A stretch of 64,000 bases of DNA from assembly GCF_004210295.1 (NCBI RefSeq), contig NZ_SDAK01000001.1, forward strand, positions 248,001-312,000, written 5' to 3'. Every line of letters begins with the position of its first letter. Position 1 is the stretch's first letter. The notes beneath the pieces were generated by a model that made no database searches, was not told the origin of the DNA, and was given only the letters and a program-made list of their open reading frames with translations. A program made the position numbers and the translations under genes. This document shows positions 1 through 64,000 of the stretch, one piece after another. The DNA is from Lactococcus sp. S-13 (GTDB taxonomy: Bacteria > Bacillota > Bacilli > Lactobacillales > Streptococcaceae).

Positions 1-1
1 A

Positions 2-628
2 AGTGAGGAAGCAGTAGAAAGAGTCAATCATTTACACGAAAAATTAAAAAAAATCCTAGCCAAGCAAGGAAATTTAGCAACTGAAACCGAAGAAATAACA
101 AAACTATGGAACGCAATCAACGGAAAAACTCTTGATAAGTTAAAACTTGAAACGTTTGTTGTCCAGACTTATCTCGAAAAAGTATTAGAATATGCAAATA
201 ATCATTTTATCAATCTCCTCTCTAATCACCGCTATCAATTTGAACTCTCAGAAACAGTAAAAGGTAACGGTAGTCAAGGTTTGGCTATCAATATTTATGA
301 CAATGAGACCGGCGCAACGCGTTCATCCAATACTTTATCCGGAGGAGAAACATTTATTGCCGCCTTATCCATTGCGCTTTCTTTAAGTGAAGTTGTCCAA
401 AATTCAACAAATGCCGTGCAAATTGATGCTCTGTTTGTGGATGAAGGTTTTGGATCACTTGATCACGAAACGCTCCAAAAAGCTATGACAGCTTTAGAGC
501 AAATCGGTGAAAATCGGATGGTTGGTGTTATTAGCCATGTCGAAGCAATGAAAAAATCAATTGGTCAACAACTCTTAATCACAAAAATTGGTGACGGGCG
601 CAGCAAAGTTGAGCTAATCAATCGCTAA
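2..628 (+). CDS. sbcC: Exonuclease subunit SbcC, C-terminal part (cut by window edge)
   Basis: The reading frame is open from base 2 and ends at 628, so only about 208 C-terminal residues are present. They carry the ABC signature LSGGETF, followed by LFVDEGFGSLD, a Walker B with the D-loop typical of SbcC/Rad50 ATPases. The stretch before it (HEKLKKILAKQ and following) looks like the end of the long coiled coil. SbcC pairs with the SbcD nuclease to cut DNA hairpins and blocked ends at stalled forks; sbcD would be expected just outside the window on the left. The TTG at 281 is an internal codon, not the start. Family assignment is confident; the N-terminal half cannot be judged. Confidence 0.9.
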   Translation, partial: SEEAVERVNHLHEKLKKILAKQGNLATETEEITKLWNAINGKTLDKLKLETFVVQTYLEKVLEYANNHFINLLSNHRYQFELSETVKGNGSQGLAINIYDNETGATRSSNTLSGGETFIAALSIALSLSEVVQNSTNAVQIDALFVDEGFGSLDHETLQKAMTALEQIGENRMVGVISHVEAMKKSIGQQLLITKIGDGRSKVELINR

Positions 629-685
629 GTATTCAACAGGCGTTTAATAAAATTCAAGATGAAAATTAGGAAGTGGGATGCTTTG

Positions 686-694
686 TGGTATAAT
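686..694 (+). promoter_or_regulatory. Extended -10 promoter of rlmCD, leaderless geometry
   Basis: TGG-TATAAT (TG at 686, hexamer 689-694) lies so that the usual start point, 6-7 bases downstream, falls on the A of the ATG at 700. The best upstream purine-rich stretch (about 669-676) is some 25 bases away, too far to act as a ribosome binding site. The -35 is poor (TTAGGA at 666). Confidence 0.6.
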
Positions 695-699
695 AAAGT

Positions 700-2067
700 A
701 TGGAAAATTTCAAGAAAAATGATACTTTTGAAGCGGAAGTGATTGACTTAACTCATGAGGGTCAAGGTGTAGTTAAAATCAATCGTTTTCCCTTTTTTGT
801 TGACAATGCGTTACCAGGCGAGCGCATCAAAATGCGCGTGCTGAAAGTTGGAAAATCTTTTGGTTTTGGACGCGTTGATGAGTTTTTAAGTCAAAGTGAA
901 CATCGTATAAGCGGAATTAATTTGGATTATTTACGTACAGGTATTGCTGATTTTGGCCATCTTGCTTATAGTGAACAGCTTAAATTTAAACAAAAACAAG
1001 TCAGTGAGCTTCTACGTAAAACAGCGGGTAAAGTAGAATTTCCCGTTCTACCTGTCCTTGCTGCAGAGCAAACACTAGCTTACCGTAATAAAGCGCAAGT
1101 TCCAGTTCAGATGGTTGATGGATTGCTAACCACAGGATTTTATCGTAAAAATTCACACACATTGGTTCCTGTGGAAGATTTTTATATTCAAGATAAAGCG
1201 CTAGATGCGATTATTCTCTTCATCCGCGATGAATGTCGCCAGATGGCTGTCCAAGCCTATGATGAGAAAAGCCGTAAAGGCTGGTTACGACACATTGTTG
1301 TTCGTCGAGCTTACCATACAGGTGAAGTTATGGTTACTCTCGTTGTAACCAACAAAAAAGCACCTGTTCCAATTAAGGTGTTGGTCAACAAGTTAGCTGC
1401 ACAATTTTCAAATCTCAAGTCTGTTCAATTGAATATCAATAAAGGAACTGGCTCGTTTATTTTGGGTAAAGAGTTCGTTGTACTCTATGGACAAGATTTT
1501 ATTAGTGATACAATGTTAGACAAAACTTTCCAAATCTCAGCTCCAGCCTTTTATCAAGTGAATACTGCTCAAGCAGAAAAACTCTATCAAACAGCTTATG
1601 ATTTTGCTCAGCTCTTGCCAACCGATGTTGTCATCGATGCCTATTCTGGTATTGGAACCATTGGTTTAGGGATGGCGGATCGTGTGGCGAAGGTTTACGG
1701 GATGGAAGTTATCGCCTCAGCAGTTGAAAATGCTCAACATAATGCGCAACTTAACCATATTGAAAATGCTCATTATGAAGTAGGGACTGCTGAAACGATT
1801 ATGCCTAAATGGCTAGCTGAAGGAATTTCGCCCGATCTTATTTTCGTTGATCCACCCCGGAAAGGTCTTGATGAAAGTTTCATAGAATCAGCAACTGAAG
1901 CAAATCCTCGAGCAATTATCTATATCTCTTGTAACCCAGCTACCTTTGCGCGTGATGTTGTCCGCTTCGAAGCTCAAGGCTATCAGCTTGAAAAGGTTCA
2001 ACCTGTGGATTTGTTCCCACAAACACACCATGTTGAGACAGTAGCTTTGTTCACAAGGAAGAAGTAG
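700..2067 (+). CDS. rlmCD: 23S rRNA (uracil-5-)-methyltransferase RlmCD/RumA family
   Basis: This 455-residue TrmA/RumA-family enzyme transfers a methyl group from S-adenosylmethionine to C5 of uracil in 23S rRNA. In Firmicutes one enzyme, RlmCD, usually serves both U747 and U1939. An N-terminal TRAM domain (about residues 1-60) is followed by the methyltransferase domain, with DAYSGIGTIGLG as the SAM-binding loop, FVDPPRKGL as motif IV and ISCNPATFARD with the catalytic cysteine near the C-terminus. It is a single gene ended by the hairpin at 2136. The ATG has no ribosome binding site and sits where transcription should start. The exact target uridines cannot be told from sequence. Confidence 0.9.
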   Translation: MENFKKNDTFEAEVIDLTHEGQGVVKINRFPFFVDNALPGERIKMRVLKVGKSFGFGRVDEFLSQSEHRISGINLDYLRTGIADFGHLAYSEQLKFKQKQVSELLRKTAGKVEFPVLPVLAAEQTLAYRNKAQVPVQMVDGLLTTGFYRKNSHTLVPVEDFYIQDKALDAIILFIRDECRQMAVQAYDEKSRKGWLRHIVVRRAYHTGEVMVTLVVTNKKAPVPIKVLVNKLAAQFSNLKSVQLNINKGTGSFILGKEFVVLYGQDFISDTMLDKTFQISAPAFYQVNTAQAEKLYQTAYDFAQLLPTDVVIDAYSGIGTIGLGMADRVAKVYGMEVIASAVENAQHNAQLNHIENAHYEVGTAETIMPKWLAEGISPDLIFVDPPRKGLDESFIESATEANPRAIIYISCNPATFARDVVRFEAQGYQLEKVQPVDLFPQTHHVETVALFTRKK

Positions 2068-2135
2068 AAAACTCGATAAATACCATGAATGCGGGGTTTT
2101 ACGAAGAAAATCGAGACTTTAGAAAAGAATAGAAT

Positions 2136-2177
2136 AGACTACTAAATATTTGGCTTGAATTGTTAGTAGTCTTTTTT
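2136..2177 (+). terminator. Rho-independent terminator after rlmCD
   Basis: Perfect 10-bp stem AGACTACTAA (2136-2145) with TTAGTAGTCT (2163-2172), 17-base loop, then a run of T. Confidence 0.75.
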
Positions 2178-2199
2178 CATTATTCATATAAAAATATGT

Positions 2200-2246
2200 T
2201 TTACTTTCATGCCCTTTTGTGATATAATAGAGGGCAAGAAAGTAAA
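2200..2246 (+). promoter_or_regulatory. abiE promoter framed by inverted-repeat operator
   Basis: The -35 TTTACT (2200-2205) and -10 TATAAT (2223-2228) are 17 bases apart. Two arms, 2200-2215 (TTTACTTTCATGCCCT) and 2231-2246 (AGGGCAAGAAAGTAAA), are inverted copies matching at 15 of 16 positions. The left arm covers the -35 and the right arm covers the start point. AbiEi proteins are known to repress their own promoter by binding paired inverted repeats, so this is the expected operator. Confidence 0.7.
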
Positions 2247-2259
2247 CGAGGTGGTTAAT

Positions 2260-2853
2260 ATGTCAAAATCAGATTTAGTATTATCCAAGGCTAGAGAGAA
2301 TAATGGCACTATTACTACTGCAATGGTACAATCAGAAGGAATTGCTCGTCAATATCTAACCAACCTTGTCAATCAAGGATTATTAGAAAAATCAACTCGT
2401 GGCGTTTATGTCTTACCTACTGTTTGGGAAGATGAGTTCATTAACGTACAAGCACAATTTAAAAAAGGAATTTTTTCAAAAGAAACTGCCTTATTTTTAC
2501 ACGACTTAACGGACAGAACGCCTCTGGCTTATTCTATGACTTTCCCAGACGGGTATAATTTATCAAAAGTAAAAGCAGATGGAATTATTGCCAATCGCTC
2601 TATAGAACAATTCTATGGTCTTGGGATTGAGACGGTTAAGTCTCCATCGGGGAATCTGGTGAGAGTATATAATGCGGAAAAAACACTTTGCGATATTTTG
2701 CGTCCAAGGAGCGGTGTAGAAACGGGTGTAATTGCAGAAGCCTTCAAACGATATGTTACTAAGCCTAGTAAAAACATCCCCCTTCTATCAGATTATGCTA
2801 AAATATTAAAAGTGGAAGAAAAGGTTCGGTCCTATTTGGAGGTTCTTCTATGA
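2260..2853 (+). CDS. abiEi: AbiEi antitoxin / transcriptional repressor of type IV toxin-antitoxin system
   Basis: A protein of about 197 residues with the AbiEi layout. A winged-helix N-terminal domain (SDLVLSKARENNGTITTAMV, then REYL-like IARQYLTNLVNQGLLEKSTRGVY) is followed by the C-terminal antitoxin domain containing TPLAYSMTFP and the NAEKTLCDILRPRSG segment. AbiEi represses the operon and neutralises AbiEii. The start at 2260 is chosen because GAGGTGG stands 5-6 bases ahead; an in-frame start at 2209 would lie inside the operator. It overlaps abiEii by the four bases ATGA, so the two are translationally coupled. The unit lies between terminators at 2136 and 3915, flanked by housekeeping genes, and looks like an inserted defence cassette. 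Confidence 0.85.
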   Translation: MSKSDLVLSKARENNGTITTAMVQSEGIARQYLTNLVNQGLLEKSTRGVYVLPTVWEDEFINVQAQFKKGIFSKETALFLHDLTDRTPLAYSMTFPDGYNLSKVKADGIIANRSIEQFYGLGIETVKSPSGNLVRVYNAEKTLCDILRPRSGVETGVIAEAFKRYVTKPSKNIPLLSDYAKILKVEEKVRSYLEVLL

Positions 2854-3689
2854 AAAATGCAATGCAGCTTAAAGCCATTGTAAAGAATATATCGAAACAA
2901 AAGAAAATATCAGCGCAACTGGTTTTGCAAAATTATATGCTTGAACGTCTGCTTGAGAGAATTTCTTTATCTAAATATCGCGATAATTTTATTCTTAAAG
3001 GCGGATTCTTGATTGCATCAATAGTCGGATTAGATACTCGTGCCACAATGGATATGGATGTGACCATAAAAGGCGAGCTGGTGACTGAAGAAAATATAAA
3101 AGCAATTTTTGATGAAGTTATTCTCATGCCATTAGATGATGGTATCACTTTTGAATTTAAAACGATTAGCGAAATTCGTGAAGGTGATGATTATACTGGT
3201 TATCGTGTACATCTTACAGGAAACTTCCCTCCGATGTCAGTACCACTAAAGCTTGATATAACAACTGGTGATAAGATTACGCCAAAAGAAGTCCAATATG
3301 AATATCGAACAATGATGGATGATAGATTGATTTCCGTCCTTGCCTATAACCTAGAAACAGTTATGGCAGAGAAGTTAGAAGCAATCTTATCACGTGGGGA
3401 TCAAACCACACGACCTCGTGATTATTATGATGTCTATATTTTGTGGAAATTGCAGGGTGCAAACATCAACCTTGAACATTTATCACAAGCTTTGACTGCG
3501 ACAGCCAATAAACGTGGTGCTTTGGAAATTATGAAAGCTTATCAGAGAACGATAGATGTTGTAAAGAGCAGTGATTTCATGCATGAGCAATGGCAAATGT
3601 ATCAACGAAGTTTTGATTATGCAAAAGAAATTGAGTTTAATGAAACCTGTAATGCAGTGCTTGAAGTGATGGATAAATTGTCGTTGTAG
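2850..3689 (+). CDS. abiEii: AbiEii toxin, nucleotidyltransferase fold
   Basis: This 279-residue protein of the DUF1814/AbiEii family has a DNA-polymerase-beta-like nucleotidyltransferase fold. Visible motifs are LKGGFLI (GG motif), RATMDMDVTI (the two acidic catalytic residues), EKLEAILSRGDQTTRPRDYYDVY (Lys plus the R-D-Y-Y-D motif) and a helical C-terminus. AbiEii toxins are bacteriostatic, and the system causes abortive infection when phages attack. All expected catalytic blocks appear intact. The start overlaps the abiEi stop. The nucleotide and RNA substrate of this toxin cannot be read from sequence. Confidence 0.87.
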   Translation: MKNAMQLKAIVKNISKQKKISAQLVLQNYMLERLLERISLSKYRDNFILKGGFLIASIVGLDTRATMDMDVTIKGELVTEENIKAIFDEVILMPLDDGITFEFKTISEIREGDDYTGYRVHLTGNFPPMSVPLKLDITTGDKITPKEVQYEYRTMMDDRLISVLAYNLETVMAEKLEAILSRGDQTTRPRDYYDVYILWKLQGANINLEHLSQALTATANKRGALEIMKAYQRTIDVVKSSDFMHEQWQMYQRSFDYAKEIEFNETCNAVLEVMDKLSL

Positions 3690-3776
3690 GGAATAGATGA
3701 ACTACTAGCCAGTACTTGGAATAAGTAAAAAAGTATTGAATTATTCCCTCAAACAAGCATTTTAAAGACATAGATA

Positions 3777-3903
3777 ATTAAAGAAGAAAAGTGTTTCAGT
3801 ACACAAAAAATCACACTCAAAACACGTTGGAAACCCACCAAAAGCCTATAAAAGTGCGGTTAGGCATATTGAATTGGTAGCAGCATTTACCAAAAAATCT
3901 TAA
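3777..3903 (+). other. Unassigned coding-like relic in the abiE-truB gap
   Basis: The 339-base gap 3690-4028 has no gene. One frame is open for about 40 codons up to a TAA at 3901 and ends in AVRHIELVAAFTKKS, which reads like a protein C-terminus, but there is no start or ribosome binding site. It may be the tail of a gene displaced when abiE arrived. I do not recognise the family. Confidence 0.2.
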
Positions 3904-3914
3904 CAAAACTAGAT

Positions 3915-3948
3915 AAAATGAGACTTTTACCAACAAGAGTCTCATTTT
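3915..3948 (+). terminator. Terminator upstream of truB (end of abiE unit)
   Basis: Perfect 11-bp stem AAAATGAGACT (3915-3925) with AGTCTCATTTT (3938-3948). The T-rich 3' arm acts as U-tract, and the A-rich 5' arm could make it work from both sides. Confidence 0.7.
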
Positions 3949-4014
3949 CTGATGACTTGAAAATGGGAAATGTCCTACACTTAGTCAGTGAAAAGTGTTT
4001 TCAGGCGTCGGATA

Positions 4015-4023
4015 TGGTATAAT
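4015..4023 (+). promoter_or_regulatory. Extended -10 promoter of truB, leaderless geometry
   Basis: TGG-TATAAT (hexamer 4018-4023) ends five bases before the ATG at 4029, so RNA should start at or one base from the start codon. No ribosome binding site lies between. Confidence 0.6.
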
Positions 4024-4028
4024 TTGCA

Positions 4029-5036
4029 ATGATGAATGAAAATTGGAATGGCATTTTAAATGTCTATAAAGAAGCTGGTTGGACATCTTTTGATGTTGTT
4101 GCAAAACTTCGTGGAATTTTGAAAACGAAAAAAATTGGACATGGTGGAACTTTAGATCCTTCGGTGACAGGAGTTTTGCCAGTCGCTGTCGGAAAATCTA
4201 CACGACTTTTGGAATATATGGAAGCAGCGGGTAAGGTTTATGAAGGTGAAGTGACAATTGGTTATTCCACTGAGACAGAAGATGCTGATGGTGCGTTGGT
4301 TCGTAAAACACCCCTTCTGGTTGAGGGGCGTTGTCCTTTAAATGAAGTTCAAATTGACGATGCAATAGCAAGCTTTGTTGGCAAAATCCAGCAAACTCCT
4401 CCAATGTACTCAGCGGTAAAAATTCAAGGTAAAAAGCTCTATGAATACGCTCGAGCTGGCCAAACTGTTGAACGACCAGCACGCGAAGTGCTGATTAAAT
4501 CTTTTGAACGGACAAGTCCACTAATCATTGATGCAGAACGGGATGTGGTAACATTTACTTTCAAAGTAGCGTGTAGTAAAGGGACTTATGTGCGTACCTT
4601 GGCCGTCGATTTGGCAGAGAAATTAGGCTTTGCTGGACATATGTCAAAACTTCAACGGACAGCCAGTAACGGTTTGATTTTGGCAGAAGCAAAATCTCTT
4701 TCTGAAATTGAAGCAGCACAAGCGACGGGAAATTTAGTCAATTTATTTTATCCTGCAGAATATGCTGTGAGCGATCTGATCCGAATTGATTTGACAACGG
4801 AGCAGTATGAAATGGCACGAGTGGGTAAAAAATTTGCCGAAAAAGATTGGTCGAAAGCTAGAGAAAATGCTGACGAATCGATGAATAAGCAAAATAAAGC
4901 AGAATTTTTACTGACGGATTTATCTGAGCTGACGCAAGACAAATTTGCTGCTTTTTATGACGAAAAACTAGTTGCTGTTTATATGAAACATCCCGAAAAA
5001 GAAGGAATCTGGAAGCCAAATAAAGTCTTGGTCTGA
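4029..5036 (+). CDS. truB: tRNA pseudouridine-55 synthase TruB
   Basis: TruB isomerises U55 to pseudouridine in the T-loop of tRNA. Of 335 residues, the N-terminal half shows GILNVYKEAGWTSFDVV and the catalytic block KIGHGGTLDPSVTGVLPVAVG, whose Asp is the nucleophile; YEGEVTIGYSTETEDADG, TPPMYSAVKI and the KGTYVRTLAVDLAEKLG motif follow. Either ATG at 4029 or 4032 may be used; both lack a ribosome binding site and coincide with the predicted RNA start. ribF follows 27 bases later, the conserved truB-ribF pair. The C-terminal tail region (codons near 4870-4934) carries three CTGACG words of the dispersed repeat discussed in the findings. Confidence 0.93.
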   Translation: MMNENWNGILNVYKEAGWTSFDVVAKLRGILKTKKIGHGGTLDPSVTGVLPVAVGKSTRLLEYMEAAGKVYEGEVTIGYSTETEDADGALVRKTPLLVEGRCPLNEVQIDDAIASFVGKIQQTPPMYSAVKIQGKKLYEYARAGQTVERPAREVLIKSFERTSPLIIDAERDVVTFTFKVACSKGTYVRTLAVDLAEKLGFAGHMSKLQRTASNGLILAEAKSLSEIEAAQATGNLVNLFYPAEYAVSDLIRIDLTTEQYEMARVGKKFAEKDWSKARENADESMNKQNKAEFLLTDLSELTQDKFAAFYDEKLVAVYMKHPEKEGIWKPNKVLV

Positions 5037-5063
5037 TTACTGAATTTGGTAAAAGTGAGAAAA

Positions 5064-5966
5064 ATGGAAATATTAGAATTTAATGAAAACCTAAAGTTCA
5101 ATGAAGAACTCATCCTTGTTTTAGGCTATTTTGATGGCTTGCATCGAGGACATCAGAGCCTCTTTACTGAAGCTAGAAAGATTGCGTCTATCTTAAATCT
5201 TAAGATTGCTGTCTTGACTTTTCCTGAAAAGCCAACTTTGACTTTTGAAAAATTTAAACCAGAAATGTTGCTGAAATTGACCTCTGATAAAAAGAGAGAA
5301 GAACTTTTTGCGGAAAATGGCGTAGACTACCTTGTTTTTAAAGATTTTACCTCTGAATTTGCCAAGCAAACTTCTAGTGAATTTTCTAAAAATGTGGTGA
5401 TGAAGTTTCGTCCAAAAGTTGTCGTAACAGGTTTTGATTACACAACTGGATCTGACATGAAAAATCTCAAGTCTACGAAAGATTACCGCGTGGTGACTAT
5501 CCCCGAGCAAGCAGACGAAAAGGGAAAAATTTCTTCAACTCGGATTCGTCAAGCTGTTGAAGCAGGGGATATCCGTGAAGCAAATCAGCTCTTAGGTTAT
5601 TCTTATGAAACGTCAGGACGAGTGGTTCATGGATTTGCTCGTGGTCGTCAATTGGGTTATCCAACGGCTAACTTGGTTATTAAAGATTACGTACATCTCC
5701 CAGCGGTTGGCGTGTACACGTGTGATGTTATTTTTGCTGGTGAGCGTCACCGCGGTTTTGCTTCAATTGGATATAATGATACTTTTAACGGTACTGAAAA
5801 AACTGTCGAAGTCCATATTTTTGATTTTTCAGGCGAAATTTATGGTGAAAATTTGACGGTGCTTTGGCTAGATAAGATTCGGGAAATGATTAAATTTGAT
5901 GGCATCGATAGCCTAATCAAACAAATGAAAGATGATGAAAATATCGCCCGGAATTTTCAGGCTTAA
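5064..5966 (+). CDS. ribF: Bifunctional riboflavin kinase / FAD synthetase
   Basis: RibF phosphorylates riboflavin to FMN and adenylates FMN to FAD. The N-terminal nucleotidyltransferase domain has LGYFDGLHRGHQ (the HxGH-like motif) and SSTRIRQAVEAGDI; the C-terminal flavokinase domain has GRVVHGFARGRQLGYPTANL and GVYTCDVIF. ATG at 5064 is preferred over the TTG at 5046 because AGTGAG precedes it and it fits the usual N-terminus. Length (about 300) is normal. It is probably cotranscribed with truB. Confidence 0.92.
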   Translation: MEILEFNENLKFNEELILVLGYFDGLHRGHQSLFTEARKIASILNLKIAVLTFPEKPTLTFEKFKPEMLLKLTSDKKREELFAENGVDYLVFKDFTSEFAKQTSSEFSKNVVMKFRPKVVVTGFDYTTGSDMKNLKSTKDYRVVTIPEQADEKGKISSTRIRQAVEAGDIREANQLLGYSYETSGRVVHGFARGRQLGYPTANLVIKDYVHLPAVGVYTCDVIFAGERHRGFASIGYNDTFNGTEKTVEVHIFDFSGEIYGENLTVLWLDKIREMIKFDGIDSLIKQMKDDENIARNFQA

Positions 5967-6012
5967 ACTCATCTAATATTACGCTCAGAAATAAAATCTT
6001 GGAAGGAAGAAA

Positions 6013-6999
6013 ATGAAAATCAACAATAAAAAAGTCGTTATTGTCGGAGCTGGTGCTGTTGGTTCAACCTATGCACATAATCTTGTGGTCGATGATTTGG
6101 CAGATGAAATTGCCATTATCAATACGAATAAAAGCAAAGCTTCTGCTAATAGTTTAGATCTACTTCACGCGCTACCTTATCTTAATTCAGCGCCTAAAAA
6201 TATCTATGCGGCTGATTATTGTGATGTGGCGGATGCGGATATTGTGGTTCTTTCTGCCAATGCCCCATCGGCAACTTTTGGTAAAAAGCCGGATCGTTTG
6301 CAACTCTTGGAAAACAATGTGGAAATGATTAGGGATATTACTGAAAAAACGATGCTTGCGGGCTTTGATGGTATTTTCCTTGTAGCATCTAATCCTGTTG
6401 ACGTTTTGGCTCAGGTTGTCGCAGAGGTTTCAGGGCTTCCTAAAAACCGAGTGATTGGGACAGGAACTCTGCTGGAAACGAGTCGAATGCGTCAAATTGT
6501 GGCTGATAAGTTGGCAATCAATCCGAAAAGTATCCACGGTTATGTACTGGCTGAACATGGCAAATCAAGTTTTACAGCATGGTCAAATGTCACAGTTGGT
6601 GCAATTCCTTTAACACGCTGGTTAGAAAAATATCCTAATCCAGATTTCCCAACTTTTGATGAAATTGATCAAGAAATTCGCGAAGTTGGTCTAGATATTT
6701 TTATGCAAAAAGGAAATACTTCCTATGGGATAGCTGCTTCACTTGCCCGTTTGACACGTGCGATATTTCGTAATGAAAACGTGATTTTGCCTGTTTCTGC
6801 TTATTTGACGGGAGAATATGGCCAATCCAACCTCTATACAGGGAGTCCTGCAATCATTGGACGTACTGGTGTGCAAACAGTCCTTGAGTTAGAATTAACT
6901 TCAGCAGAGCAAGCTAAATTTGATCACTCTGCTAAGGTGTTGAAAGAAAACTTTGAGTCCATTAAAGAAAAAGTAACGCGAGTTAGCACATATAGATAG
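6013..6999 (+). CDS. L-lactate / 2-hydroxyacid dehydrogenase family (LDH-like paralogue)
   Basis: A 328-residue NAD-dependent dehydrogenase of the LDH/MDH superfamily. The Rossmann loop is [16 protein letters not shown], the substrate loop has an Arg in DRLQLLENN, and VASNPVD and the active histidine in [13 protein letters not shown] are present. Two family positions differ. The Asp that normally pairs with the catalytic His is Glu in [10 protein letters not shown], and HGD is HGK. The GTLLxTxRM and EHGxSxF patterns resemble L-2-hydroxyisocaproate dehydrogenases more than the fermentative LDH, so lactate may not be the substrate. GGAAGG precedes the ATG. Probably an accessory dehydrogenase such as the LdhX/HicD types of lactococci; substrate uncertain. 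Confidence 0.75.
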
Positions 7000-7012
7000 T
7001 AAATTTTTCAGT

Positions 7013-7045
7013 AAAAAACCTCGATTTTCTAAAATCAGGTTTTTT
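7013..7045 (+). terminator. Terminator after the LDH-like gene
   Basis: AAAAAACCT (7013-7021) pairs with AGGTTTTTT (7037-7045) and is continued inside by GATTTT/AAAATC with one bulged C. T-rich tail. Confidence 0.8.
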
Positions 7046-7110
7046 ATTTTAAAAACAACAGAGAACGCATAAGGTAATACGATAGAAAAGCTGATTTTTC
7101 GGCTGTTTTT

Positions 7111-7150
7111 TGGTATAATAGAACTAATCTGTTTTACCTAGTTAGGTAAA
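7111..7150 (+). promoter_or_regulatory. gyrA promoter followed by a palindrome at the RNA start
   Basis: Extended -10 TGG-TATAAT (hexamer 7114-7119). From 7133 to 7150 stands TTTACCTA-GT-TAGGTAAA, a perfect 8-bp dyad in the leader. This could be an operator or a 5' stabilising hairpin; gyrase promoters are often supercoiling-sensitive, but nothing here shows which applies. Confidence 0.5.
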
Positions 7151-7210
7151 CTTTTCCGAAAGCAAGAAAGGAAAGTGAAAGCTCATTTTGAGAGTTCTCA
7201 CAACACAAAA

Positions 7211-9739
7211 ATGCAAGACAAAAATGTTATCAATGTCAATTTAGTTGAGGAGATGAAGACGTCATTTCGTGACTATGCAATGTCAGTTATCGTGGCACGT
7301 GCGTTACCCGATGTCCGTGATGGCTTAAAACCTGTTCATCGTCGGATTCTCTATGGGATGAATGAACTGGGCAACACGCCAGACAAACCACATAAAAAAT
7401 CAGCGCGTATTGTCGGGGAAGTTATGGGTAAATATCACCCACACGGCGACAGTTCAATTTATGAAGCGATGGTACGTATGGCGCAATGGTGGTCATACCG
7501 TCATATGCTAGCTGATGGACATGGTAACTTTGGTTCAATGGACGGCGATGGCGCCGCGGCAATGCGTTATACTGAAGCGCGCTTGAGCAAGATTGCGCTT
7601 GAAATGTTACGTGATATCAACAAAAACACGGTTGATTTCATGGATAACTTTGACGGTACAGAACGTGAACCTCTTGTTTTACCTGCACGTTTTCCTAATC
7701 TTTTGGTAAATGGGACAACCGGAATTGCTGTTGGGATGACGACGAATATTCCGCCACATAACCTCGGAGAAACAATTGCTGCTGTGGATTTAGTGATGGA
7801 AAATCCTGAGGTAACAACAACAGAGTTGATGAGTGTCCTTCCTGGGCCAGATTTCCCAACCGGAGCTTTGGTGATGGGGAAAGCAGGTATCCGTCGCGCT
7901 TATGAAACGGGTAAAGGATCAATTACCTTACGGGCCAAGACACATATTGAAGAAATGCCTGGCGGTAAAGAGCGTATCGTTGTGACTGAGTTACCTTATA
8001 TGGTCAATAAAGCACGCTTGGTTGAACACATTGTACGTTTGAACCATGAAAAACGAATCGAAGGCCTGACGGCTGTTCGTGACGAATCTAACCGTGAAGG
8101 AATTCGCGTGGTCATTGAAGTGCGCCGTGACCTTTCAGCTCATGTGATTTTGAATAACCTTTTCAAATTGACTAGCCTACAAACTTCGTTTGGTTTCAAT
8201 ATGTTAGCCATTGAAAAAGGAATTCCAAAAGTGCTTTCGCTCAAAGAAATTCTTTTAGATTATATTGACCACCAAATCGAAGTCGTGGAACGTCGTACTC
8301 GCTTTGATAAGGCTCGGGCAGAAGCTCGCGCGCATATCTTGGAAGGTTTGCGGATTGCGCTGGACAATATTGACCGCATCATCAGCATCATTCGCGAGTC
8401 TCAGACGGATGCCGTTGCTCAAAAAGCGATGATGGATGAGTTTTTGCTTTCTGAGAAACAATCTCAAGCGATTCTTGATATGCGTTTGCGTCGCTTGACT
8501 GGTTTGGAACGAGACAAGATTGAAAATGAATATCAGGAATTAGTAGCTTTGATTGCTGATTTGGCTGATATTCTGGCTCGACCAGAACGAGTGAAGAAAA
8601 TTATTCGTGAAGAACTTGAAGAAGTTAAACGTAAATTTTCTGATAAACGTCGCACAGAGCTTTTGGTCGGCGAAGTGCTTAATCTTGAAGATGAAGATTT
8701 GATTGAAGAAGAAGATGTTTTGATTACCTTATCAAATAAAGGTTATATCAAGCGTCTGGCAAATGATGAATTCCGTGCGCAAAACCGTGGAGGTCGTGGT
8801 GTGCAAGGAATGGGAATGTCAGATGATGACTTTGTTCAACATTTGGTTTCAACGTCAACACACGATCATTTGCTCTTCTTTACTAACTTGGGACGCGTTT
8901 ACCGCATGAAAGGTTATGAGATTCCTGAGTATGGTCGGACGGCGAAAGGCTTACCAATTGTCAATTTGCTAAAACTTGAAGATGGCGAAAAAATTGCGAC
9001 AATTATTAATGTAGACCGCGATCAAGCAGCGAATTTCCTGTTCTTTACAACACGAAATGGACTTGTGAAACGTACCGCAACGGCTCAATTTGCAAATATT
9101 CGGACAAACGGACTGAAGGCTTTGAACCTGCGTGAAGGTGATGAATTGATCAACGTTTTACGGACTTCTAGTGAAGATGAAGTGATTATCGGGACACACT
9201 TAGGTTATTCAGTTCGCTTTAAAGGTTCAGTGGTTCGTGATATGGGACGTGCAGCGACAGGAGTCAAAGGGGTCAACTTACGTGAAGGCGACTTTGTGGT
9301 AGGAACCTCAACGATCAATAATCAACAAGAAGTTCTGGTCATTTCAGAAAATGGACTTGGAAAACGAACAGCAGCTTCTGAGTACCCTACAAAAGGCCGT
9401 GGCGGTAAAGGAATTAAGGTCATGAATGTGACCGCACGAACAGGTAAATTGGCTGGTTTGACTGCCGTGAATGGCGATGAAGACTTGATGGTCATTACAG
9501 ACACAGGAGTTATCATTCGGACAAATGTAGCTAATATTTCTCAAACAGGTCGGGCCGCACAAGGGGTCAAAGTGATGCGACTTGATGAAGCAGCACAAAT
9601 TGTTACTTTTGCTCTTGTTGATGCTGTGGCAGAAGAAGAATTTACTGACGAAAATGTTTCTGACAAATCCGTCAGTGATTTGGACATTCCGTCAGTAAAT
9701 GCGGAAGAGACAACTCCTGCTGAGGATACCAAAGAATAA
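7211..9739 (+). CDS. gyrA: DNA gyrase subunit A
   Basis: GyrA breaks and rejoins DNA in the gyrase heterotetramer that introduces negative supercoils. The breakage-reunion domain has the catalytic Tyr120 ([10 protein letters not shown]) and the quinolone-determining stretch [14 protein letters not shown] with Ser81 and Glu85, the wild-type-like combination. The C-terminal beta-pinwheel repeats begin with [12 protein letters not shown], the GyrA-box that distinguishes gyrase from Par[19 protein letters not shown] also fits GyrA. Start: ATG 7211 matches the usual N-terminus; an in-frame GTG at 7175 follows AAAGGA too closely. About 842 residues. The acidic tail after the pinwheel contains copies of the CTGAC/GTCAG repeat translated as [15 protein letters not shown]. 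Confidence 0.93.
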
Positions 9740-9808
9740 GCAAAAGAAAGTCTGTCAGTGATTTGGCAGACTTTCTGATTAAATAAAAGGTGCTGACAGT
9801 TCCGTCAG
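9660..9808. repeat. CTGAC-N-GTCAG palindromes at the gyrA 3' end and apbE 5' flank
   Basis: CTGACAAATCCGTCAG at 9660-9675 inside gyrA and CTGACAGTTCCGTCAG at 9793-9808 just before apbE, with extra half-sites ACTGACG (9644) and CCGTCAGTAAAT (9689). These are members of the short dispersed palindrome seen elsewhere at 12.8, 13.6, 28.1 and 37.3 kb. Confidence 0.5.
9745..9776 (+). terminator. Terminator after gyrA
   Basis: Perfect 10-bp stem AGAAAGTCTG (9745-9754) with CAGACTTTCT (9767-9776), 12-base loop. The trailing T-run is weak. Confidence 0.6.
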
Positions 9809-9830
9809 TAAAAATGTTCATAGAAAAGTG

Positions 9831-10919
9831 ATGATGAAAAAAATAATAATTGTTGCAACGCTAAGTTTAAGTTTATTTTCTTTAGCGGCCTGTGGCAAGG
9901 GAAATTCAGCGGTAAAAGATACACGAAATTTACTAAAAACACCAATTGATAAAGATGTGACAACAATGGGAACTTTTGTAAAAGTCACAGTGTATGATAA
10001 AGGCAAAGAAGCGGCAGTCGAAAAATCACTGAAAATTCCTGTTAAATACAACAATCTAACCACAGTGAATCAATCTGGTTCACAAATTGACAAAATCAAC
10101 CAAAATGCAGGAATCCAACCTGTAAAAGTAGATGCTGGCGTTTATGAATTGATTAAAGCAGGCTATAATTATTCTCGAAAAAATCTCGGATATGACATAA
10201 CGATTGGTTCGTTGACAAGCTTGTGGAATATCGGGATGGACAACGCTAGAAAACCTTCTCAAAGCGAAATTGACCATGTTTTGCCCTTAATCAGTTATAC
10301 TTATATTAAGTTCGATGATAAAGCTAAAAGTGTCTATTTGACCCAGAAAGGGATTCGGATGGACTTGGGTTCAATTGTCAAAGGTTTTGTCGCGATGAAA
10401 ATGGTCGAATCGCTCAAAAAAGATGGCGTCACAACGGGTATTGTTAATCTTGGTTCAAGTTCAATCTACGTTATGGGCCATTCACCAAGAGGACCTGAAA
10501 ATCCATGGAGTATTGGGATTAAAGACCCCAATGACCCGACAGCCAATCAAATGGGCATTTTGCAAGCCAGCAATCAGCACGTCAATACGTCCGGAATTTA
10601 TGAGCGCTACTTAGAAGTTGATGGGCATAAATACAGTCACATCTTGAACCCTAAAACTGGCTACCCTTTTGATAATGATATCGCGAGCATCACCTTGCTC
10701 ATCTCGGGTAAAGATAAAACAAATGGTGACGGGTTGTCAACCATGATTTATGCCATGGGAACCAAAAAAGGCTATGAATACATTGAAAAAATGAAAAACG
10801 TCCAAGCTGTTTTTGTGGACAAGGATAATAAAGTCTATATCACACCAGGCTTGAAAGACAAATTTCAGCTGACCGAAAAGAAAAACTTCAAAATCGGAAA
10901 TATTGCTGATTTAAAGTAA
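9831..10919 (+). CDS. apbE: FMN:protein transferase ApbE (lipoprotein)
   Basis: ApbE attaches FMN covalently to Thr/Ser of secreted or membrane proteins. A lipoprotein signal peptide with lipobox LAAC (Cys about residue 21) precedes the catalytic domain: TMGTFVKVTVYD, INQNAG, DLGSIVKGF, VNLGSSSIYVMG, YSHILNPKTGYP and DGLSTMIYAMG. Two usual glycine pairs are Gly-Ser here (DLGS, NLGS). In lactic acid bacteria ApbE serves flavinylated proteins of extracellular electron transfer; no such target gene is adjacent. ATG 9831 or 9834 is the likely start; GTG 9828 is in frame. No good ribosome binding site is visible. Confidence 0.87.
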   Translation: MMKKIIIVATLSLSLFSLAACGKGNSAVKDTRNLLKTPIDKDVTTMGTFVKVTVYDKGKEAAVEKSLKIPVKYNNLTTVNQSGSQIDKINQNAGIQPVKVDAGVYELIKAGYNYSRKNLGYDITIGSLTSLWNIGMDNARKPSQSEIDHVLPLISYTYIKFDDKAKSVYLTQKGIRMDLGSIVKGFVAMKMVESLKKDGVTTGIVNLGSSSIYVMGHSPRGPENPWSIGIKDPNDPTANQMGILQASNQHVNTSGIYERYLEVDGHKYSHILNPKTGYPFDNDIASITLLISGKDKTNGDGLSTMIYAMGTKKGYEYIEKMKNVQAVFVDKDNKVYITPGLKDKFQLTEKKNFKIGNIADLK

Positions 10920-10941
10920 AACAATTTTCATTTCAATAGAA

Positions 10942-10970
10942 TTGACAATATATTTTAATGTTGTTACAAT
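10942..10970 (+). promoter_or_regulatory. srtA promoter
   Basis: TTGACA (10942-10947), 17-base spacer, TACAAT (10965-10970), consistent with vegetative sigma factor recognition. Confidence 0.7.
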
Positions 10971-11004
10971 GGAATTAAAATAAGGCTAGAAAAGGCGGAG
11001 AAAA

Positions 11005-11751
11005 ATGGAAAAACGAAAAAGAAACAAAAAAGGAAAACGTAATTGGCTCATTAATAGCCTAATTATTATTCTTTTCCTCATCGGGTTGGCCTTGATTTTT
11101 AACAAACCCATCCGCAATATGCTCATTGCTACAAATAGTAACCATTACCAGTTGCACAAAGTCAGTCGTGAAAAGATTGAAAAGAATCAAAAAGCCGAGG
11201 CGAGTTTTGATTTTAGCGCTGTGAAATCCGTTGATTTCCAATCGGTTGTGTCTAGTCAATTTGACCGTCAACCCTTGCCAGTAGTTGGTGGCATTGCAAT
11301 CCCAGAGTTAGGGATTAATTTGCCAATCTTCCGCGGCGTGGGCAATACCTCGCTTTTGTATGGAGCAGGAACGATGAAAGCTGATCAAGTCATGGGACAA
11401 GGCAATTATACTTTGGCGGGTCATAATATGACAGGCTTTAACTCTGATTTATCGATTCTTTTTACACCACTCGAAAATGCTAAAACAGGAATGGTCATTT
11501 ATGTGACAGATAAAGAAAATATTTATGAATATAAAATAGACAAAATCAATGTGGTTACGCCTGAGCATGTCGAAGTCCTTGATGATACGCCCGGTAAGAC
11601 TGAAATTACTCTGGTGACCTGCGCTGATGTTGAAGCAACCCATCGTATCATTGTTCATGGCACTTTTGTCAATAAGACTGCCTTTGCGAATGCACCAGCT
11701 TCGATGACCAATGCTTTTGAGAAAAAATACAATCAAATTAAGAATTTTTAA
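11005..11751 (+). CDS. srtA: Class A sortase
   Basis: Housekeeping sortase that cleaves LPxTG-type signals between Thr and Gly and links surface proteins to peptidoglycan. The N-terminus is basic, followed by one membrane helix (about residues 15-35). The catalytic His is in TLAGHNMTG, the Cys in ITLVTCADVEATHR, and the Arg lies a few residues after it, in HRIIVHG. Length 248 is normal. GGCGGAG precedes the ATG. It follows the gyrase A gene, as in lactococci. A frameshifted sortase substrate lies at 52.2-52.6 kb. Confidence 0.93.
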   Translation: MEKRKRNKKGKRNWLINSLIIILFLIGLALIFNKPIRNMLIATNSNHYQLHKVSREKIEKNQKAEASFDFSAVKSVDFQSVVSSQFDRQPLPVVGGIAIPELGINLPIFRGVGNTSLLYGAGTMKADQVMGQGNYTLAGHNMTGFNSDLSILFTPLENAKTGMVIYVTDKENIYEYKIDKINVVTPEHVEVLDDTPGKTEITLVTCADVEATHRIIVHGTFVNKTAFANAPASMTNAFEKKYNQIKNF

Positions 11752-11756
11752 ATAAA

Positions 11757-11797
11757 AAATGAAAAAACACGCTGCCTAATAGCGTGTTTTTTCATTT
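11757..11797 (+). terminator. Terminator after srtA
   Basis: Perfect 17-bp stem from AAATGAAAAAACACGCT (11757-11773) and AGCGTGTTTTTTCATTT (11781-11797). Confidence 0.85.
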
Positions 11798-11932
11798 GTA
11801 TTTGATTTGGAACTTCTGAAAAATGCGAGCGAAGCAATAGCGGTCGGAGAAAATAAAGAAGTTGTTCGGCTTTGCCAAAAACAACTCAAAGCAACGGATG
11901 ATGAACTTGCCAAATTTTTAGCTCAATTTTAA
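11798..11932 (+). pseudogene. C-terminal relic of a Cof-type HAD phosphatase
   Basis: Reading the frame that stops at TAA 11930 gives ELLKNASEAIAVGEN, then KEVVRLCQKQLKATDDE and AKFLAQF. This is the pattern of the last helix-strand block of Cof/HAD-IIB sugar phosphatases (NA...VAVGNA...VK..C...ATNDEDGVAKFL). Only about 40 codons remain; no start, the catalytic DxD part is absent, and the srtA terminator lies directly on its 5' side. Confidence 0.55.
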
Positions 11933-12042
11933 AACGAGTTGATTTCTGCAAAATTTGCCGCTTTGTGATAAAATAGACGATGTAAAAGATGAACTGAAAA
12001 GTTCAAAATTTAAGAGGCTTTCAAAAGCCAAAGGAGAAGAAA

Positions 12043-12801
12043 ATGTCACGTAAACCAATTATCGCTGGTAACTGGAAAATGAACAAAAACCTCAAAGAAG
12101 TTTTTGCATTTATGGCTGAAATCGACGGCAAATTGCCTTCAGAAGATAAAGTAGAAGTAGCAATCGCTGCACCAGCTATGTACTTGGTTCCACTTGTACA
12201 CCACCGTGGTAAAAACCCACTTAAAGTTGCTGCTGAAAATGTTTATTTCGAAAATGCTGGTGCATTCACTGGTGAAATCTCACCTGCAATGCTTGCTGCT
12301 GAAGGAATTGAATATTCAGTTATTGGTCACTCAGAACGTCGTGAATATTTCCACGAAACTGACGAAGACATCAACAAAAAAGCTAAAGCACTTATCGCTG
12401 CTGGCGTAACACCAATCCTTTGCTGCGGTGAAACTTTGGAAACTTTCGAAGCTGGTAAAACAGCTGAATGGGTTTCTGCTCAAATCGAAGCTGGTCTTGC
12501 TGGCATCGACGCTGCAGACGTTGCTAAATTGGTTATCGCTTACGAACCAATCTGGGCAATCGGAACTGGTAAAACTGCAACTGCAGAAATCGCTGACGAA
12601 ACTTGCGGTGTTGTACGTAGCACTGTTGAAAAACTTTACGGTAAAGAAGTTTCTGACGCTGTTCGTATCCAATACGGTGGATCAGTTAAACCTGAAACTG
12701 TTGCAGAATTGATGAGCAAAGAAAACATTGACGGCGCGCTCGTTGGTGGTGCTGCACTTGAAGCAGCTTCATTCCTCGGCTTGCTTGAAATCTACAAATA
12801 A
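12043..12801 (+). CDS. tpiA: Triosephosphate isomerase
   Basis: Interconverts dihydroxyacetone phosphate and glyceraldehyde 3-phosphate in glycolysis. 252-residue TIM barrel with GNWKMNK (Lys13-type), [11 protein letters not shown] (His), [14 protein letters not shown] (catalytic Glu and the flexible loop) and [10 protein letters not shown]. Codon use is strongly biased to preferred codons (GAA, GCT, AAC), as expected for a highly expressed glycolytic gene. AAAGGAGAAG is a strong ribosome binding site. The leader has an extended -10 TGA-TAAAAT at 11966-11974 and two small hairpins between 11990 and 12030. Confidence 0.97.
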
Positions 12802-12816
12802 TTTCTCATTTTAATA

Positions 12817-12856
12817 AGAAAAAATACTGATGGAAATTTCCGTCAGTATTTTTTCT
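12817..12856 (+). terminator. Terminator after tpiA, built on the CTGAC/GTCAG palindrome
   Basis: Arms 12817-12833 and 12840-12856 pair over 17 bp with one T-G pair. The top of the stem is CTGATGG...CCGTCAG, so a copy of the dispersed palindrome forms the hairpin. Confidence 0.85.
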
Positions 12857-12867
12857 ATAAAAAAGCA

Positions 12868-12927
12868 TTACGTCAGTAATTTCTCTAGAAAAGAAGGTGA
12901 AAAAATCCAGAGAAATTGCTGACGTAA
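12868..12927. repeat. Long inverted pair of the CGTCAG repeat
   Basis: TTACGTCAGTAATTTCTCT (12868-12886) and AGAGAAATTGCTGACGTAA (12909-12927) are inverted copies matching at 18 of 19 positions with a 22-base spacer. It lies between the tpiA terminator and the next gene's promoter. Confidence 0.7.
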
Positions 12928-12967
12928 ATTTTCCAGACTGTCAAAGCTCTAAGTCTCTCCTTTTTTA

Positions 12968-12976
12968 TGATAAAAT
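12968..12976 (+). promoter_or_regulatory. Extended -10 promoter of the acylase gene, leaderless geometry
   Basis: TGA-TAAAAT (hexamer 12971-12976). Seven bases on from the last T is exactly the A of ATG 12983. No ribosome binding site between. Confidence 0.55.
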
Positions 12977-12982
12977 AAACTC

Positions 12983-13903
12983 ATGTGTACCTCAATTCAA
13001 ATGAAATCCGCTGACGGCGGCTTACTTTTCGCACGAACAATGGACTGGCATACTTACAATGCTGGTGCGCTCCTTTTGCCTCAAAAATACAGTTGGACAA
13101 GCGTTTATAGCGGTCAAAAAGTGACCAATTTATACGCTATTTTGGGTGTGGGAAATCTTGCTGCTCGCCCGCACGCTGACATTTCTGATGGGGTCAACGA
13201 ACATGGCTTGGCTGTTCAAAAGCTCACTTTTTCCAATCAGTCTGAATACGCTGACCACGCTCAGCCCTCTAAAATTCAACTTGCCGCCTTTGAACTAGTC
13301 CTTTGGTTGCTAGGAAATTGTCGCTCTGTCGCTGATATTCGTCAAAAAATTTCCCAAGTTCAGCTGATGACTGACCAGTTTTCTGCTTTTAAATTTGGCA
13401 GAAACGATCTCCATTTTTCGGCCACAGATCCGACAGGGCAGATGATCAATATTGAGCCGTGCAAGCAGGGAGAACTTCTCGTCAGTGACAATCCCATTGG
13501 TGTGGTCACAAATGCCCCAAAATTTGACCGCGAAATTGAAAAATTAAGCACTTATATGGATTTCAAACCGCTGACGGAAATTACGTCAGCAAATTCTCTC
13601 AATCCCAATCAAGTTTCCACTGGAAATTTCAACGGAAAACCCGTTTTTCCTGGTGGATTCACTCCGACCTCGCGCTTTATACGTGCTAGCGTTTTGAAAG
13701 AGCGCGCCATTTTCCCTGAAAATGAACACGAAAATGTTATCGAAACTTGGCACATCCTCAATAGCGTCACAGTGCCCAAATCGTCCGGCCGCTCTGGCAC
13801 CTACACCATTTACCGCAGCGCAGTTGAGGTCAACAGCCGAAAACTTTACCTGCAGACTTACAATGATTTTAGCATCCAAGTTTATCAATTTCCAGACGCT
13901 TAA
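12983..13903 (+). CDS. Penicillin V acylase / choloylglycine hydrolase family amidase
   Basis: 306-residue Ntn-hydrolase of the linear-amide C-N hydrolase family. It starts Met-Cys, so removing Met exposes the nucleophilic Cys2. Arg18 and Asp21 (FARTMDW), an Asn in VVTNAPKFD and an Arg in PTSRFIRAS complete the known active-site set. Members hydrolyse penicillin V, bile salts or N-acyl homoserine lactones; the true substrate is unknown. The exact start is fixed by the Cys2 requirement, yet it has no ribosome binding site and coincides with the predicted RNA start. A copy of the CTGAC-N-GTCAG palindrome (13571-13589) lies inside and is translated as LTEITSANS. Confidence 0.85.
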   Translation: MCTSIQMKSADGGLLFARTMDWHTYNAGALLLPQKYSWTSVYSGQKVTNLYAILGVGNLAARPHADISDGVNEHGLAVQKLTFSNQSEYADHAQPSKIQLAAFELVLWLLGNCRSVADIRQKISQVQLMTDQFSAFKFGRNDLHFSATDPTGQMINIEPCKQGELLVSDNPIGVVTNAPKFDREIEKLSTYMDFKPLTEITSANSLNPNQVSTGNFNGKPVFPGGFTPTSRFIRASVLKERAIFPENEHENVIETWHILNSVTVPKSSGRSGTYTIYRSAVEVNSRKLYLQTYNDFSIQVYQFPDA

Positions 13904-14034
13904 ATTTTCATTCACACCTTCCAAAAAGCTCGGGCAACCGTGCTTTTTTATTGAAAGAATTTTGAGAAGTGTTTAAATTGTGTTAAAATTAAATGATAGA
14001 ACATCACGTTTAAATCTAAAACAGGACATAACAA

Positions 14035-15423
14035 ATGGAAATATTTAGAAAAAAGAAAATTAGCAATGAAAATGAAAAAAACGAATTAGTCAGACGTTTA
14101 AATAGCATGGACTTAGTTTTTTTAGGATTAGGGAGCATGATTGGCGCAGGAGTTTTTACTTTCACAGGCCGCGCTGCCGCCACCGTTGCTGGGCCAGCAC
14201 TCATGATTTCAATTGCTATCGCTGCAGTTGCCGTTGGTTTATTTGCCCTCATTTTTGCTGAATTTGCCTCGCGAATCCCCGCACAAGGCGGGCCTTATGC
14301 CTACCTTTACGTTGTTTTTGGTGAATATCCTGCTTGGTTGGCTGGTATCTTACTCTTGGTTGAATTTTTTACTGCTCTGTCCATCTCAGCAAGTGGTTGG
14401 GGTGCCTACGTCAAAGGACTCTTCAACATTCATCTTCCAGCGATTATCAACGGACCTTTAGGCAGCTCCTCCCATTTTTCGATAGATTTAATTCCAATTC
14501 TAATTATTTTTGCCATTTCCATATTGGGTTTTTTAGGAACTCAAACCATGATGCGTTTTAATCGGACCCTCGTTGTGATAAAACTTGCTACCTTAGCCGT
14601 TTTTGTCATCGCTGGACTCTTTTATCTTAACCTTGACAATTGGCAAAATTTTGCCCCATTTGGCTGGACAACAGCATTCGGTGGCAAAGGAGTACTGGCA
14701 GGAGCATCATTGATGTTTATGGCCTTCATTGGCTTTGAAACAATCTCGGTTTCTGCTGACGAAACAAAAAATCCGCAGCGCTCCCTTCCTGCAGGGATTA
14801 TCGGAGCAGTTTTTGTGACAGCAGTCATTTATATTCTGATTACCGCCAGCTTGACAGGTATGGTCCATTACACTAAACTTGATGTTTCCAATGTTATCTC
14901 CTACGCTCTCCAGACTGTCGGTCTGACTTGGCTTGGAAATGTAATTTCAATTGTTGCTATTTTTACCTTAATCACTGTTGGCATAACAATGACCTATGCT
15001 ATCGTTCAAACCCTTTATAGTATCAGTCGTGACGGACTACTCCCTCGAAAACTCAGCCGTTTATCAGGAAGATATCGCATTCCCAAAAATGCTACACTGA
15101 CCGCAGGAATTTTAGCCACACTTCTGACAGGATTAGTGCCAATCACCTCACTTTCAAGTTTCCTCAATCTCTGTACACTGATTTATTTGATGATGCTGGC
15201 TGTTGGCCTTATCAAGCTCCGCCATGATTATGGTGAACCCACCAAAGGCCAATTTAGAGTTCCTTTCGTTCCGCTCTTGCCGATTTTCTCAATTCTCATC
15301 AGCCTAAGCCTAGCAATCAATTATGATCGCAGTAGCTGGATTGCATTAGGTATCCTCATTCTGGGCGCCACAATCATTTATTTCACCTACGGACGATACC
15401 ATTCAAAATTAAGAAAAAAATAA
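14035..15423 (+). CDS. APC-family amino acid permease (cationic amino acid transporter type)
   Basis: 462 residues with about 12 membrane helices. The first helix contains GLGSMIGAGVFTFTGRAA, the unwound substrate-binding signature of the APC superfamily, and FMAFIGFETISVSADETKNPQRSLPAGI is the helix 6 region. It resembles the YfnA/CAT group. AGGA stands ahead of the ATG. It is a single gene with its own terminator; substrate not determinable. Confidence 0.85.
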   Translation: MEIFRKKKISNENEKNELVRRLNSMDLVFLGLGSMIGAGVFTFTGRAAATVAGPALMISIAIAAVAVGLFALIFAEFASRIPAQGGPYAYLYVVFGEYPAWLAGILLLVEFFTALSISASGWGAYVKGLFNIHLPAIINGPLGSSSHFSIDLIPILIIFAISILGFLGTQTMMRFNRTLVVIKLATLAVFVIAGLFYLNLDNWQNFAPFGWTTAFGGKGVLAGASLMFMAFIGFETISVSADETKNPQRSLPAGIIGAVFVTAVIYILITASLTGMVHYTKLDVSNVISYALQTVGLTWLGNVISIVAIFTLITVGITMTYAIVQTLYSISRDGLLPRKLSRLSGRYRIPKNATLTAGILATLLTGLVPITSLSSFLNLCTLIYLMMLAVGLIKLRHDYGEPTKGQFRVPFVPLLPIFSILISLSLAINYDRSSWIALGILILGATIIYFTYGRYHSKLRKK

Positions 15424-15447
15424 AAGCAGAAGAAACTCTGCTTTTTT
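15422..15447 (+). terminator. Terminator after the APC permease
   Basis: AAAAGCAGA (15422-15430) pairs with TCTGCTTTT (15437-15445), followed by T residues. Confidence 0.8.
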
Positions 15448-15542
15448 TAATCTCCGATAAATCATATAAAAAATCGAAGTAAGTTTTTTCCTTTTGATTT
15501 AAAGCTAACTCTAATATGTCTAGTAAAAAGACAATTATATTT

Positions 15543-16409
15543 TCATTGTTCTTTCTGTTTTTCTCCATCTTCCACATAACTTAAATCATTTACGGATTTG
15601 ACAAAAAATTTTCCACTTTTAATTTCATAGGTAATTTTACATATACTAGCATTACCAAGCCCTGTTGATGGTATTTTAACAGAATTATCGAGTGAAGAAA
15701 CAAGCGCTGAAATAGTCATTCCATGGGAAACAATAAGAATATTATTTGAATTATTTTTCTTAGCTGAGGTAACGATATCTTCTAATGCTTTATTTGAACG
15801 AGCGACGACTGTATTGTAATCTTCAGCTAGCCAGCTCACTTTGTTACTTGGTATTTTTGCTGATTTTCCCAATTGATTTAATTTTTCTTTATCCAGTTTA
15901 TTAAGTGTATCTGAGAAATCTTTTATTGTACTTATAAACCCTTTTTTCCTCATATTTGTTTGCCATTGGGCAAGGGTTAATCCTTCTTTTTTTGCGACAC
16001 TTGACCACATCTCCCCGCTTGGAACTCCTTCAAAAGTTCCAAAATTAAATTCTCTTAATCGTTGATCTCTATTAATTTTATTAACTAAATTCTTTTGTCC
16101 GTTATTTTTCAATATTATACTGGCGGTTTCTATTGCTCGCCCACTGTCACTAGAGTATACTGAATCAAATTTAATATCACTTAAGCCTTTCCCCAAATCC
16201 TCTGCAACTTTAATTCCTGCTGGAGTGAGAGGAGCATCGCTCCAACCCTGAGAATGATCTGTTGTGTTCAACATCGTCTTTCCATGACGGGCTATATATA
16301 TAGTAATTTGTTTTGTACCATTTTTTTTACTATTGAGATGTGATGAGTTACAGGCGCCAAGAACTGCTAGTGTACATAATAAAGTTAATGCAATCATAAA
16401 TTTTTTCAT
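15543..16409 (-). CDS. Secreted histidine-phosphatase family lipoprotein
   Basis: 288 residues with a lipoprotein signal peptide (lipobox VLGAC, Cys20). The mature part has the phosphoglycerate-mutase-like RHG motif (YIARHGKTMLNTTDHSQGW), a second Arg/Glu region DSVYSSDSGRAIETA, REFNFGTFEG and the distal histidine in ILIVSHGMTISAL. Likely an extracytoplasmic phosphatase; substrate unknown. AGGAGA precedes the ATG. It is the only - strand gene left of xerS, lies against the local replication direction and is AT-rich, which suggests later arrival. Confidence 0.8.
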   Translation of the reverse strand: MKKFMIALTLLCTLAVLGACNSSHLNSKKNGTKQITIYIARHGKTMLNTTDHSQGWSDAPLTPAGIKVAEDLGKGLSDIKFDSVYSSDSGRAIETASIILKNNGQKNLVNKINRDQRLREFNFGTFEGVPSGEMWSSVAKKEGLTLAQWQTNMRKKGFISTIKDFSDTLNKLDKEKLNQLGKSAKIPSNKVSWLAEDYNTVVARSNKALEDIVTSAKKNNSNNILIVSHGMTISALVSSLDNSVKIPSTGLGNASICKITYEIKSGKFFVKSVNDLSYVEDGEKQKEQ

Positions 16410-16520
16410 TTTATTCTCCTATCTTTTGAGTCAGTTAGAAATTTATTAAAATATTTGCTATATTTATCAATCCACCTCCAGTTCTATGTCAGGAATGAAA
16501 ACTATTGGATCGTATTAAAT

Positions 16521-16610
16521 AAAAAATCGAAGCAGAATAAACATCATCATTAAAAATGATGTTTATTCTGCTTCGGTCTTGCCTAATACTTAGTAACAAC
16601 CCTACTTTTT
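16521..16610 (-). ncRNA. Candidate small RNA (orphan promoter plus terminator)
   Basis: On the - strand, TTGCAA (16644-16639) and extended -10 TGG-TATAAT (16625-16617) predict a start near 16610. About 35 bases later comes a perfect 20-bp hairpin (16575-16556 with 16547-16528), then six T. The roughly 90-base product has no ORF. It may instead be what is left of a lost gene's promoter and terminator. Confidence 0.45.
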
Positions 16611-16772
16611 ATTAATATTATACCACTTATCATTTTTGTTGCAAGCGCTTTTTAATGTTTTGTAAGGAATCATTCTCTTGAGATATTTCTGGTTTTTTTG
16701 AGTTAGTATTCTAAATCCATGTATAGTAGGTATCTAACCAAAAACGCGACGGTGTCCACTTATTATAAATAA

Positions 16773-16801
16773 TTGACAAATCAAAATATTTCGATTATAC
16801 T
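16773..16801 (+). promoter_or_regulatory. Promoter of the DAHP synthase attenuator unit
   Basis: TTGACA (16773-16778), 17-base spacer, TATACT (16796-16801). RNA start expected near 16808, 24 bases before the leader peptide. Confidence 0.75.
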
Positions 16802-16831
16802 AGATAAAACGTAAAATATAGAGGCTTTAAG

Positions 16832-16885
16832 ATGATGAACAAACATAACAAATTTTATTTTATCTTTATAAAGGATCCACACTAG
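16832..16885 (+). CDS. Phe/Tyr-rich attenuation leader peptide
   Basis: AGAGG at 16820 stands 7 bases before ATG 16832. The 17-codon frame reads MMNKHNKFYFIFIKDPH, with F-Y-F-I-F in a row, and stops at TAG 16883. Aromatic codons next to a hairpin series ahead of an aromatic-biosynthesis gene are the hallmark of ribosome-mediated attenuation (compare pheL of enterobacteria). The stop codon lies inside the first hairpin. Confidence 0.65.
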   Translation: MMNKHNKFYFIFIKDPH

Positions 16886-16976
16886 ACCTTGTCTAAATAT
16901 GTGGATCCCTCTTTGATGTCCGTTAGGTTTAAGTCATCTTGAGGATAAAAAAGACGTCCTCAATGGGCGTCTTTTT
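16873..16976 (+). promoter_or_regulatory. Attenuator hairpins upstream of DAHP synthase
   Basis: Hairpin A: GGATCCACA (16873-16881) with TGTGGATCC (16900-16908), plus an inner TAGAC/GTCTA. Terminator: AAAAAGACG-T-CC (16948-16959) with GG-G-CGTCTTTTT (16965-16976), loop of five. Competing pairings: CCTC/GATG (16908-16918) with CATC/GAGG (16935-16944), and GAGGA (16941-16945) with TCCTC (16957-16961), the latter destroying the terminator. A ribosome stalled on the F/Y codons would cover the left arm of hairpin A. Confidence 0.6.
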
Positions 16977-17069
16977 GTCGTTTAATCCACCACTGAAAGG
17001 GGAAATAAGTCCAAAAAATCAACCAACAGCAAACAACTAAAACTAAAAACAATCAATAAGGGAGAAACA

Positions 17070-18095
17070 ATGGTTTTCACAAAAGTAAGCGCAAATATCA
17101 ATATCAAACACCTCAAACAAACTAATCACCTCAACGAAGCACAAGAAGCTAAGAAAAAAGAACGGGACAAAGAATTAGAAGCGATCATCAAAGGCGAAGA
17201 TCAACGTCTTCTCCTTATCATTGGTCCTTGCTCTTCAGATAACGAAGCAGCTGTTCTCGAATACGCCCACCGACTTGCTAAATTACAAGAAGAAGTAAAA
17301 GATCGTATCTTCATTGTCATGCGTGTTTATACAGCAAAACCAAGAACAAATGGGGACGGTTATAAAGGCCTCATTCATGAACCAAGCGCCGATGGTCGCA
17401 CTGACCTCATCAATGGAATAAAAATGGTCCGCGATCTGCATTATAAAGTAATCACAGAAACAGGATTAACAACCGCAGATGAAATGCTCTATCCTGAAAA
17501 TCTTCCACTCGTCGATGATTTGGTAAGCTACTACGCAATAGGTGCCCGCTCCGTTGAAAATCAGCAACACCGTTTTGTTGCCTCAGGAATTGATGCGCCT
17601 ACGGGCTTGAAAAATCCTACATCTGGTAACTTAAACGTGATGTTCAATGGGGTTTACGCTGCTCAACAATCTCAAGATTTCCTTTTTGGCAATGCTGAAG
17701 TGAAAACCTCAGGAAATCCCTTTGCCCATATTATTTTGCGAGGTGGATTAGATGAAAACGGCAAAAATCATCCAAACTATTACACAGACAATCTATTAGA
17801 AGCAATCGAAATTTATGAAAAAATGGGCTTAAAAAATCCATTCATCGTTGTTGATACTAACCATGATAATTCTGGGAAGAAATATATGGAACAAATCCGT
17901 ATTGTTCGACAAACACTCATTAACCGCAATTGGGACACCCAAATCCATCAACATGTTAGAGGCTTCATGATTGAATCTTACTTAGAAGACGGTCGTCAGG
18001 ATCAACCAGATGTTTTCGGAAAATCAATCACCGACCCTTGCCTTGGTTGGGATAAAACTGAACAATTGATTAAAGAAATCTATAATACAAAATAA
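17070..18095 (+). CDS. aroF: 3-deoxy-7-phosphoheptulonate (DAHP) synthase, class I AroFGH type
   Basis: Condenses phosphoenolpyruvate and erythrose 4-phosphate in the first step of aromatic amino acid synthesis. 341 residues with LLLIIGPCSSDNE, the RVYTAKPRTNGDGYKG substrate motif, ARSVENQQHRFVASG, ILRGG and VVDTNHDNSGK (metal site), typical of the E. coli-like I-alpha subclass. AGGGAG precedes the ATG. The nature of the leader (Phe and Tyr codons) suggests control by charged tRNA-Phe/Tyr. Whether the enzyme is also feedback-inhibited by Phe or Tyr cannot be decided here. Symbol aroF used loosely; the paralogue (F, G or H) is not resolved. Confidence 0.92.
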   Translation: MVFTKVSANINIKHLKQTNHLNEAQEAKKKERDKELEAIIKGEDQRLLLIIGPCSSDNEAAVLEYAHRLAKLQEEVKDRIFIVMRVYTAKPRTNGDGYKGLIHEPSADGRTDLINGIKMVRDLHYKVITETGLTTADEMLYPENLPLVDDLVSYYAIGARSVENQQHRFVASGIDAPTGLKNPTSGNLNVMFNGVYAAQQSQDFLFGNAEVKTSGNPFAHIILRGGLDENGKNHPNYYTDNLLEAIEIYEKMGLKNPFIVVDTNHDNSGKKYMEQIRIVRQTLINRNWDTQIHQHVRGFMIESYLEDGRQDQPDVFGKSITDPCLGWDKTEQLIKEIYNTK

Positions 18096-18103
18096 AAAAT
18101 GCA

Positions 18104-18134
18104 AAAGATTATTCTATGAAATAATCTTTTTTTA
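18104..18134 (+). terminator. Terminator after DAHP synthase
   Basis: AAAGATTATT (18105-18114) with AATAATCTTT (18121-18130), loop CTATGA, followed by T residues. Beyond it, 18135-18500 is AT-rich with no gene that I can support. Confidence 0.8.
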
Positions 18135-18500
18135 TTGATAGAATTAGCCAAGAAAAAAGTTAAAAAATTCACAAACTTTAGCAAATAATATAAGTAACCT
18201 AAAGCTGGAAAAAAGGATAGAGATTTAGTAAATAACTCTCAAAAGCTTCAAAATTAGCAATAATTATCAGCAACATACTTAATACCCCATTTCTGATTAA
18301 GTTATTCATTTTTATTCAATTTATTCAATCAGTCAGCGATTATCCGAGAAAAAATCAAGCCAAAAAATATAAATTCAAGTAGAAAAAAATATTTTTGAAG
18401 TTTCTAGCCACAAAAAAAGAAAAAATAGCACACAGAATGATAATCGTCCATAGGGCATAAATGGAGAAATTCAGCCTATTCTCAAGATAGCTAATAACAA

Positions 18501-18531
18501 GTGTTCGGAAAATAAGTATTTTAAGTGAAGT
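18501..18531 (+). other. Candidate dif-type XerS recombination site
   Basis: The 31 bases beginning GTGTTCGGAAAATAAG have a left half TTCGGAAAA, an AT-rich centre and a right half TTTT...TGAA. It lies 17 bases ahead of xerS, where the atypical 31-bp dif(SL) site of streptococci and lactococci is known to sit. I recall the consensus only roughly, so the exact borders are tentative. Confidence 0.35.
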
Positions 18532-18532
18532 A

Positions 18533-18541
18533 TGATATAAT
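18533..18541 (+). promoter_or_regulatory. Extended -10 promoter of xerS, leaderless geometry
   Basis: TGA-TATAAT (hexamer 18536-18541); seven bases on from its last T is the A of ATG 18548. No ribosome binding site; the promoter abuts the candidate dif site. Confidence 0.6.
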
Positions 18542-18547
18542 AGAATT

Positions 18548-19618
18548 ATGAATAAAACACTCCTCCTTCAACACATTGAAAATGAAAAAGCATTGATGCC
18601 TTGGTTTGTCTTGGAATACATCCACTCAATGAATGTCATCAATCGTTCTCCAGCCACCTTGTATGAGTATCTTAAAGAATATCACCGTTTCTTTGATTGG
18701 TTAATTGATTCAAATATTGTTGATAAGGCTAACTTCAAAGACATCCCTATCGAAGTTCTTGAACACCTCAAAAAATCTGAAATAGAGAGTTACATCATCT
18801 ACTTGCGTGAACGTCCAAAAATGACAAGTAAGACCACACAGTACGGTGTCAGTCAAAAAACAATTAATCGAACAATCTCTGCCTTATCCAGCTTATTTAA
18901 TTATCTTACTAGAGAAACTGAAAACGAGGAAGGTGAACCCTACTTCTACCGTAATGTCATGGATAAAATCAAGACAATAAAAGAAACTCAAACTCTTAGA
19001 CAACAAGCGGCAAATATTAAGGAAAAGCTCTTTCTCGGTGAAGAAACCCAAGAGTTTCTTGATTATATTGACCAAATTTACGAAACAACACTATCTCAGC
19101 GTGCATTAGCTAGTTTCAAAAAAAATAAAGAACGAGATTTAGCAATTATTGCTTTGATGCTTGCATCGGGTTTGCGTTTATCAGAATGTACCAATGCAGA
19201 CCTACAAAACCTCAATTTAAACACCTTAGTGATTGAAGTAATCAGAAAAGGTGGGAAAAAAGACGCCGTCAATATTGCCCCATTTGCTAAACCTTATTTG
19301 GAACAATACTTAAACATTCGTAAGGCACGCTACAATGCCTTAAAAGATGACAAAGCCCTTTTTCTCAGCACTTATAAAGGCGTCGCCAACCGGATTGATA
19401 ATCGAACAGTTGAAAATTTAGTTTCCAAATATTCAGCAAGCTTTAAGATAAAAATTACTCCCCACAAGCTTCGCCACACGCTTGCCACAAGACTTTATGC
19501 TGAAACAAAATCTCAGGCTTTAGTTGGAACGCAGCTCGGGCATAAAAACACTGCAACAACGGATATCTATACCCATATCATCAATGATGAAAACCAAAAA
19601 GCCCTAGACAAACTTTAA
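18548..19618 (+). CDS. xerS: Tyrosine recombinase XerS
   Basis: Resolves chromosome dimers at dif with FtsK; streptococci and lactococci use this single recombinase instead of XerC/XerD. 356 residues: an N-terminal SAM-like DNA-binding domain (about 1-160) and a catalytic domain with Arg in ASGLRLSE, Lys in VIRKGGKKD, the H-x-L-R-H box [11 protein letters not shown], His in LGHKNTATT and the nucleophilic Tyr in DIYTHI. The length fits XerS. Upstream lies a site resembling dif, and the direction of neighbouring genes reverses here. The start has no ribosome binding site. Confidence 0.9.
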
Positions 19619-19622
19619 AAAG

Positions 19623-19653
19623 AAAAAACTGTGAGAAATACTCGCAGTTTTTT
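19623..19653. terminator. Bidirectional terminator between xerS and aldR
   Basis: AAAAAACTG-T-GAG (19623-19635) pairs with CTC-G-CAGTTTTTT (19641-19653). A-rich and T-rich arms suit both converging genes. Confidence 0.8.
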
Positions 19654-19667
19654 TAGTTTAGAAAAAT

Positions 19668-20048
19668 TTAAGCTTTAACCTCGGCAATCACCTCAATCTC
19701 CACCAAAGCTCCTTTAGGAAGCCCTGCTACGCCAACTGCAGAACGAGCAGGAAACTTCGTTCCAAAAGCTTGAGCATAAACTTCATTAAATTTAGCAAAC
19801 TCATCAATATGAGCCAAAAAACAAGTGGTTTTAATAACATGGTCAAAATCAGAATTTCCAGCCTTTAGCAAAGCAGCAATATTTTTCATCACTTGCTCTG
19901 TTTGAAGCTCAATCGTTTCCCCCACCAACTCGCCACTGATAGGATCTAAGGCAATTTGTCCTGAAGCATATAACACTCCATTAACAATTTTACCTTGAAC
20001 ATAAGGCCCTATTGCCTTCGGTGCATCTTCCGTAGAAATAATTTCCAT
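19668..20048 (-). CDS. aldR: RidA (YjgF/UK114) family enamine/imine deaminase, AldR of lactococci
   Basis: 126 residues, the normal RidA length, with APKAIGPYVQG, NGVLYASGQIALDP, the catalytic Arg in FPARSAVGVAGLPKGALVEIEV and the C-terminal Glu. RidA proteins hydrolyse the reactive 2-aminoacrylate/2-aminocrotonate released by threonine/serine dehydratase, which fits the nearby ilvA. In L. lactis the gene behind aldB is named aldR and was first described as affecting aldB. A good ribosome binding site (AAGGAAACTTTA) precedes the ATG; it lies 38 bases after aldB in the same direction. Confidence 0.88.
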   Translation of the reverse strand: MEIISTEDAPKAIGPYVQGKIVNGVLYASGQIALDPISGELVGETIELQTEQVMKNIAALLKAGNSDFDHVIKTTCFLAHIDEFAKFNEVYAQAFGTKFPARSAVGVAGLPKGALVEIEVIAEVKA

Positions 20049-20086
20049 TAAAGTTTCCTTTCTATTTTAATAATCAAAGTATGTGT

Positions 20087-20797
20087 TTATTCCGCAATAT
20101 CAATATCTTTTTTAAGTTCCTCAATATCAAGGTCAGCAAATAAAAACTTACGATCTTGCACAGGGAAAGACTGATTAAGCTGGTCAATTGCCCCAATCTC
20201 AACCTTACCATTTTCCATAACAAAATCCAAAACGTGCCCCCCGAAAGTATGATCGTCGCTGATAAAATGAAGATGATAACCAGCCACACTCACTCCGTGA
20301 AACATTTTAGGCGTCCAAATTCCAACAATTGTTCCTTGTACATTTTCTTCAAAATACTCAGGTTGATGCTGCGACACATCAACAAATTTTGTGCCCTCTT
20401 TAGCACGAGGGATCATTCTTACATGAATTTTTGAGAATAGACCTTCAATCTTAATTGAACGAAATAAATTTTGACCGTCAAAATAACTTTCCATACGCTC
20501 TTCAAGCTCTTTATCAGTAGCCGCAAAGCGTTGTTTAAAAGTTACCTCTGCTCGGTGATGGACAACAGCAGCATAGGGCACACGCACATCTTCTTCAAGC
20601 TCAGTAATCGTTTTATCTCCCTTAGCCTGATAAGCCTTTCCATCAAGAATAATTAGCTCACCATCAATCGAATCTAAAGTTCCGATTCCCAAATCGCCAT
20701 GTTTTAATAGTTCACCAATGGTCATTGTACCCTCGTAAAGCCCCGACATCAAAGCCCCTAGAGTATTATATTGAAAAAGTTGCGTAATTTCTGACAT
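20087..20797 (-). CDS. aldB: Alpha-acetolactate decarboxylase
   Basis: Converts 2-acetolactate to acetoin, draining excess intermediate from the Val/Leu pathway and from pyruvate overflow. 236 residues with the zinc ligands in YHLHFISDDHTFGGHVLDF, plus FQYNTLGALMSGLYEG and the conserved acid in DLGIGTLDSIDGE. In L. lactis aldB directly follows ilvA; here 3.4 kb of other DNA separates them and aldB has its own promoter (20837-20845). AAAGGGGAAATT stands before the ATG. Confidence 0.93.
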   Translation of the reverse strand: MSEITQLFQYNTLGALMSGLYEGTMTIGELLKHGDLGIGTLDSIDGELIILDGKAYQAKGDKTITELEEDVRVPYAAVVHHRAEVTFKQRFAATDKELEERMESYFDGQNLFRSIKIEGLFSKIHVRMIPRAKEGTKFVDVSQHQPEYFEENVQGTIVGIWTPKMFHGVSVAGYHLHFISDDHTFGGHVLDFVMENGKVEIGAIDQLNQSFPVQDRKFLFADLDIEELKKDIDIAE

Positions 20798-20836
20798 ATA
20801 ATTTCCCCTTTTTTAACTAAAAGATTATCTGTTTCA

Positions 20837-20845
20837 ATTATAGCA
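20837..20845 (-). promoter_or_regulatory. aldB promoter (extended -10)
   Basis: TGC-TATAAT read on the - strand. It lies at the junction with the inserted transporter DNA. From 20880 to 21120 I see no gene. Confidence 0.55.
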
Positions 20846-21120
20846 AAAAGCACCTACTTTTTGTATAACCACCTCCTAAGTAATGTACTTGCTGATATCT
20901 TTATTTTTTTGATCCCCCTTTAATTTTGGTATTTTCTTATTTTTATAATTTTTTCTTCCAGATGAAAGTGCCATTATTATACCTTTTCATCGATTTCATC
21001 GTTATACCATACCATGATATATTTTTTTAATTGAGAATCTATACTAGCTTCAATATAATATCTTGCAAAAAAATAAAAGCAATTATTTCTAATTGACTTT
21101 TGTTTTTTTGCTCTTAGAAA

Positions 21121-22062
21121 CTATTTAGCAAGTCCATTATAAATTTGATCCAAATTCCATTTCATCATCCGGTAATAGCTGTCACCATTTTCTCCTTTTT
21201 TTGCCACTGAATCTGTAAAAATTGTTGAATAGATTGGAATTCCTGTATCCTTAGAGATTGTTTTCATTGGTCGACTATCAACACTGCTTTCCACAAAAAG
21301 GGATTTGAGTTCAGTAGCTCTTAACTTTCTAACTAAAGTTTTTATTTGGTCTGGTGTACCTTCTTCCTCAGTATTGATCTCCCAGATGTAAGCAGATGGA
21401 ATATTGTAAGCTTTAGAAAAATATTTAAAACATCCCTCACTTGTTACAATCACCTTTTTATTTTCAGGTATTAAAGAAAATTTAGATTTCGCTTGCTGAT
21501 CAAGATTAGATAATTTTTTAACGTATTTATCTAAATTATTTTTATAAAAATCCTTATTAGCTGAATCTTTTTTAGATAACTGTTGTTCAATATTTTTTGC
21601 ATAAATAATCCCATTCTCTAAATTGAGCCAAGCGTGTGGATCTTCTTTTCCTTCAGTGTTCTTTCCTTCAAGATAAATGACATCAACTCCAGTACTTACA
21701 GGAAAATAGTCAGTATTTTCTTTTTTATTTGCATTATTTACTAGTTTTGTAAACCAGGCATTTCCACCTGTTTCCAAGTTTAAACCATTATAAAATATTA
21801 AATCTGCTCGAGAAGTTTTTTGAACATCTACAGGCAATGGCTCGTATTCATGCGGATTTTTTCCAACGGGAACTATACTATGCAAGTTAATTTTATCCTC
21901 AGCAATATTTTTTGTAATATCTGCCAAAATAGAGTTAGTCACAACCACATTTAATTTTTTATCTGTTACTTGGTCTGTTTTTTTATTTGAACAACCTACT
22001 AGAAAAACGATAGCACCTAGTGCTATAAAAGTTATCAATATATTTTTATGTTTTTTGATCAT
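21121..22062 (-). CDS. psaA: Metal-binding lipoprotein of Mn/Zn ABC transporter (PsaA/MtsA family)
   Basis: Substrate-binding lipoprotein of cluster A-I. Signal peptide with lipobox FLVGC, then [19 protein letters not shown], a Glu in [17 protein letters not shown] and Asp in IFTDSVA. These are the His-His-Glu-Asp metal ligands of the PsaA/ScaA/MtsA group. The sequence reads very close to streptococcal Mn-binding homologues, so manganese is the likeliest ion. ATG 22062 overlaps the end of the permease gene, so translation is probably coupled. Gene order on the strand is ATPase, permease, lipoprotein. Confidence 0.88.
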
Positions 22063-22900
22063 CAATTTTAACTTTCTTTTTTATAAAATTTTGTTTTGGT
22101 GAAACTAAAAAACTAATTGCAAAAATAACAGCTGAAGTAATAACAATGCTTGAACCAACAGCAATATTAAAGCTATAACCTATAAATAAACCTAAAACGG
22201 AAGAACTTGCCCCTATTGATGAAGAAAGAATTATCATTTTCTTCAAGCTATTAGTATATAAATATGCTGTTGCCGCTGGCGTAATTAACATGGCAACGAT
22301 TAAAATAGTTCCCACACTTTGCATTGCAGTTACGGATACTAGCGTCAATAGAACCATCAAAAGGTAGTGATAAAAATTAACACTCATTCCAATTGCTTTT
22401 GCCATCAATGGATCAAATGATGTGATTAAAAGCTCCTTGAAAAATAGAACAATGGCTAGTAGGACAGCTACCGACACACCTATTGTTAACCATTTATCAA
22501 TATCTTGTACTGCTAAAATATTACCAAAAAGGATATGGAATAAATCCGTCGAGCTGTTGGCAATTCCAATTAAAATAACTCCTAAAGCTAGAAAGGAACT
22601 AAATGTAATTCCGATTGCAGTATCTCCTTTAATAATACTGTTGTTTTTTATGAAAGTAATAATTACTGATGATAGTAATCCAAAAATGATTGCCCCTACA
22701 AAGAAATTTATTCCTAAAATATAGGAGATAGCAACACCAGGAAGTACTGCATGGGAAATAGCATCACCCATCAAGGACATTCCTCTTAAAATGATGAAAC
22801 AACCCACCGCTCCTGAAACTATACCTATTACAACTGCTGTAACTAAAGCGTTTTGTAAAAAATGAAACTCATATAAACCATTTATAAAATTCTGTATCAT
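22046..22900 (-). CDS. psaC: Mn/Zn ABC transporter permease
   Basis: 284-residue ABC-3 family membrane protein with about 8-9 helices, including [23 protein letters not shown], the hallmark loop contacting the ATPase, and [17 protein letters not shown]. Forms the channel for the metal delivered by PsaA. AGGAAT precedes the ATG; 7 bases separate it from the ATPase gene, and it overlaps psaA at its end. Like its partners it is more AT-rich than the flanking ilv and ald genes. Confidence 0.88.
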
Positions 22901-22907
22901 TTGATTC

Positions 22908-23621
22908 CTAATCTCCTATAAAAATATTATCTCCGTATGCTGCTTTTAAATTTTGGGGATTGAAACTATCTTTTATTGGTCCATATGAGATTAATTCTCT
23001 ATTCAAAATAATGATATCATCAAAATATTCGTTTACTTTGCTTAAGTCATGGTGCACAATTAATATCGTTTTCCCTTGATTTTTCAAATCTTTAAGAATA
23101 TCAATGATAATTCTTTCACTTATTGAATCAATTCCCACGAAAGGTTCATCTAAAAATATAAAATCTGCTTCTTGAACTAGACATCGTGCTAATAAAACCC
23201 TTTGAAACTGTCCACCAGAAAGCTCACCTATTTGTCTATTTTCGTAATCTAATAAATTAACTTTATCTAATGCTTTAGATACTCTTGACCATTCATTAAT
23301 CCCAAGCTTCTGAAATAGCTTTAAGCTCGTATAAGTTCCAAGTGATACGCACTCCTTTACCTTGATAGGAAAAGTTGGATCAATATCACTTTTCTGTTCT
23401 ACATAAGCTATATTTTTTAATTGTTTTCTACTCTCTTCACCATTTATTAGTGTTTCCCCAGTATGAGGAATAACGTTAAGAATAGCCTTAATCAGTGTTG
23501 ATTTACCCGCACCGTTTGGCCCGATAATTCCAGTAATTTTGCCGGGTTTCACTTTTAATCTAATATCTGATAATACTTTGATTTCATTATAAAATACATT
23601 TATACCATTAATGTTTATCAT
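22908..23621 (-). CDS. psaB: Mn/Zn ABC transporter ATP-binding protein
   Basis: About 237 residues. Walker A GIIGPNGAGKSTLIKA, signature LSGGQFQRVLLARCL, Walker B ADFIFLDEPFVGID and the H-loop LIVHHDLSKV are all present. Start set at 23621 because AAGGAAG stands just ahead; the open frame continues upstream to 23714 but runs through the promoter. First gene of the metal-transport operon. Confidence 0.88.
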   Translation of the reverse strand: MININGINVFYNEIKVLSDIRLKVKPGKITGIIGPNGAGKSTLIKAILNVIPHTGETLINGEESRKQLKNIAYVEQKSDIDPTFPIKVKECVSLGTYTSLKLFQKLGINEWSRVSKALDKVNLLDYENRQIGELSGGQFQRVLLARCLVQEADFIFLDEPFVGIDSISERIIIDILKDLKNQGKTILIVHHDLSKVNEYFDDIIILNRELISYGPIKDSFNPQNLKAAYGDNIFIGD

Positions 23622-23685
23622 TGCTTCTTCCTTAAAGTGTGATATGCTAAATAACATATGAAAATTAAATAGCACTTCTAAACAA

Positions 23686-23714
23686 ATTATAGCATTGACT
23701 AATTTTATAATCAA
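23686..23714 (-). promoter_or_regulatory. Promoter of the metal-transport operon
   Basis: TTGATT (23714-23709), 17-base spacer, extended TGC-TATAAT (hexamer 23691-23686). A DtxR-type repressor site would be expected here, but I cannot point to one with confidence. Confidence 0.6.
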
Positions 23715-23955
23715 TATATTTCATGTAAGCTATCAATAACTTAACCTGAATAATATATCATAAAAAATATCTATCTTTATTCTGATAATTTTATATTACA
23801 AAAAATTAATTGGTTTTTTAAGAGATTCAGTATACCCTTCATTTTTCGGATGCTCTTATTGTCTAGATATTAGGAGGAGCTTTACTCTGGAGCTATGCTA
23901 TAATATTTTCAATCAGCATTAAAAAGGAATTCTTTTTATGGGAGAAATCAAGCAT

Positions 23956-24090
23956 ATGGCGACGAATTAAGACGAATTAAAAAGTCTGTTTGACCATTAC
24001 CTTGAAGGTAAAACTCAAACAGACTTCTGCCGTGACTAGGGTGTCTCCGGTGCTGCACTTTTTAAATGGGTCATCGGTCAGACAATTCTA
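23956..24090 (+). pseudogene. Degenerate transposase N-terminus
   Basis: From ATG 23956 the frame reads MATN-stop-DELKSLFDHYLEGKTQTDFCRD-stop-GVSGAALFKWVIGQ. This is the helix-turn-helix pattern of many transposase OrfA proteins (Q..FC...GVS..TLFKW), with a stop codon where Trp is usual. A tandem 10-base duplication GACGAATTAA causes or adjoins the first stop. No intact IS ends were found. It marks one edge of the inserted metal-transport block. The rest of 23715-24168 holds nothing I can identify. Confidence 0.5.
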
Positions 24091-24168
24091 TCCTCGCTAC
24101 ATTTTTCTATTATCTATCCATTATTTATTTTATTTGCTTATAAATCTAAAAAAAATGGTTTTTATATT

Positions 24169-25419
24169 TTACACAAGGAGTTCATAAAGGCTTTCATTAC
24201 CATGCAAGTTCACATAATGCGTATCAAATTCCTCAATCCGTTCAATTAAAGCATCGTAATCATTACGGTCAGCCAACAAAACTCCAACTAAGCATGGGCC
24301 TTTTCCCTTATCTGCACGCTTAATATACTCGAAACGTGTGATGTCATCATTTGGGCCTAAAATATCACTGACAAAAGTTCTTAAGGCTCCCGGTCTTTGA
24401 GGAAAGTTAATGACAAAATAATGTTTTAGACCTTCATAAACCAAAGCACGTTCTTCAATTTCTTGCATTCGACTAATATCATTATTTCCACCGCTCACAA
24501 TGCAAACAATATTTTTACCTTTAATTTCATCTTTGATAAGTTCAAGAGCGGCCACTGATGTTGCACCAGCAGGCTCAGCAACAATCCCTAACTTAGAATA
24601 TAACTCTAAAATCGTCTGTGAAATTAATCCTTCATCAACAGAAAGCAAACGCTTTACTTTATCCTTGATGAGGTGGTAAGTCTTTTGTCCTGCTGTTGCT
24701 ACAGCAATTCCATCTGCGAATTTATCGATGTGTTCTAAAGTCACGGGATGACCAGAGGCAAAAGCCGCTTTCATGCTAGTTGCTCCTTTAGCTTCTACGC
24801 CAACTATTTCCGCTTTTGGGAAGCACTCAGAAGCATAAGCTGTAATACCAGCAATTAAGCCCCCTCCTCCGATTTGGACAAGAACTTGATCAATATCGAT
24901 ATTAAGCGCTTTGGACTGATCAAAAATTTCTAGTGCAACTGTTCCTTGCCCAGCAATAACATGGTCATTATCAAAAGGGTCAATGAATGGCTTTTTCTCC
25001 TTGCTAGAAAAAAGCTTAGCAGCCTGCGCAGATTCATCGAAAGTATCGCCAATTAAACGGATGTCCACATGATCTCCACCAAAAAAGCGAACTTGTGATA
25101 TTTTTTGGTTTGGAGTTGTAACAGGCATAAAAATTGTAGCCCCGATATTTAGCTGGTTCGCAGCAAAAGCGACGCCCTGAGCGTGATTTCCCGCGCTTGC
25201 ACAAACTACACCTTGTTTTCTTTGCTCACTACTCAATTGACTAATAGAATAATATGCTCCACGAAGTTTGAAAGAACGTACACGTTGCAAGTTTTCTTCT
25301 TTTAGATATATATTTGCTTGGTATTTTTCTGATAAATAAGGATCAAACTGCAAAGGCGTTTTTACAACAATTGTTTTGAGCACTTCATAAGCTTGTTTAA
25401 CATCTTTTGCTGATACCAT
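24169..25419 (-). CDS. ilvA: Threonine dehydratase (biosynthetic)
   Basis: PLP enzyme making 2-oxobutanoate from threonine for isoleucine synthesis. 416 residues. The PLP lysine is in RSFKLRGAYYS, the phosphate loop is VQIGGGGLIAG, SAGNHAQGVAFAA is present and the C-terminal ACT-like regulatory domain (YFVINFPQRPGALRTFV) is single, the short form usual in Firmicutes. Last gene of ilvDBNCA in this window. Its product can yield enamines that the RidA protein 4 kb away removes. Confidence 0.94.
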   Translation of the reverse strand: MVSAKDVKQAYEVLKTIVVKTPLQFDPYLSEKYQANIYLKEENLQRVRSFKLRGAYYSISQLSSEQRKQGVVCASAGNHAQGVAFAANQLNIGATIFMPVTTPNQKISQVRFFGGDHVDIRLIGDTFDESAQAAKLFSSKEKKPFIDPFDNDHVIAGQGTVALEIFDQSKALNIDIDQVLVQIGGGGLIAGITAYASECFPKAEIVGVEAKGATSMKAAFASGHPVTLEHIDKFADGIAVATAGQKTYHLIKDKVKRLLSVDEGLISQTILELYSKLGIVAEPAGATSVAALELIKDEIKGKNIVCIVSGGNNDISRMQEIEERALVYEGLKHYFVINFPQRPGALRTFVSDILGPNDDITRFEYIKRADKGKGPCLVGVLLADRNDYDALIERIEEFDTHYVNLHGNESLYELLV

Positions 25420-25486
25420 TTAAAAACCTCCTAGAAAAACGGCACAAAAGTACCGTCGCTTTTTATTTTTTAGTATCCAAAATCTA

Positions 25487-26533
<1,047 letters not shown>

Positions 26534-26555
26534 TTATTTGTTAACTTATTTAAAT

Positions 26556-27032
26556 TTAGCCACGCTCGAAGCCTGCACTACCTGTCCGAGCCATATTTAG
26601 AATGCCATAAGGACTAACAACATCAATAAGTGCTTCGATTTTTGCTGAATCACCCGTTAATTGAATGGTGACATTTTCCAGGTTGACATCAACCACATTT
26701 ACTCTAAAAGGTTCAATCATTGTAAAAATTTCTGCCCTAATGGTCGGTGGAGCTGATACTTTAATCAAGACGACTTCACGTTCTACATGAGGCAAATCTG
26801 TAATATCAGCTACTTCAATCACATCTATTAAGCGATTTAATTGTTTAATGATTTGTTCTACTTCATCAAGATGATCAACTTCAATAACAAAAGTGGTATG
26901 AGTTAAGTCTTGACTTTCAGTAACCCCAGCGGTAATTGAGAGAATATTCACTTGCCTCCGATTGAGAACGGCGGTAAATCGATTCATAATTCCTGTCACA
27001 TTATGAAGTTTTGCGATAATCATTCTACGCAT
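26556..27032 (-). CDS. ilvN: Acetolactate synthase small (regulatory) subunit
   Basis: 158-residue ACT-domain subunit (NVTGIMNRFTAVLNRRQVNILSI) giving valine feedback to the catalytic subunit. AGGAGG precedes ATG 27032, which overlaps the end of ilvB by 8 bases, so coupling is likely. Confidence 0.93.
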   Translation of the reverse strand: MRRMIIAKLHNVTGIMNRFTAVLNRRQVNILSITAGVTESQDLTHTTFVIEVDHLDEVEQIIKQLNRLIDVIEVADITDLPHVEREVVLIKVSAPPTIRAEIFTMIEPFRVNVVDVNLENVTIQLTGDSAKIEALIDVVSPYGILNMARTGSAGFERG

Positions 27033-28752
27033 TATCTACCTCCTCATTCTCATCAGTAAAATGAAGTCCAATCATTTCGTCATTGTGTAATCCAGCTGGT
27101 ATCATTGGTAAAACATGTTCAGATTTTGAAATTAGAACTTCAATAAGCATTGGCTCATCTTCTGTAATAATTTTTAAATCATCAGCCAAAGTTTTTGGAT
27201 TATCTAACTTAACATGTTTGATGCCATAAGCTTCGGCTAACAATTGAAAATTGGGTTCAACATCAAAAACGGATTGTGAACGTCGCTCTTCATAGAATGA
27301 TTCTTGCCATTGACGTACCATTCCCAATGAATGATTATTAATCAGAACAACTTTGATTGCAATACCGTAGCCATTAAGTAATGCTAATTCTTGATTAGTC
27401 ATTTGAAAGCCACCATCGCCAACAAAAACAATGACATTTTTATTTGGCTGTGCCAGCTTTGCACCGATTGCTGCAGGAATGCCAAAGCCCATTGTCCCCA
27501 TTCCCCCAGAAGTAATAAGCTGCCTTGCATTTTTATAAGGATAATATTGCGCCACCCACATTTGATGTTGCCCAACATCGGTCACAATGATTGCGTCTCC
27601 TTGAGTGTATTCTCCAATTAATTTAATTGTTTCCTGTGGACGGATATCATGGTTTTGGGGCTCATAAGTAAATGGTACTTTCTCTTTATTTTCAATGACA
27701 GTTTTAATCCAATCATTAAAGTCAGTCTTGACCTTATTTAATTGCAAAAGTCTGCTTAAAGCCACTTTCAAATCAGAAAGGATTGGAATATCAGTTTTTA
27801 CAATTTTGCCAAGTTCAGCAGCGTCAATATCAATATGAGCAACGACAGCATTTTTAGCAAATTTTGCAGGATTGGATACAACTCTATCGTCAAAACGTGA
27901 TCCCAAATTAATAATATAGTCAGCCTCAACTAAAGCCATATTTGCAGCGTATGAACCGTGCATCCCTGCCATTCCTAATTGCAAATCATGGCTGATTGGT
28001 AATGTTCCTAAGCCAAGTAGTGTAGAAACAACTGGAATTTGATATTTTTCGACAAATGCTCTGAAAATATCAACTGATCCAGAATAATTAATTCCTCCGC
28101 CAGCAATAATGACTGGTTTTTTACTGACAGAAAGTTGCGTCAGTAATTCTTGTAATTGCTCATCAGTCGCTTCTTCACTTGCGTGATAATGGGGAAGATT
28201 CAAACTTGGATCATTAATTTCAGTGACTTCAAGAGTTGAAACATCTTTTGGTAAATCAATTTCTACTGGTCCAGGACGTCCTGTCCTTGCCAAATAATAG
28301 GCTTCTGTAACAATTCTTGGAATATCTGCGGTTTCCCTAATTTGATAATTATATTTTGTAATTGGGGCTGTAATTCCAACAGTATCTGCTTCTTGAAAAG
28401 CATCTTTACCAATTGACTGACGGCCAACTTGACCTGTGAAAACTAACAATGGGACTGAATCAAGATAAGCGTCAGCAATCCCGGTTACTGCATTAGTCGC
28501 CCCCGGCCCAGATGTAACAACGACGACACCAACTTTACCAGACGATTTAGCGTAACCTTCAGCCTCATGCGTTGCTCCTTGCTCATGACGGGCTAAAATA
28601 TGTTGAATTCCTTCAAAATTATGAATCGCATCATACAAGGGGAGCATGGCCCCACCAGGATAACCAAAAATAATTTCTACTCCAAGTTCTTTTAAGGTTT
28701 GGAGAACAAGTTGGGAACCGGAAGTAGGTTTTTCTAACTTTATTTTTTTCAT
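27025..28752 (-). CDS. ilvB: Acetolactate synthase large (catalytic) subunit
   Basis: 575-residue ThDP enzyme condensing pyruvate (or pyruvate with 2-oxobutanoate). FGYPGGAMLPLYDAI with the catalytic Glu a little later in LARHEQGATHEAEGYA, and the ThDP motif VGDGGFQMTNQELALLNGYGI. FAD-binding middle domain. A CTGAC-N-GTCAG palindrome (28124-28143) lies inside the gene, coding TQLSVSK. Ten bases separate it from ilvD. Confidence 0.95.
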   Translation of the reverse strand: MKKIKLEKPTSGSQLVLQTLKELGVEIIFGYPGGAMLPLYDAIHNFEGIQHILARHEQGATHEAEGYAKSSGKVGVVVVTSGPGATNAVTGIADAYLDSVPLLVFTGQVGRQSIGKDAFQEADTVGITAPITKYNYQIRETADIPRIVTEAYYLARTGRPGPVEIDLPKDVSTLEVTEINDPSLNLPHYHASEEATDEQLQELLTQLSVSKKPVIIAGGGINYSGSVDIFRAFVEKYQIPVVSTLLGLGTLPISHDLQLGMAGMHGSYAANMALVEADYIINLGSRFDDRVVSNPAKFAKNAVVAHIDIDAAELGKIVKTDIPILSDLKVALSRLLQLNKVKTDFNDWIKTVIENKEKVPFTYEPQNHDIRPQETIKLIGEYTQGDAIIVTDVGQHQMWVAQYYPYKNARQLITSGGMGTMGFGIPAAIGAKLAQPNKNVIVFVGDGGFQMTNQELALLNGYGIAIKVVLINNHSLGMVRQWQESFYEERRSQSVFDVEPNFQLLAEAYGIKHVKLDNPKTLADDLKIITEDEPMLIEVLISKSEHVLPMIPAGLHNDEMIGLHFTDENEEVDNA

Positions 28753-28762
28753 TCAAACCTTT

Positions 28763-30475
28763 TTATAAATCTGTAACGCAACCTTCACTAGCGGGGCGTG
28801 TAAGTTTGGCAAATTTTGCAAGAACACCACGCGTTGCTTTAGGGGCTGGTTTTTGATAATTGGCACGTCGTTTAGCAATTTCTTCATCAGAAACTTTTAA
28901 ACTAATACTATTATTCACCGCATCAATTTCGATAATATCATCATCTTCAACTAAACCAATCAACCCACCTTCAACTGCTTCAGGGACGATATGACCCACA
29001 ACAAAGCCGTGTGTGCCGCCAGAAAATCTTCCGTCAGTAATGAGGGCACAAGATTTTCCAAGTCCTGCTCCAATTAATGCTGAAGTTGGTTTTAACATCT
29101 CTGGCATTCCCGGACCTCCGACTGGGCCAATATTTCTAATGACCGCAACATCACCAGCATGCAATCGGCCAGACTCAATGCCATCGATAAAGTGTTGTTC
29201 TCCATCAAAAACACGAGCAGTTCCTTTGAAAAATTCGCCTTCTTTACCAGAAATTTTTGCAACAGAACCTCCTTGGGCAAGATTACCGTACAAAATTTGT
29301 AAATGTCCAGTTGCTTTAATTGGATTTTTTAGCGGTCGCATAATATCTTGACTGTCAAAGTCCAAATCTAATGCTGTTTCAACATTTTCAGCCAAAGTTT
29401 TACCTGTGACGGTCAAACAATCACCGTGAAGTTTGCCTTCTTTAAGTAGGTATTTCAAAACAGCAGGAAGGCCACCAATCTTGTGCAAATCTTCCATCAT
29501 ATATTTTCCGCTCGGTTTGAAATCGCCAAGAACAGGGGTAATATCTGAAATTCGTTGGAAATCATCTTGCGTAATTTCTACACCTATAGCATTTGCCATT
29601 GCAATGATATGAAGCACAGCATTGGTTGAACCTCCAAGGACCATGACAATTGTTATGGCATTTTCAAAAGCTTCTTTGGTCATGATATCACTTGGTTTAA
29701 TATCTTTTTCTAATAAATTTTTGATGGCTGAACCAATTTCATCACACTCTTCTTGTTTTTCTTGACTGATTGCTGGATTGGAAGAGGAATAAGGTAAACT
29801 CATTCCTAAAGTTTCAATAGCAGCAGCCAGGGTATTAGCAGTGTACATTCCTCCACAAGCACCTTGTCCTGGAATGGCATTGCAAATGACGCCATGATAA
29901 TCTTCATCAGAAATATTCCCAGTGATTTTTTGTCCCAGAGCTTCAAAGGCCGAAACAATATTTAATTTTTCACCTTTATATTCGCCATGTTCAATCGTTC
30001 CGCCATAGACCATAATTGACGGACGATTTAAGCGAGCCAGTCCGATAATTGAACCTGGCATATTTTTATCACAACCAGGAATGGCAACGATGGCGTCATA
30101 ATATTCAGCACCAGCGTTGGTTTCGATGCTGTCAGCAATAACTTCACGACTGACTAAAGAGTATCTCATGCCAAGCTTTCCGTTGGCAATTCCATCAGAA
30201 ACTCCAATTGTATGAAATTGAAGTCCAATCAATCCGTCAGTTTGGTTGACAGAACTTTTGATTTTACTCCCAAGTGTTCCCAAGTGCATATTACATGAAT
30301 TTCCGTCCCAATCCATGCTGACGATTCCGACCTGAGCTTTTTTGAAATCCTCATCTTTAAAACCAATGCCGTAGTACATCGCTTGAGTCGCTGGCTGTGT
30401 TGGATCTTGCGTCAATGTTTTAGAATATTTATTGAGTTCAATAGTTTCCGTATTACCGTTATATTTAAATTCCAT
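28763..30475 (-). CDS. ilvD: Dihydroxy-acid dehydratase
   Basis: Iron-sulfur enzyme of branched-chain amino acid synthesis. About 570 residues with conserved Fe-S cysteines in [12 protein letters not shown] and [15 protein letters not shown], and [18 protein letters not shown] at the C-terminal substrate site. ATG 30475 is preferred to an upstream in-frame ATG at 30556 because GAGGGTC precedes it and it matches the family N-terminus. Follows the ABC-ATPase gene. Confidence 0.94.
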
Positions 30476-30582
30476 TTTATAATGACCCTCTTCAAAAATT
30501 TTTAATATCCACATTTTAACAATAAAAAACAAAAAAATCAATAATTTTTCATACAATTCAAACCAATTTTAAATCTTTTCTT

Positions 30583-31395
30583 TTATTGTGTAGGGATAAC
30601 GAATATTTTATGAGCTATTCGGTGAAGTTCCACAGCTCGTTCGTAGAAATCAGATAAAACTTCTTTAGTGAGGAGTTGATTTTTATCTCCTTGTTTAACA
30701 ATTGTCCCTTTTCTTAATAATAGGAGGTGGCTAAAGTCATCTGTAATTTCATCAGAATGATGCGTAATATAAATTACCGTCGGCGAGTTATCTAGCACGA
30801 TAATATGATGCAAGTGTGACAAGAATTTCTCTTTTGCAAATAAGTCTAAACCATTTGTAGCTTCATCTAAAATCAGGATATCGGGTTGTAAAATCAAACT
30901 ACGAGCAATAAGTAAAATTTGTTTCTCACCTTGAGATAAACTTCCATAAGCTCTTCCAATTAGCGCTTCCGCCCCAATTGTTCTCAAAAGTTCTCTGGCC
31001 TCATCAAGCTCCTTATCAGTATAGAATTTATAGAGCATACTAGAATTGAATTTCCCTGTGTACACTACATTTTCAGATTTTATAGTTGATGTGAAACGCT
31101 CAGCGATATAGGATCCTACTACGCTCACTCGTCGTCTCAATTTTGGAATTTCTCCCTTGCCAAATTCCGTTCCTAAAACAGAAATTGAGCCTTTAGTTTT
31201 CCATTCTTCAGCTAAGATAAGTTTGAGTAAACTTGTCTTTCCTGAACCGTTCAAACCCAATATTGCCCAATGTTCTCCTTGGTTGACTTGCCAGCTTATA
31301 TTCGATAAAATTTGTCTTTTATTTCGGATCAAATCAACATTTTTAAAATCAATAATAGTCATAAACTCCTCAAATTTTCTTTTTGTTTCATCCAA
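30583..31395 (-). CDS. ABC transporter ATP-binding protein of the ilv operon
   Basis: About 270 residues: Walker A AILGLNGSGKTSLLKLI, signature SLSQGEKQILLIARSL, Walker B DILILDEATNGLD, then YITHHSDEI. It belongs to the single-ATPase (ModF/YlmA-like) group with no partner permease in sight. A gene of this kind is known inside the lactococcal leu-ilv cluster between the leu and ilv genes; here it is the first gene. Two starts are plausible: ATG 31395 (GAGGAG 7 bases ahead) and ATG 31362 (GAGGAG close ahead). Its role is unknown. Confidence 0.8.
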   Translation of the reverse strand: MDETKRKFEEFMTIIDFKNVDLIRNKRQILSNISWQVNQGEHWAILGLNGSGKTSLLKLILAEEWKTKGSISVLGTEFGKGEIPKLRRRVSVVGSYIAERFTSTIKSENVVYTGKFNSSMLYKFYTDKELDEARELLRTIGAEALIGRAYGSLSQGEKQILLIARSLILQPDILILDEATNGLDLFAKEKFLSHLHHIIVLDNSPTVIYITHHSDEITDDFSHLLLLRKGTIVKQGDKNQLLTKEVLSDFYERAVELHRIAHKIFVIPTQ

Positions 31396-31450
31396 TTTCT
31401 CCTCTAGTTAGAGCCTTGTAGGAGAAAGGGTTAATTTATTGTTTTCAATT

Positions 31451-31479
31451 ATAATACTCTTAATATTTGGAATTGTCAA
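31451..31479 (-). promoter_or_regulatory. Promoter of the ilv operon
   Basis: TTGACA (31479-31474), 17-base spacer, TATTAT (31456-31451); a shifted TATAAT overlaps. No leader peptide, T-box or clear CodY box was found between it and the first gene. Confidence 0.6.
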
Positions 31480-31508
31480 TAAAATAACAGTATATTTATA
31501 TGCGAATA

Positions 31509-31539
31509 AAAAACCCTCTGTTTTAATCAGAGGGTTTTT
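31509..31539. terminator. Bidirectional terminator between trmFO and the ilv operon
   Basis: Perfect 12-bp stem AAAAACCCTCTG (31509-31520) with CAGAGGGTTTTT (31528-31539); ends trmFO on the - strand. Confidence 0.85.
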
Positions 31540-31540
31540 G

Positions 31541-32881
31541 TTAATCTAAAGTATTGATAATTTTTTCTAAGTCGCCTAATGCTCGTTCAGCAACTTTCGT
31601 GTACCGTTCTTTTTTATCACGAATACGTGGACCTTCCAATTCCCCAACAATACCAAAAGTAACATTCATTGGTTGGAAATGTTTGCTATCTGTGTGAGTA
31701 ATGTAGTAAGGTAAGCTTCCGATAGCAGTTGTACGTGGAAAAATAACATCTTCCTGTTCGTTAAAAAGGCGAACAGCATTGATTCCTGCCACTAAGCCAG
31801 AAGCCGCAGATTCTACGTATCCCTCTACTCCTGTCATTTGACCCGCAAAAAATAGATTTTCTTGTTTACGAGATTGGAAAGTTTGTTTTAGGAGATTAGG
31901 AGAATCCATATAAGAGTTGCGGTGCATTACACCATAACGTACAAACTCAGCATTTTCCAAACCTGGAATCATTTGGAAGACGCGTTTTTGCTCACCCCAT
32001 TTGAGATGTGTTTGGAAGCCAACGATGTTATATAGTGATGCTGAGGCATTATCTTGACGGAGTTGAACAACAGCATAAGGTGTTCTAAACTCACCATCTC
32101 TTGGTCCATTATAATCTTCAGGATATTCAAGTCCAACTGGTTTCATTGGACCGAACAACATTGTCTTATAACCACGTTTTGCCATTTCTTCAATTGGCAT
32201 ACACCCTTCAAAAACTTTCATGTCTTCGAAGGAATTGAGTGGTGCTTCTTCTGCTGAAATCAAAGCTTCCTGAAAAGCCTGAAATTCTTCCTTTGTCATC
32301 GGACAATTGATATAATCTGCTTCTCCCTTGTCGTAGCGTGATTTTTTATAAACCTTATTGAAATTAATAGAATTAGCATCGATAATCGGCGCTGCGGCAT
32401 CGTAAAAATAAAAACCATCGCCACCGTTTAATTCATGGATTTTAGCTGCGAGAGCATCCGAAGTCAAAGGCCCTGTCGCAATAATTGTAATTTCATCCTG
32501 AGGAATTTCGGTAATTTCTCCACGATTGATTTCAATCAATGGATGGTTAGAGATACGTTCAGTAATAAAATCAGCAAACCCCTCTCTATCTACAGCCAAA
32601 GCTCCACCTGCAGGTACTTGAGTGGCTTGTGCTGCTTGAATAATCACTGAATCCAAACGCTTCATCTCTTCTTTTAAAAGTCCAACAGCATTAGTAATGG
32701 CTGCACCGCGCAGAGAATTTGAACAAACTAATTCTGCAAATTTGTCTGTTTTATGCTGCGGAGTCGGTTTTACTCCACGCATCTCGTACAATTTGACGGG
32801 GATGCCACGTTTTGCAATCTGATAAGCTGCTTCAGAGCCTGCAAGGCCTGCTCCAATAACATTGATGTGTGTTTTTTTCAT
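31541..32881 (-). CDS. trmFO: Methylenetetrahydrofolate-tRNA (uracil-54-C5)-methyltransferase TrmFO
   Basis: Folate- and FAD-dependent enzyme forming ribothymidine-54 in tRNA, the Gram-positive alternative to TrmA. About 446 residues: [19 protein letters not shown] Rossmann loop, [13 protein letters not shown] with a conserved cysteine, [28 protein letters not shown] 32881 is the start expected from the family. The in-frame extension to 32911 runs across the promoter. No ribosome binding site precedes it. Confidence 0.94.
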
Positions 32882-32887
32882 TCTCTT

Positions 32888-32896
32888 ATTATACCA
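32888..32896 (-). promoter_or_regulatory. Extended -10 promoter of trmFO, leaderless geometry
   Basis: TGG-TATAAT (hexamer 32893-32888); seven bases further is exactly the A of ATG 32881. Confidence 0.6.
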
Positions 32897-32970
32897 TACA
32901 CTATTCAGCAATATTTATTTTGAACTCTTATTGTCAAGATTAGTTTAATTTTTTTAAAATGGGAAACAGT

Positions 32971-32999
32971 AAAAAAACCATAGATAATCCTATGGTTTT
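32971..32999 (-). terminator. Terminator after the DUF3042 gene
   Basis: AAAACCATAG (32974-32983) with CTATGGTTTT (32990-32999); on the - strand it is followed by seven T. Confidence 0.8.
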
Positions 33000-33014
33000 C
33001 ACATTCAAAATTCT

Positions 33015-33185
33015 TTAGGGTGCAATTCGTTTCCTTGCCGCTCTTTTTCGACCCAATTCAATCTTGGCTTCTTTTTGTTTGCTTGGGTTAATTATTTTTG
33101 CTTTGACTCCAAGAGCTGTTGCAGCGAGTCCTAGTAAGATGACTGCATTTCCGGCAGCGAAACCTTTAATAAAAGTGTGTTTCAT
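33015..33185 (-). CDS. DUF3042 family small membrane protein
   Basis: 56 residues: MKHTFIKGFAAGNAVILLGL, one membrane helix, then AKIINPSKQKEAKIE and a very basic tail GRKRAARKRIAP. This is the layout of the DUF3042 proteins of Lactobacillales (KGFxxG...helix...K...P...RKKAARKR). AAGGAGG is a perfect ribosome binding site 7 bases from the ATG. Single gene between a spx-like gene and trmFO with its own terminator. Function unknown. Confidence 0.75.
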   Translation of the reverse strand: MKHTFIKGFAAGNAVILLGLAATALGVKAKIINPSKQKEAKIELGRKRAARKRIAP

Positions 33186-33337
33186 CTGATTTTCCTCCTT
33201 TTTGTTCCTGTTACTACTATTTTACCACTAAATATAATAATCAAATAGTGATTTGAATACTAATTTTATTCCAAACTCAGAAACAACTACTTCTTATTTA
33301 TTTTTGAAGATGAAATGGATAGCTCTACCTTCTCCTG

Positions 33338-33721
33338 TTAAAAAGTGTTGTCATTTCTCAGGGAGCGAGGAAGAAAAGTACGGATATCATCGGAATTATA
33401 GCCAACTAATAGTTTATGGTCATCAAAGATAATAGGTTGCCTGAGTAATTGAGGATTTTGATAAATGAGTTTTATCATTTCGTTAAAGCTTAAGTCATCT
33501 AAACTGACTTCTTCTTCAACATGGAGGTAGACTTTCTTAGCTTTCTTTTTGGAAACTAAAATATCTTCAAATCCATTCGAAAGCTGAAGAATTTTTCGTA
33601 AGTCCTTTTTGTCTATTCCAGTTGTATCTTTGAGTTTAAAGGGGATATGGTAATGTTCCATGAATTTGATGGCTTGCCTTGTGGATACGGATCCAGCTTT
33701 TGCTCTGTAAATTGTAATCAT
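33338..33721 (-). CDS. Spx/ArsC-family protein lacking the CXXC switch
   Basis: 127 residues. The C-terminal part FNEMIKLIYQNPQLLRQPII and LVGYNSDDIRTFLPR is clearly Spx (RNA polymerase alpha-binding regulators). At the N-terminus, where Spx has a CXXC redox pair after the first strand, this protein reads YRAKAGSVSTRQA with no cysteine. Lactococci carry several Spx paralogues; this one cannot sense thiol oxidation by the usual disulfide. The ribosome binding site is weak (AAGAAAT). Confidence 0.8.
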   Translation of the reverse strand: MITIYRAKAGSVSTRQAIKFMEHYHIPFKLKDTTGIDKKDLRKILQLSNGFEDILVSKKKAKKVYLHVEEEVSLDDLSFNEMIKLIYQNPQLLRQPIIFDDHKLLVGYNSDDIRTFLPRSLRNDNTF

Positions 33722-33882
33722 ATTTTTATTTCTTTTTTATACTATATGTTGTAGAAGTGTTAAAAACGTTAGTTAATTATACAATTTAATTGGATTCTTT
33801 GCAATAACTTTTGAGTTTTTATATTGATAAATTCTTAGAAAATAATATTATGTTTTATTTGAGCCTGGCATAGAAAGATATA

Positions 33883-33915
33883 AAAAAATAATTCGACCAC
33901 TACGAATTATTTTTT
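33883..33915. terminator. Bidirectional terminator beyond topA
   Basis: AAAAAATAATTCG (33883-33895) pairs with CGAATTATTTTTT (33903-33915), 7-base loop. Confidence 0.75.
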
Positions 33916-34016
33916 ATATTCTATCTTGAAGCAAGGCCTTTTGGAAAAGGTTAAATTATTTTAACGAGAGGAACTATTTTTAAAATGAGCAAGGTTGAAA
34001 CACTAAATATTGATAT

Positions 34017-36152
34017 CTATTTTTGTTTTTCTTCTTGATAATCACATTCTTCGTTGGAACAAATAACTTGTTTCCCACCACCACGTACTTTCTTTTCAAC
34101 GAGAAAATGTCCTGATTTTGGACAATCACGTCCGATTGGTTTGTCCCAACTTGTAAATTCGCACTCTGGGTACCGATCGCAACCGTAGAAAAGTCGATTT
34201 TTCTTAGTTTTTCGTTCAATAATATTACCCTCGTGACAAAGTGGGCATTTCACACCAATCTCTTTCACAATTGCTTTGGTATTGCGACAGTCAGGAAAGT
34301 TGCTACAAGCATAGAATTTCCCAAAGCGGCCGAGTTTGATTACCATTGGATTTCCGCAAACATCACAGTCAAAACCTGCTGGCTCATCTTTGATTTGGAT
34401 TTTTTCCATGCCTTCTTCAGCTTTTTCAAGTTCAATTGCAAATGGTTTATAAAATTGATCAACGACTTCAATCCATTGACGTTTTCCTTCTTCAACTTCG
34501 TCAAGATCTTTTTCCATCTCTGCAGTAAATTCTGAATTAACGATATTTGGGAAAAATTCTACGATGAGTTTATTTACAATTTCGCCAAGTTCTGTAGGTT
34601 CAAAGCGCTTGGCTACCAGCCTTACATAATATCTTTTCTGTATAGTTTCTAAAGTTGGAGCGTATGTTGAAGGACGTCCTACTCCATTTTCCTCCAAAGT
34701 CTTAATCAAGGTAGCTTCTGAATAGCGGGCTGGTGGCTGAGTAAAATGTTGCTCAGGTTTGATATTTGATTTTTTGACTATTTCATTTTCTACCATTTCT
34801 GGCAACATATTTGATTTATCAGAGTCATTGTAAATTACTAAATAACCATCAAATTTTACCTGAGAACCATTGGCAATAAAAACAACACCGTTTTGCGATA
34901 GAGTAACTTTCACAGTATCAAAAATTGCAGGAACCATTTGGCTAGCAACAAAGCGATTCCAAATAAGTGTATAAAGCTTCAATTGATCTTTATCTAAATA
35001 TTTGGCAATTAATTCTGGGGTGTTAAATACATTTGAAGGACGAATAGCTTCATGGGCGTCTTGAGCACCGGCTGCATTTTTTACTTTTGAACCATGTTTA
35101 CTATATTTTTCACCAAATTTTTCAGAAATAAAATCATGTGCAGTACTTTGTGCAACGGGTGAAATTCGTGTTGAGTCTGTCCGCATATATGTAATTAACC
35201 CTTGATGGCCTTGACTTCCAAGTGTCAAACCTTCATAAAGCTGTTGGGCAACCATCATCGTTTTGCGGGTACGGAAATTAATTTTATTTGCAGCATCCTG
35301 TTGCATCGAACTTGTTGTATAAGGCAGAGGAGCGTTTCTACGACGTTCTTTCTTTTCAACTTTGTCAACATTAAAATCTGGTCCATCCAAACGTTCCATG
35401 ACTTCGATTACGTCTTGATTCGTTTTTAAAGGACGTTTTTTCCCATCAACTCCCCAAAATGCGGCTTTGAATTTTTTAGTCCCTTTTTTAAATTCACCAT
35501 CAATGGTCCAATATTCTTCAGGGATAAAGCTATTGATTTCATTTTCACGGTCAACAATCAATTTGAGGGCAATGGATTGAACTCGTCCTGCCGAAAGTCC
35601 TTTTTTAACTTTTTTCCAAAGAATAGGACTGATTGAATAACCTACTAGACGGTCAAGAACACGGCGTGCTTGTTGAGCATCGACAAGATCAACATCAATT
35701 TGACGAGGCTCCTTAAATGCATTTTTGACCGCATCTTTAGTGATTTCATTGAAAACCACTCGATTTCTTTCTTCAAGTGGAAGATTTAAAATATGGGCTA
35801 AATGCCATGAAATAGCTTCGCCCTCTCGGTCCGGGTCACTTGCGAGATAGACAGCTTTTGCAGCTTTGGCTTCTTTTTTAAGAGAGTTGATTAGCGGTGC
35901 TTTTCCACGAATATTGATATATTGTGGCTCATAATTATTTTCAATATCAACCGACATAGTTGATTTTTTGAGATCTCGGATATGTCCAACCGAGGCGACA
36001 ACTTTATAATTGCGACCTAAATATTTTTCGATTGTCTTAGCCTTAGCTGGTGATTCAACAATAACAAGATTTTTTCCCGGTGTAATCTTTTTCCGAGTTG
36101 TTTTTTTCTTAGTTGTTGTTGTTTTTATTTTATTTTCAGTAGTAGTTGGCAT
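34017..36152 (-). CDS. topA: DNA topoisomerase I
   Basis: Relaxes negative supercoils, opposing gyrase. 711 residues: a Lys/Thr-rich N-terminal tail, TOPRIM domain ([33 protein letters not shown]), catalytic Tyr in [14 protein letters not shown], and two C-terminal zinc ribbons (CDVCGNPM...[15 protein letters not shown]...CDRYPEC) plus a third degenerate one (DCPKSG...CSNEECDY). dprA lies upstream in the same direction, a common topA-dprA linkage. AGGA precedes the ATG. Confidence 0.95.
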
Positions 36153-36399
36153 ATTTTTGTCCTAATATCATAGTTTAGTTTGAACTCTAACTTACCAAAT
36201 GGAACTTAATCAAGGCAAATTGTGAGAATCAAAGCAATAATTTCTGAGATTTTTTGTTCAGGTGATTATTGGATACTCTCTCATGATAAAGACTTTTTGA
36301 TAATATGTCAAGCTATTTCGTTTTCTTATAGGAAAACTTGATATATTTTGACTACGCAAAAAGTATGAGCAACGTTATATAACGGGCTTTGAAGACAAT

Positions 36400-37248
36400 T
36401 TATTGATAAAAATATTCTTCTAAGATATCTTGTGCCTGATAGACTAGTTTGGCTCCTTGTTGAATCAGATGATGACAACCATCCGAGTAACCTTCAGTGA
36501 TATTGCCAGGAATAGCAAAAACGTCTCTCCCTTCTTCAAGAGCACGCTCGCTGGTAATCAAACTGCCACTGCGCAACTTTGCTTCAACAACAACCACACC
36601 ACGTGAAAGACCAGCGATGATTCGATTACGTTCGGGGAAGTGGTATTTAAGTGGTTTTTCTCCCGGAGAATATTCTGTGATAATCAATTCTTTTTGAGCC
36701 ATATACTCTTGGAGCTTACGATTTTCCGCAGGATAAAAAACATCCAGACCACTTCCGATAACTGCAATAGTGGGTGTTTGGCTTTTTATTGCTGAAATAT
36801 GACTGGCTGCGTCAATGCCCTTCGCAAGTCCACTGACTATAATAAAACTTTGCTTGAGTTCTTTTATAATTTTTTGAACGGATAGAATACCTGACGAACT
36901 AGATGCACGACTACCCACAAAAGCAAGTTTAGGATATTTTAGTAATTCGATATTTCCTTGATAAAAAAGTAATGCAGGGGGATTGTAAATCTGGCGAAGA
37001 CGATCCGGGTAAGCACTGTCAAGTATAGAAATTGATGAAAATTTTTTGTAGTTTTCCCGCAATTTTTTTACATCTTGACTTTTGTACTGTTCAATAAAAT
37101 CAGCAACTGATTTCACTTGCGCGATTTGTGCCATTTGACGCAGAGTAAGTTTTGTCTGGTGTTTTGTATAAAATTTTAAAAGTTTATTTACACCAAGATT
37201 AGTCATTCCTGCATTTTTCCAGCGATATAAATCAAAATTTGTAATCAT
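36400..37248 (-). CDS. dprA: DNA-processing protein DprA
   Basis: Loads RecA on incoming single-stranded DNA during transformation. 282 residues with the Rossmann-fold DNA-binding motifs FVGSRASSSSG, IIVSGLAKGIDAASH, IGSGLDVFYPAEN and FPERNRIIAGLSRGVVVVEA; an N-terminal SAM-like domain precedes it. GGAGGAAC stands before the ATG. A complete competence gene, though competence is rarely seen in lactococci in culture. The 247 bases to topA hold no gene. Confidence 0.92.
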   Translation of the reverse strand: MITNFDLYRWKNAGMTNLGVNKLLKFYTKHQTKLTLRQMAQIAQVKSVADFIEQYKSQDVKKLRENYKKFSSISILDSAYPDRLRQIYNPPALLFYQGNIELLKYPKLAFVGSRASSSSGILSVQKIIKELKQSFIIVSGLAKGIDAASHISAIKSQTPTIAVIGSGLDVFYPAENRKLQEYMAQKELIITEYSPGEKPLKYHFPERNRIIAGLSRGVVVVEAKLRSGSLITSERALEEGRDVFAIPGNITEGYSDGCHHLIQQGAKLVYQAQDILEEYFYQ

Positions 37249-37267
37249 TGTTCCTCCAAGATACTGC

Positions 37268-37376
37268 CTGACAAATACGTCAGTGATTTCTCTATTCTTC
37301 TCATACTTCTATACGTTAAAAAATTGCTTTTGTAACTAGAAAATTTACTGACGAAATGTTTTTTTAATTCCGTCAG
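37268..37376. repeat. Cluster of CTGAC/GTCAG palindromes between dprA and trhO
   Basis: CTGACAAATACGTCAG (37268-37283) and a larger hairpin with arms AATTTACTGACG (from 37342) and CGTCAGCAAATT (from 37371). Both right ends continue into ATTTCTCTAT-like sequence, as at 12.88 and 13.59 kb. Confidence 0.6.
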
Positions 37377-37490
37377 CAAATTCTCTATAATTTGTTCAAA
37401 AAAACACAAGCTTTATCTTTGCATTTCAAGGTATTAAAAGGTTAAATTAAAAGAGATTTCGTTGTAATCAATAGACTTAAGGAGAATTTC

Positions 37491-38441
37491 ATGACTCAAG
37501 AGTATCGAGTTTTATTATATTACCACTATGTCCCAATCGAAAATGGGGCCCTTTTTGCGCAACAACATTTAGCAGACTGCAAAGCATTAGGGCTAAAAGG
37601 ACGAATTTTAATCGCTGACGAAGGCATAAATGGGACTTTATCGGGAACTATTGAACAAACAGACGCCTATATTCGCTTACTGAAATCTGATTCTCGTTTC
37701 GCTTCAACTGTTTTTAAAATCGATGAAACTGATCAACACGCGTTCAAAAAAATGCACGTTCGTTATCGTGCTGAGCTCGTTAATTTAAATCTGGAAAATG
37801 ATATTGATCCTTTAAAGCTAACAGGTACTTATCTCACTCCAACAGAATTTCGACAAGGACTGCTCGATGAAAATACTATTGTTATTGACGCTCGAAATGA
37901 TTATGAATTTGATTTAGGACATTTTCGTGGTGCTATTCGACCGGACATCAAAAATTTTCGGGACCTCCCCCAATGGGTTCAGGATCATAAAGAAGAGTTT
38001 ATGGAGAAACGCATCCTAACCTATTGCACAGGTGGAATTCGGTGTGAAAAATTCTCAGGTTGGCTAGTTCGAGAAGGTTTTAAAGATGTCGGCCAGCTCC
38101 ACGGTGGAATTGCAACTTATGGCAAGGATTCTGAAGTTCAAGGGGATTTGTGGGATGGACAAATGTATGTTTTTGATAGCCGAATCGCTGTCCCCATCAA
38201 CCAAAAAGAAAAAGTAATTGTCGGTCGAGATTGGTTTGACGGAACACCTTGTGAACGTTACATCAATTGTGCAAATCCAGAGTGTAATCGGCAACTCCTT
38301 GCTTCTGAAGAAAATGAAGCACAATATCTTGGTGCTTGCTCATATGAGTGTCGTATTCATCCCAAAAATCGCTATATTCAAAGCCATCATCTATCCACGG
38401 ATGAAATCAACGCTCGACTTGAACATAAAAAAGCCTTTTAA
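37491..38441 (+). CDS. trhO: tRNA uridine-34 hydroxylase TrhO (rhodanese domain)
   Basis: Hydroxylates U34 on the way to mo5U/mcmo5U. 316 residues: N-terminal YceA-like domain ([13 protein letters not shown]), rhodanese domain with [16 protein letters not shown] and the active Cys in [17 protein letters not shown], and a Cys-rich tail ([19 protein letters not shown]). AAGGAG precedes the ATG. The only + strand gene between xerS and the TetR gene at 56 kb. Confidence 0.9.
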
Positions 38442-38450
38442 GGCTTTTTT
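38427..38450. terminator. Bidirectional terminator between trhO and the his operon
   Basis: AAAAAAGCCTT (38427-38437) and AAGGCTTTTTT (38440-38450). It overlaps the last codons of trhO and ends two bases before hisK. Confidence 0.8.
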
Positions 38451-38451
38451 A

Positions 38452-39246
38452 TTAAAGAATATTTTCAACTTGCATTTTTGAAAAAAGAGCTAGCTCAGTA
38501 AAACCGCTTGATTTGATTAAATTTTGGGCTAAAGTCCAACTTATCCAATCACGTTTTGCAAGATGACTATCTGTTCCTAGAGTAATCCATTTTCCACCAC
38601 AATTTTTGTAGGTTTCAATAAGAAATTGATAGAATTTTTGTGTCTCAGGATATTGGAACAAGCGAGTGTTCACTTCTAATGCCTTATTTTTATCACTAAG
38701 CACCTGAAGAATTTGATGAATTAACTCGGAAAACTCATCAAATTGAATGAATTTATCCGCATAAGGGCCGTACCGTGCAACATAATCCAAATGTCCAAGT
38801 GCATTAAAACAGTCAAAGTTTTGGACACAAGCCAGCACAGCCTCTAAGTATTCTAAATGTGCTTGTTTTTTCGATTTATTTGTGTAGTAAGATGTATCAT
38901 CATAAACTTCAATATCATTGATTTCATGCACAGAACCAATCACAAAATCATAGGCCGAGTTACTAACAAAATCCTCAATTTCCTGCTTAAAGCGCAAATC
39001 CAAGCCTATTTCTAAACCAATTTTTACCATGATTTGTCCCGAAAACTCAGCTTGCAGAGCACTCAACTCTTGAAAATAAGCCGGAACATCCAAGTCAAAC
39101 GCCATATCAGGAAAATAAAAATCGCGATGTTCAGTAAAGCAAATTTCGTCAAGCCCATATTTTAATGCTTCTAAAATATGAGTACGTGGATTTTCCTGAC
39201 TATCTGCTGAAAAATAAGAATGCAAATGATAATCTACTTTTTTCAT
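38452..39246 (-). CDS. hisK: Histidinol-phosphatase, PHP family
   Basis: Dephosphorylates histidinol phosphate. 264 residues of the PHP type: VDYHLHSYFSADS (H-x-H metal site), ICFTEHRDF, IGLEIGL, IGSVHEIN, LGHLDYVARYG and LGTDSHLAKRD supply the metal ligands. Last gene of the his operon, abutting hisIE. Confidence 0.92.
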   Translation of the reverse strand: MKKVDYHLHSYFSADSQENPRTHILEALKYGLDEICFTEHRDFYFPDMAFDLDVPAYFQELSALQAEFSGQIMVKIGLEIGLDLRFKQEIEDFVSNSAYDFVIGSVHEINDIEVYDDTSYYTNKSKKQAHLEYLEAVLACVQNFDCFNALGHLDYVARYGPYADKFIQFDEFSELIHQILQVLSDKNKALEVNTRLFQYPETQKFYQFLIETYKNCGGKWITLGTDSHLAKRDWISWTLAQNLIKSSGFTELALFSKMQVENIL

Positions 39247-39885
39247 CTAATCAGCCGTCCTTGTATGAAATTCTTTTTTATTTTGTGATTTTTGATGACG
39301 TTCTCGAAGTTTATCTTTTACTTCTTCAAGGGTCACACCATAGATATTTCCTAAAACAAACAGATGATAAAGTAAATCTGCCATTTCCCCAATAAGTTCT
39401 TCCTTGTCTGGGTTTTTACTAGCAATAATAACTTCACTTGCTTCCTCTCCAACCTTTTTGAGGACTTTATCAATTCCCTGGTCAAGTAAATAATTTGTAT
39501 AAGACTTTTCAATGGGAGATAATCTGCGATTTTCAACCATGTCTTCAAGTGCTTGAAAAATATCGCGTTCGTCAAATGATTTTACTTCATTAAAGAAACA
39601 AGAATATGCTCCAGTATGACAAGCATTCCCGATTTGTTCTACAAAAATAAGCAAAGTATCTTGATCACAATCCAGCCGGATTCCCTTGATTTTTTGAAAA
39701 TGTCCAGACTCTTCACCTTTGTGCCAAAGTTTTTGACGAGAACGTGAATAAAACCACGTCTCTCCTGTCTCAAGCATTTTTTCATAAGCTTCTTCGTTAG
39801 TATAAGCAAGCATAAGGACTTGCTGGGTGCGATAATCTTGCACAATTACTGGAATGAGGATTTGTTTTTCAAAATCTGGTTTCAT
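39247..39885 (-). CDS. hisI: Bifunctional phosphoribosyl-AMP cyclohydrolase / phosphoribosyl-ATP pyrophosphatase
   Basis: HisIE fusion, 212 residues. The HisI half has [23 protein letters not shown] and the metal ligands DCDQDTLL and HTGAYSC; the HisE half has [16 protein letters not shown] and [16 protein letters not shown]. Catalyses steps two and three of histidine synthesis. Confidence 0.95.
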
Positions 39886-39931
39886 AATGTCTCTTTCTAT
39901 TTATTTTACATAAATAATATTATGTGAACTT

Positions 39932-40693
39932 TTATAAATGACGTGCAGGTATCTGCTCCTTAATCAATGCATCTTTAACTTCCTTGACGGTCGCTTCTCC
40001 ATAGTGAAATAAACTTGCGACCAATGCGGCATCACTCTTGGTCTCTTTAAAAACATCAACAATATCTGAAATTGAGCCACAACCGCCGCTCGCTATTACA
40101 GGAATATTGACCGCCTGACATACGGCGTTTAGCATGGCGATGTCATATCCAGATTTTGTTCCGTCCTTATCCATAGAAGTTAGAAGAATTTCTCCAGCAC
40201 CAAGTCGTTCACATTCAATGACCCACTCAATTAAATCAAGTCCGGTATTTTCCCTTCCTCCTTTGATATACACATCATAACCGCCGTCAGATCGCTGCTT
40301 TGCATCAATCGCAACAACAACGCATTGAACCCCAAATTCTTGAGCAGCTTCTGTGATAAGTTGAGGATTGGCAATCGCTGAGCTATTTATAGAAACCTTA
40401 TCTGCCCCATTTTGTAAAATTTTCCTAAAATCATCAAGAGAACGAATTCCTCCTCCGACTGTCAAGGGAATTGAGAGTTCACGTGCGGCACGTCCAATCA
40501 ATCCCACTATAATATCACGCGCTTCAAAACTTGCTGTAATATCCAGAAAAACAATTTCATCAGCACATTGTTGCTCATAGAGTTTCGCTAACTCTACAGG
40601 GTCACCAATTTCTTGTAAGCCAACAAAATTGATACCCTTAACTACCTTACCATTTTTGATATCTAAGCAAGGAATGATTCGTTTAGTCAACAT
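39932..40693 (-). CDS. hisF: Imidazole glycerol phosphate synthase, cyclase subunit
   Basis: TIM-barrel partner of His[35 protein letters not shown] and [13 protein letters not shown] contain the two catalytic aspartates. ATG 40693 (AAGGAG 7 bases ahead) is chosen; it overlaps the end of hisA by 11 bases. Confidence 0.95.
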
Positions 40694-41399
40694 TTTCAAA
40701 CTCCTTTTGTAGATCTAATTTTCCTTCATAAAAGGCCTTGCCAACAATAATGCCTGAAAAGTTTGATAGACGAGCCCTTTTAATATCTGCACTATTTTTT
40801 ACTCCTCCCGAAACAATAAACTCTAGTTTTGTTTCTTGGGCAATTTGATCATAAAGAGTAAAATTCGGACCAGTTAATGTCCCATCTTTAGAAATATCTG
40901 TAATAACTGTTTTGCTCACTCCCAAATGTTCAAGTTCCTTTAAAAAATCTAAATACGGAATTTGGCTCGTTTTTAACCAACCTGATGTTGAAACGAAGCC
41001 ATCTTTAATGTCCACTCCGACGATGATTTTTTTCGCTCCATAACGCATAAGGGCGGCACTGAGAAATTGAGTATCTAATGCGGCAGTTCCTAAAATCACG
41101 CGATCAAGCTTGAGCTCCTCAAGATAGAAAGCAATTGTTTCAAGCGTTCGTATCCCACCGCCTATTTCAATTTTTAAATGGGTTAACTGCTTAATTTTTT
41201 CTATAGTCGCTTGATTTTCTGGTCGTCCTGATTTTGCACCGTCCAAATCTACCAGATGTAAGTAATTTGCTCCGAACTTTTCAAACTTTTGAGCAAGTTC
41301 TTCTGGTTGTCGGCTATAAATTGTTTTCTTTTCATAATCTCCTTTGTAAAGTCTTACCGCCTCACCGTTTTGTAAATCAATTGCAGGAATAATTTCCAT
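40683..41399 (-). CDS. hisA: Phosphoribosylformimino-5-aminoimidazole carboxamide ribotide isomerase
   Basis: 238-residue TIM barrel, homologous to His[54 protein letters not shown]. Overlaps both neighbours, indicating coupled translation. Confidence 0.95.
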
Positions 41400-42013
41400 T
41401 ATTTTTGCTCCTCTAATTCTTCTAAAAAAGCTTTTAAGATTTTTTGACCAATAAGCCCACTCTTTTCAGGATGAAACTGACAACCAATTATTTTTCCATG
41501 GCCAACAATCGCAGGAATCTTTGCCTCACCATATTCAACATAAGCAATCAACTCTTGAGGATTTACAAAAGCTTGATAGGAATGAACAAAATAAACTTCA
41601 TCATCCATCTCTAAATATTTTGTGATTGGATTATTTTGAGTAATCTTTAGCTGATTCCACCCCATATGAGGCAGTTTCTCATTTGTTTTAATTGGACGGA
41701 TTTCACCAGGTAAAAGCCCTAAGCCTTTGGTTTCCCCCATCTCGAAACCCATCTCGAATAAAACCTGCATTCCTAAACATATCCCTAAAATTGGAATTCC
41801 AGCTTCTGCTCTTTCTTTTAAGAGATCAATCAGCTGAAAACTTTCTAAATTTTTCATTGCAATAGGAAAAGCACCAACCCCAGGGAGAACGAGTGCTGTA
41901 GCCTCCTTGATAAGCGAAATATCTCGTGAAATAATGACTTCTTGACCCAAGCGCTCAAAAGCTGCTTGGACGCTTTGTAAATTTCCCACATTATAGTCAA
42001 CAATTACAATCAT
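41399..42013 (-). CDS. hisH: Imidazole glycerol phosphate synthase, glutaminase subunit
   Basis: 204-residue class I amidotransferase supplying ammonia to HisF. VDYNVGNLQS, LPGVGAFPIAM, nucleophile Cys in ILGICLGMQVLFE, and catalytic His-x-Glu in GCQFHPEKSG. Confidence 0.95.
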   Translation of the reverse strand: MIVIVDYNVGNLQSVQAAFERLGQEVIISRDISLIKEATALVLPGVGAFPIAMKNLESFQLIDLLKERAEAGIPILGICLGMQVLFEMGFEMGETKGLGLLPGEIRPIKTNEKLPHMGWNQLKITQNNPITKYLEMDDEVYFVHSYQAFVNPQELIAYVEYGEAKIPAIVGHGKIIGCQFHPEKSGLIGQKILKAFLEELEEQK

Positions 42014-42613
42014 TTACAATATTCCTTTCGATGAGGGAATTAAATCAATCTTATCTTTATCAATGCTAACAGCCATCTTTAGAGCACGCGCAGTTGATTT
42101 GAACATTCCTTCAATGATATGATGAGTATTCTGACCATAATGCTCGTTCAAATGGAGTGTAATTCCAGCATTGAAAGCTAAAGCTCGGAAAAATTCTCCA
42201 GTCATTTCAGTATCATAACCCCCAAGTTTAGGATTGGTCGATACATCAGCATTAAAGACAAGAAAAGGACGACCGCTAATATCCAAATCACAGGTCACCA
42301 AAGCTTCATCCATTGGGACTGTAAAACTACCATAACGGCGAATTCCTAGCCTCTCTCCCAATGCTTCATTGATACACTTCCCAATAGCAATCGCGACATC
42401 TTCAATAACATGGTGAGAATCCATGCCTAAAGTTTCATGATCTCCGTGAGCCACCAGAGAAAGGTCAAAATCACTATGAAAAGCAAGTAAGGTGAGCATA
42501 TGATCTAGAAATCCAATATTTGTTGAAATGTCTGCTTTACCTGTCCCATCAAGATTAAGCTCAAGGCTAATTTGAGTTTCTTTAGTTTGACGATTTAAGC
42601 TTGCTGTACGCAT
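42014..42613 (-). CDS. hisB: Imidazoleglycerol-phosphate dehydratase
   Basis: About 199 residues, the monofunctional form. GFLDHMLTLLAFHSDFDL, GDHETLGMDSHHVIEDVAIAIG and EHYGQNTHHIIEGMFKSTARAL hold the two manganese-binding His clusters. ATG 42613 is preferred; a GTG at 42622 overlaps the hisD stop (GTGA) but leaves no room for the GGAG ribosome binding site. Confidence 0.94.
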   Translation of the reverse strand: MRTASLNRQTKETQISLELNLDGTGKADISTNIGFLDHMLTLLAFHSDFDLSLVAHGDHETLGMDSHHVIEDVAIAIGKCINEALGERLGIRRYGSFTVPMDEALVTCDLDISGRPFLVFNADVSTNPKLGGYDTEMTGEFFRALAFNAGITLHLNEHYGQNTHHIIEGMFKSTARALKMAVSIDKDKIDLIPSSKGIL

Positions 42614-42618
42614 TTTAA

Positions 42619-43944
42619 TCACTCTCCTTTGTTTGTGTTCTTCGCTTCATCCGCTTCATCGAATCTTACAGCGATAGAGTTAGCATGAGCTGTCAATCCT
42701 TCTGATTCGGCAAAGGCCTCGACATCATCTTTAAAAGTCGCTAAAATAGCTTTAGGGTAATAACTAAAAGTTGAATATTTTACAAAGCTATAAACACCTA
42801 AACCTGAATAAAACTTTGCAGTCCCTCCAGTAGGCAGAACATGGTTACTTCCAGACATATAATCTCCCAGTGGCTCTGGAGTATACTCACCAAGAAAAAT
42901 AGATCCTGCATTTTTAACTTTTGGAAGCTGAGCAAGTGAATCTTGAGTTAAAATTTCTAAGTGTTCGGGTGCAAGCTGGTTAGAAACTTCAAATGCTTCA
43001 TCAAGTGTATCAACCAGAATTGCTCCACCATAATTCTCGATAGAAGATTCAATGATTTCGCGACGTTCAAGACTTTTAACCTGTCTGTCCAACTCTTTAT
43101 TCACCAAAACAACGAGCTTTTCAGACGTTGTGACGAGGATAGCGGAGGCTAATTTGTCATGTTCAGCTTGCGCCATTAAATCAGCAGCCACATATTTTGG
43201 ATTTGCATATTCATCAGCAATTATCAAAACTTCCGAAGGCCCAGCAATCATATCGATATCAACTATCCCATAGCAGATTTTTTTTGCAGTAGCGACAAAG
43301 AGGTTCCCAGGTCCAACAATTTTATCCACCTTTGGGATAGAAGAGGTGCCGTAGGCAACAGCTGCAACAGCCTGTGCTCCACCAACTTTATAGATTGTGC
43401 TAATCCCGCAAACCTCAGCAGCAGCTAAAATATTAGGATTGACTAATCCATCAGCTTTGACTGGTGTGATGATAACCAAATCCTCGACCCCCGCCAACAA
43501 AGCAGGGACCGCATTCATAATCACTGTTGAAGGATAGGCTGCTGTACCTCCTGGAACATATAAAGCTACCCTTTCTAAAGGGCGAGCAATCTGGCCCATA
43601 ATAACCCCATTTTCTTTATAAGTCGTCCACGAATTACCTAATTGATGTTTGTGAAATTCTTCGATTTGCTTTTTAGCACGTTGGAGTATCCGAAGATAAT
43701 CAGGATCAATTTTTTCTAATCCTGCCACACGTTCTGCTGGAGTAACCGTCAGATTTTCTTTGGTTAGCTTATAGCCGTCTAACTTTTTAGCATAATCAAA
43801 AAGTGCCTCATCTCCTTTAGCTCGGATATCATCGACAATATTTTGAACAATTTGATTAACTTCTTCAGAAACATTAGTTTTACGACCTTGAAATTTTGTG
43901 GCAATTTGACTTATATTGCCATTATTGTTGATTTTCTTGAGCAT
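42619..43944 (-). CDS. hisD: Histidinol dehydrogenase
   Basis: 441-residue zinc enzyme for the last two oxidations. [52 protein letters not shown] and [17 protein letters not shown] are present. Its start lies 23 bases inside hisG. Confidence 0.95.
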
Positions 43945-44554
43945 TTTTAAATTTTTCCACCATTTCTACTATTTTTTCTTTTTTAAATTTGAAACTTGAC
44001 TTGTTTACAATCATCCGTGTTGAGATTTTACTAACTTCCTCAATCACTTCTAACCCATTAGCACGAAGAGTATTCCCCGTTTCAACAATATCAATAATGG
44101 CATCAGCTAAGCCAACCACGGGACCTAATTCAACTGAACCTTCTAGTTTGATGATTTCAACATCTTCTTGCTTTTGGGCAAAATAAGCTTTTGTTACCTG
44201 AGGATATTTAGAAGCAATTTTTTTACGTCTCTGGAAGTTTTTTTCACAAAAATCGGGATAAGAAGCTAAAGCAAATATACATTGACCAATTTGTAAATCT
44301 AACAGTTCATAATAATCTTCAAAATCATTTTCGTCTAAAGTATCCTTTCCAACAAACCCAACATCCACAATGCCATGTTCTAAAAAAGTGATAACATCAT
44401 TTGCTTTCCCAAAAATAAACTGTAAATGATCTTTTGTGGTGATTTGTAATTCTCGTCCCATACTAACAATTGGATCAACATCGTACCCTGCTTTTTCTAA
44501 GAGCTGAGTGACTTGCTTTTGAATCCTTCCCTTAGTCACTGCGATTTTAATCAT
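43922..44554 (-). CDS. hisG: ATP phosphoribosyltransferase, short form
   Basis: First enzyme of histidine synthesis. 210 residues, the short form that needs His[27 protein letters not shown] and the PRPP loop [15 protein letters not shown] are seen. No C-terminal His-binding domain, so feedback must come through HisZ. Overlaps hisZ by 8 bases. Confidence 0.94.
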
Positions 44555-45530
44555 TTTTCACCTCTATTTCCTGGTTTTCTAAAGCCTTTAAAACATTGTC
44601 CAGATGACAACAAAATCCTATCGCTACAGTATTTTCCCCAAAATGAGCTAATAGCTGATCATAACGGCCACCCGACAAGATAGGTTGGCTGACCGCTTCA
44701 CAGTAGGCACTGAACATCAATCCTGTATAATAGTCCATGCTAGGTACCATGGCTAAATCAATTTGAACTCTGCTTTGAATAGAAATTTCTTGAACCCTTT
44801 GTTCAAGTTCTTTAAAAGCTGAGATAAGTAAAGGGTCTGTCGTTGCCTCAACCAAATCACTCAGACTCTCTAAATCGTTCTTTATCAATAAGTGTTTTAA
44901 AAGCTGATTAAGAGCTGGTGAGAATTTATGAATTTCAATGAATTCGATCATTCCACTCAGATTTTTCTTGGAGAGAATTTCAGTAAATTCTGGCGCTTCG
45001 CCAACTAGACGATAAAGTTGATAAAAGAAGGAGGCGGAACCAATTTCCCAAATAATCTTATCTAAACCTAACTGACTCGTCGTTTCTAAAGCCAGCTGAA
45101 AGATTTCCCGTTCGGCTGTTTGAGAATCTCCCCCAAATCGTTCAACTCCAATCTGATAAGCTTCTGTACGCCTACCTTTATGACGTTTTTCTTTTCGAAA
45201 AACTTTTCCAAAATAGGAATAGCGACTTACGCCACTTTTATTATTTTGAGCATAAGTGCGTGCTAGTGGGATGGTGAAGTCATAACGTAAGCTGATTGTT
45301 CTTCCTTCATGATTGATAAACTGAAATATTTTTTCTTGATTGAATTGTGAGTCTTTATGCTGTAATTCTGTATATAGCTTTGTATACTCAAAACTTGGAG
45401 GAATGACTTCTTGGTAGGAACTATTCCCAAATATGTCACGAAGCTGTTGTTCAATACGCCGAAGTTGCCGAACTTGCTGCAAGGTCATTTCAGCGGCTTC
45501 TTCAGGGAGAGAGTAATTGGTTTTATTCAT
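44547..45530 (-). CDS. hisZ: ATP phosphoribosyltransferase regulatory subunit HisZ
   Basis: 327-residue histidyl-tRNA-synthetase-like protein that activates short HisG. Class II synthetase blocks [43 protein letters not shown] and [10 protein letters not shown] remain, but no anticodon-binding domain follows, which separates it from HisS. Confidence 0.93.
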
Positions 45531-45545
45531 GATTTTTTAATGGAT

Positions 45546-46610
45546 TTACCTTTCTAATTTTTGAAGATACTTCTTTAAAAACTTTATAATTTCATTCATT
45601 TCTTTTTCTGTGCCTATTGTAATTCGTAACCAGTCAGAAATTTTAGGTTTATTCCAATAACGTATGATAATTTTGGCTTCATACAATGCTTCAAAGAGTG
45701 CTTGAGCGGTACCTAAAGGTGGTTTGACGAAAACAAAATTTGTTTTTGAATCAGTCACACTAAAACCAAGTTGTCGCAAGACGTCACTAAATCTTTCTCG
45801 CTCAGCGATGATTTTAGACACTGTTTGTCTAAAATAAAGCTCATCATTTAAGCTAGCTAAGCCAATCGCTTGAGCTAAACGATCTAGTGGATAGGAATTG
45901 AACGAATTTTTAACATCATAGAGATGAGAAATTGTAAGAGCATTACCTAAAGCAATCCCTAAGCGTATCCCTGCTAAACTACGGGACTTTGAAAAAGTTT
46001 GGACTATAATTAAGTTGTCATATTTCTCTAAGAGTGGAATAGCACTTACCCCACCAAAATCAATATAGGCCTCGTCAATTAAGACAATACTTTCGGTGTT
46101 GTTTCTAAGTAGTGTTTCAATCGTTTTTAAATCGAGAGATAAACCTGTAGGTGCATTAGGATTTGCGATAACAACCCCACCATTTTCTTGGAAATAATCT
46201 TGAATATTTAGTTTAAAATTCTTATCCACTGGAATTTCTTGATAAGGAATTCTATATAAATCACAATAAATTGGATAAAAGGAATAACTGATATCTGGTA
46301 GAAGCAGGGGCTTTGAACTATTAAAAAAGGTGAGAAAACTGAGTGAAAGTACCTCATCAGAGCCATTTCCTAAAAAAACTTGCTCAGGTTTAAGTTGGTA
46401 GTAATCAGCAAGTGCTTCTCTTAACTCGTTAGCATCCGAATCTGGATAGAGTCGTAAACGTTCACTAGCAAAACTTTCAATAGTCTGCTGCACTTGCGGC
46501 GATGGTGGATAGGGGTTTTCATTAGTGTTCAGCTTAATCATATCAATCATTTTGGGCTGTTCACCTGCAACATAGGGCGTTACTGTACGAAGATTTTCTT
46601 GCCAAGTCAT
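45546..46610 (-). CDS. hisC: Histidinol-phosphate aminotransferase
   Basis: PLP aminotransferase, about 354 residues. KLNTNENPYPPSP, NGSDEVLSL, NPNAPTGLSL, DEAYIDF and the PLP lysine in VQTFSKSRSLAGIRLG. ATG 46610 is chosen (AAAGGAAAAC ahead); an in-frame upstream start at 46658 lies inside the T-box terminator. First gene of the ten-gene operon. Confidence 0.95.
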   Translation of the reverse strand: MTWQENLRTVTPYVAGEQPKMIDMIKLNTNENPYPPSPQVQQTIESFASERLRLYPDSDANELREALADYYQLKPEQVFLGNGSDEVLSLSFLTFFNSSKPLLLPDISYSFYPIYCDLYRIPYQEIPVDKNFKLNIQDYFQENGGVVIANPNAPTGLSLDLKTIETLLRNNTESIVLIDEAYIDFGGVSAIPLLEKYDNLIIVQTFSKSRSLAGIRLGIALGNALTISHLYDVKNSFNSYPLDRLAQAIGLASLNDELYFRQTVSKIIAERERFSDVLRQLGFSVTDSKTNFVFVKPPLGTAQALFEALYEAKIIIRYWNKPKISDWLRITIGTEKEMNEIIKFLKKYLQKLER

Positions 46611-46636
46611 AAGTTTTCCTTTCAATATGGGTAAAA

Positions 46637-46909
46637 ATAAAAAAACGCCTAAAAGCACTGAGCTTAAAGGACGATTTGTCGTGGTTCCACCTTTGTTCGT
46701 TACTTTTTCACAAAAGTAACCTCTAAGGGTTTTTTAATAAAAACCTAAGCGATAACGCTGCAAACGCTCACTTTCATTTAATAAAAAGTAAGAAAGACAA
46801 CGATGAGTGTGGTTCATCTAGAAAAGTCAGGCCTTTTTTCAGTACCAAGGCTCTCTGTTGCTGACTTGTAAAGACTACTCTTTCATCTCTTGTTCGTAAA
46901 TTTTTAATT
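46637..46909 (-). promoter_or_regulatory. T-box riboswitch, histidine-responsive
   Basis: On the - strand the canonical T-box AAAGGTGGAACCACG lies at 46694-46680, followed by a terminator (CG-T-CCT/AAGC with GCTT/AGGCG, 46673-46646) and a T-run. The 5' domain has a Stem I-like fold; GATGAAC-CAC-AC-TCATC around 46809-46811 puts a CAC (His) codon in a specifier-like loop. Uncharged tRNA-His would favour antitermination. A histidine T-box ahead of the his operon is established for L. lactis. Confidence 0.88.
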
Positions 46910-46915
46910 ATCTGA

Positions 46916-46944
46916 ATTATAATACTATTACATCGTTTTGTCAA
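46916..46944 (-). promoter_or_regulatory. his operon promoter
   Basis: TTGACA (46944-46939), 17-base spacer, TATAAT (46921-46916): a consensus promoter. Confidence 0.8.
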
Positions 46945-46997
46945 TAACTAATTACTGAATATTACTTATTTTTTTAAAAAAACTTGAACAGGATAAA

Positions 46998-47294
46998 CTA
47001 AAAATATTTTATTAAGTTTAATAATGCATCCTCATCCAAAATCTTAGTAAATTCATCTTTATATTTTCTGATATACGTTGCAAAGGTCTTATATAATTCT
47101 GATTTAGCTTCCTCCAGCTTATTTTGAGATACTTCCATTTTTTTGCGCTTTATGAACTTTAAGATCTGCAATATCAAAAAGGTCACATTATTTGTCAAAG
47201 TTTTCTCAAGAAGTTCAACTTTCTTTATCTGATTTTCACTAAAGAATGGTCCAGTTAAATACACTTTTACTGGCTTATTAAATAATTTGTTCAT
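46998..47294 (-). pseudogene. Relic of a nucleoside 2-deoxyribosyltransferase
   Basis: The frame opens KPVKVYLTGPFFSENQIKKVELLEKTL, the recognisable N-terminus of nucleoside deoxyribosyltransferases (xYLAGPFFSxxQ). After that it changes to unrelated lysine-rich sequence and stops at 98 codons instead of about 160, so the catalytic Glu region is lost. It overlaps the preceding LOG relic, as in the functional pairs known in lactic acid bacteria. Confidence 0.55.
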
Positions 47295-47813
47295 GTTTTA
47301 GTTCTCCTAGTAATGTCAGGGCTGCTTCTGTTGTTTCTGCAAGATATATTACTTCAACAACTTCCAAACTCAACATTTCCTCCTCAACTTGAACTTTAGT
47401 TATTTCAAATAATGAGTGATAAAAATCTTTTCCAATAAAAATAACGGGTCGTATGTTTGTTTGGCCAATTGACATTTCTGTTAAGAGTTGGAAAGCTTCT
47501 TCTATTGCCCCAAATCCTCCAGGCAGGATAATAAAAACTTCCCTTAGGTCTACGTTCACGTTCATCCATAGTTTTAGCCATATACAGTTCTGTCGCATCT
47601 AGTCTTGGTGGCTCTAAAGGAAGAATCCCCTCAGTATAAACAGCGATAACCTTTTAATACTGACTGTGAAACTACGTCCATACATCCTTCTTGTGACCCT
47701 CCGTAGACAAGCCGATGTCCTGATTAAATTAACAGTTCTCCTAAGTGTTGACTTCTCATTTGATGTATTGGATTTTTTCCATCTCAATCTGATAAAAATA
47801 CGGTCACATTCAT
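47282..47813 (-). pseudogene. Frameshifted LOG-family (TIGR00730-type) protein
   Basis: From ATG 47813 (AAAAGGAAAATTAAAT ahead): MNVTVFLSD-stop, then HRLVYGGSQEGCMDVVSQSVLKGY and, after frameshifts, REVFIILPGGFGAIEEAFQLLTEM, the PGGxGTxxE motif of LOG-type phosphoribohydrolases. Several in-frame stops and at least two frame changes show it is dead. Confidence 0.7.
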
Positions 47814-47829
47814 ATTTAATTTTCCTTTT

Positions 47830-48053
47830 CTATTTCTTTAGTTTTTCCTTGATTTGTTTCAGAACGTATGTTCTTGCCTTCTCATCCTCTACAAAATCAT
47901 AACGATCACCATCAATTTGGATTTTAGGACACACACCAAAGGCACCAAACTATTGTTCATATCTTTTATTTAAATCTTTATAGTAGTTGTACAAGGTTGG
48001 ATTATGTTCCAATTTTTCAAATACTCGGCCTCTTTTTTTATTCGTTCTAACAT
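47830..48053 (-). pseudogene. Relic of an unknown small protein upstream of the LOG relic
   Basis: Starting at ATG 48053 the frame gives MLERIKKEAE, shifts frame, then reads LEHNPTLYNYYKDLNKRYEQ-stop-FGAFGVCPKIQID, then RYDFVEDEKARTYV and stops at 47830. One frameshift plus one TAG. I do not recognise the family. Confidence 0.45.
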
Positions 48054-48085
48054 TTTTTAAATGAATGTTTTATGATAAAGCATAA

Positions 48086-48116
48086 GACAAAACCTAGCAA
48101 TTTGCTAGGTTTTGTC
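48086..48116 (-). terminator. Terminator overlapping the rnr stop codon
   Basis: Perfect 15-bp stem GACAAAACCTAGCAA (48086-48100) with TTGCTAGGTTTTGTC (48102-48116). The last rnr codons are in one arm. The T-run is short. Confidence 0.6.
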
Positions 48117-50108
48117 AGAAATGATTTGTTCAAAATCAACGGTTCCTTTTCGTTTATTTGCTGCAATTACTCGAATGGTTATCTCTTTTCCTATTTGATA
48201 AACTATTCCAGATTTTTTACCTGTAAAAATACTTAACTCCTCATCAAACTCGATTTCTTCTGGGCTACCAGTGTGTAGGTTAGGCACTCGAACCAACCCC
48301 TCAACAGTATTGTCTAAAGCTACGAAAACACCAAATTTTTGAACGCCAGTGATTGTCCCTGTATAAACCTCACCAATATGATCTGACATATACTCTGCCT
48401 TTTTCATAGCATCAATTATTCGTTCAGTAACAACCGCACGATGTTCCATTTCTGATGAATGATTTGCAATTTCAGGTAGTCGCTCTTTCCACTCTTCCTT
48501 TGTGCGATTAGAATGATCTGATGGATATAAGTGTAACAAACGATGGATAATTAAATCAGGATAACGTCTAATTGGGCTTGTAAAATGCGTATAGTTAGTC
48601 GCTGCGAGCCCAAAATGTTTTGTATTTTTTTCAGAGTAAACCGCTGTTGACATCGTATGTCGAAGTTGATAGGTCAATGCCTTTTCAGAACTTGTTCCTT
48701 TAATCTCATCAGCAAAGAAATTAATGGCTTGGTGAGAATCTGAATTCAAGGAAAAGCCAGCATTAGCAGCAGCTTCTATCAATTTAGCAAAAGCTTTTTC
48801 CTTAGGATTATCGTGAACTCGATACAAAGAAGGTAATTTTTTCTTTTGAAAATCAAGAGCGACAGTTTCGTTTGCCATCAACATAAACGATTCAATCATT
48901 CGTTCTGCAGTATCACGATCACGTTTTACAATTTCAATTGGATGACCTTTTTCATCTAAAATAATTTTTGCTTCACTCTCATCAAATTCAATCATACCTC
49001 TGTCTTTTCGCATTGTTTCAAGAATTTCATGAAGTTCAACGGCCACTTTAATCGAATCGGCAATTTTAGAGAAGTTTTCAAGGGCTTCTCTATGACCTTC
49101 TTGTCCTTGATGAATCATTTTGTTGACATTATTATAAGTCATTCGATAAGTTGTTTTGATGACTGACGGTGATATTTTGTAACTAACAATCTTACCTTTG
49201 TCATCAATTTCCATCAGGCAAGACATCGTTAGTCGTTCTTGAGCTTCATTAAGTGAACATAAATTATTCGACAATTTAACAGGTAACATAGGAACAACTC
49301 GGTCAGTTACATAAACTGATGTGGCGCGTGAATAGGCTTCTTCATCTAAAGAAGAGCCCTCAGTAACGTAATGACTAACGTCAGCAATATGAACTCCTAA
49401 TTCAAAATGTCCATTTGATAATTTTTTAACGTGAATGGCATCGTCCAAATCTTTGGAATCTTCTCCATCAATGGTATAGGTAAGCTCATCCCGATAATCT
49501 TCACGACCTTGCAAATCTGAGTCAGTTAATTCCTCAGAAAATGCCTCAGCTTCAGCTAGAGTCTCTGGCAAAAAATCTTGTGGAATTTTCATGGCACATA
49601 AAACTTCTAAGATATCAAGACCAACCTCACCCTTATGGCCAATAATACTAGTAATCTTTCCTTCAAATGATTTGGTATCTGTTGGGTATTGAGTAACTTT
49701 AACACTCACTACATCTTCTTCCTGAACATTTGGTAAGGGTTGCTTTATGTAAAGTGTCTCAGAAATTCTATCATTAAAGAGTTCGATTCTTCCTTTGTAT
49801 CCTAAGCTTTTGGCTTGTCGATTCGATAAAGAACGATATGTTCCAACTGTATCAATGACTGACCGTTCATTGATTTTTATTATTTGACCGCTTGCACCAC
49901 GTTTTTCTGTTTTAGGATAAGTGACTTTAACGGTAACACTATCACCGTCCATTGCAAATTTAGTATCCTTTTGACCAATATAGATATCATTCGATTTATC
50001 TGTTGCATCTTCTGGATGAACAAACCCAAAACCTTTAGGGTGTTTGGAAAATACTCCTTTACTTTCCGTTTGATTAAGTGCTAGTGCTAATTCTGATAGC
50101 TGAACCAT
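48105..50108 (-). CDS. rnr: Ribonuclease R
   Basis: 3'-5' exoribonuclease that degrades structured RNA and helps process rRNA. About 667 residues: cold-shock domain (GVFSKHPKGFGFVHPED), RNB catalytic domain with the acidic cluster DGEDSKDLDDAIHV and HFTSPIRRYPDLIIHRLL, and a C-terminal S1 domain (YTGTITGVQKFGVFVALDNTVEGLV). ATG 50108 is favoured because GGAGGAAG lies ahead; ATG 50135 is in frame. No smpB, its frequent partner, is near. Confidence 0.92.
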   Translation of the reverse strand: MVQLSELALALNQTESKGVFSKHPKGFGFVHPEDATDKSNDIYIGQKDTKFAMDGDSVTVKVTYPKTEKRGASGQIIKINERSVIDTVGTYRSLSNRQAKSLGYKGRIELFNDRISETLYIKQPLPNVQEEDVVSVKVTQYPTDTKSFEGKITSIIGHKGEVGLDILEVLCAMKIPQDFLPETLAEAEAFSEELTDSDLQGREDYRDELTYTIDGEDSKDLDDAIHVKKLSNGHFELGVHIADVSHYVTEGSSLDEEAYSRATSVYVTDRVVPMLPVKLSNNLCSLNEAQERLTMSCLMEIDDKGKIVSYKISPSVIKTTYRMTYNNVNKMIHQGQEGHREALENFSKIADSIKVAVELHEILETMRKDRGMIEFDESEAKIILDEKGHPIEIVKRDRDTAERMIESFMLMANETVALDFQKKKLPSLYRVHDNPKEKAFAKLIEAAANAGFSLNSDSHQAINFFADEIKGTSSEKALTYQLRHTMSTAVYSEKNTKHFGLAATNYTHFTSPIRRYPDLIIHRLLHLYPSDHSNRTKEEWKERLPEIANHSSEMEHRAVVTERIIDAMKKAEYMSDHIGEVYTGTITGVQKFGVFVALDNTVEGLVRVPNLHTGSPEEIEFDEELSIFTGKKSGIVYQIGKEITIRVIAANKRKGTVDFEQIISDKT

Positions 50109-50293
50109 AGTTATTTCTTCCTCCAGTTGTTTCATTCTATCATAACATATTCAGCAATCAATAATCGAATATTAAAATGAATGAATTGCCATTTTCTTTA
50201 TTTTTTTAGAATTCTTAACCGTTTATTTGAGTTGATGAAAAAGCAAGTCAAATAAACTCGTAGATAATTTGTCTACGAGTTTATTTATATTCA

Positions 50294-50830
50294 CTACATT
50301 CCTTCCTCTCTGTTTCCACTTTCCCAAGAGTGAGAGAATTCTTTTCCCTTGAATAAAGATACTAGACCACTAACCTGTTTTAATCTTAATATCTCATCTT
50401 TGTCCATCCCGATATTATCACTAATCCATTGATCACTGACTCCTAGCTCAACCAATTGTCCCACAATACCAACCATTCCTTCTACCGAATGTGTCCCTCG
50501 TGCTCGATTATGACGAATTGTGCTAGCCATACGATAAGACAAGGGTTTATCAATTATTGTTACGGGCAAGAAACCTTGCTCTCTTTTATAAATTGCATCA
50601 CTAGATTGCATCACTTTATAACGATGAAAACCATCTACAATTTCATAGCGATCGCTCTCGTCAAGATAATAACAAACAATGGGCATTGTATAACCATCTT
50701 CTATAATCGAACGTTCCAATAATTCCATTTCAGGCGGGGCCATAACATTAGGATTATAGCTATTCGCTTGAATTTTTGAAAAAGGAACTTGTCTTATTTT
50801 ATAAACGGGACTTATAAAGTTTTCTTCCAT
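50294..50830 (-). CDS. ParB-like nuclease-domain protein (IbrB-like)
   Basis: 178 residues. The N-terminal ParB/Srx-type domain is seen in IRQVPFSKIQANSYNPN, LERSIIEDGYTMPIV and EIVDGFHRYKVMQ (the GxHR box), then HNRARGTHSVEGMVG and a short helix-turn-helix-like end (SDQWISDNIGMDKDEILRLKQ). It overlaps the PP-loop gene by 19 bases, so the pair is translated together. The combination matches IbrB/IbrA of E. coli, described as regulating expression of prophage-borne genes. Chemical activity is unknown; the tail after KGKEF looks low-complexity. Confidence 0.72.
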   Translation of the reverse strand: MEENFISPVYKIRQVPFSKIQANSYNPNVMAPPEMELLERSIIEDGYTMPIVCYYLDESDRYEIVDGFHRYKVMQSSDAIYKREQGFLPVTIIDKPLSYRMASTIRHNRARGTHSVEGMVGIVGQLVELGVSDQWISDNIGMDKDEILRLKQVSGLVSLFKGKEFSHSWESGNREEGM

Positions 50831-52134
50831 AAATCAATCACCTTTTCTTTCAGTTGCAACTCATCCTTCGTAGGGCTAAATCCCATATAGCAGCACGAAG
50901 TATCATTCTTAAGAATTGTAATGCACATTCTTTTATAGGAGGGGACCATCTTGAACTTTTGAATAGGGATATCGTCTGGATACTTTAAAAAACGGATGAC
51001 TTCATAGTCTTGCTTATAATTTCGCTTATTTTTAGGAGGACCCAACCGTTCAAATTTTAGTGAGCTCTTCTCAAGGAGTTGAACAATCGCCATGGGGAGC
51101 GCACCGCCTAAGTCCGTCCAATATTCAAGAGATCTTCTAAACTTTTTCAAATAAATATTTCGAGTGGTTTCTGGTAGTGTTTCTAAAAGAAATTCCACAT
51201 AACTTTTCCAAGTATGCCCTGGAGGGATACTGATGCGATGATACCCCATAGCGCTTGTTCCACCATAGAGTGCTGCAAAATTTGCTCCATTAACCCGCCC
51301 AACTAACTTGCCCCATGTCAACGGTTCAATCGCTTTATATAACTTTAATGCTTGAACTCCACACTGATGAAAGGGATTGGCAACACGCATATACTTAAAG
51401 GGAACACCTGCTTGAAAATATAAATCATATAAATGATTATAATCAAACCCAAATTTGGCATTGGCTACCCAAACATCTTCAAATAACCAATCATACATGG
51501 GATAAAAATTGAAGACATTATGAGCAATACGTCTGCTATAGGTAATTAATCCAAACTTAGAGAAAGTTTCATCACGGGTAATGGCAGTATATCGGTTTAG
51601 ACTTTCTTGAGCACGAATACCAACAAGGACTGCTGTTCTTCTTGCTCTTTTTTCATGATGAAGCCATTGGCAGAACTTGGTTTGAAATTCATAATCCAAC
51701 ATCCCAATTTCGAAAAATGGGAAATGATGATTTTCCAAAGAAATGGCTTGTTCTGGAATTTCACTCACCCATAATTCCTGATGTTCTGGATCCCAAGGTA
51801 GCCATGACGCTTGATACATTGACACACCACAAGAGGCTGAAATTGGTAAGCAAATATGGTAATAATCAAAGTTTGGATATTTTCCCATGCAGCGCTGAAC
51901 ATAGTCTTTTGTTTGTTGGTAATTTCCTTCATAATCTAAATAGAAAACAGAAATTTTAATGTCTGTTTTATCCAAAGAATGTTTCACATAGTAAGCATTA
52001 ACTAACTCCAACATTAACCCAGAATCTTTACCACCTGAAAAAGAAACGATAAGATGGTTAAAATATTTCATGATATAATCTAACCTATTATTAAAAGCTT
52101 CATACACATTATCTTTTTTAAATATTTTTTTCAT
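50812..52134 (-). CDS. PP-loop (PAPS-reductase-like, DUF3440) protein (IbrA-like)
   Basis: About 440 residues. The N-terminal PP-loop LIVSFSGGKDSGLMLELV defines the ATP-pyrophosphatase fold shared by PAPS reductases and DndC. FYLDYEGNYQQT, FCQWLHHEKRARRTAVLVGIRAQESLNR and the DUF3440 C-terminus follow. CQW and a late CCYMGF hold cysteines. Start ATG 52134 (GGAAGGAG ahead). Paired with the ParB-like gene as in IbrAB. Isolated from the surface genes upstream by the terminator at 52163. Confidence 0.75.
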   Translation of the reverse strand: MKKIFKKDNVYEAFNNRLDYIMKYFNHLIVSFSGGKDSGLMLELVNAYYVKHSLDKTDIKISVFYLDYEGNYQQTKDYVQRCMGKYPNFDYYHICLPISASCGVSMYQASWLPWDPEHQELWVSEIPEQAISLENHHFPFFEIGMLDYEFQTKFCQWLHHEKRARRTAVLVGIRAQESLNRYTAITRDETFSKFGLITYSRRIAHNVFNFYPMYDWLFEDVWVANAKFGFDYNHLYDLYFQAGVPFKYMRVANPFHQCGVQALKLYKAIEPLTWGKLVGRVNGANFAALYGGTSAMGYHRISIPPGHTWKSYVEFLLETLPETTRNIYLKKFRRSLEYWTDLGGALPMAIVQLLEKSSLKFERLGPPKNKRNYKQDYEVIRFLKYPDDIPIQKFKMVPSYKRMCITILKNDTSCCYMGFSPTKDELQLKEKVIDLWKKTL

Positions 52135-52162
52135 ATTCACTCCTTCCCAAATAACAGCTAAA

Positions 52163-52195
52163 AGGGAGATGCAAAATTGAGAGAAGCATCTCCCT
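52163..52195 (-). terminator. Terminator between the surface-protein cluster and the IbrAB-like pair
   Basis: AGGGAGATGC (52163-52172) with GCATCTCCCT (52186-52195); on the - strand followed by TTT. Confidence 0.65.
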
Positions 52196-52203
52196 CTAAA
52201 CAC

Positions 52204-52556
52204 TTAACGTCGTTTATCCCATTCTAACTTTTTTAAAACGAGAAAGAATAGAAGGACTACTAAACTAACTAAGAAGAGACGATCTTTTCCTTCCCCCAAG
52301 CGTGGCAAGATTCCTTTTGTTTCTTTAGGAGGTTACTCCCAACATTCCTATTCACTGACACCTTTTTAGAAAGAATCTTTGGAGAATTACAACTTCCTTG
52401 ATTTTCTTGCGGATTCTCTATATCTCCTATTACCAAGACGCTATTCCTTTCAGAAACGGATGGCTCCACACTTGATGCACTCGCGATTAAGGAACCAGAA
52501 CTACTCCCTAAAATCACCACAATCGAAAGAATAACAACAGTTCTTAGAATTATCAT
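52204..52556 (-). pseudogene. Frameshifted small sortase-anchored surface protein
   Basis: From ATG 52556 (GAGGAG ahead) a signal peptide IILRTVVILSIVVILGSSSG leads into SVLVIGDIENPQENQG. The frame then ends at 52269 in nonsense. In another frame the DNA continues as PPKETKGILPRLGEGKD, membrane helix FLVSLVVLLFFLVL, KKLEWDKRR and stop at 52204. That is an LPxxGE sorting signal, hydrophobic span and basic tail. A one-base deletion near 52320-52340 would explain the break. Such small anchored proteins accompany WxL-type surface operons. Confidence 0.65.
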
Positions 52557-52593
52557 CCAACTCCTCTCCTCCAATACAACACTTTAAAAGAAA

Positions 52594-53229
52594 TTAAGAA
52601 ATAGGTTGACCACTTGGATTGAGAGGCGTGAATTTAAATACTAATTTATTTTCTGACTTATGAGAGCCCTTCACAGTTTTATCAACTTGTCCTCCAATTG
52701 CTAATTTTGAAGTTGCTTCACCAACAAATGGAGTAGCCGTTGTATCTTTACCGTCAAGTGTAATCAGCTCTCCAGAGACAAAGTTCTTTAAGTTGATTTC
52801 TTTCCCGTTACTCCCTTCAGCTTTAAGGCTTAAAGCTGAAACGCCAGTTAAATCTTTACCTGTAAAACTTGCAACTTCTACTTTAACAGGACGCCCTGAG
52901 AGGTTTTTAATTGTCCCTGCTTCACCGTCAATTTTTTCGTAGTTAGACGCAGCCGTTGAATAAAATGCCATTGAAGTTGGAACTTGAATATTTAACCAAG
53001 CATCTGGGTTTGATGGTTCTGGCGAATTGGGATCGGTATTATCAAATCCTACGGTCCCTGTCACATCCACATCTGCTGTATTCGTTGGCGTCCCAATGGA
53101 ATTATCAATAGTTTGGGTATTGCTTGCGGGATCCTTGACAACATCTGCTTGAGCAGAGGATATCAAATTTCCACCCAATGAAGCTGTGAGCATTCCAACA
53201 CACATTAAGCTAACCAATTTTTTGTTCAT
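52594..53229 (-). CDS. Secreted surface protein with WxL-operon-like C-terminal domain
   Basis: 211 residues: signal peptide (MNKKLVSLMCVGMLTASLGG...SSAQA), a Thr/Asn-rich linker with TDPNSPEPSNPDAW, and a beta-rich domain MAFYSTAASNYEKIDGEAGT / IKNLSGRPVKVEVASFTG ending NKLVFKFTPLNPSGQPIS. The same domain ends the 721-residue neighbour (NLVLKFRPLNQNGKPYS). No LPxTG is present. I do not find the W-x-L residue pairs, so the assignment to the WxL class rests on layout only. Confidence 0.65.
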   Translation of the reverse strand: MNKKLVSLMCVGMLTASLGGNLISSAQADVVKDPASNTQTIDNSIGTPTNTADVDVTGTVGFDNTDPNSPEPSNPDAWLNIQVPTSMAFYSTAASNYEKIDGEAGTIKNLSGRPVKVEVASFTGKDLTGVSALSLKAEGSNGKEINLKNFVSGELITLDGKDTTATPFVGEATSKLAIGGQVDKTVKGSHKSENKLVFKFTPLNPSGQPIS

Positions 53230-53332
53230 GATTTTTCTCCTTTTGTCCTAATGGACGGGTTTATTTTTATATATTCAAGCCTTTAAAAAAGACTCCAATA
53301 CCGTTTTAACAACTTTACAAGACCTCGAGATC

Positions 53333-55498
53333 TTATGAATAGGGTTTCCCATTCTGATTAAGAGGACGGAACTTAAGCACGAGATTCATCCGATGTTTGC
53401 TTACCTGTTTAACATGAGTATCTATACTTCCATTAATATTAATCAACGAACTATTTGTGGAACTTGTGACATTTCCTAAGGTTACCAATTCTACTTCTTT
53501 GCCATTTTCAAAATTTTTCAAATCAACAGAACTCCCTTTTAATGCGCTCAGACTTAAATTTTCAATCCCTTTGAAATCACCTTGTCCAGAGATACTAGAA
53601 ACTACAATTTTCACACCTCTGCCTGAATGGTTGACAAATTTTTCAGGCTTTCCTTCGATTTTCGCATAATCATTGGAAGCAGAATGAAACTCTAGGTTGA
53701 CCGGTAAACTGACATTAATCCATGAATCGGGATTCGCAGGTTCTGGTGAGCTAGGATTTGTATTGTCAACTTTAACTTTAACTTTGATATCTTTTCCTTC
53801 TTCTACTCTTTGACCATCTACCATCGCATAATAACTTCCAGAATCTGCTGCTTTCAAAGAAGTTAGCTTAAGCATCGGAGTATTTTGATTGGCCAGCTTC
53901 ACCCCATCTTTATACCACTGATAAGTGTGATAAGACTGCCAACAGTCTTCCGCATCTTTAAAACTTGTCGTGAGTTCATCTAATGGGTAACGAAGTTGAG
54001 TTCCCTCTGGGTATGAGACATTCAACGAAAGAGATAGGTTTGCCTTTTCGTGGAGATTATAACTTGACAAGACTTCTGAACCATACGAAGAGGTAAATGT
54101 CTGTTTTCCTCCTTTTTTCCAAACCGTCATTTTCTGATTTTTGTAATTATTAAAAACAGTCTCTGAGGTATTTCTTGCAAATTTTTCTGGATCATCCGTG
54201 ACAATATCCCTAATATGTGTCCCAGTAAAAGCTTCTTTACTTAACCAGGTTCCTGAAGAAATATTTTTAATCGCTTCAAGAGCACTTGAAGCAAAAGCTC
54301 GAGGTCGTATATAGTCTAGCTTATCATCAAAAGTAACCTTTTTTATAGATGCTCCTTCAAAAGCCTTGTCATTAATAGAAGAAATTCGATACTTCTCAAA
54401 TAATTCAGTGTCTTCATTGTAACGAAGGACCGACGCAGGAATTGTAAGTTCTTCAGGGAGCACCCAACTTTTAACTGGTGAGTTGATATCAATATACTTT
54501 GAAAAGTTCACTTGGTTAACAAAATTATACTGAACTGGGATCACATAAACTCTTCTAATTTCTTCGTCTCCTCGCTTCGCGACATACTCTTTTAAAGATA
54601 AATCATCGCTAATGGGTGTCAGGTGGAGTAACTCACCTTCTTCTACTTTTGAGTTATTACTGTACCAAACTGTACCCCCATTAGCATTACCACTATCAAT
54701 CGCTTTTTTCGTATTTACCGGAACATAAAATATTTTTTGAGCATAATCATAGTTGGATTTACTAAGGTTCCAAATTTGTGAACTTAAGTTTTTCCAGCCA
54801 GAAAATGTGACCTGACCACCATATCCTTCATAGGTAACAGATAAACAATCTGATGAATAAGCAACATTTTGTATCTTCACTCCCCCTGCTACTCGAACGA
54901 ATTTCCAATATGCTTCCCTAGAGTTTCGGTTGTTTCCACTGACGCGTTTTAGTTTCCCCCAGAAAATCCTTAAACTTTCATCACCTTCACTAATTCGATA
55001 AGCATCAATATCTGAACCTAAATATTCAAAGTTCCACGAAGTTTTTCGATCTAAAAGTGACACATCCTTATCACCAGAATTTCCTGCAAAATTTCTTCCT
55101 ATTGACATGAGCCAACCATTCCCAGCAAAACTCGCATCCCTTGTTTCTGGAAGTGCTTGCGTTGTGGTACTTTTACTTTCAACACTAGAGGCTGTGGATT
55201 CCTTTGTTTCGGAACTCTTAGAAATAGTTTTTGATGTCGAAGTTGTTGAAGAGACGGAAGGTTTTTCTGGCTCCAAGTTTTTAGCGCTACTCTGAGAGGT
55301 TGAAAGTGTTGAAGAATTTTTCATTTCTAAATCACCACGAGTAGGTTCTGATACTGTAGTCCCAGACGTTGGAGTTGCCGGTACATCTTGAGCCATTTGA
55401 TCTTTCTCTAACATTTCCGCCTTTGTACATTGAGTATAAACAACCCCACCACTCACAAAACCTAGGACTACCAAACTCATTATCTTGACTCTTCTCAT
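53333..55498 (-). CDS. Large secreted surface protein: Ser/Thr stalk, LRR-like and Ig-like domains
   Basis: 721 residues. Signal peptide (VLGFVSGGVVYTQCTKA), Ser/Thr-rich stalk (about 40-115), a domain rich in aromatic residues (LMSIGRNFAGNSGDKDVS onward), BspA-type leucine-rich repeats (INDKAFEGASIKKVTFDDKLDYI; RAFASSALEAI), an Ig-like module (YQWYKDGVKL...AADSGSYYAMV) and the C-terminal beta-domain shared with the 211-residue neighbour, joined by the linker NTNPSSPEPANPDSW. Likely adhesin; no anchor is visible. Starts two bases after the preceding gene, with GAGGTGG as ribosome binding site. Confidence 0.7.
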   Translation of the reverse strand: MRRVKIMSLVVLGFVSGGVVYTQCTKAEMLEKDQMAQDVPATPTSGTTVSEPTRGDLEMKNSSTLSTSQSSAKNLEPEKPSVSSTTSTSKTISKSSETKESTASSVESKSTTTQALPETRDASFAGNGWLMSIGRNFAGNSGDKDVSLLDRKTSWNFEYLGSDIDAYRISEGDESLRIFWGKLKRVSGNNRNSREAYWKFVRVAGGVKIQNVAYSSDCLSVTYEGYGGQVTFSGWKNLSSQIWNLSKSNYDYAQKIFYVPVNTKKAIDSGNANGGTVWYSNNSKVEEGELLHLTPISDDLSLKEYVAKRGDEEIRRVYVIPVQYNFVNQVNFSKYIDINSPVKSWVLPEELTIPASVLRYNEDTELFEKYRISSINDKAFEGASIKKVTFDDKLDYIRPRAFASSALEAIKNISSGTWLSKEAFTGTHIRDIVTDDPEKFARNTSETVFNNYKNQKMTVWKKGGKQTFTSSYGSEVLSSYNLHEKANLSLSLNVSYPEGTQLRYPLDELTTSFKDAEDCWQSYHTYQWYKDGVKLANQNTPMLKLTSLKAADSGSYYAMVDGQRVEEGKDIKVKVKVDNTNPSSPEPANPDSWINVSLPVNLEFHSASNDYAKIEGKPEKFVNHSGRGVKIVVSSISGQGDFKGIENLSLSALKGSSVDLKNFENGKEVELVTLGNVTSSTNSSLININGSIDTHVKQVSKHRMNLVLKFRPLNQNGKPYS

Positions 55499-55500
55499 CT

Positions 55501-55992
55501 TTACTCCACCTCAATCTGCGCTTCAATTGCCTCTTGTCCTACTTTTTCTTTTTTACTCAAATCATAAAAGGTTATTTTTATCGTTCCCTTATGCAATCCC
55601 TTCGTCAATTTTCTATTTAACTTTACGGTATCCACTTGATAACCAGGCTTTATTAACCCAGTTTTCGTCAATTCTTTATTATTTTCATCCAATAGCGTTG
55701 CCTGTTGTCCTACTTTATTGATAGGAACATTATGAATCCATAAATTGCCATTAATACCATCAGATTTAATCGTGACTTCTGGATAAACTTCCATGGTGAC
55801 TTGATTGGCATTTACTTTTTTATCTACATACTTTTTTAAGGCTTTATCCGACATTTTTTTCGTTCCGTACTCTGTCGGTAACCCACTCAACGTTCGACTG
55901 GGTTGGGAGTGAAAATGATAAAACAAAAACCCACCCACTATCAAAAATAAAACAAGCACTGAAATCAAAAGTTTATATTTTTTTCTTTTCAA
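55501..55992 (-). CDS. Membrane-anchored extracytoplasmic protein, unknown family
   Basis: 163 residues: basic start, one helix LLISVLVLFLIVGGFLFYHF, then an exported beta-rich part (VTMEVYPEVTIKSDGINGNL, KGTIKITFYDLSKKEKVG). It starts with TTG 55992; AAGGAG lies about 15 bases ahead, rather far. First gene of the surface cluster, followed immediately by the 721-residue gene, so probably a chaperone or partner of the surface proteins. I do not recognise the family. Confidence 0.55.
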   Translation of the reverse strand: MKRKKYKLLISVLVLFLIVGGFLFYHFHSQPSRTLSGLPTEYGTKKMSDKALKKYVDKKVNANQVTMEVYPEVTIKSDGINGNLWIHNVPINKVGQQATLLDENNKELTKTGLIKPGYQVDTVKLNRKLTKGLHKGTIKITFYDLSKKEKVGQEAIEAQIEVE

Positions 55993-56269
55993 ATTTCTCT
56001 ACTCACACTCCTTTGTAATTTACTCATCTGTGCTTCACAAGAACAATATTACACGAACTTATTTTCAAATTCAATACTTTTTTAGCCCCTAAAAATTGAC
56101 GCAGTGTAAAGGATAGCAAGGGTTTTTCGTCAATAAAATCCCTATTTACTTAAATGAAAGATCGATGCCATTGACATCGCGTAAATTTTTTCTTTACCAT
56201 TCCATTTCTTTTTAGAGAGCTCTTTTGCTATACTTTTAATCAAATATAAGAAAGTAGAGGAATTCTGTC

Positions 56270-56842
56270 ATGCCCTTAGATACACGTCAAGTCATTATCG
56301 ATGCCTTGTTTAGATTAGCCCAACGATCTCCTGAAAGAACAAGCTTTACCCTAACAGAAATTGCTTCTGAGGCCAATCTATCTCGTCAAGCAATTTATCA
56401 AAAACATTATCGTAATGTAGAGGATATCATTGAAGATATCTATTCACAAATCGCAACACGTACAAGAGAAAAGCTGACACAACTCCCCCCTACACCTGGT
56501 GTTTCCCCTTTCAAACTACTAGCGGATGAACTCATTCCTGCACTTTATGAAAAACGAGATTGGTTAAGAATTATCTACACAAGCTCACTCTACACGGGCT
56601 GGTTTCAACGGCTACAAGGTAATTATTATCACTGGTTAAAACCTTTTGTGGTCGAGTCTTGTGCTGAACTACAAATAGATTCAGAAATTTTACTTCGTCT
56701 GCTTGTAGGTTATATTTTTGATCTCTTTGTATCCTGGCTGAGTCAGCCCTTTCCACTTCCTCCGGAAATTTTTAAAACAAAATTCCTCAAACTTGTTGCA
56801 TTATCTCCTAATGACTGTATTGGAAAATCTTATCGACTTTGA
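56270..56842 (+). CDS. TetR/AcrR family transcriptional regulator
   Basis: 190 residues. The N-terminal helix-turn-helix FTLTEIASEANLSRQAIYQKHYRNVEDIIEDIY is the classical TetR DNA-binding block; the C-terminal ligand domain is divergent. It is divergent from the surface-protein cluster and convergent with the aldo/keto reductase gene; either could be its target. AGTAGAGGAATTCTGTC precedes the ATG. Confidence 0.82.
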   Translation: MPLDTRQVIIDALFRLAQRSPERTSFTLTEIASEANLSRQAIYQKHYRNVEDIIEDIYSQIATRTREKLTQLPPTPGVSPFKLLADELIPALYEKRDWLRIIYTSSLYTGWFQRLQGNYYHWLKPFVVESCAELQIDSEILLRLLVGYIFDLFVSWLSQPFPLPPEIFKTKFLKLVALSPNDCIGKSYRL

Positions 56843-56881
56843 TCCTAGAAAACCTGCTATATGGTTTTAATTTTTTAAATC

Positions 56882-56919
56882 AAAAAAAGCCCTGATATAT
56901 CATATTCAGGGCTTTTTTT
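56882..56919. terminator. Bidirectional terminator between the TetR gene and the aldo/keto reductase gene
   Basis: AAAAAAAGCCCTGA (56882-56895) with TCAGGGCTTTTTTT (56906-56919), perfect 14 bp. Confidence 0.85.
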
Positions 56920-56952
56920 GTTTCAGACTCTACCTGGCTTCACCATGGAAAA

Positions 56953-57810
56953 TTAGTCTTTTTTATGTACATCAATTGCTGAAAGTAGCATTTCTTCAAC
57001 TCCTGCTGCGTCTGGATCGTGGAAACCTTCACCTTTATCTAACCCCCGCATCAGCATCATTTCACTTTCAGTGAGTTCAAAATCAAAAATATCCATATTA
57101 GATTTAATTCGTTCCGGATTAGTGGATTTCGGAAATACTATTATCTCATCTTGTATTTCAAATCTCAAAATAATTTGGCCACTATTTTTATTATACTTAT
57201 GTGCAATTTTGGTAATTACTGAATCCGATAGAAGCTCTTTGTTCCCGCTTCCTAAAGGTCCCCAACTTTGAATATGTACTCCTGCTTCATTCATTAACTG
57301 GCGCAATTCTCTTTGTTGACAATAAGGATTATATTCTACCTGATTGACAGATGGTAACGATTCAAACTGTGGTACAAAATTTTTCCAAATTTTTGGTGTC
57401 ATATTACTAACACCTATCGATCGGATTTTTCCTTCATTTTTCGCTTCTTCCATCGCCTTCCAAGCTCCAACAACATCACCATAAGGATGATGAATCAGGT
57501 AAAGATCCATGTAATCTAATCCTAACTTTTCAAGTGATGTATCAATAGCTTTCTTTGCCCCTTCATAGCCAAAGTCCTGAATCCACAATTTACTTGTTAC
57601 AAAAATTTCTTTTCTAGTTATTCCGCTATCTCTAATTGCTTTACCTACTTCTCTCTCGTTGAAATAGGCAGCGGCTGTATCAATATGTCGGATTCCAGAT
57701 GCCAAAGCTTCTTTTACTGCGTTATAAGTGCTGCCATCGGCAGGGATTAAGAAGGTTCCAAAGCCTAAAACTGGAATCTCTACACCATCATTTAATTTTA
57801 TGTTATCCAT
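56953..57810 (-). CDS. Aldo/keto reductase (2,5-diketo-D-gluconate reductase type)
   Basis: 285-residue NADPH-dependent AKR. GIRHIDTAAAYFNE gives the catalytic Asp and Tyr, FVTSKLWIQDFG the Lys and DLYLIHHPYGD the His; IGVSNM and the cofactor loop VFPKSTNPERIKSN follow. Reduces small aldehydes or ketones; natural substrate unknown. A perfect inverted repeat in its promoter region suggests strong regulation. Confidence 0.87.
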   Translation of the reverse strand: MDNIKLNDGVEIPVLGFGTFLIPADGSTYNAVKEALASGIRHIDTAAAYFNEREVGKAIRDSGITRKEIFVTSKLWIQDFGYEGAKKAIDTSLEKLGLDYMDLYLIHHPYGDVVGAWKAMEEAKNEGKIRSIGVSNMTPKIWKNFVPQFESLPSVNQVEYNPYCQQRELRQLMNEAGVHIQSWGPLGSGNKELLSDSVITKIAHKYNKNSGQIILRFEIQDEIIVFPKSTNPERIKSNMDIFDFELTESEMMLMRGLDKGEGFHDPDAAGVEEMLLSAIDVHKKD

Positions 57811-57846
57811 ATTTTCTATTCTTCCTTAAAATATTTTATCCCTTAC

Positions 57847-57895
57847 ATTCTCCACTTAGTCATATAATTATACATTATATGACTAAGTGGAGAAT
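57847..57895. promoter_or_regulatory. Perfect 22-bp inverted repeat upstream of the aldo/keto reductase
   Basis: Arms 57847-57868 and 57874-57895 (ATTCTCCACTTAGTCATATA and its inverse) are perfect with a 5-base centre. On the - strand the centre holds TATAAT and the right arm a TTAGTC-like -35, so the repeat covers the probable promoter. Likely operator of a dimeric regulator; it could also fold as a hairpin or be a small mobile remnant. Confidence 0.6.
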
Positions 57896-57947
57896 CTTTT
57901 GATATTTATCATCTTTCTTCTAAAACTTTTCTAGTGTTCACTCTCAT

Positions 57948-58154
57948 TTAATCTTCAATATACTCTAGAATATCTTTTGGTTGGCAATCTAAAGCCTTAC
58001 ATATCTCTTCCAAAGTCGAAAACCTGATTGCCTTAGCTTTCCCATTTTTTAAAATTGAAATGTTAGCCATAGTTATACCTACTTTTTCCGATAGTTCGGT
58101 CACTGACATTTCTCGTTCTACCAACATTCGATCGATGTGTACTTTAATTGACAT
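57948..58154 (-). CDS. XRE-family (YozG-like) transcriptional regulator
   Basis: 68 residues, almost entirely one helix-turn-helix: MSVTELSEKVGITMANISIL then STLEEICKALDCQPKDIL. This short type is normally coupled to a DUF2975 membrane protein directly upstream; here that partner survives only as a relic. AGGAG precedes the ATG. Intact, so it may still regulate other promoters. Confidence 0.82.
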   Translation of the reverse strand: MSIKVHIDRMLVEREMSVTELSEKVGITMANISILKNGKAKAIRFSTLEEICKALDCQPKDILEYIED

Positions 58155-58168
58155 TTATAGCATAACTC

Positions 58169-58440
58169 CTATACTGTTAAATCATTTTCAGATTTAATTT
58201 TCATCATCTTCCTAAGTGACTTTTCCATAACACCCGCAAAGATACTCAAGATTAGTGATGGTAATTTCAAAAGATATAAAACCAGTAAAATTCGTTATTT
58301 TTACAATATAACTAATCACCCGAATTATTACGATAAGCAAAAAAAGGAACTTTTAATTGATATAACTTTATTGATAAATTAATTAATGAAAAATGATGTC
58401 GTTAGCAAATTATTGCAATAACAATCAGAGTGATTATTAA
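58169..58440 (-). pseudogene. DUF2975 membrane protein relic
   Basis: The stretch just before the XRE gene ends LILSIFAGVMEKSLRKMMKI then KSENDLTV-stop (58171-58169), the well-conserved DUF2975 C-terminus. Upstream, hydrophobic pieces such as MLIITLIVIAIIC are broken by stops and frame changes. Gene dead. The 570 bases from here to 59010 hold nothing else I can name. Confidence 0.6.
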
Positions 58441-59010
58441 CATTTCTATTTTTCTTTAACTTTCCCGCAATGGACTTATTTTAGCAAAAAAGCATCTGTT
58501 TGTCAATGTATTTTTATCGAATATCAAAAAAATATACTTAGAGGAAAGACTGTACTTGACAGCAGTAAGGTTTTTTTCTCACGACGAAATGGCTCGACTG
58601 CTTGAAAATCATGAAAGAAATTTTAGAACCACCTATTTTCAATGCCAAATTAGCCCTTTTGGTAAAGAATTATTCCAAAAAAAAACACTACTAAATTATG
58701 GAAATTAAAAATATTCACTGTAAAGATTGCTCAACAGTCTACTACAATTCAAAGGAACTTGATTATTTAGTTCACTATTTGATAGAATTTGGAGAACACA
58801 CTACCATATTCTCTAGAATACTATTGCTTAAAAACTATTGTTTTCTTTGTTTCCATTTCTCGGAATAAGGAAAACCTTATAGCTTTTGTATGCTGAACTT
58901 TTTCTTTTTTATCAATTGCATATATAATTTAAAATTTTCCAATCTATTCTTTTGATTACTTAGTTTTTTTGGTATATGATTACAGTAATACAAAATACGG
59001 AGGAAGATAT

Positions 59011-59910
59011 ATGATTAATAATGTGGAAGTACTGCTAGTCGCAAAAGATAACCGCCTTTATTTTTTTGATGCTCTGACCGAGATAGATGTAATATCAGGA
59101 AGTGAGTTAAAAGAGATAGCCACACATGATAAGAATGACACGAGATTACTTTCTCGATACCAGCTCATTATTTTTATGGATAGTGGTTTCAATCCTGAAT
59201 ATGCAAGGATAGTTAAAAAATACTCTTCCGCTCGTTTAGTTCTCTTCTTTTGGAACAAGTTAACCCATGAGAAACTTGATTTATTATCTGACACGAAAAA
59301 GGATGGAATCATTGACGATTATTACAGCTTTGATCCCATAGAAGCTAAGAAGTATGGGCTTTATCATAACTCTACTTTTTATAAATCATGTGTGGATTTG
59401 ACGACGCAAACTCCTCAGTATGATTTATTTTTTGGAGGCAGCAATAAAGGAAGGCGAAATATTGCTCATGTCCTTAAAGAAAAGTTAGGAAATCTAGGGC
59501 TTTCGTTAAATCTTTTTATTATTGAAGGGGATGAGGGTAATAAAAATAAGGGCTATTTACCCTACCATCAATTTTTAGATTTTCTATCGCTTACAAATGG
59601 AATTTTAGAAATAATGCAGGAAGAGCAACATGGTCTCACATTGCGTACTATGGAGGCATTATTTTTCCAAAAGAAGCTCGTCACTACAAATTTAGAAATC
59701 AAACGATACTATTTCTATCATCCTGATAATATCTTTATTTTGGGTCATGATGCTTTAGAGGGTTTACCAGCGTTTATGAATAAACCTCATAAGCAGCTAA
59801 ATTCCAATATGATTCGATTTTTCGAACCTGACTTATGGATTCAACGCTTCTTCTGTACAGAAAAACTAGAAGATAATTATTTATATTTTGACTCACTTGA
59901 ACAGAAATGA
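59011..59910 (+). CDS. Glycosyltransferase-like protein (GT-B C-terminal pattern)
   Basis: About 299 residues. The middle has QYDLFFGGSNKGRRNIAHVL, a family hallmark of CgeB/GT-B-like glycosyltransferases, and the C-terminal half NGILEIMQEEQHGLTLRTME with KKLVTTNLEIKRYYFYHPDN matches the donor-sugar binding region (E..Q.G.T.R..EAL). ATG 59011 chosen because GGAGGAAG stands ahead; the frame is open from 58969. No other polysaccharide genes are adjacent, so it may be an orphan left by cluster decay. Confidence 0.6.
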   Translation: MINNVEVLLVAKDNRLYFFDALTEIDVISGSELKEIATHDKNDTRLLSRYQLIIFMDSGFNPEYARIVKKYSSARLVLFFWNKLTHEKLDLLSDTKKDGIIDDYYSFDPIEAKKYGLYHNSTFYKSCVDLTTQTPQYDLFFGGSNKGRRNIAHVLKEKLGNLGLSLNLFIIEGDEGNKNKGYLPYHQFLDFLSLTNGILEIMQEEQHGLTLRTMEALFFQKKLVTTNLEIKRYYFYHPDNIFILGHDALEGLPAFMNKPHKQLNSNMIRFFEPDLWIQRFFCTEKLEDNYLYFDSLEQK

Positions 59911-59953
59911 TAAATGAATAATCAAGAACTAGCTACTTACTTTTTCTTTTAAA

Positions 59954-60198
59954 GTGAACTAAAAAATCGAATACAGACTAGCTTGTTTTTGTAAATAATA
60001 AATATTGAGGGAGAGGAGGTTTAGGGTAAAACTATATCTTACTTCAGATTGCAACTCATATAGAAAAATTGTAAGTTACCCATTGGTAAGTGCTTGGATT
60101 TTTCAGAAAGTAATTTGGCTTCATATTTAAGCCGCATGAGCTTGATAAAAATAATTTCATTTAATAAAAAAGGAATAGAAACTTTCCTTTTAGTTCAC
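59954..60198. repeat. 245-base segment bounded by 11-bp inverted repeats
   Basis: GTGAACTAAAA (59954-59964) and TTTTAGTTCAC (60188-60198) bound a segment with no ORF. No target duplication is evident. It could be a small non-autonomous element or chance. The rest of 59911-60547 holds nothing I can support. Confidence 0.25.
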
Positions 60199-60547
60199 AG
60201 TGTTTATATTTTAAAGGACTCAATAGTGGTTTTGTTTTTTCGATACTGAGTTTGGAGGAATTTTTGGGTGTCGGTAACCAATATTATCTATCATTGATAC
60301 TAGCAATCGTTGTTGATAATATAATGTGGAAACAAAATCACCTATTTTTACTAAATAAACGTTATATAGAGTTACTTAAAACAACAATTATTCTTAAAAA
60401 TAAAACAGTTTCCTTGAGTCACCCATTTTATTATGTTAGAGTGTTAATGTAAGCGTATGCGCTAAATTACTATAAGGTATCACATATTAGAGTCATGAGT
60501 GTTGTGTCCAGGGTATGTTTTGTCTTAGCTAGAATGAACTATTAAGT

Positions 60548-60576
60548 TTGACAATCCAGAAAGTAGACCTTATACC
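60548..60576 (+). promoter_or_regulatory. Candidate promoter of the Asp23 operon
   Basis: TTGACA (60548-60553), 17-base spacer, TATACC (60571-60576). Confidence 0.5.
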
Positions 60577-60592
60577 TACTGGAAAGAAAATT

Positions 60593-60646
60593 ATGCTCTT
60601 CATTCTTAATCTCCTTTCGCTGACCTTAGTGATCCCAGTAGCTTGA
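60593..60646 (+). CDS. Very short hydrophobic ORF at the head of the Asp23 operon
   Basis: ATG 60593, preceded by GGAAAGAAAA, encodes MLFILNLLSLTLVIPVA and stops ten bases before the next start. Its place matches that of AmaP/other small membrane genes of Asp23 operons, so it may be a truncated remnant or a real micro-peptide. Confidence 0.3.
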   Translation: MLFILNLLSLTLVIPVA

Positions 60647-60655
60647 GAGGAGACG

Positions 60656-60847
60656 ATGGAAGAACTGGAAAAAGCATCGTTACCCAATCATCGGAGGGGG
60701 GGAATCGGTGGCTTAGTTGCTATTGCGTTCTTCATGCGTGGATTTTGGAAAACAATTCTGCTCCTTATCTTTATCATGGTAGGCGACTTTGTAGCTCTGT
60801 ATTTACAAAGGTCAGGATTAATCGAACAATTTAAAAATCGTAAATAA
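60656..60847 (+). CDS. DUF2273 family small membrane protein
   Basis: 63 residues with one or two membrane helices (GGLVAIAFFMRGFWKTILLLIF and GDFVALYLQRSGL). DUF2273 proteins typically lie between amaP and asp23 in alkaline-shock/envelope-stress operons. GAGGAG precedes the ATG; asp23 follows 21 bases later. Confidence 0.7.
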   Translation: MEELEKASLPNHRRGGIGGLVAIAFFMRGFWKTILLLIFIMVGDFVALYLQRSGLIEQFKNRK

Positions 60848-60868
60848 AGATAGACAAGGAGAAATAGT

Positions 60869-61420
60869 ATGGTACAAGAAAATATGAAACCTTTTGGCAC
60901 AATGGCAGAAACACAAACTAACCCTTCTGATAAGACAACACCTGCACCTGCCCATGAAATTAATGGTGAATTGACTTATGAAGATAAAGGGGTTCAAAAA
61001 ATCGTAGGGTATGCTTTGGAAAACGTTGATGGCTTACTTGCGGTTGAAGGAGGCTTCTTCTCTAATTTGACGAGCAAGTTAGTTAATACGGATAATGTCA
61101 CTTCTGGCGTTGATGTGGAAGTGGGTAAAACTCAAGTCGCAGTGGACTTGAAAGTCATCACCGAGTATGGCAAAAACGTACCGGATATTTATGAGAAAAT
61201 CAAAGCCGTTATTCTTAAAGAAGTGGCAAATATGACAGATTTAGATGTTGTGGAAGTCAATGTGACTGTGACTGATATCAAAACTAAAGCTGAACAAGAA
61301 GATGATGAAGTCACAGTGCAAGACCGTGTTGTAGGTGCTGGACAAAGCACTGGTAAATTCACTTCTAAACAAGTAGACAAAGTGGATGATATGACTCCTG
61401 AAAAAGGGCGGGTCGACTAG
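60869..61420 (+). CDS. Asp23/Gls24 family envelope stress protein
   Basis: 183 residues. ELTYEDKGVQKIVGYALENVDGLLAVEGG and VDLKVITEYGKNVPDIYEKIK with VVEVNVTVTDI are the Asp23 core. The C-terminal tail is charged. Asp23 proteins are abundant and anchored at the membrane by AmaP; here with DUF2273. AAGGAGAAAT precedes the ATG. Confidence 0.88.
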   Translation: MVQENMKPFGTMAETQTNPSDKTTPAPAHEINGELTYEDKGVQKIVGYALENVDGLLAVEGGFFSNLTSKLVNTDNVTSGVDVEVGKTQVAVDLKVITEYGKNVPDIYEKIKAVILKEVANMTDLDVVEVNVTVTDIKTKAEQEDDEVTVQDRVVGAGQSTGKFTSKQVDKVDDMTPEKGRVD

Positions 61421-61442
61421 TTGTCTACCTTATAGACACTAA

Positions 61443-61470
61443 AAGACCTCTTCAAGAGGTCTTCTTTTTT
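61443..61470 (+). terminator. Terminator after the Asp23 gene
   Basis: AAGACCTCTT (61443-61452) and AAGAGGTCTT (61454-61463), then a T-run. Confidence 0.8.
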
Positions 61471-61489
61471 AACTAGAGGAGGATATTAG

Positions 61490-62440
61490 ATGTTTCAATA
61501 TAGGATGTTAAAAACTGATGGACTTGATGAAAGTGCTATAAAGAATTTGAAAGATAAAAATGACGATAATATCATCTATTTTTACCATCCAACGAAGACT
61601 TTTTTTAAGCACTTAAAGCAACTCTATAAACTTGATATTCAATCATTATTTTATGATGAAAAAGAAGCAAAGTATGAGGCGAAAAATGAATCAGGAACAG
61701 AAAATATTGTCACGCTTCTTCTACTCTACCCCAAAGAAAGAACTGACGAACATATTGAACGAATGGTCAAGTCTCTTATTATTCTAAAATTTCAGACCAC
61801 TACTTTTGTCATTACTGAAGAAAAGGAGGACTTTCTTTTACATTTTCTAAAGGATTATGAAACTAAGGAAATGACAGGCGGGGAGAGTTTAATAGGACTT
61901 ATGAATGCAGCACTAGAAAAAATGTCCGATGATGCTCGAAAAATAAGAGATGAAATTACAGCAATAGAAACTTCAATTAGTAATTCTGGGCCCATTCGAC
62001 CTATTTTTAATAATCTTCTTCAGTTAAAAAAACATTTGATTACCCTTACTTTAACTTACGATAGTGATGATAAACTAATCGAATTTTTCAAACGTGAGAA
62101 GGACTTACTTCAGCTTAAAACAAATGGTGTAAACGGAACGATACAGCTAGAAGAAAGTTTAGATACTCTGAAAAAACTTGTCAAATCTTATGATAGGTAT
62201 CTTGGGCATCTTGATGTCATGATTACTAATCTTAGCTCTTTCCAATTGAACGCAATCATGAAAACTTTGACGGAGATTTCTATTGTTCTTACAGTTCCAA
62301 CCATTATTTATGGTTTCTGGGGTATCAACGTGAAACTTCCATTTGATGGTATGGATTTTGGTTTTCTATTAGTGTTTGGAATCTCGTTAATAATTAGTAG
62401 TACTGTATGGTTTTGGATGAAGAGAATGAAATTTTTGTAA
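61490..62440 (+). CDS. CorA-like divalent cation transporter with GIN instead of GMN
   Basis: 316 residues: a soluble N-terminal funnel with a long helical stalk (about 130-250) and two C-terminal membrane helices (VLTVPTIIYGFW; LLVFGISLIISSTVWFWM). The loop signature expected as G-M-N is GINVKLPFDG. CorA proteins pass Mg2+ (some Co2+ or Ni2+) as pentamers. AGAGGAGG precedes the ATG. Confidence 0.82.
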   Translation: MFQYRMLKTDGLDESAIKNLKDKNDDNIIYFYHPTKTFFKHLKQLYKLDIQSLFYDEKEAKYEAKNESGTENIVTLLLLYPKERTDEHIERMVKSLIILKFQTTTFVITEEKEDFLLHFLKDYETKEMTGGESLIGLMNAALEKMSDDARKIRDEITAIETSISNSGPIRPIFNNLLQLKKHLITLTLTYDSDDKLIEFFKREKDLLQLKTNGVNGTIQLEESLDTLKKLVKSYDRYLGHLDVMITNLSSFQLNAIMKTLTEISIVLTVPTIIYGFWGINVKLPFDGMDFGFLLVFGISLIISSTVWFWMKRMKFL

Positions 62441-62471
62441 TCCTAGTACTGTCTACGAACTTTCAGTACTG

Positions 62472-62528
62472 AAAGAATGTAAAAGACCACTGAAAGCTTG
62501 GCCCGTGGTCTTTTACATTCTTTTTATT
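62472..62528 (+). terminator. Strong terminator after the CorA-like gene
   Basis: Perfect 19-bp stem, 62472-62490 with 62505-62523, followed by TTTATTTT. On the 62530-62640 side only unidentifiable coding-like debris (KALTHPAMKHGASSH on the - strand) is seen. Confidence 0.85.
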
Positions 62529-62652
62529 TTAACAAGCGTCATCGACTTCCTCTAGTCCAACGGCTTGATCCCTAGTAATAGCACCATGTGAGAACTAGCG
62601 CCATGTTTCATAGCTGGATGAGTTAGGGCTTTATCAACTTCATTTTATTCAC

Positions 62653-62955
62653 TCATTTATCCTCTGTATATTCTGTAAGGCGAGTCACACTTAGTCGCAA
62701 GTTGTATTTATCGCGCAGTTTCGCTATCGTGTTCATCCTGTGACTTTTGTGGTGGGCATCGAGTGCGGCTTGATTTTCCCATGCATCAATCAAAAGCAAA
62801 GCTTCTGGATCATCAAGCGGTTGAAAGTAGTCGTATCGCAAGTTGCCAGACTTAGCACGAATTTCAGCTACCGTACCGGATTCCAGCATTTCTTGAGCAA
62901 ATTTTTGGGCAGCGTCGCCCTTACCACGGTAAATGATATTAATAATTAAGCTCAT
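62653..62955 (-). CDS. Antibiotic biosynthesis monooxygenase (ABM, YgiN-like) domain protein
   Basis: About 100 residues: LIINIIYRGKGDAAQKFAQE, NLRYDYFQPLDDPEALLLID and AWENQAALDAHHKSHRMN form the dimeric ferredoxin-like ABM barrel, often quinol oxidising. Start ATG 62955 (GGAGGT 6 bases ahead, within the previous gene) overlaps the CMD stop as ATGA. Functions with the CMD protein in a probable quinone or xenobiotic response. Confidence 0.8.
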   Translation of the reverse strand: MSLIINIIYRGKGDAAQKFAQEMLESGTVAEIRAKSGNLRYDYFQPLDDPEALLLIDAWENQAALDAHHKSHRMNTIAKLRDKYNLRLSVTRLTEYTEDK

Positions 62956-63269
62956 TTCCATACCTCCTTAGCAATGGCGAAGGCCAACCAAGCTTTTGGC
63001 CATCCTACGTAGAAAGCTAGATGTGTAATGGATTCAGAGATTTCCAACTGCGTCAAACCATTTTCTTTTCCTTTGCTCATATGAAATTTTAACTGTTCAA
63101 AGTTAGCGCCAGCTATTAAAGCTGTGATTGTTATTAGACTACGGTCGCGAGGTGAAAGTTCACTGTCACGTGTCCAGACTTGAGCGAATAATACATCATC
63201 ATTGAGCTCTGCGAATTTTGGGGCGAAATATCCTAACTGATCGTGGCCAGCAGTTTGTTTTTCTGCCAT
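62952..63269 (-). CDS. Carboxymuconolactone decarboxylase (CMD) family protein
   Basis: 105 residues with ELSPRDRSLITITALIAGANFEQLKFHMSKGKENGLTQLEISE, the CMD core. The C-x-x-C of AhpD-type thiol peroxidases is absent, so it is of the decarboxylase-like, non-redox type. AAGGAGAATC precedes the ATG. Followed by the ABM gene with a 4-base overlap. Confidence 0.83.
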   Translation of the reverse strand: MAEKQTAGHDQLGYFAPKFAELNDDVLFAQVWTRDSELSPRDRSLITITALIAGANFEQLKFHMSKGKENGLTQLEISESITHLAFYVGWPKAWLAFAIAKEVWK

Positions 63270-63316
63270 TTTGATTCTCCTTTTTATTTATTAAATTCTG
63301 TGAGTATTTACGAAAA

Positions 63317-63460
63317 TTACCAAGGCTGCGCGGTTGGTCCAACAGTGAACTCGCTCACATTGACATCAGCGGGTTGGTTCATGGCAAAGCTACTATACGA
63401 GGATAGGGTCAGGCTCAATCCCAAATTTATCATAGAGGCTATTCATATCCGCAGCGACTC
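63317..63460 (-). pseudogene. C-terminal relic of a short-chain dehydrogenase
   Basis: Upstream of the CMD gene the DNA encodes SLYDKFGIEPD, then after a frame change FAMNQPADVNVSEFTVGPTAQPW-stop (63319-63317). This is the typical end of a family of SDR oxidoreductases (FAxxQPxDVNVNEFTVGPTxQPW). The coding core is deleted. Together with CMD, ABM and a MerR-type promoter it would have formed an electrophile-response operon. Confidence 0.6.
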
Positions 63461-63528
63461 TCTTGTTATTTTCCTTCCTACCTCGAAAAGATCGAACTCA
63501 GCTCCTTTCTTTTTGACTTGATAGTTTC

Positions 63529-63559
63529 ATTTTAAACCTTGAAGTGGACTTCAAGTCAA
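63529..63559 (-). promoter_or_regulatory. MerR-type promoter with 19-bp spacer and central dyad
   Basis: On the - strand TTGACT (63559-63554), a 19-base spacer and TAAAAT (63534-63529). The spacer is filled by CTTGAAGT-NN-ACTTCAAG (63538-63555), a perfect 8-bp dyad. Over-long spacer plus central dyad is the signature of MerR-activated promoters. Likely drives the SDR relic and the CMD/ABM genes; no merR gene is visible in the window. Confidence 0.7.
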
Positions 63560-63757
63560 GAGAAAAGTTTTTTATTGAAGATTATTTTGAAAAAACTGAG
63601 AGGATCCAAAGATTATTAGAAAAGTCATATAGTTGATTTAGAAAAAATGAAATGTTAGTGACTCAGAAAATCAAATTTATCAGTGACATTCTAATGTTTT
63701 TTGAGACTATTCTTAAGTATTATGTTTAGATTGGTTACTCATTAATTTTACTAAAAT

Positions 63758-63786
63758 GGCGTGATAACTTAAAAAGCTATCACGCC
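63758..63786. terminator. Terminator-like hairpin near the right end
   Basis: GGCGTGATA (63758-63766) with TATCACGCC (63778-63786), then TCTATTTT. Confidence 0.6.
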
Positions 63787-63902
63787 TCTATTTTCTATGA
63801 CTCATGAACAATTTCATTTCTATTCCAAAATTCTGTTCAAAAACTAATTATGTGGATTTCTCAAAAATTGTTACTATTTTATACTTAACACGTTTAATTA
63901 TT

Positions 63903-64000
63903 TTATATCTTCTCTTTTCCTCCAGATAAATGATTAACCTCTATTTCAATAGAATCTAATTGGTCATTTTGATTTGAAGCGTTATATTGTATATCAAAAA
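63903..64000 (-). CDS. C-terminal end of an unknown gene (cut by window edge)
   Basis: The - strand is open from the window edge to TAA 63903: ...FDIQYNASNQNDQLDSIEIE then VNHLSGGKEKI. Too short to assign. Confidence 0.35.
   Translation of the reverse strand, partial: FDIQYNASNQNDQLDSIEIEVNHLSGGKEKI

Follow-up and report, generated by a model that had tools for sequence, protein, structure and literature searches.

An RF01743 leader with Phe and Tyr codons ahead of a Lactococcus DAHP synthase gene, and its terminator and long coevolving helix beyond the Rfam structure

The leader ahead of the DAHP synthase gene

We analysed a stretch of 64,000 nt from Lactococcus sp. S-13 (contig NZ_SDAK01000001.1, positions 248,001 to 312,000 of the forward strand), which is called the window throughout and from which all coordinates are counted. 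It contains a type I DAHP synthase gene preceded by a promoter, a short reading frame and several alternative RNA pairings:

16773..16801, + strand: promoter, with -35 TTGACA (16773-16778), a 17-nt spacer and -10 TATACT (16796-16801)
16820..16824, + strand: leader ribosome binding site (RBS) AGAGG, from sequence and alignment
16825..16849, + strand: 5' arm of helix P0, made up of 16825-16836 (12 bp, across the start codon), 16841-16844 and 16846-16849; from the minimum free energy (MFE) fold, duplex energies and coevolution
16832..16885, + strand: leader peptide MMNKHNKFYFIFIKDPH and stop codon; ATG at 16832, 17 sense codons, TAG at 16883-16885
16853..16867, + strand: control codons TTT TAT TTT ATC TTT (F Y F I F), codons 8-12 of the leader; FYFFF in the related leaders L022 and L023
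16873..16908, + strand: stop-codon hairpin 1:2, arms 16873-16881 and 16900-16908; from fold and coevolution
16908..16915, + strand: conserved stretch CCTCTTTG, directly 3' of hairpin 1:2; from the alignment
16922..16944, + strand: 3' arm of helix P0, made up of 16922-16925, 16927-16930 and 16933-16944, its end overlapping antiterminator arm 3
16939..16963, + strand: antiterminator hairpin 3:4, 16939-16945 with 16957-16963; from the Rfam structure and coevolution
16950..16976, + strand: intrinsic terminator 4:5, 16950-16959 with 16965-16974, and U run to 16976; from fold and coevolution
17070..18095, + strand: type I DAHP synthase gene, RBS GGGAG at 17060-17064; from protein families

The promoter has 11 of the 12 consensus bases, and similar sites occur in the same position before three related leaders (L001, L022 and L023). 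The DAHP synthase matches TIGR00034 (267 bits vs a cut-off of 173) and PF00793. The initial annotation had described a promoter, an RBS, a 17-codon peptide with F-Y-F-I-F, a hairpin holding the stop codon, a terminator and alternative pairings, and every one of these was located. The leader folds with an MFE of -50.7 kcal/mol, compared to -30.4 +/- 3.65 kcal/mol for 200 dinucleotide shuffles (z -5.6), none of which (0/200) was as good. The stop codon sits in the apical part of hairpin 1:2, and the stretch CCTCTTTG behind this hairpin is invariant at 7 of 8 positions in alignment A1 and forms the beginning of the P0 3' arm in several relatives. The 3' arm of the antiterminator overlaps both the 5' arm and the loop of the terminator. 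A simple terminator scan missed 4:5, and the sole hairpin that it listed (in two versions) lies on the other strand.

Scanning the whole window with Rfam gave a single match at the cut-offs, the RF01743 leu-phe leader at 16805-16976 (86.7 bits vs a gathering cut-off of 70; E 8.6e-13), with an alignment that covers model positions 1-162 of 162. The peptide trait of the family is present as well, namely the codons F Y F I F with a fitting gene, DAHP synthase, downstream. Neither the T-box (RF00230) nor Rli60 (RF02414) has a match at cut-off in the window or at E <= 1 in 16700-17100; for the T-box this agrees with the initial annotation, which had seen none. Two further matches in 16700-17100 stay under cut-off and were taken as chance: a snoRNA (E 0.9) and, on the other strand, RF01859 Phe_leader (E 0.22). 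The element is real and already named, an instance of RF01743. The novelty that the initial annotation had implied is not supported, as the "Leu/phe leader" RF01743 was named in 2010 and stands in the table of Weinberg et al. 2010 (PMC2864571), there for Lactococcus lactis only. Attenuators of amino-acid genes that use a leader peptide are also already published from Firmicutes, namely Listeria Rli60 (PMC5864092) and S. aureus ilvD (PMC5794164). Among literature titles and abstract openings, with few subscription journals covered, we found no aromatic-codon attenuator before DAHP synthase in Lactococcus; "leader peptide" and "leuA" are both absent from the main text of PMC7724050, PMC6212727 and PMC4448216.

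A T-box or a protein-bound (TRAP-like) leader would be another way to control this gene; leaders of the TRAP type carry GAG/UAG triplets in repeats, to which TRAP binds. T-boxes do occur at 2 of the 20 DAHP synthase loci scanned (of 80 named loci), both in Enterococcus (L066 and L068), so that related bacteria place two kinds of leader before this gene, and the genome of the window itself has 11 T-box matches at E <= 0.001, all under cut-off. However, with no T-box match at E <= 1 in 16700-17100 and the nearest candidate of this genome about 30 kb from the leader, we give this reading practically no weight.

Pairings beyond the Rfam structure

The Rfam consensus of RF01743 comprises a six-pair helix at the start codon, the stop hairpin and hairpin 3:4; it shows no pairing for the last stretch. 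Two features beyond this drawing are new here, terminator 4:5 and the long coevolving helix P0. Rfam's unpaired last stretch forms the 3' side of terminator 4:5, and this terminator was located in all 31 leaders studied (31/31, with that of L016 assigned by hand). In the MFE fold of the window's leader, P0 is a helix of 20 pairs (16825-16849 with 16922-16944) that encloses the control codons and the stop hairpin, and the terminator follows. P0 pairs the RBS, the start and the first codons of the leader with a region ending in antiterminator arm 3; because its 3' arm ends in this arm, P0 and 3:4 are mutually exclusive. The same holds for 3:4 and 4:5, which have 16957-16959 in common and both coevolve.

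The 31 leaders consist of 3 of aro type, 9 before permease genes and 19 before leuA, the downstream genes being typed by eye or by short motifs except for the window, L001 and L003. Left out were L004 and L005 (weak own matches), L021 and L024 (opposite-strand echoes) and L036 and L037 (without a leader peptide). At E <= 0.01, RF01743 matches occur in 12 of 18 genomes of the genus and in 24 of 245 genomes of the family, the 12 included. From the 31 leaders we built a covariance model, R1, and 40 loci found with it were read as wider leaders. Coevolution was assessed by comparing the duplex energy of a segment with its own partner to that with partners swapped from other leaders (20000 permutations), for the 31 leaders, 20 representatives of these at <85% identity, 71 leaders (31 + 40) and 36 representatives. 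The permutations do not model ancestry, and RF01743 and R1 both include part of P0, which biases the choice of leaders that were found.

For four pairings the value of the own partners was reached in 0/20000 permutations, with the 31 leaders as well as with the 20 representatives. Own vs swapped energies in the 31 leaders are -14.0 vs -9.6 kcal/mol for P0, -19.5 vs -14.7 for 1:2, -13.1 vs -9.3 for 3:4 and -15.3 vs -11.6 for 4:5. A larger antiterminator made of the UUUGGCGU stretch and segment 5 was not supported (14843/20000). We also extended P0 to the region from the RBS to codon 8, paired with the entire stretch after hairpin 1:2. This extended helix gave -17.7 vs -12.2 kcal/mol swapped in the 71 leaders (better in 63/71; 0/20000) and -18.0 vs -12.0 kcal/mol in the 36 representatives (better in 33/36; 0/20000), and again 0/20000 for the 17 order-wide representatives alone. 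In the remaining 8 of 71 leaders, including the three of Rli60 type (-8 to -10 kcal/mol), P0 is no better than swapped. With the start-codon core omitted, the RBS side still coevolves with arm 3 (0/20000 for the 36 representatives, 75/20000 for the order-wide 17 alone), and codons 3-8 with the UUUGGCGUU stretch (3/20000 and 610/20000, respectively).

Several controls were clean in the 36 representatives: the reversed start region (6048 of 20000), codons 3-8 with arm 3 (7992) and codons 9-14 with either part (9689 and 4343). Others were not. The RBS with UUUGGCGUU gave 442/20000 in the 36 representatives, codons 4-10 with the arm 3 region 837 and 1272 of 20000, and in the 19 representatives of the RF01743 set the reversed start region gave 248 and codons 9-14 with arm 3 gave 452 of 20000. 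The start region with segment 5 gave 0/20000 (31 leaders) and 4/20000 (20 representatives); we read this signal as indirect, segment 4 being the partner of both 3 and 5. Segment 5 apart, these counts show that the test has, in places, a background of roughly 1 in 80 to 1 in 15, and the counts for P0 stay well below it. The covariation score is 0.358 vs 0.216 shuffled for the P0 core, 1:2 and 4:5 jointly and 0.413 vs 0.232 shuffled for 3:4. Pairs are formed in 93% of alignment cells for 1:2 and 4:5, in 89% for 3:4 and in 80% for the P0 core, where 3 of 7 pairs have changes on both sides. Taken together, the pairings are well supported at the level of sequence; the switching between them is what we infer.

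Control codons and the position of the ribosome

The genome of the window holds three strong leaders of this family: the window's own (FYFIF, DAHP synthase), L001 (FYLLL, peptide MFNLQHSFYLLLKEGSH) before an amino-acid permease gene (PF00324), and L003 (LLL, peptide MAYSLNTLLLQKRARAS) before leuA, the last below Rfam's cut-off. In the 31 leaders the control codons follow the downstream gene. Peptides of aro type carry FYFIF (window) or FYFFF (L022 and L023); L022 lies directly before a DAHP synthase gene (L119), and the gene downstream of L023 is off the contig. All 19 leuA leaders have a Leu run without Phe or Tyr inside it (four have one Arg inside), and the nine permease leaders carry FYLLL, LNLLL, INLLL, FNLLL, VLLL (three) or FFLLF (two). 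A DAHP synthase gene comes after the permease in 2 of the 9, exactly the two FFLLF leaders. At least three Phe/Tyr control codons are found in 4/4 leaders with a DAHP synthase gene in view, and the sole other such leader is L023. This is a natural respecification of an attenuator, in which the same RNA frame serves another pathway with other codons, and with all three versions present in a single genome, one can cleanly test whether the codons alone set the specificity.

Side observations concern the genes themselves. In L153 and L154, permease and DAHP synthase genes stand in tandem behind one FFLLF leader, which suggests aromatic amino acids as the substrates of this permease. The genome of the window has a second DAHP synthase gene (L137, G000 C1:1768745-1769764), 84% identical to the window's and without an Rfam leader; the sequence just upstream of it resembles, by eye, what we take to be the end of secA. 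In 18 genomes there are 28 places with DAHP synthase genes, and among the 20 scanned with Rfam (the window copy is not one of them) a leader was in reach only at L119.

We are confident that the window's leader belongs to the RF01743 family and works by ribosome-mediated attenuation of transcription, with Phe as the main amino acid sensed and Tyr alongside it. This bears out the reading of the initial annotation, as the F/Y run is kept as FYFFF in two relatives, leuA leaders have Leu codons at the same position, and 1:2, 3:4 and 4:5 coevolve. An amino-acid-blind terminator behind a chance F/Y run in a T-rich stretch could draw on the fact that T-rich codons make runs of F, Y and I cheap and on a terminator that is strong on its own. 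Yet the run is kept in L022 and L023, Leu runs start at the same codon in 19/19 leuA leaders, and RBS and stop are in place, which makes this explanation very improbable.

The fuller account, with P0 as the sensor of the stalled ribosome, we consider somewhat favoured; it proposes that the stalled ribosome acts on the leader's start region. As long as Phe and Tyr suffice, the ribosome would pass codons 8-12 and leave the start region, which would then be free to form P0; P0 would take arm 3, and terminator 4:5 would form. If charged tRNA-Phe or tRNA-Tyr runs short, the ribosome would stall on codons 8-12 and its rear would cover or crowd the start region. With P0 thus delayed, 3:4 would form first, before segment 5 is made, and transcription would enter the DAHP synthase gene. 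Without leader translation P0 would form and transcription would stop. The switch would have to be a kinetic race, because at equilibrium the window's terminator is energetically favoured wherever the ribosome stands. A leader frame with an RBS and a run of codons for the pathway products is present and kept in two relatives, translation being predicted.

The geometry of the leaders is in part consistent with this proposal. The first control codon is codon 8 in 3/3 aro, 19/19 leuA and 5/9 permease leaders; in the 40 wider leaders it lies at codons 8-12 and is not fixed at 8. Among 29 of the 31 leaders (all but L019 and L020), the 5' arm of P0 ends within codons 4-7 in 28, just before the first control codon. 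We modelled the ribosome with a footprint whose rear edge lies 15 nt behind the A-site codon. Placed at the first control codon, it weakens P0 in the 71 leaders from a mean of -17.7 to -13.4 kcal/mol, i.e. it removes on average 4.3 of 17.7 kcal/mol (at least 3 kcal/mol in 36/71), and a footprint of 18 nt leaves -11.1 kcal/mol; with the ribosome at the stop codon P0 is complete. In computed ensembles of whole leaders, moving the ribosome from the stop to codon 8 shifts the balance toward read-through in 23 of the 31 leaders, the opposite way in 6 and not at all in 2; without a ribosome, read-through is favoured in 12/31. The 6 opposite cases and these 12 count against the proposal. Folding the window's leader with and without such cover, the check that the initial annotation had proposed, gave P0, 1:2 and 4:5 in the MFE fold and a scan in which the terminator is favoured at every ribosome position (-5.4 to -9.1 kcal/mol), the difference between codon 8 and the stop being 1.2 kcal/mol toward read-through with no change of sign.

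Two other roles for these helices have to be weighed. P0 might chiefly shut off leader translation after the first round by sequestering the RBS, and not read the stall. It does bury the RBS and the start codon, and its masking by the footprint at the control codons is partial; against this, the 3' arm of P0 runs into arm 3 and at that end shows coevolution with the RBS side (see above), which translation shut-off alone would not need. We consider this role quite unlikely. The attenuator could also be the same but with the stop-codon hairpin as sensor: a ribosome at the stop would open 1:2, arm 2 would pair with arm 3 (2:3) and the terminator would form, and a stall further upstream would keep 1:2 closed, so that 3:4 forms. 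The direction of this response is physiological, 2:3 pairs in 84% of alignment cells, and it coevolves moderately (-10.7 own vs -9.7 swapped kcal/mol; 13/20000 for the 31 leaders, 96/20000 for the 20 representatives). However, this signal is much weaker than those of P0, 1:2, 3:4 and 4:5, the covariation score of 2:3 lies within the shuffles (101/500 reach its own value), and the pairing is perhaps a by-product of the likeness between arms 1 and 3. We hold it to be the less likely sensor, with roughly a quarter of our confidence, and prefer P0.

Reach across the order and known systems

R1 matches were found in 109 of 245 genomes of the family (E <= 0.01) and in 39 of 395 genomes of the order (E <= 0.001). 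Of the 40 loci read, 29 belong to the order outside the family, 7 to genus g5 and 4 to genera g6 and g8. Outside this reading stand, for the family, matches in 69 of 76 genomes of g5 (presumably Streptococcus; 32-39 bits), three weak second matches and six strong matches in g9 (G044, G048, G050, G052, G058 and G062), for the order those in G298, G312, G331, G345, G352, G440 and G491, and twelve genus matches at E 0.0026-0.044. A short peptide with a Leu/Ile/Val run can be read in 40/40 wider loci, by our choice among possible start codons. The downstream gene, which is not part of R1, is leuA in 23, ilvD in 12, ilvB in 2 and another gene in 3. These three (L156, L173 and L175) have Ile-run leaders before proteins that look, by eye, like a solute-binding type, RidA and a symporter, respectively, and they may have BCAA roles.

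Among the 51 leaders read outside Lactococcus (11 of the 31, and the 40) none has a Phe/Tyr run; the likely direction of change is therefore from BCAA to Phe/Tyr, as judged from this distribution and without a tree. We tentatively propose, as a conceivable though not a favoured conclusion, that RF01743, Rli60 and dozens of leuA, ilvD and ilvB leaders across the Lactobacillales form one superfamily that senses the rear of the ribosome, in which the antiterminator arm pairs with the leader's own RBS and first codons, closely followed by the control codons. In Lactococcus a BCAA frame would have been retargeted to Phe/Tyr by a few codon swaps as a second DAHP synthase gene came under control.

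The proposed logic is shared with the pheL and trpL attenuators of E. coli, where pairings are mutually exclusive and a stall at the control codons gives read-through; in the window's leader the masked segment would be the start region, ahead of the control codons. Compared to RF01743 as drawn, the window's leader has the sequence, the start-codon pairing, the stop-codon hairpin and hairpin 3:4 in common and differs in structure, the Rfam model having six start-region pairs and an unpaired terminator 3' side. Rfam names 2 of 20 scanned wider loci, both Listeria Rli60 (RF02414), which R1 matches as well; a family listed for one species is thereby extended to other genera and tied to an experimentally studied RNA. 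Rli60 is a published ribosome-mediated attenuator (PMC5864092), described with a leader peptide, a stop hairpin, an antiterminator and a terminator like the window's leader. Unlike the latter, which lacks an RF02414 match, it has BCAA codons before ilvD and a weak P0 (energies as given above). With a mutated RBS or start codon the ilvD transcript is lower when BCAA are scarce, and with a mutated terminator it is higher in minimal medium (PMC5864092). These results fit the prediction of the P0 model and also those of other attenuator models.

The Lactococcus leu-ilv leader (Godon 1992, as cited in PMC5794164) is presumably a leuA member of RF01743, like L003, and differs from the window's leader in its Leu codons and in leuA downstream. 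The S. aureus ilvD attenuator (PMC5794164), likened here by its description, has a BCAA-rich leader peptide and a terminator as in this family, but differs from the window's leader in a 26-aa peptide and an antiterminator described as pairing with the U run. His leader peptides are reported in bacilli (PMC2965389).

Two further elements were observed in the window, both on the minus strand. At 16644-16528, a promoter-like TTGCAA, 16 nt and TATAAT are followed by a perfect 20-bp hairpin with a U run, which sits in the 5' region of the minus-strand gene 16409-15543; we saw no convincing leader peptide there, and the element is possibly a second attenuator or a short RNA. At 46664-46900 lies a T-box candidate (75.7 bits vs a cut-off of 93), one of the 11 in this genome.
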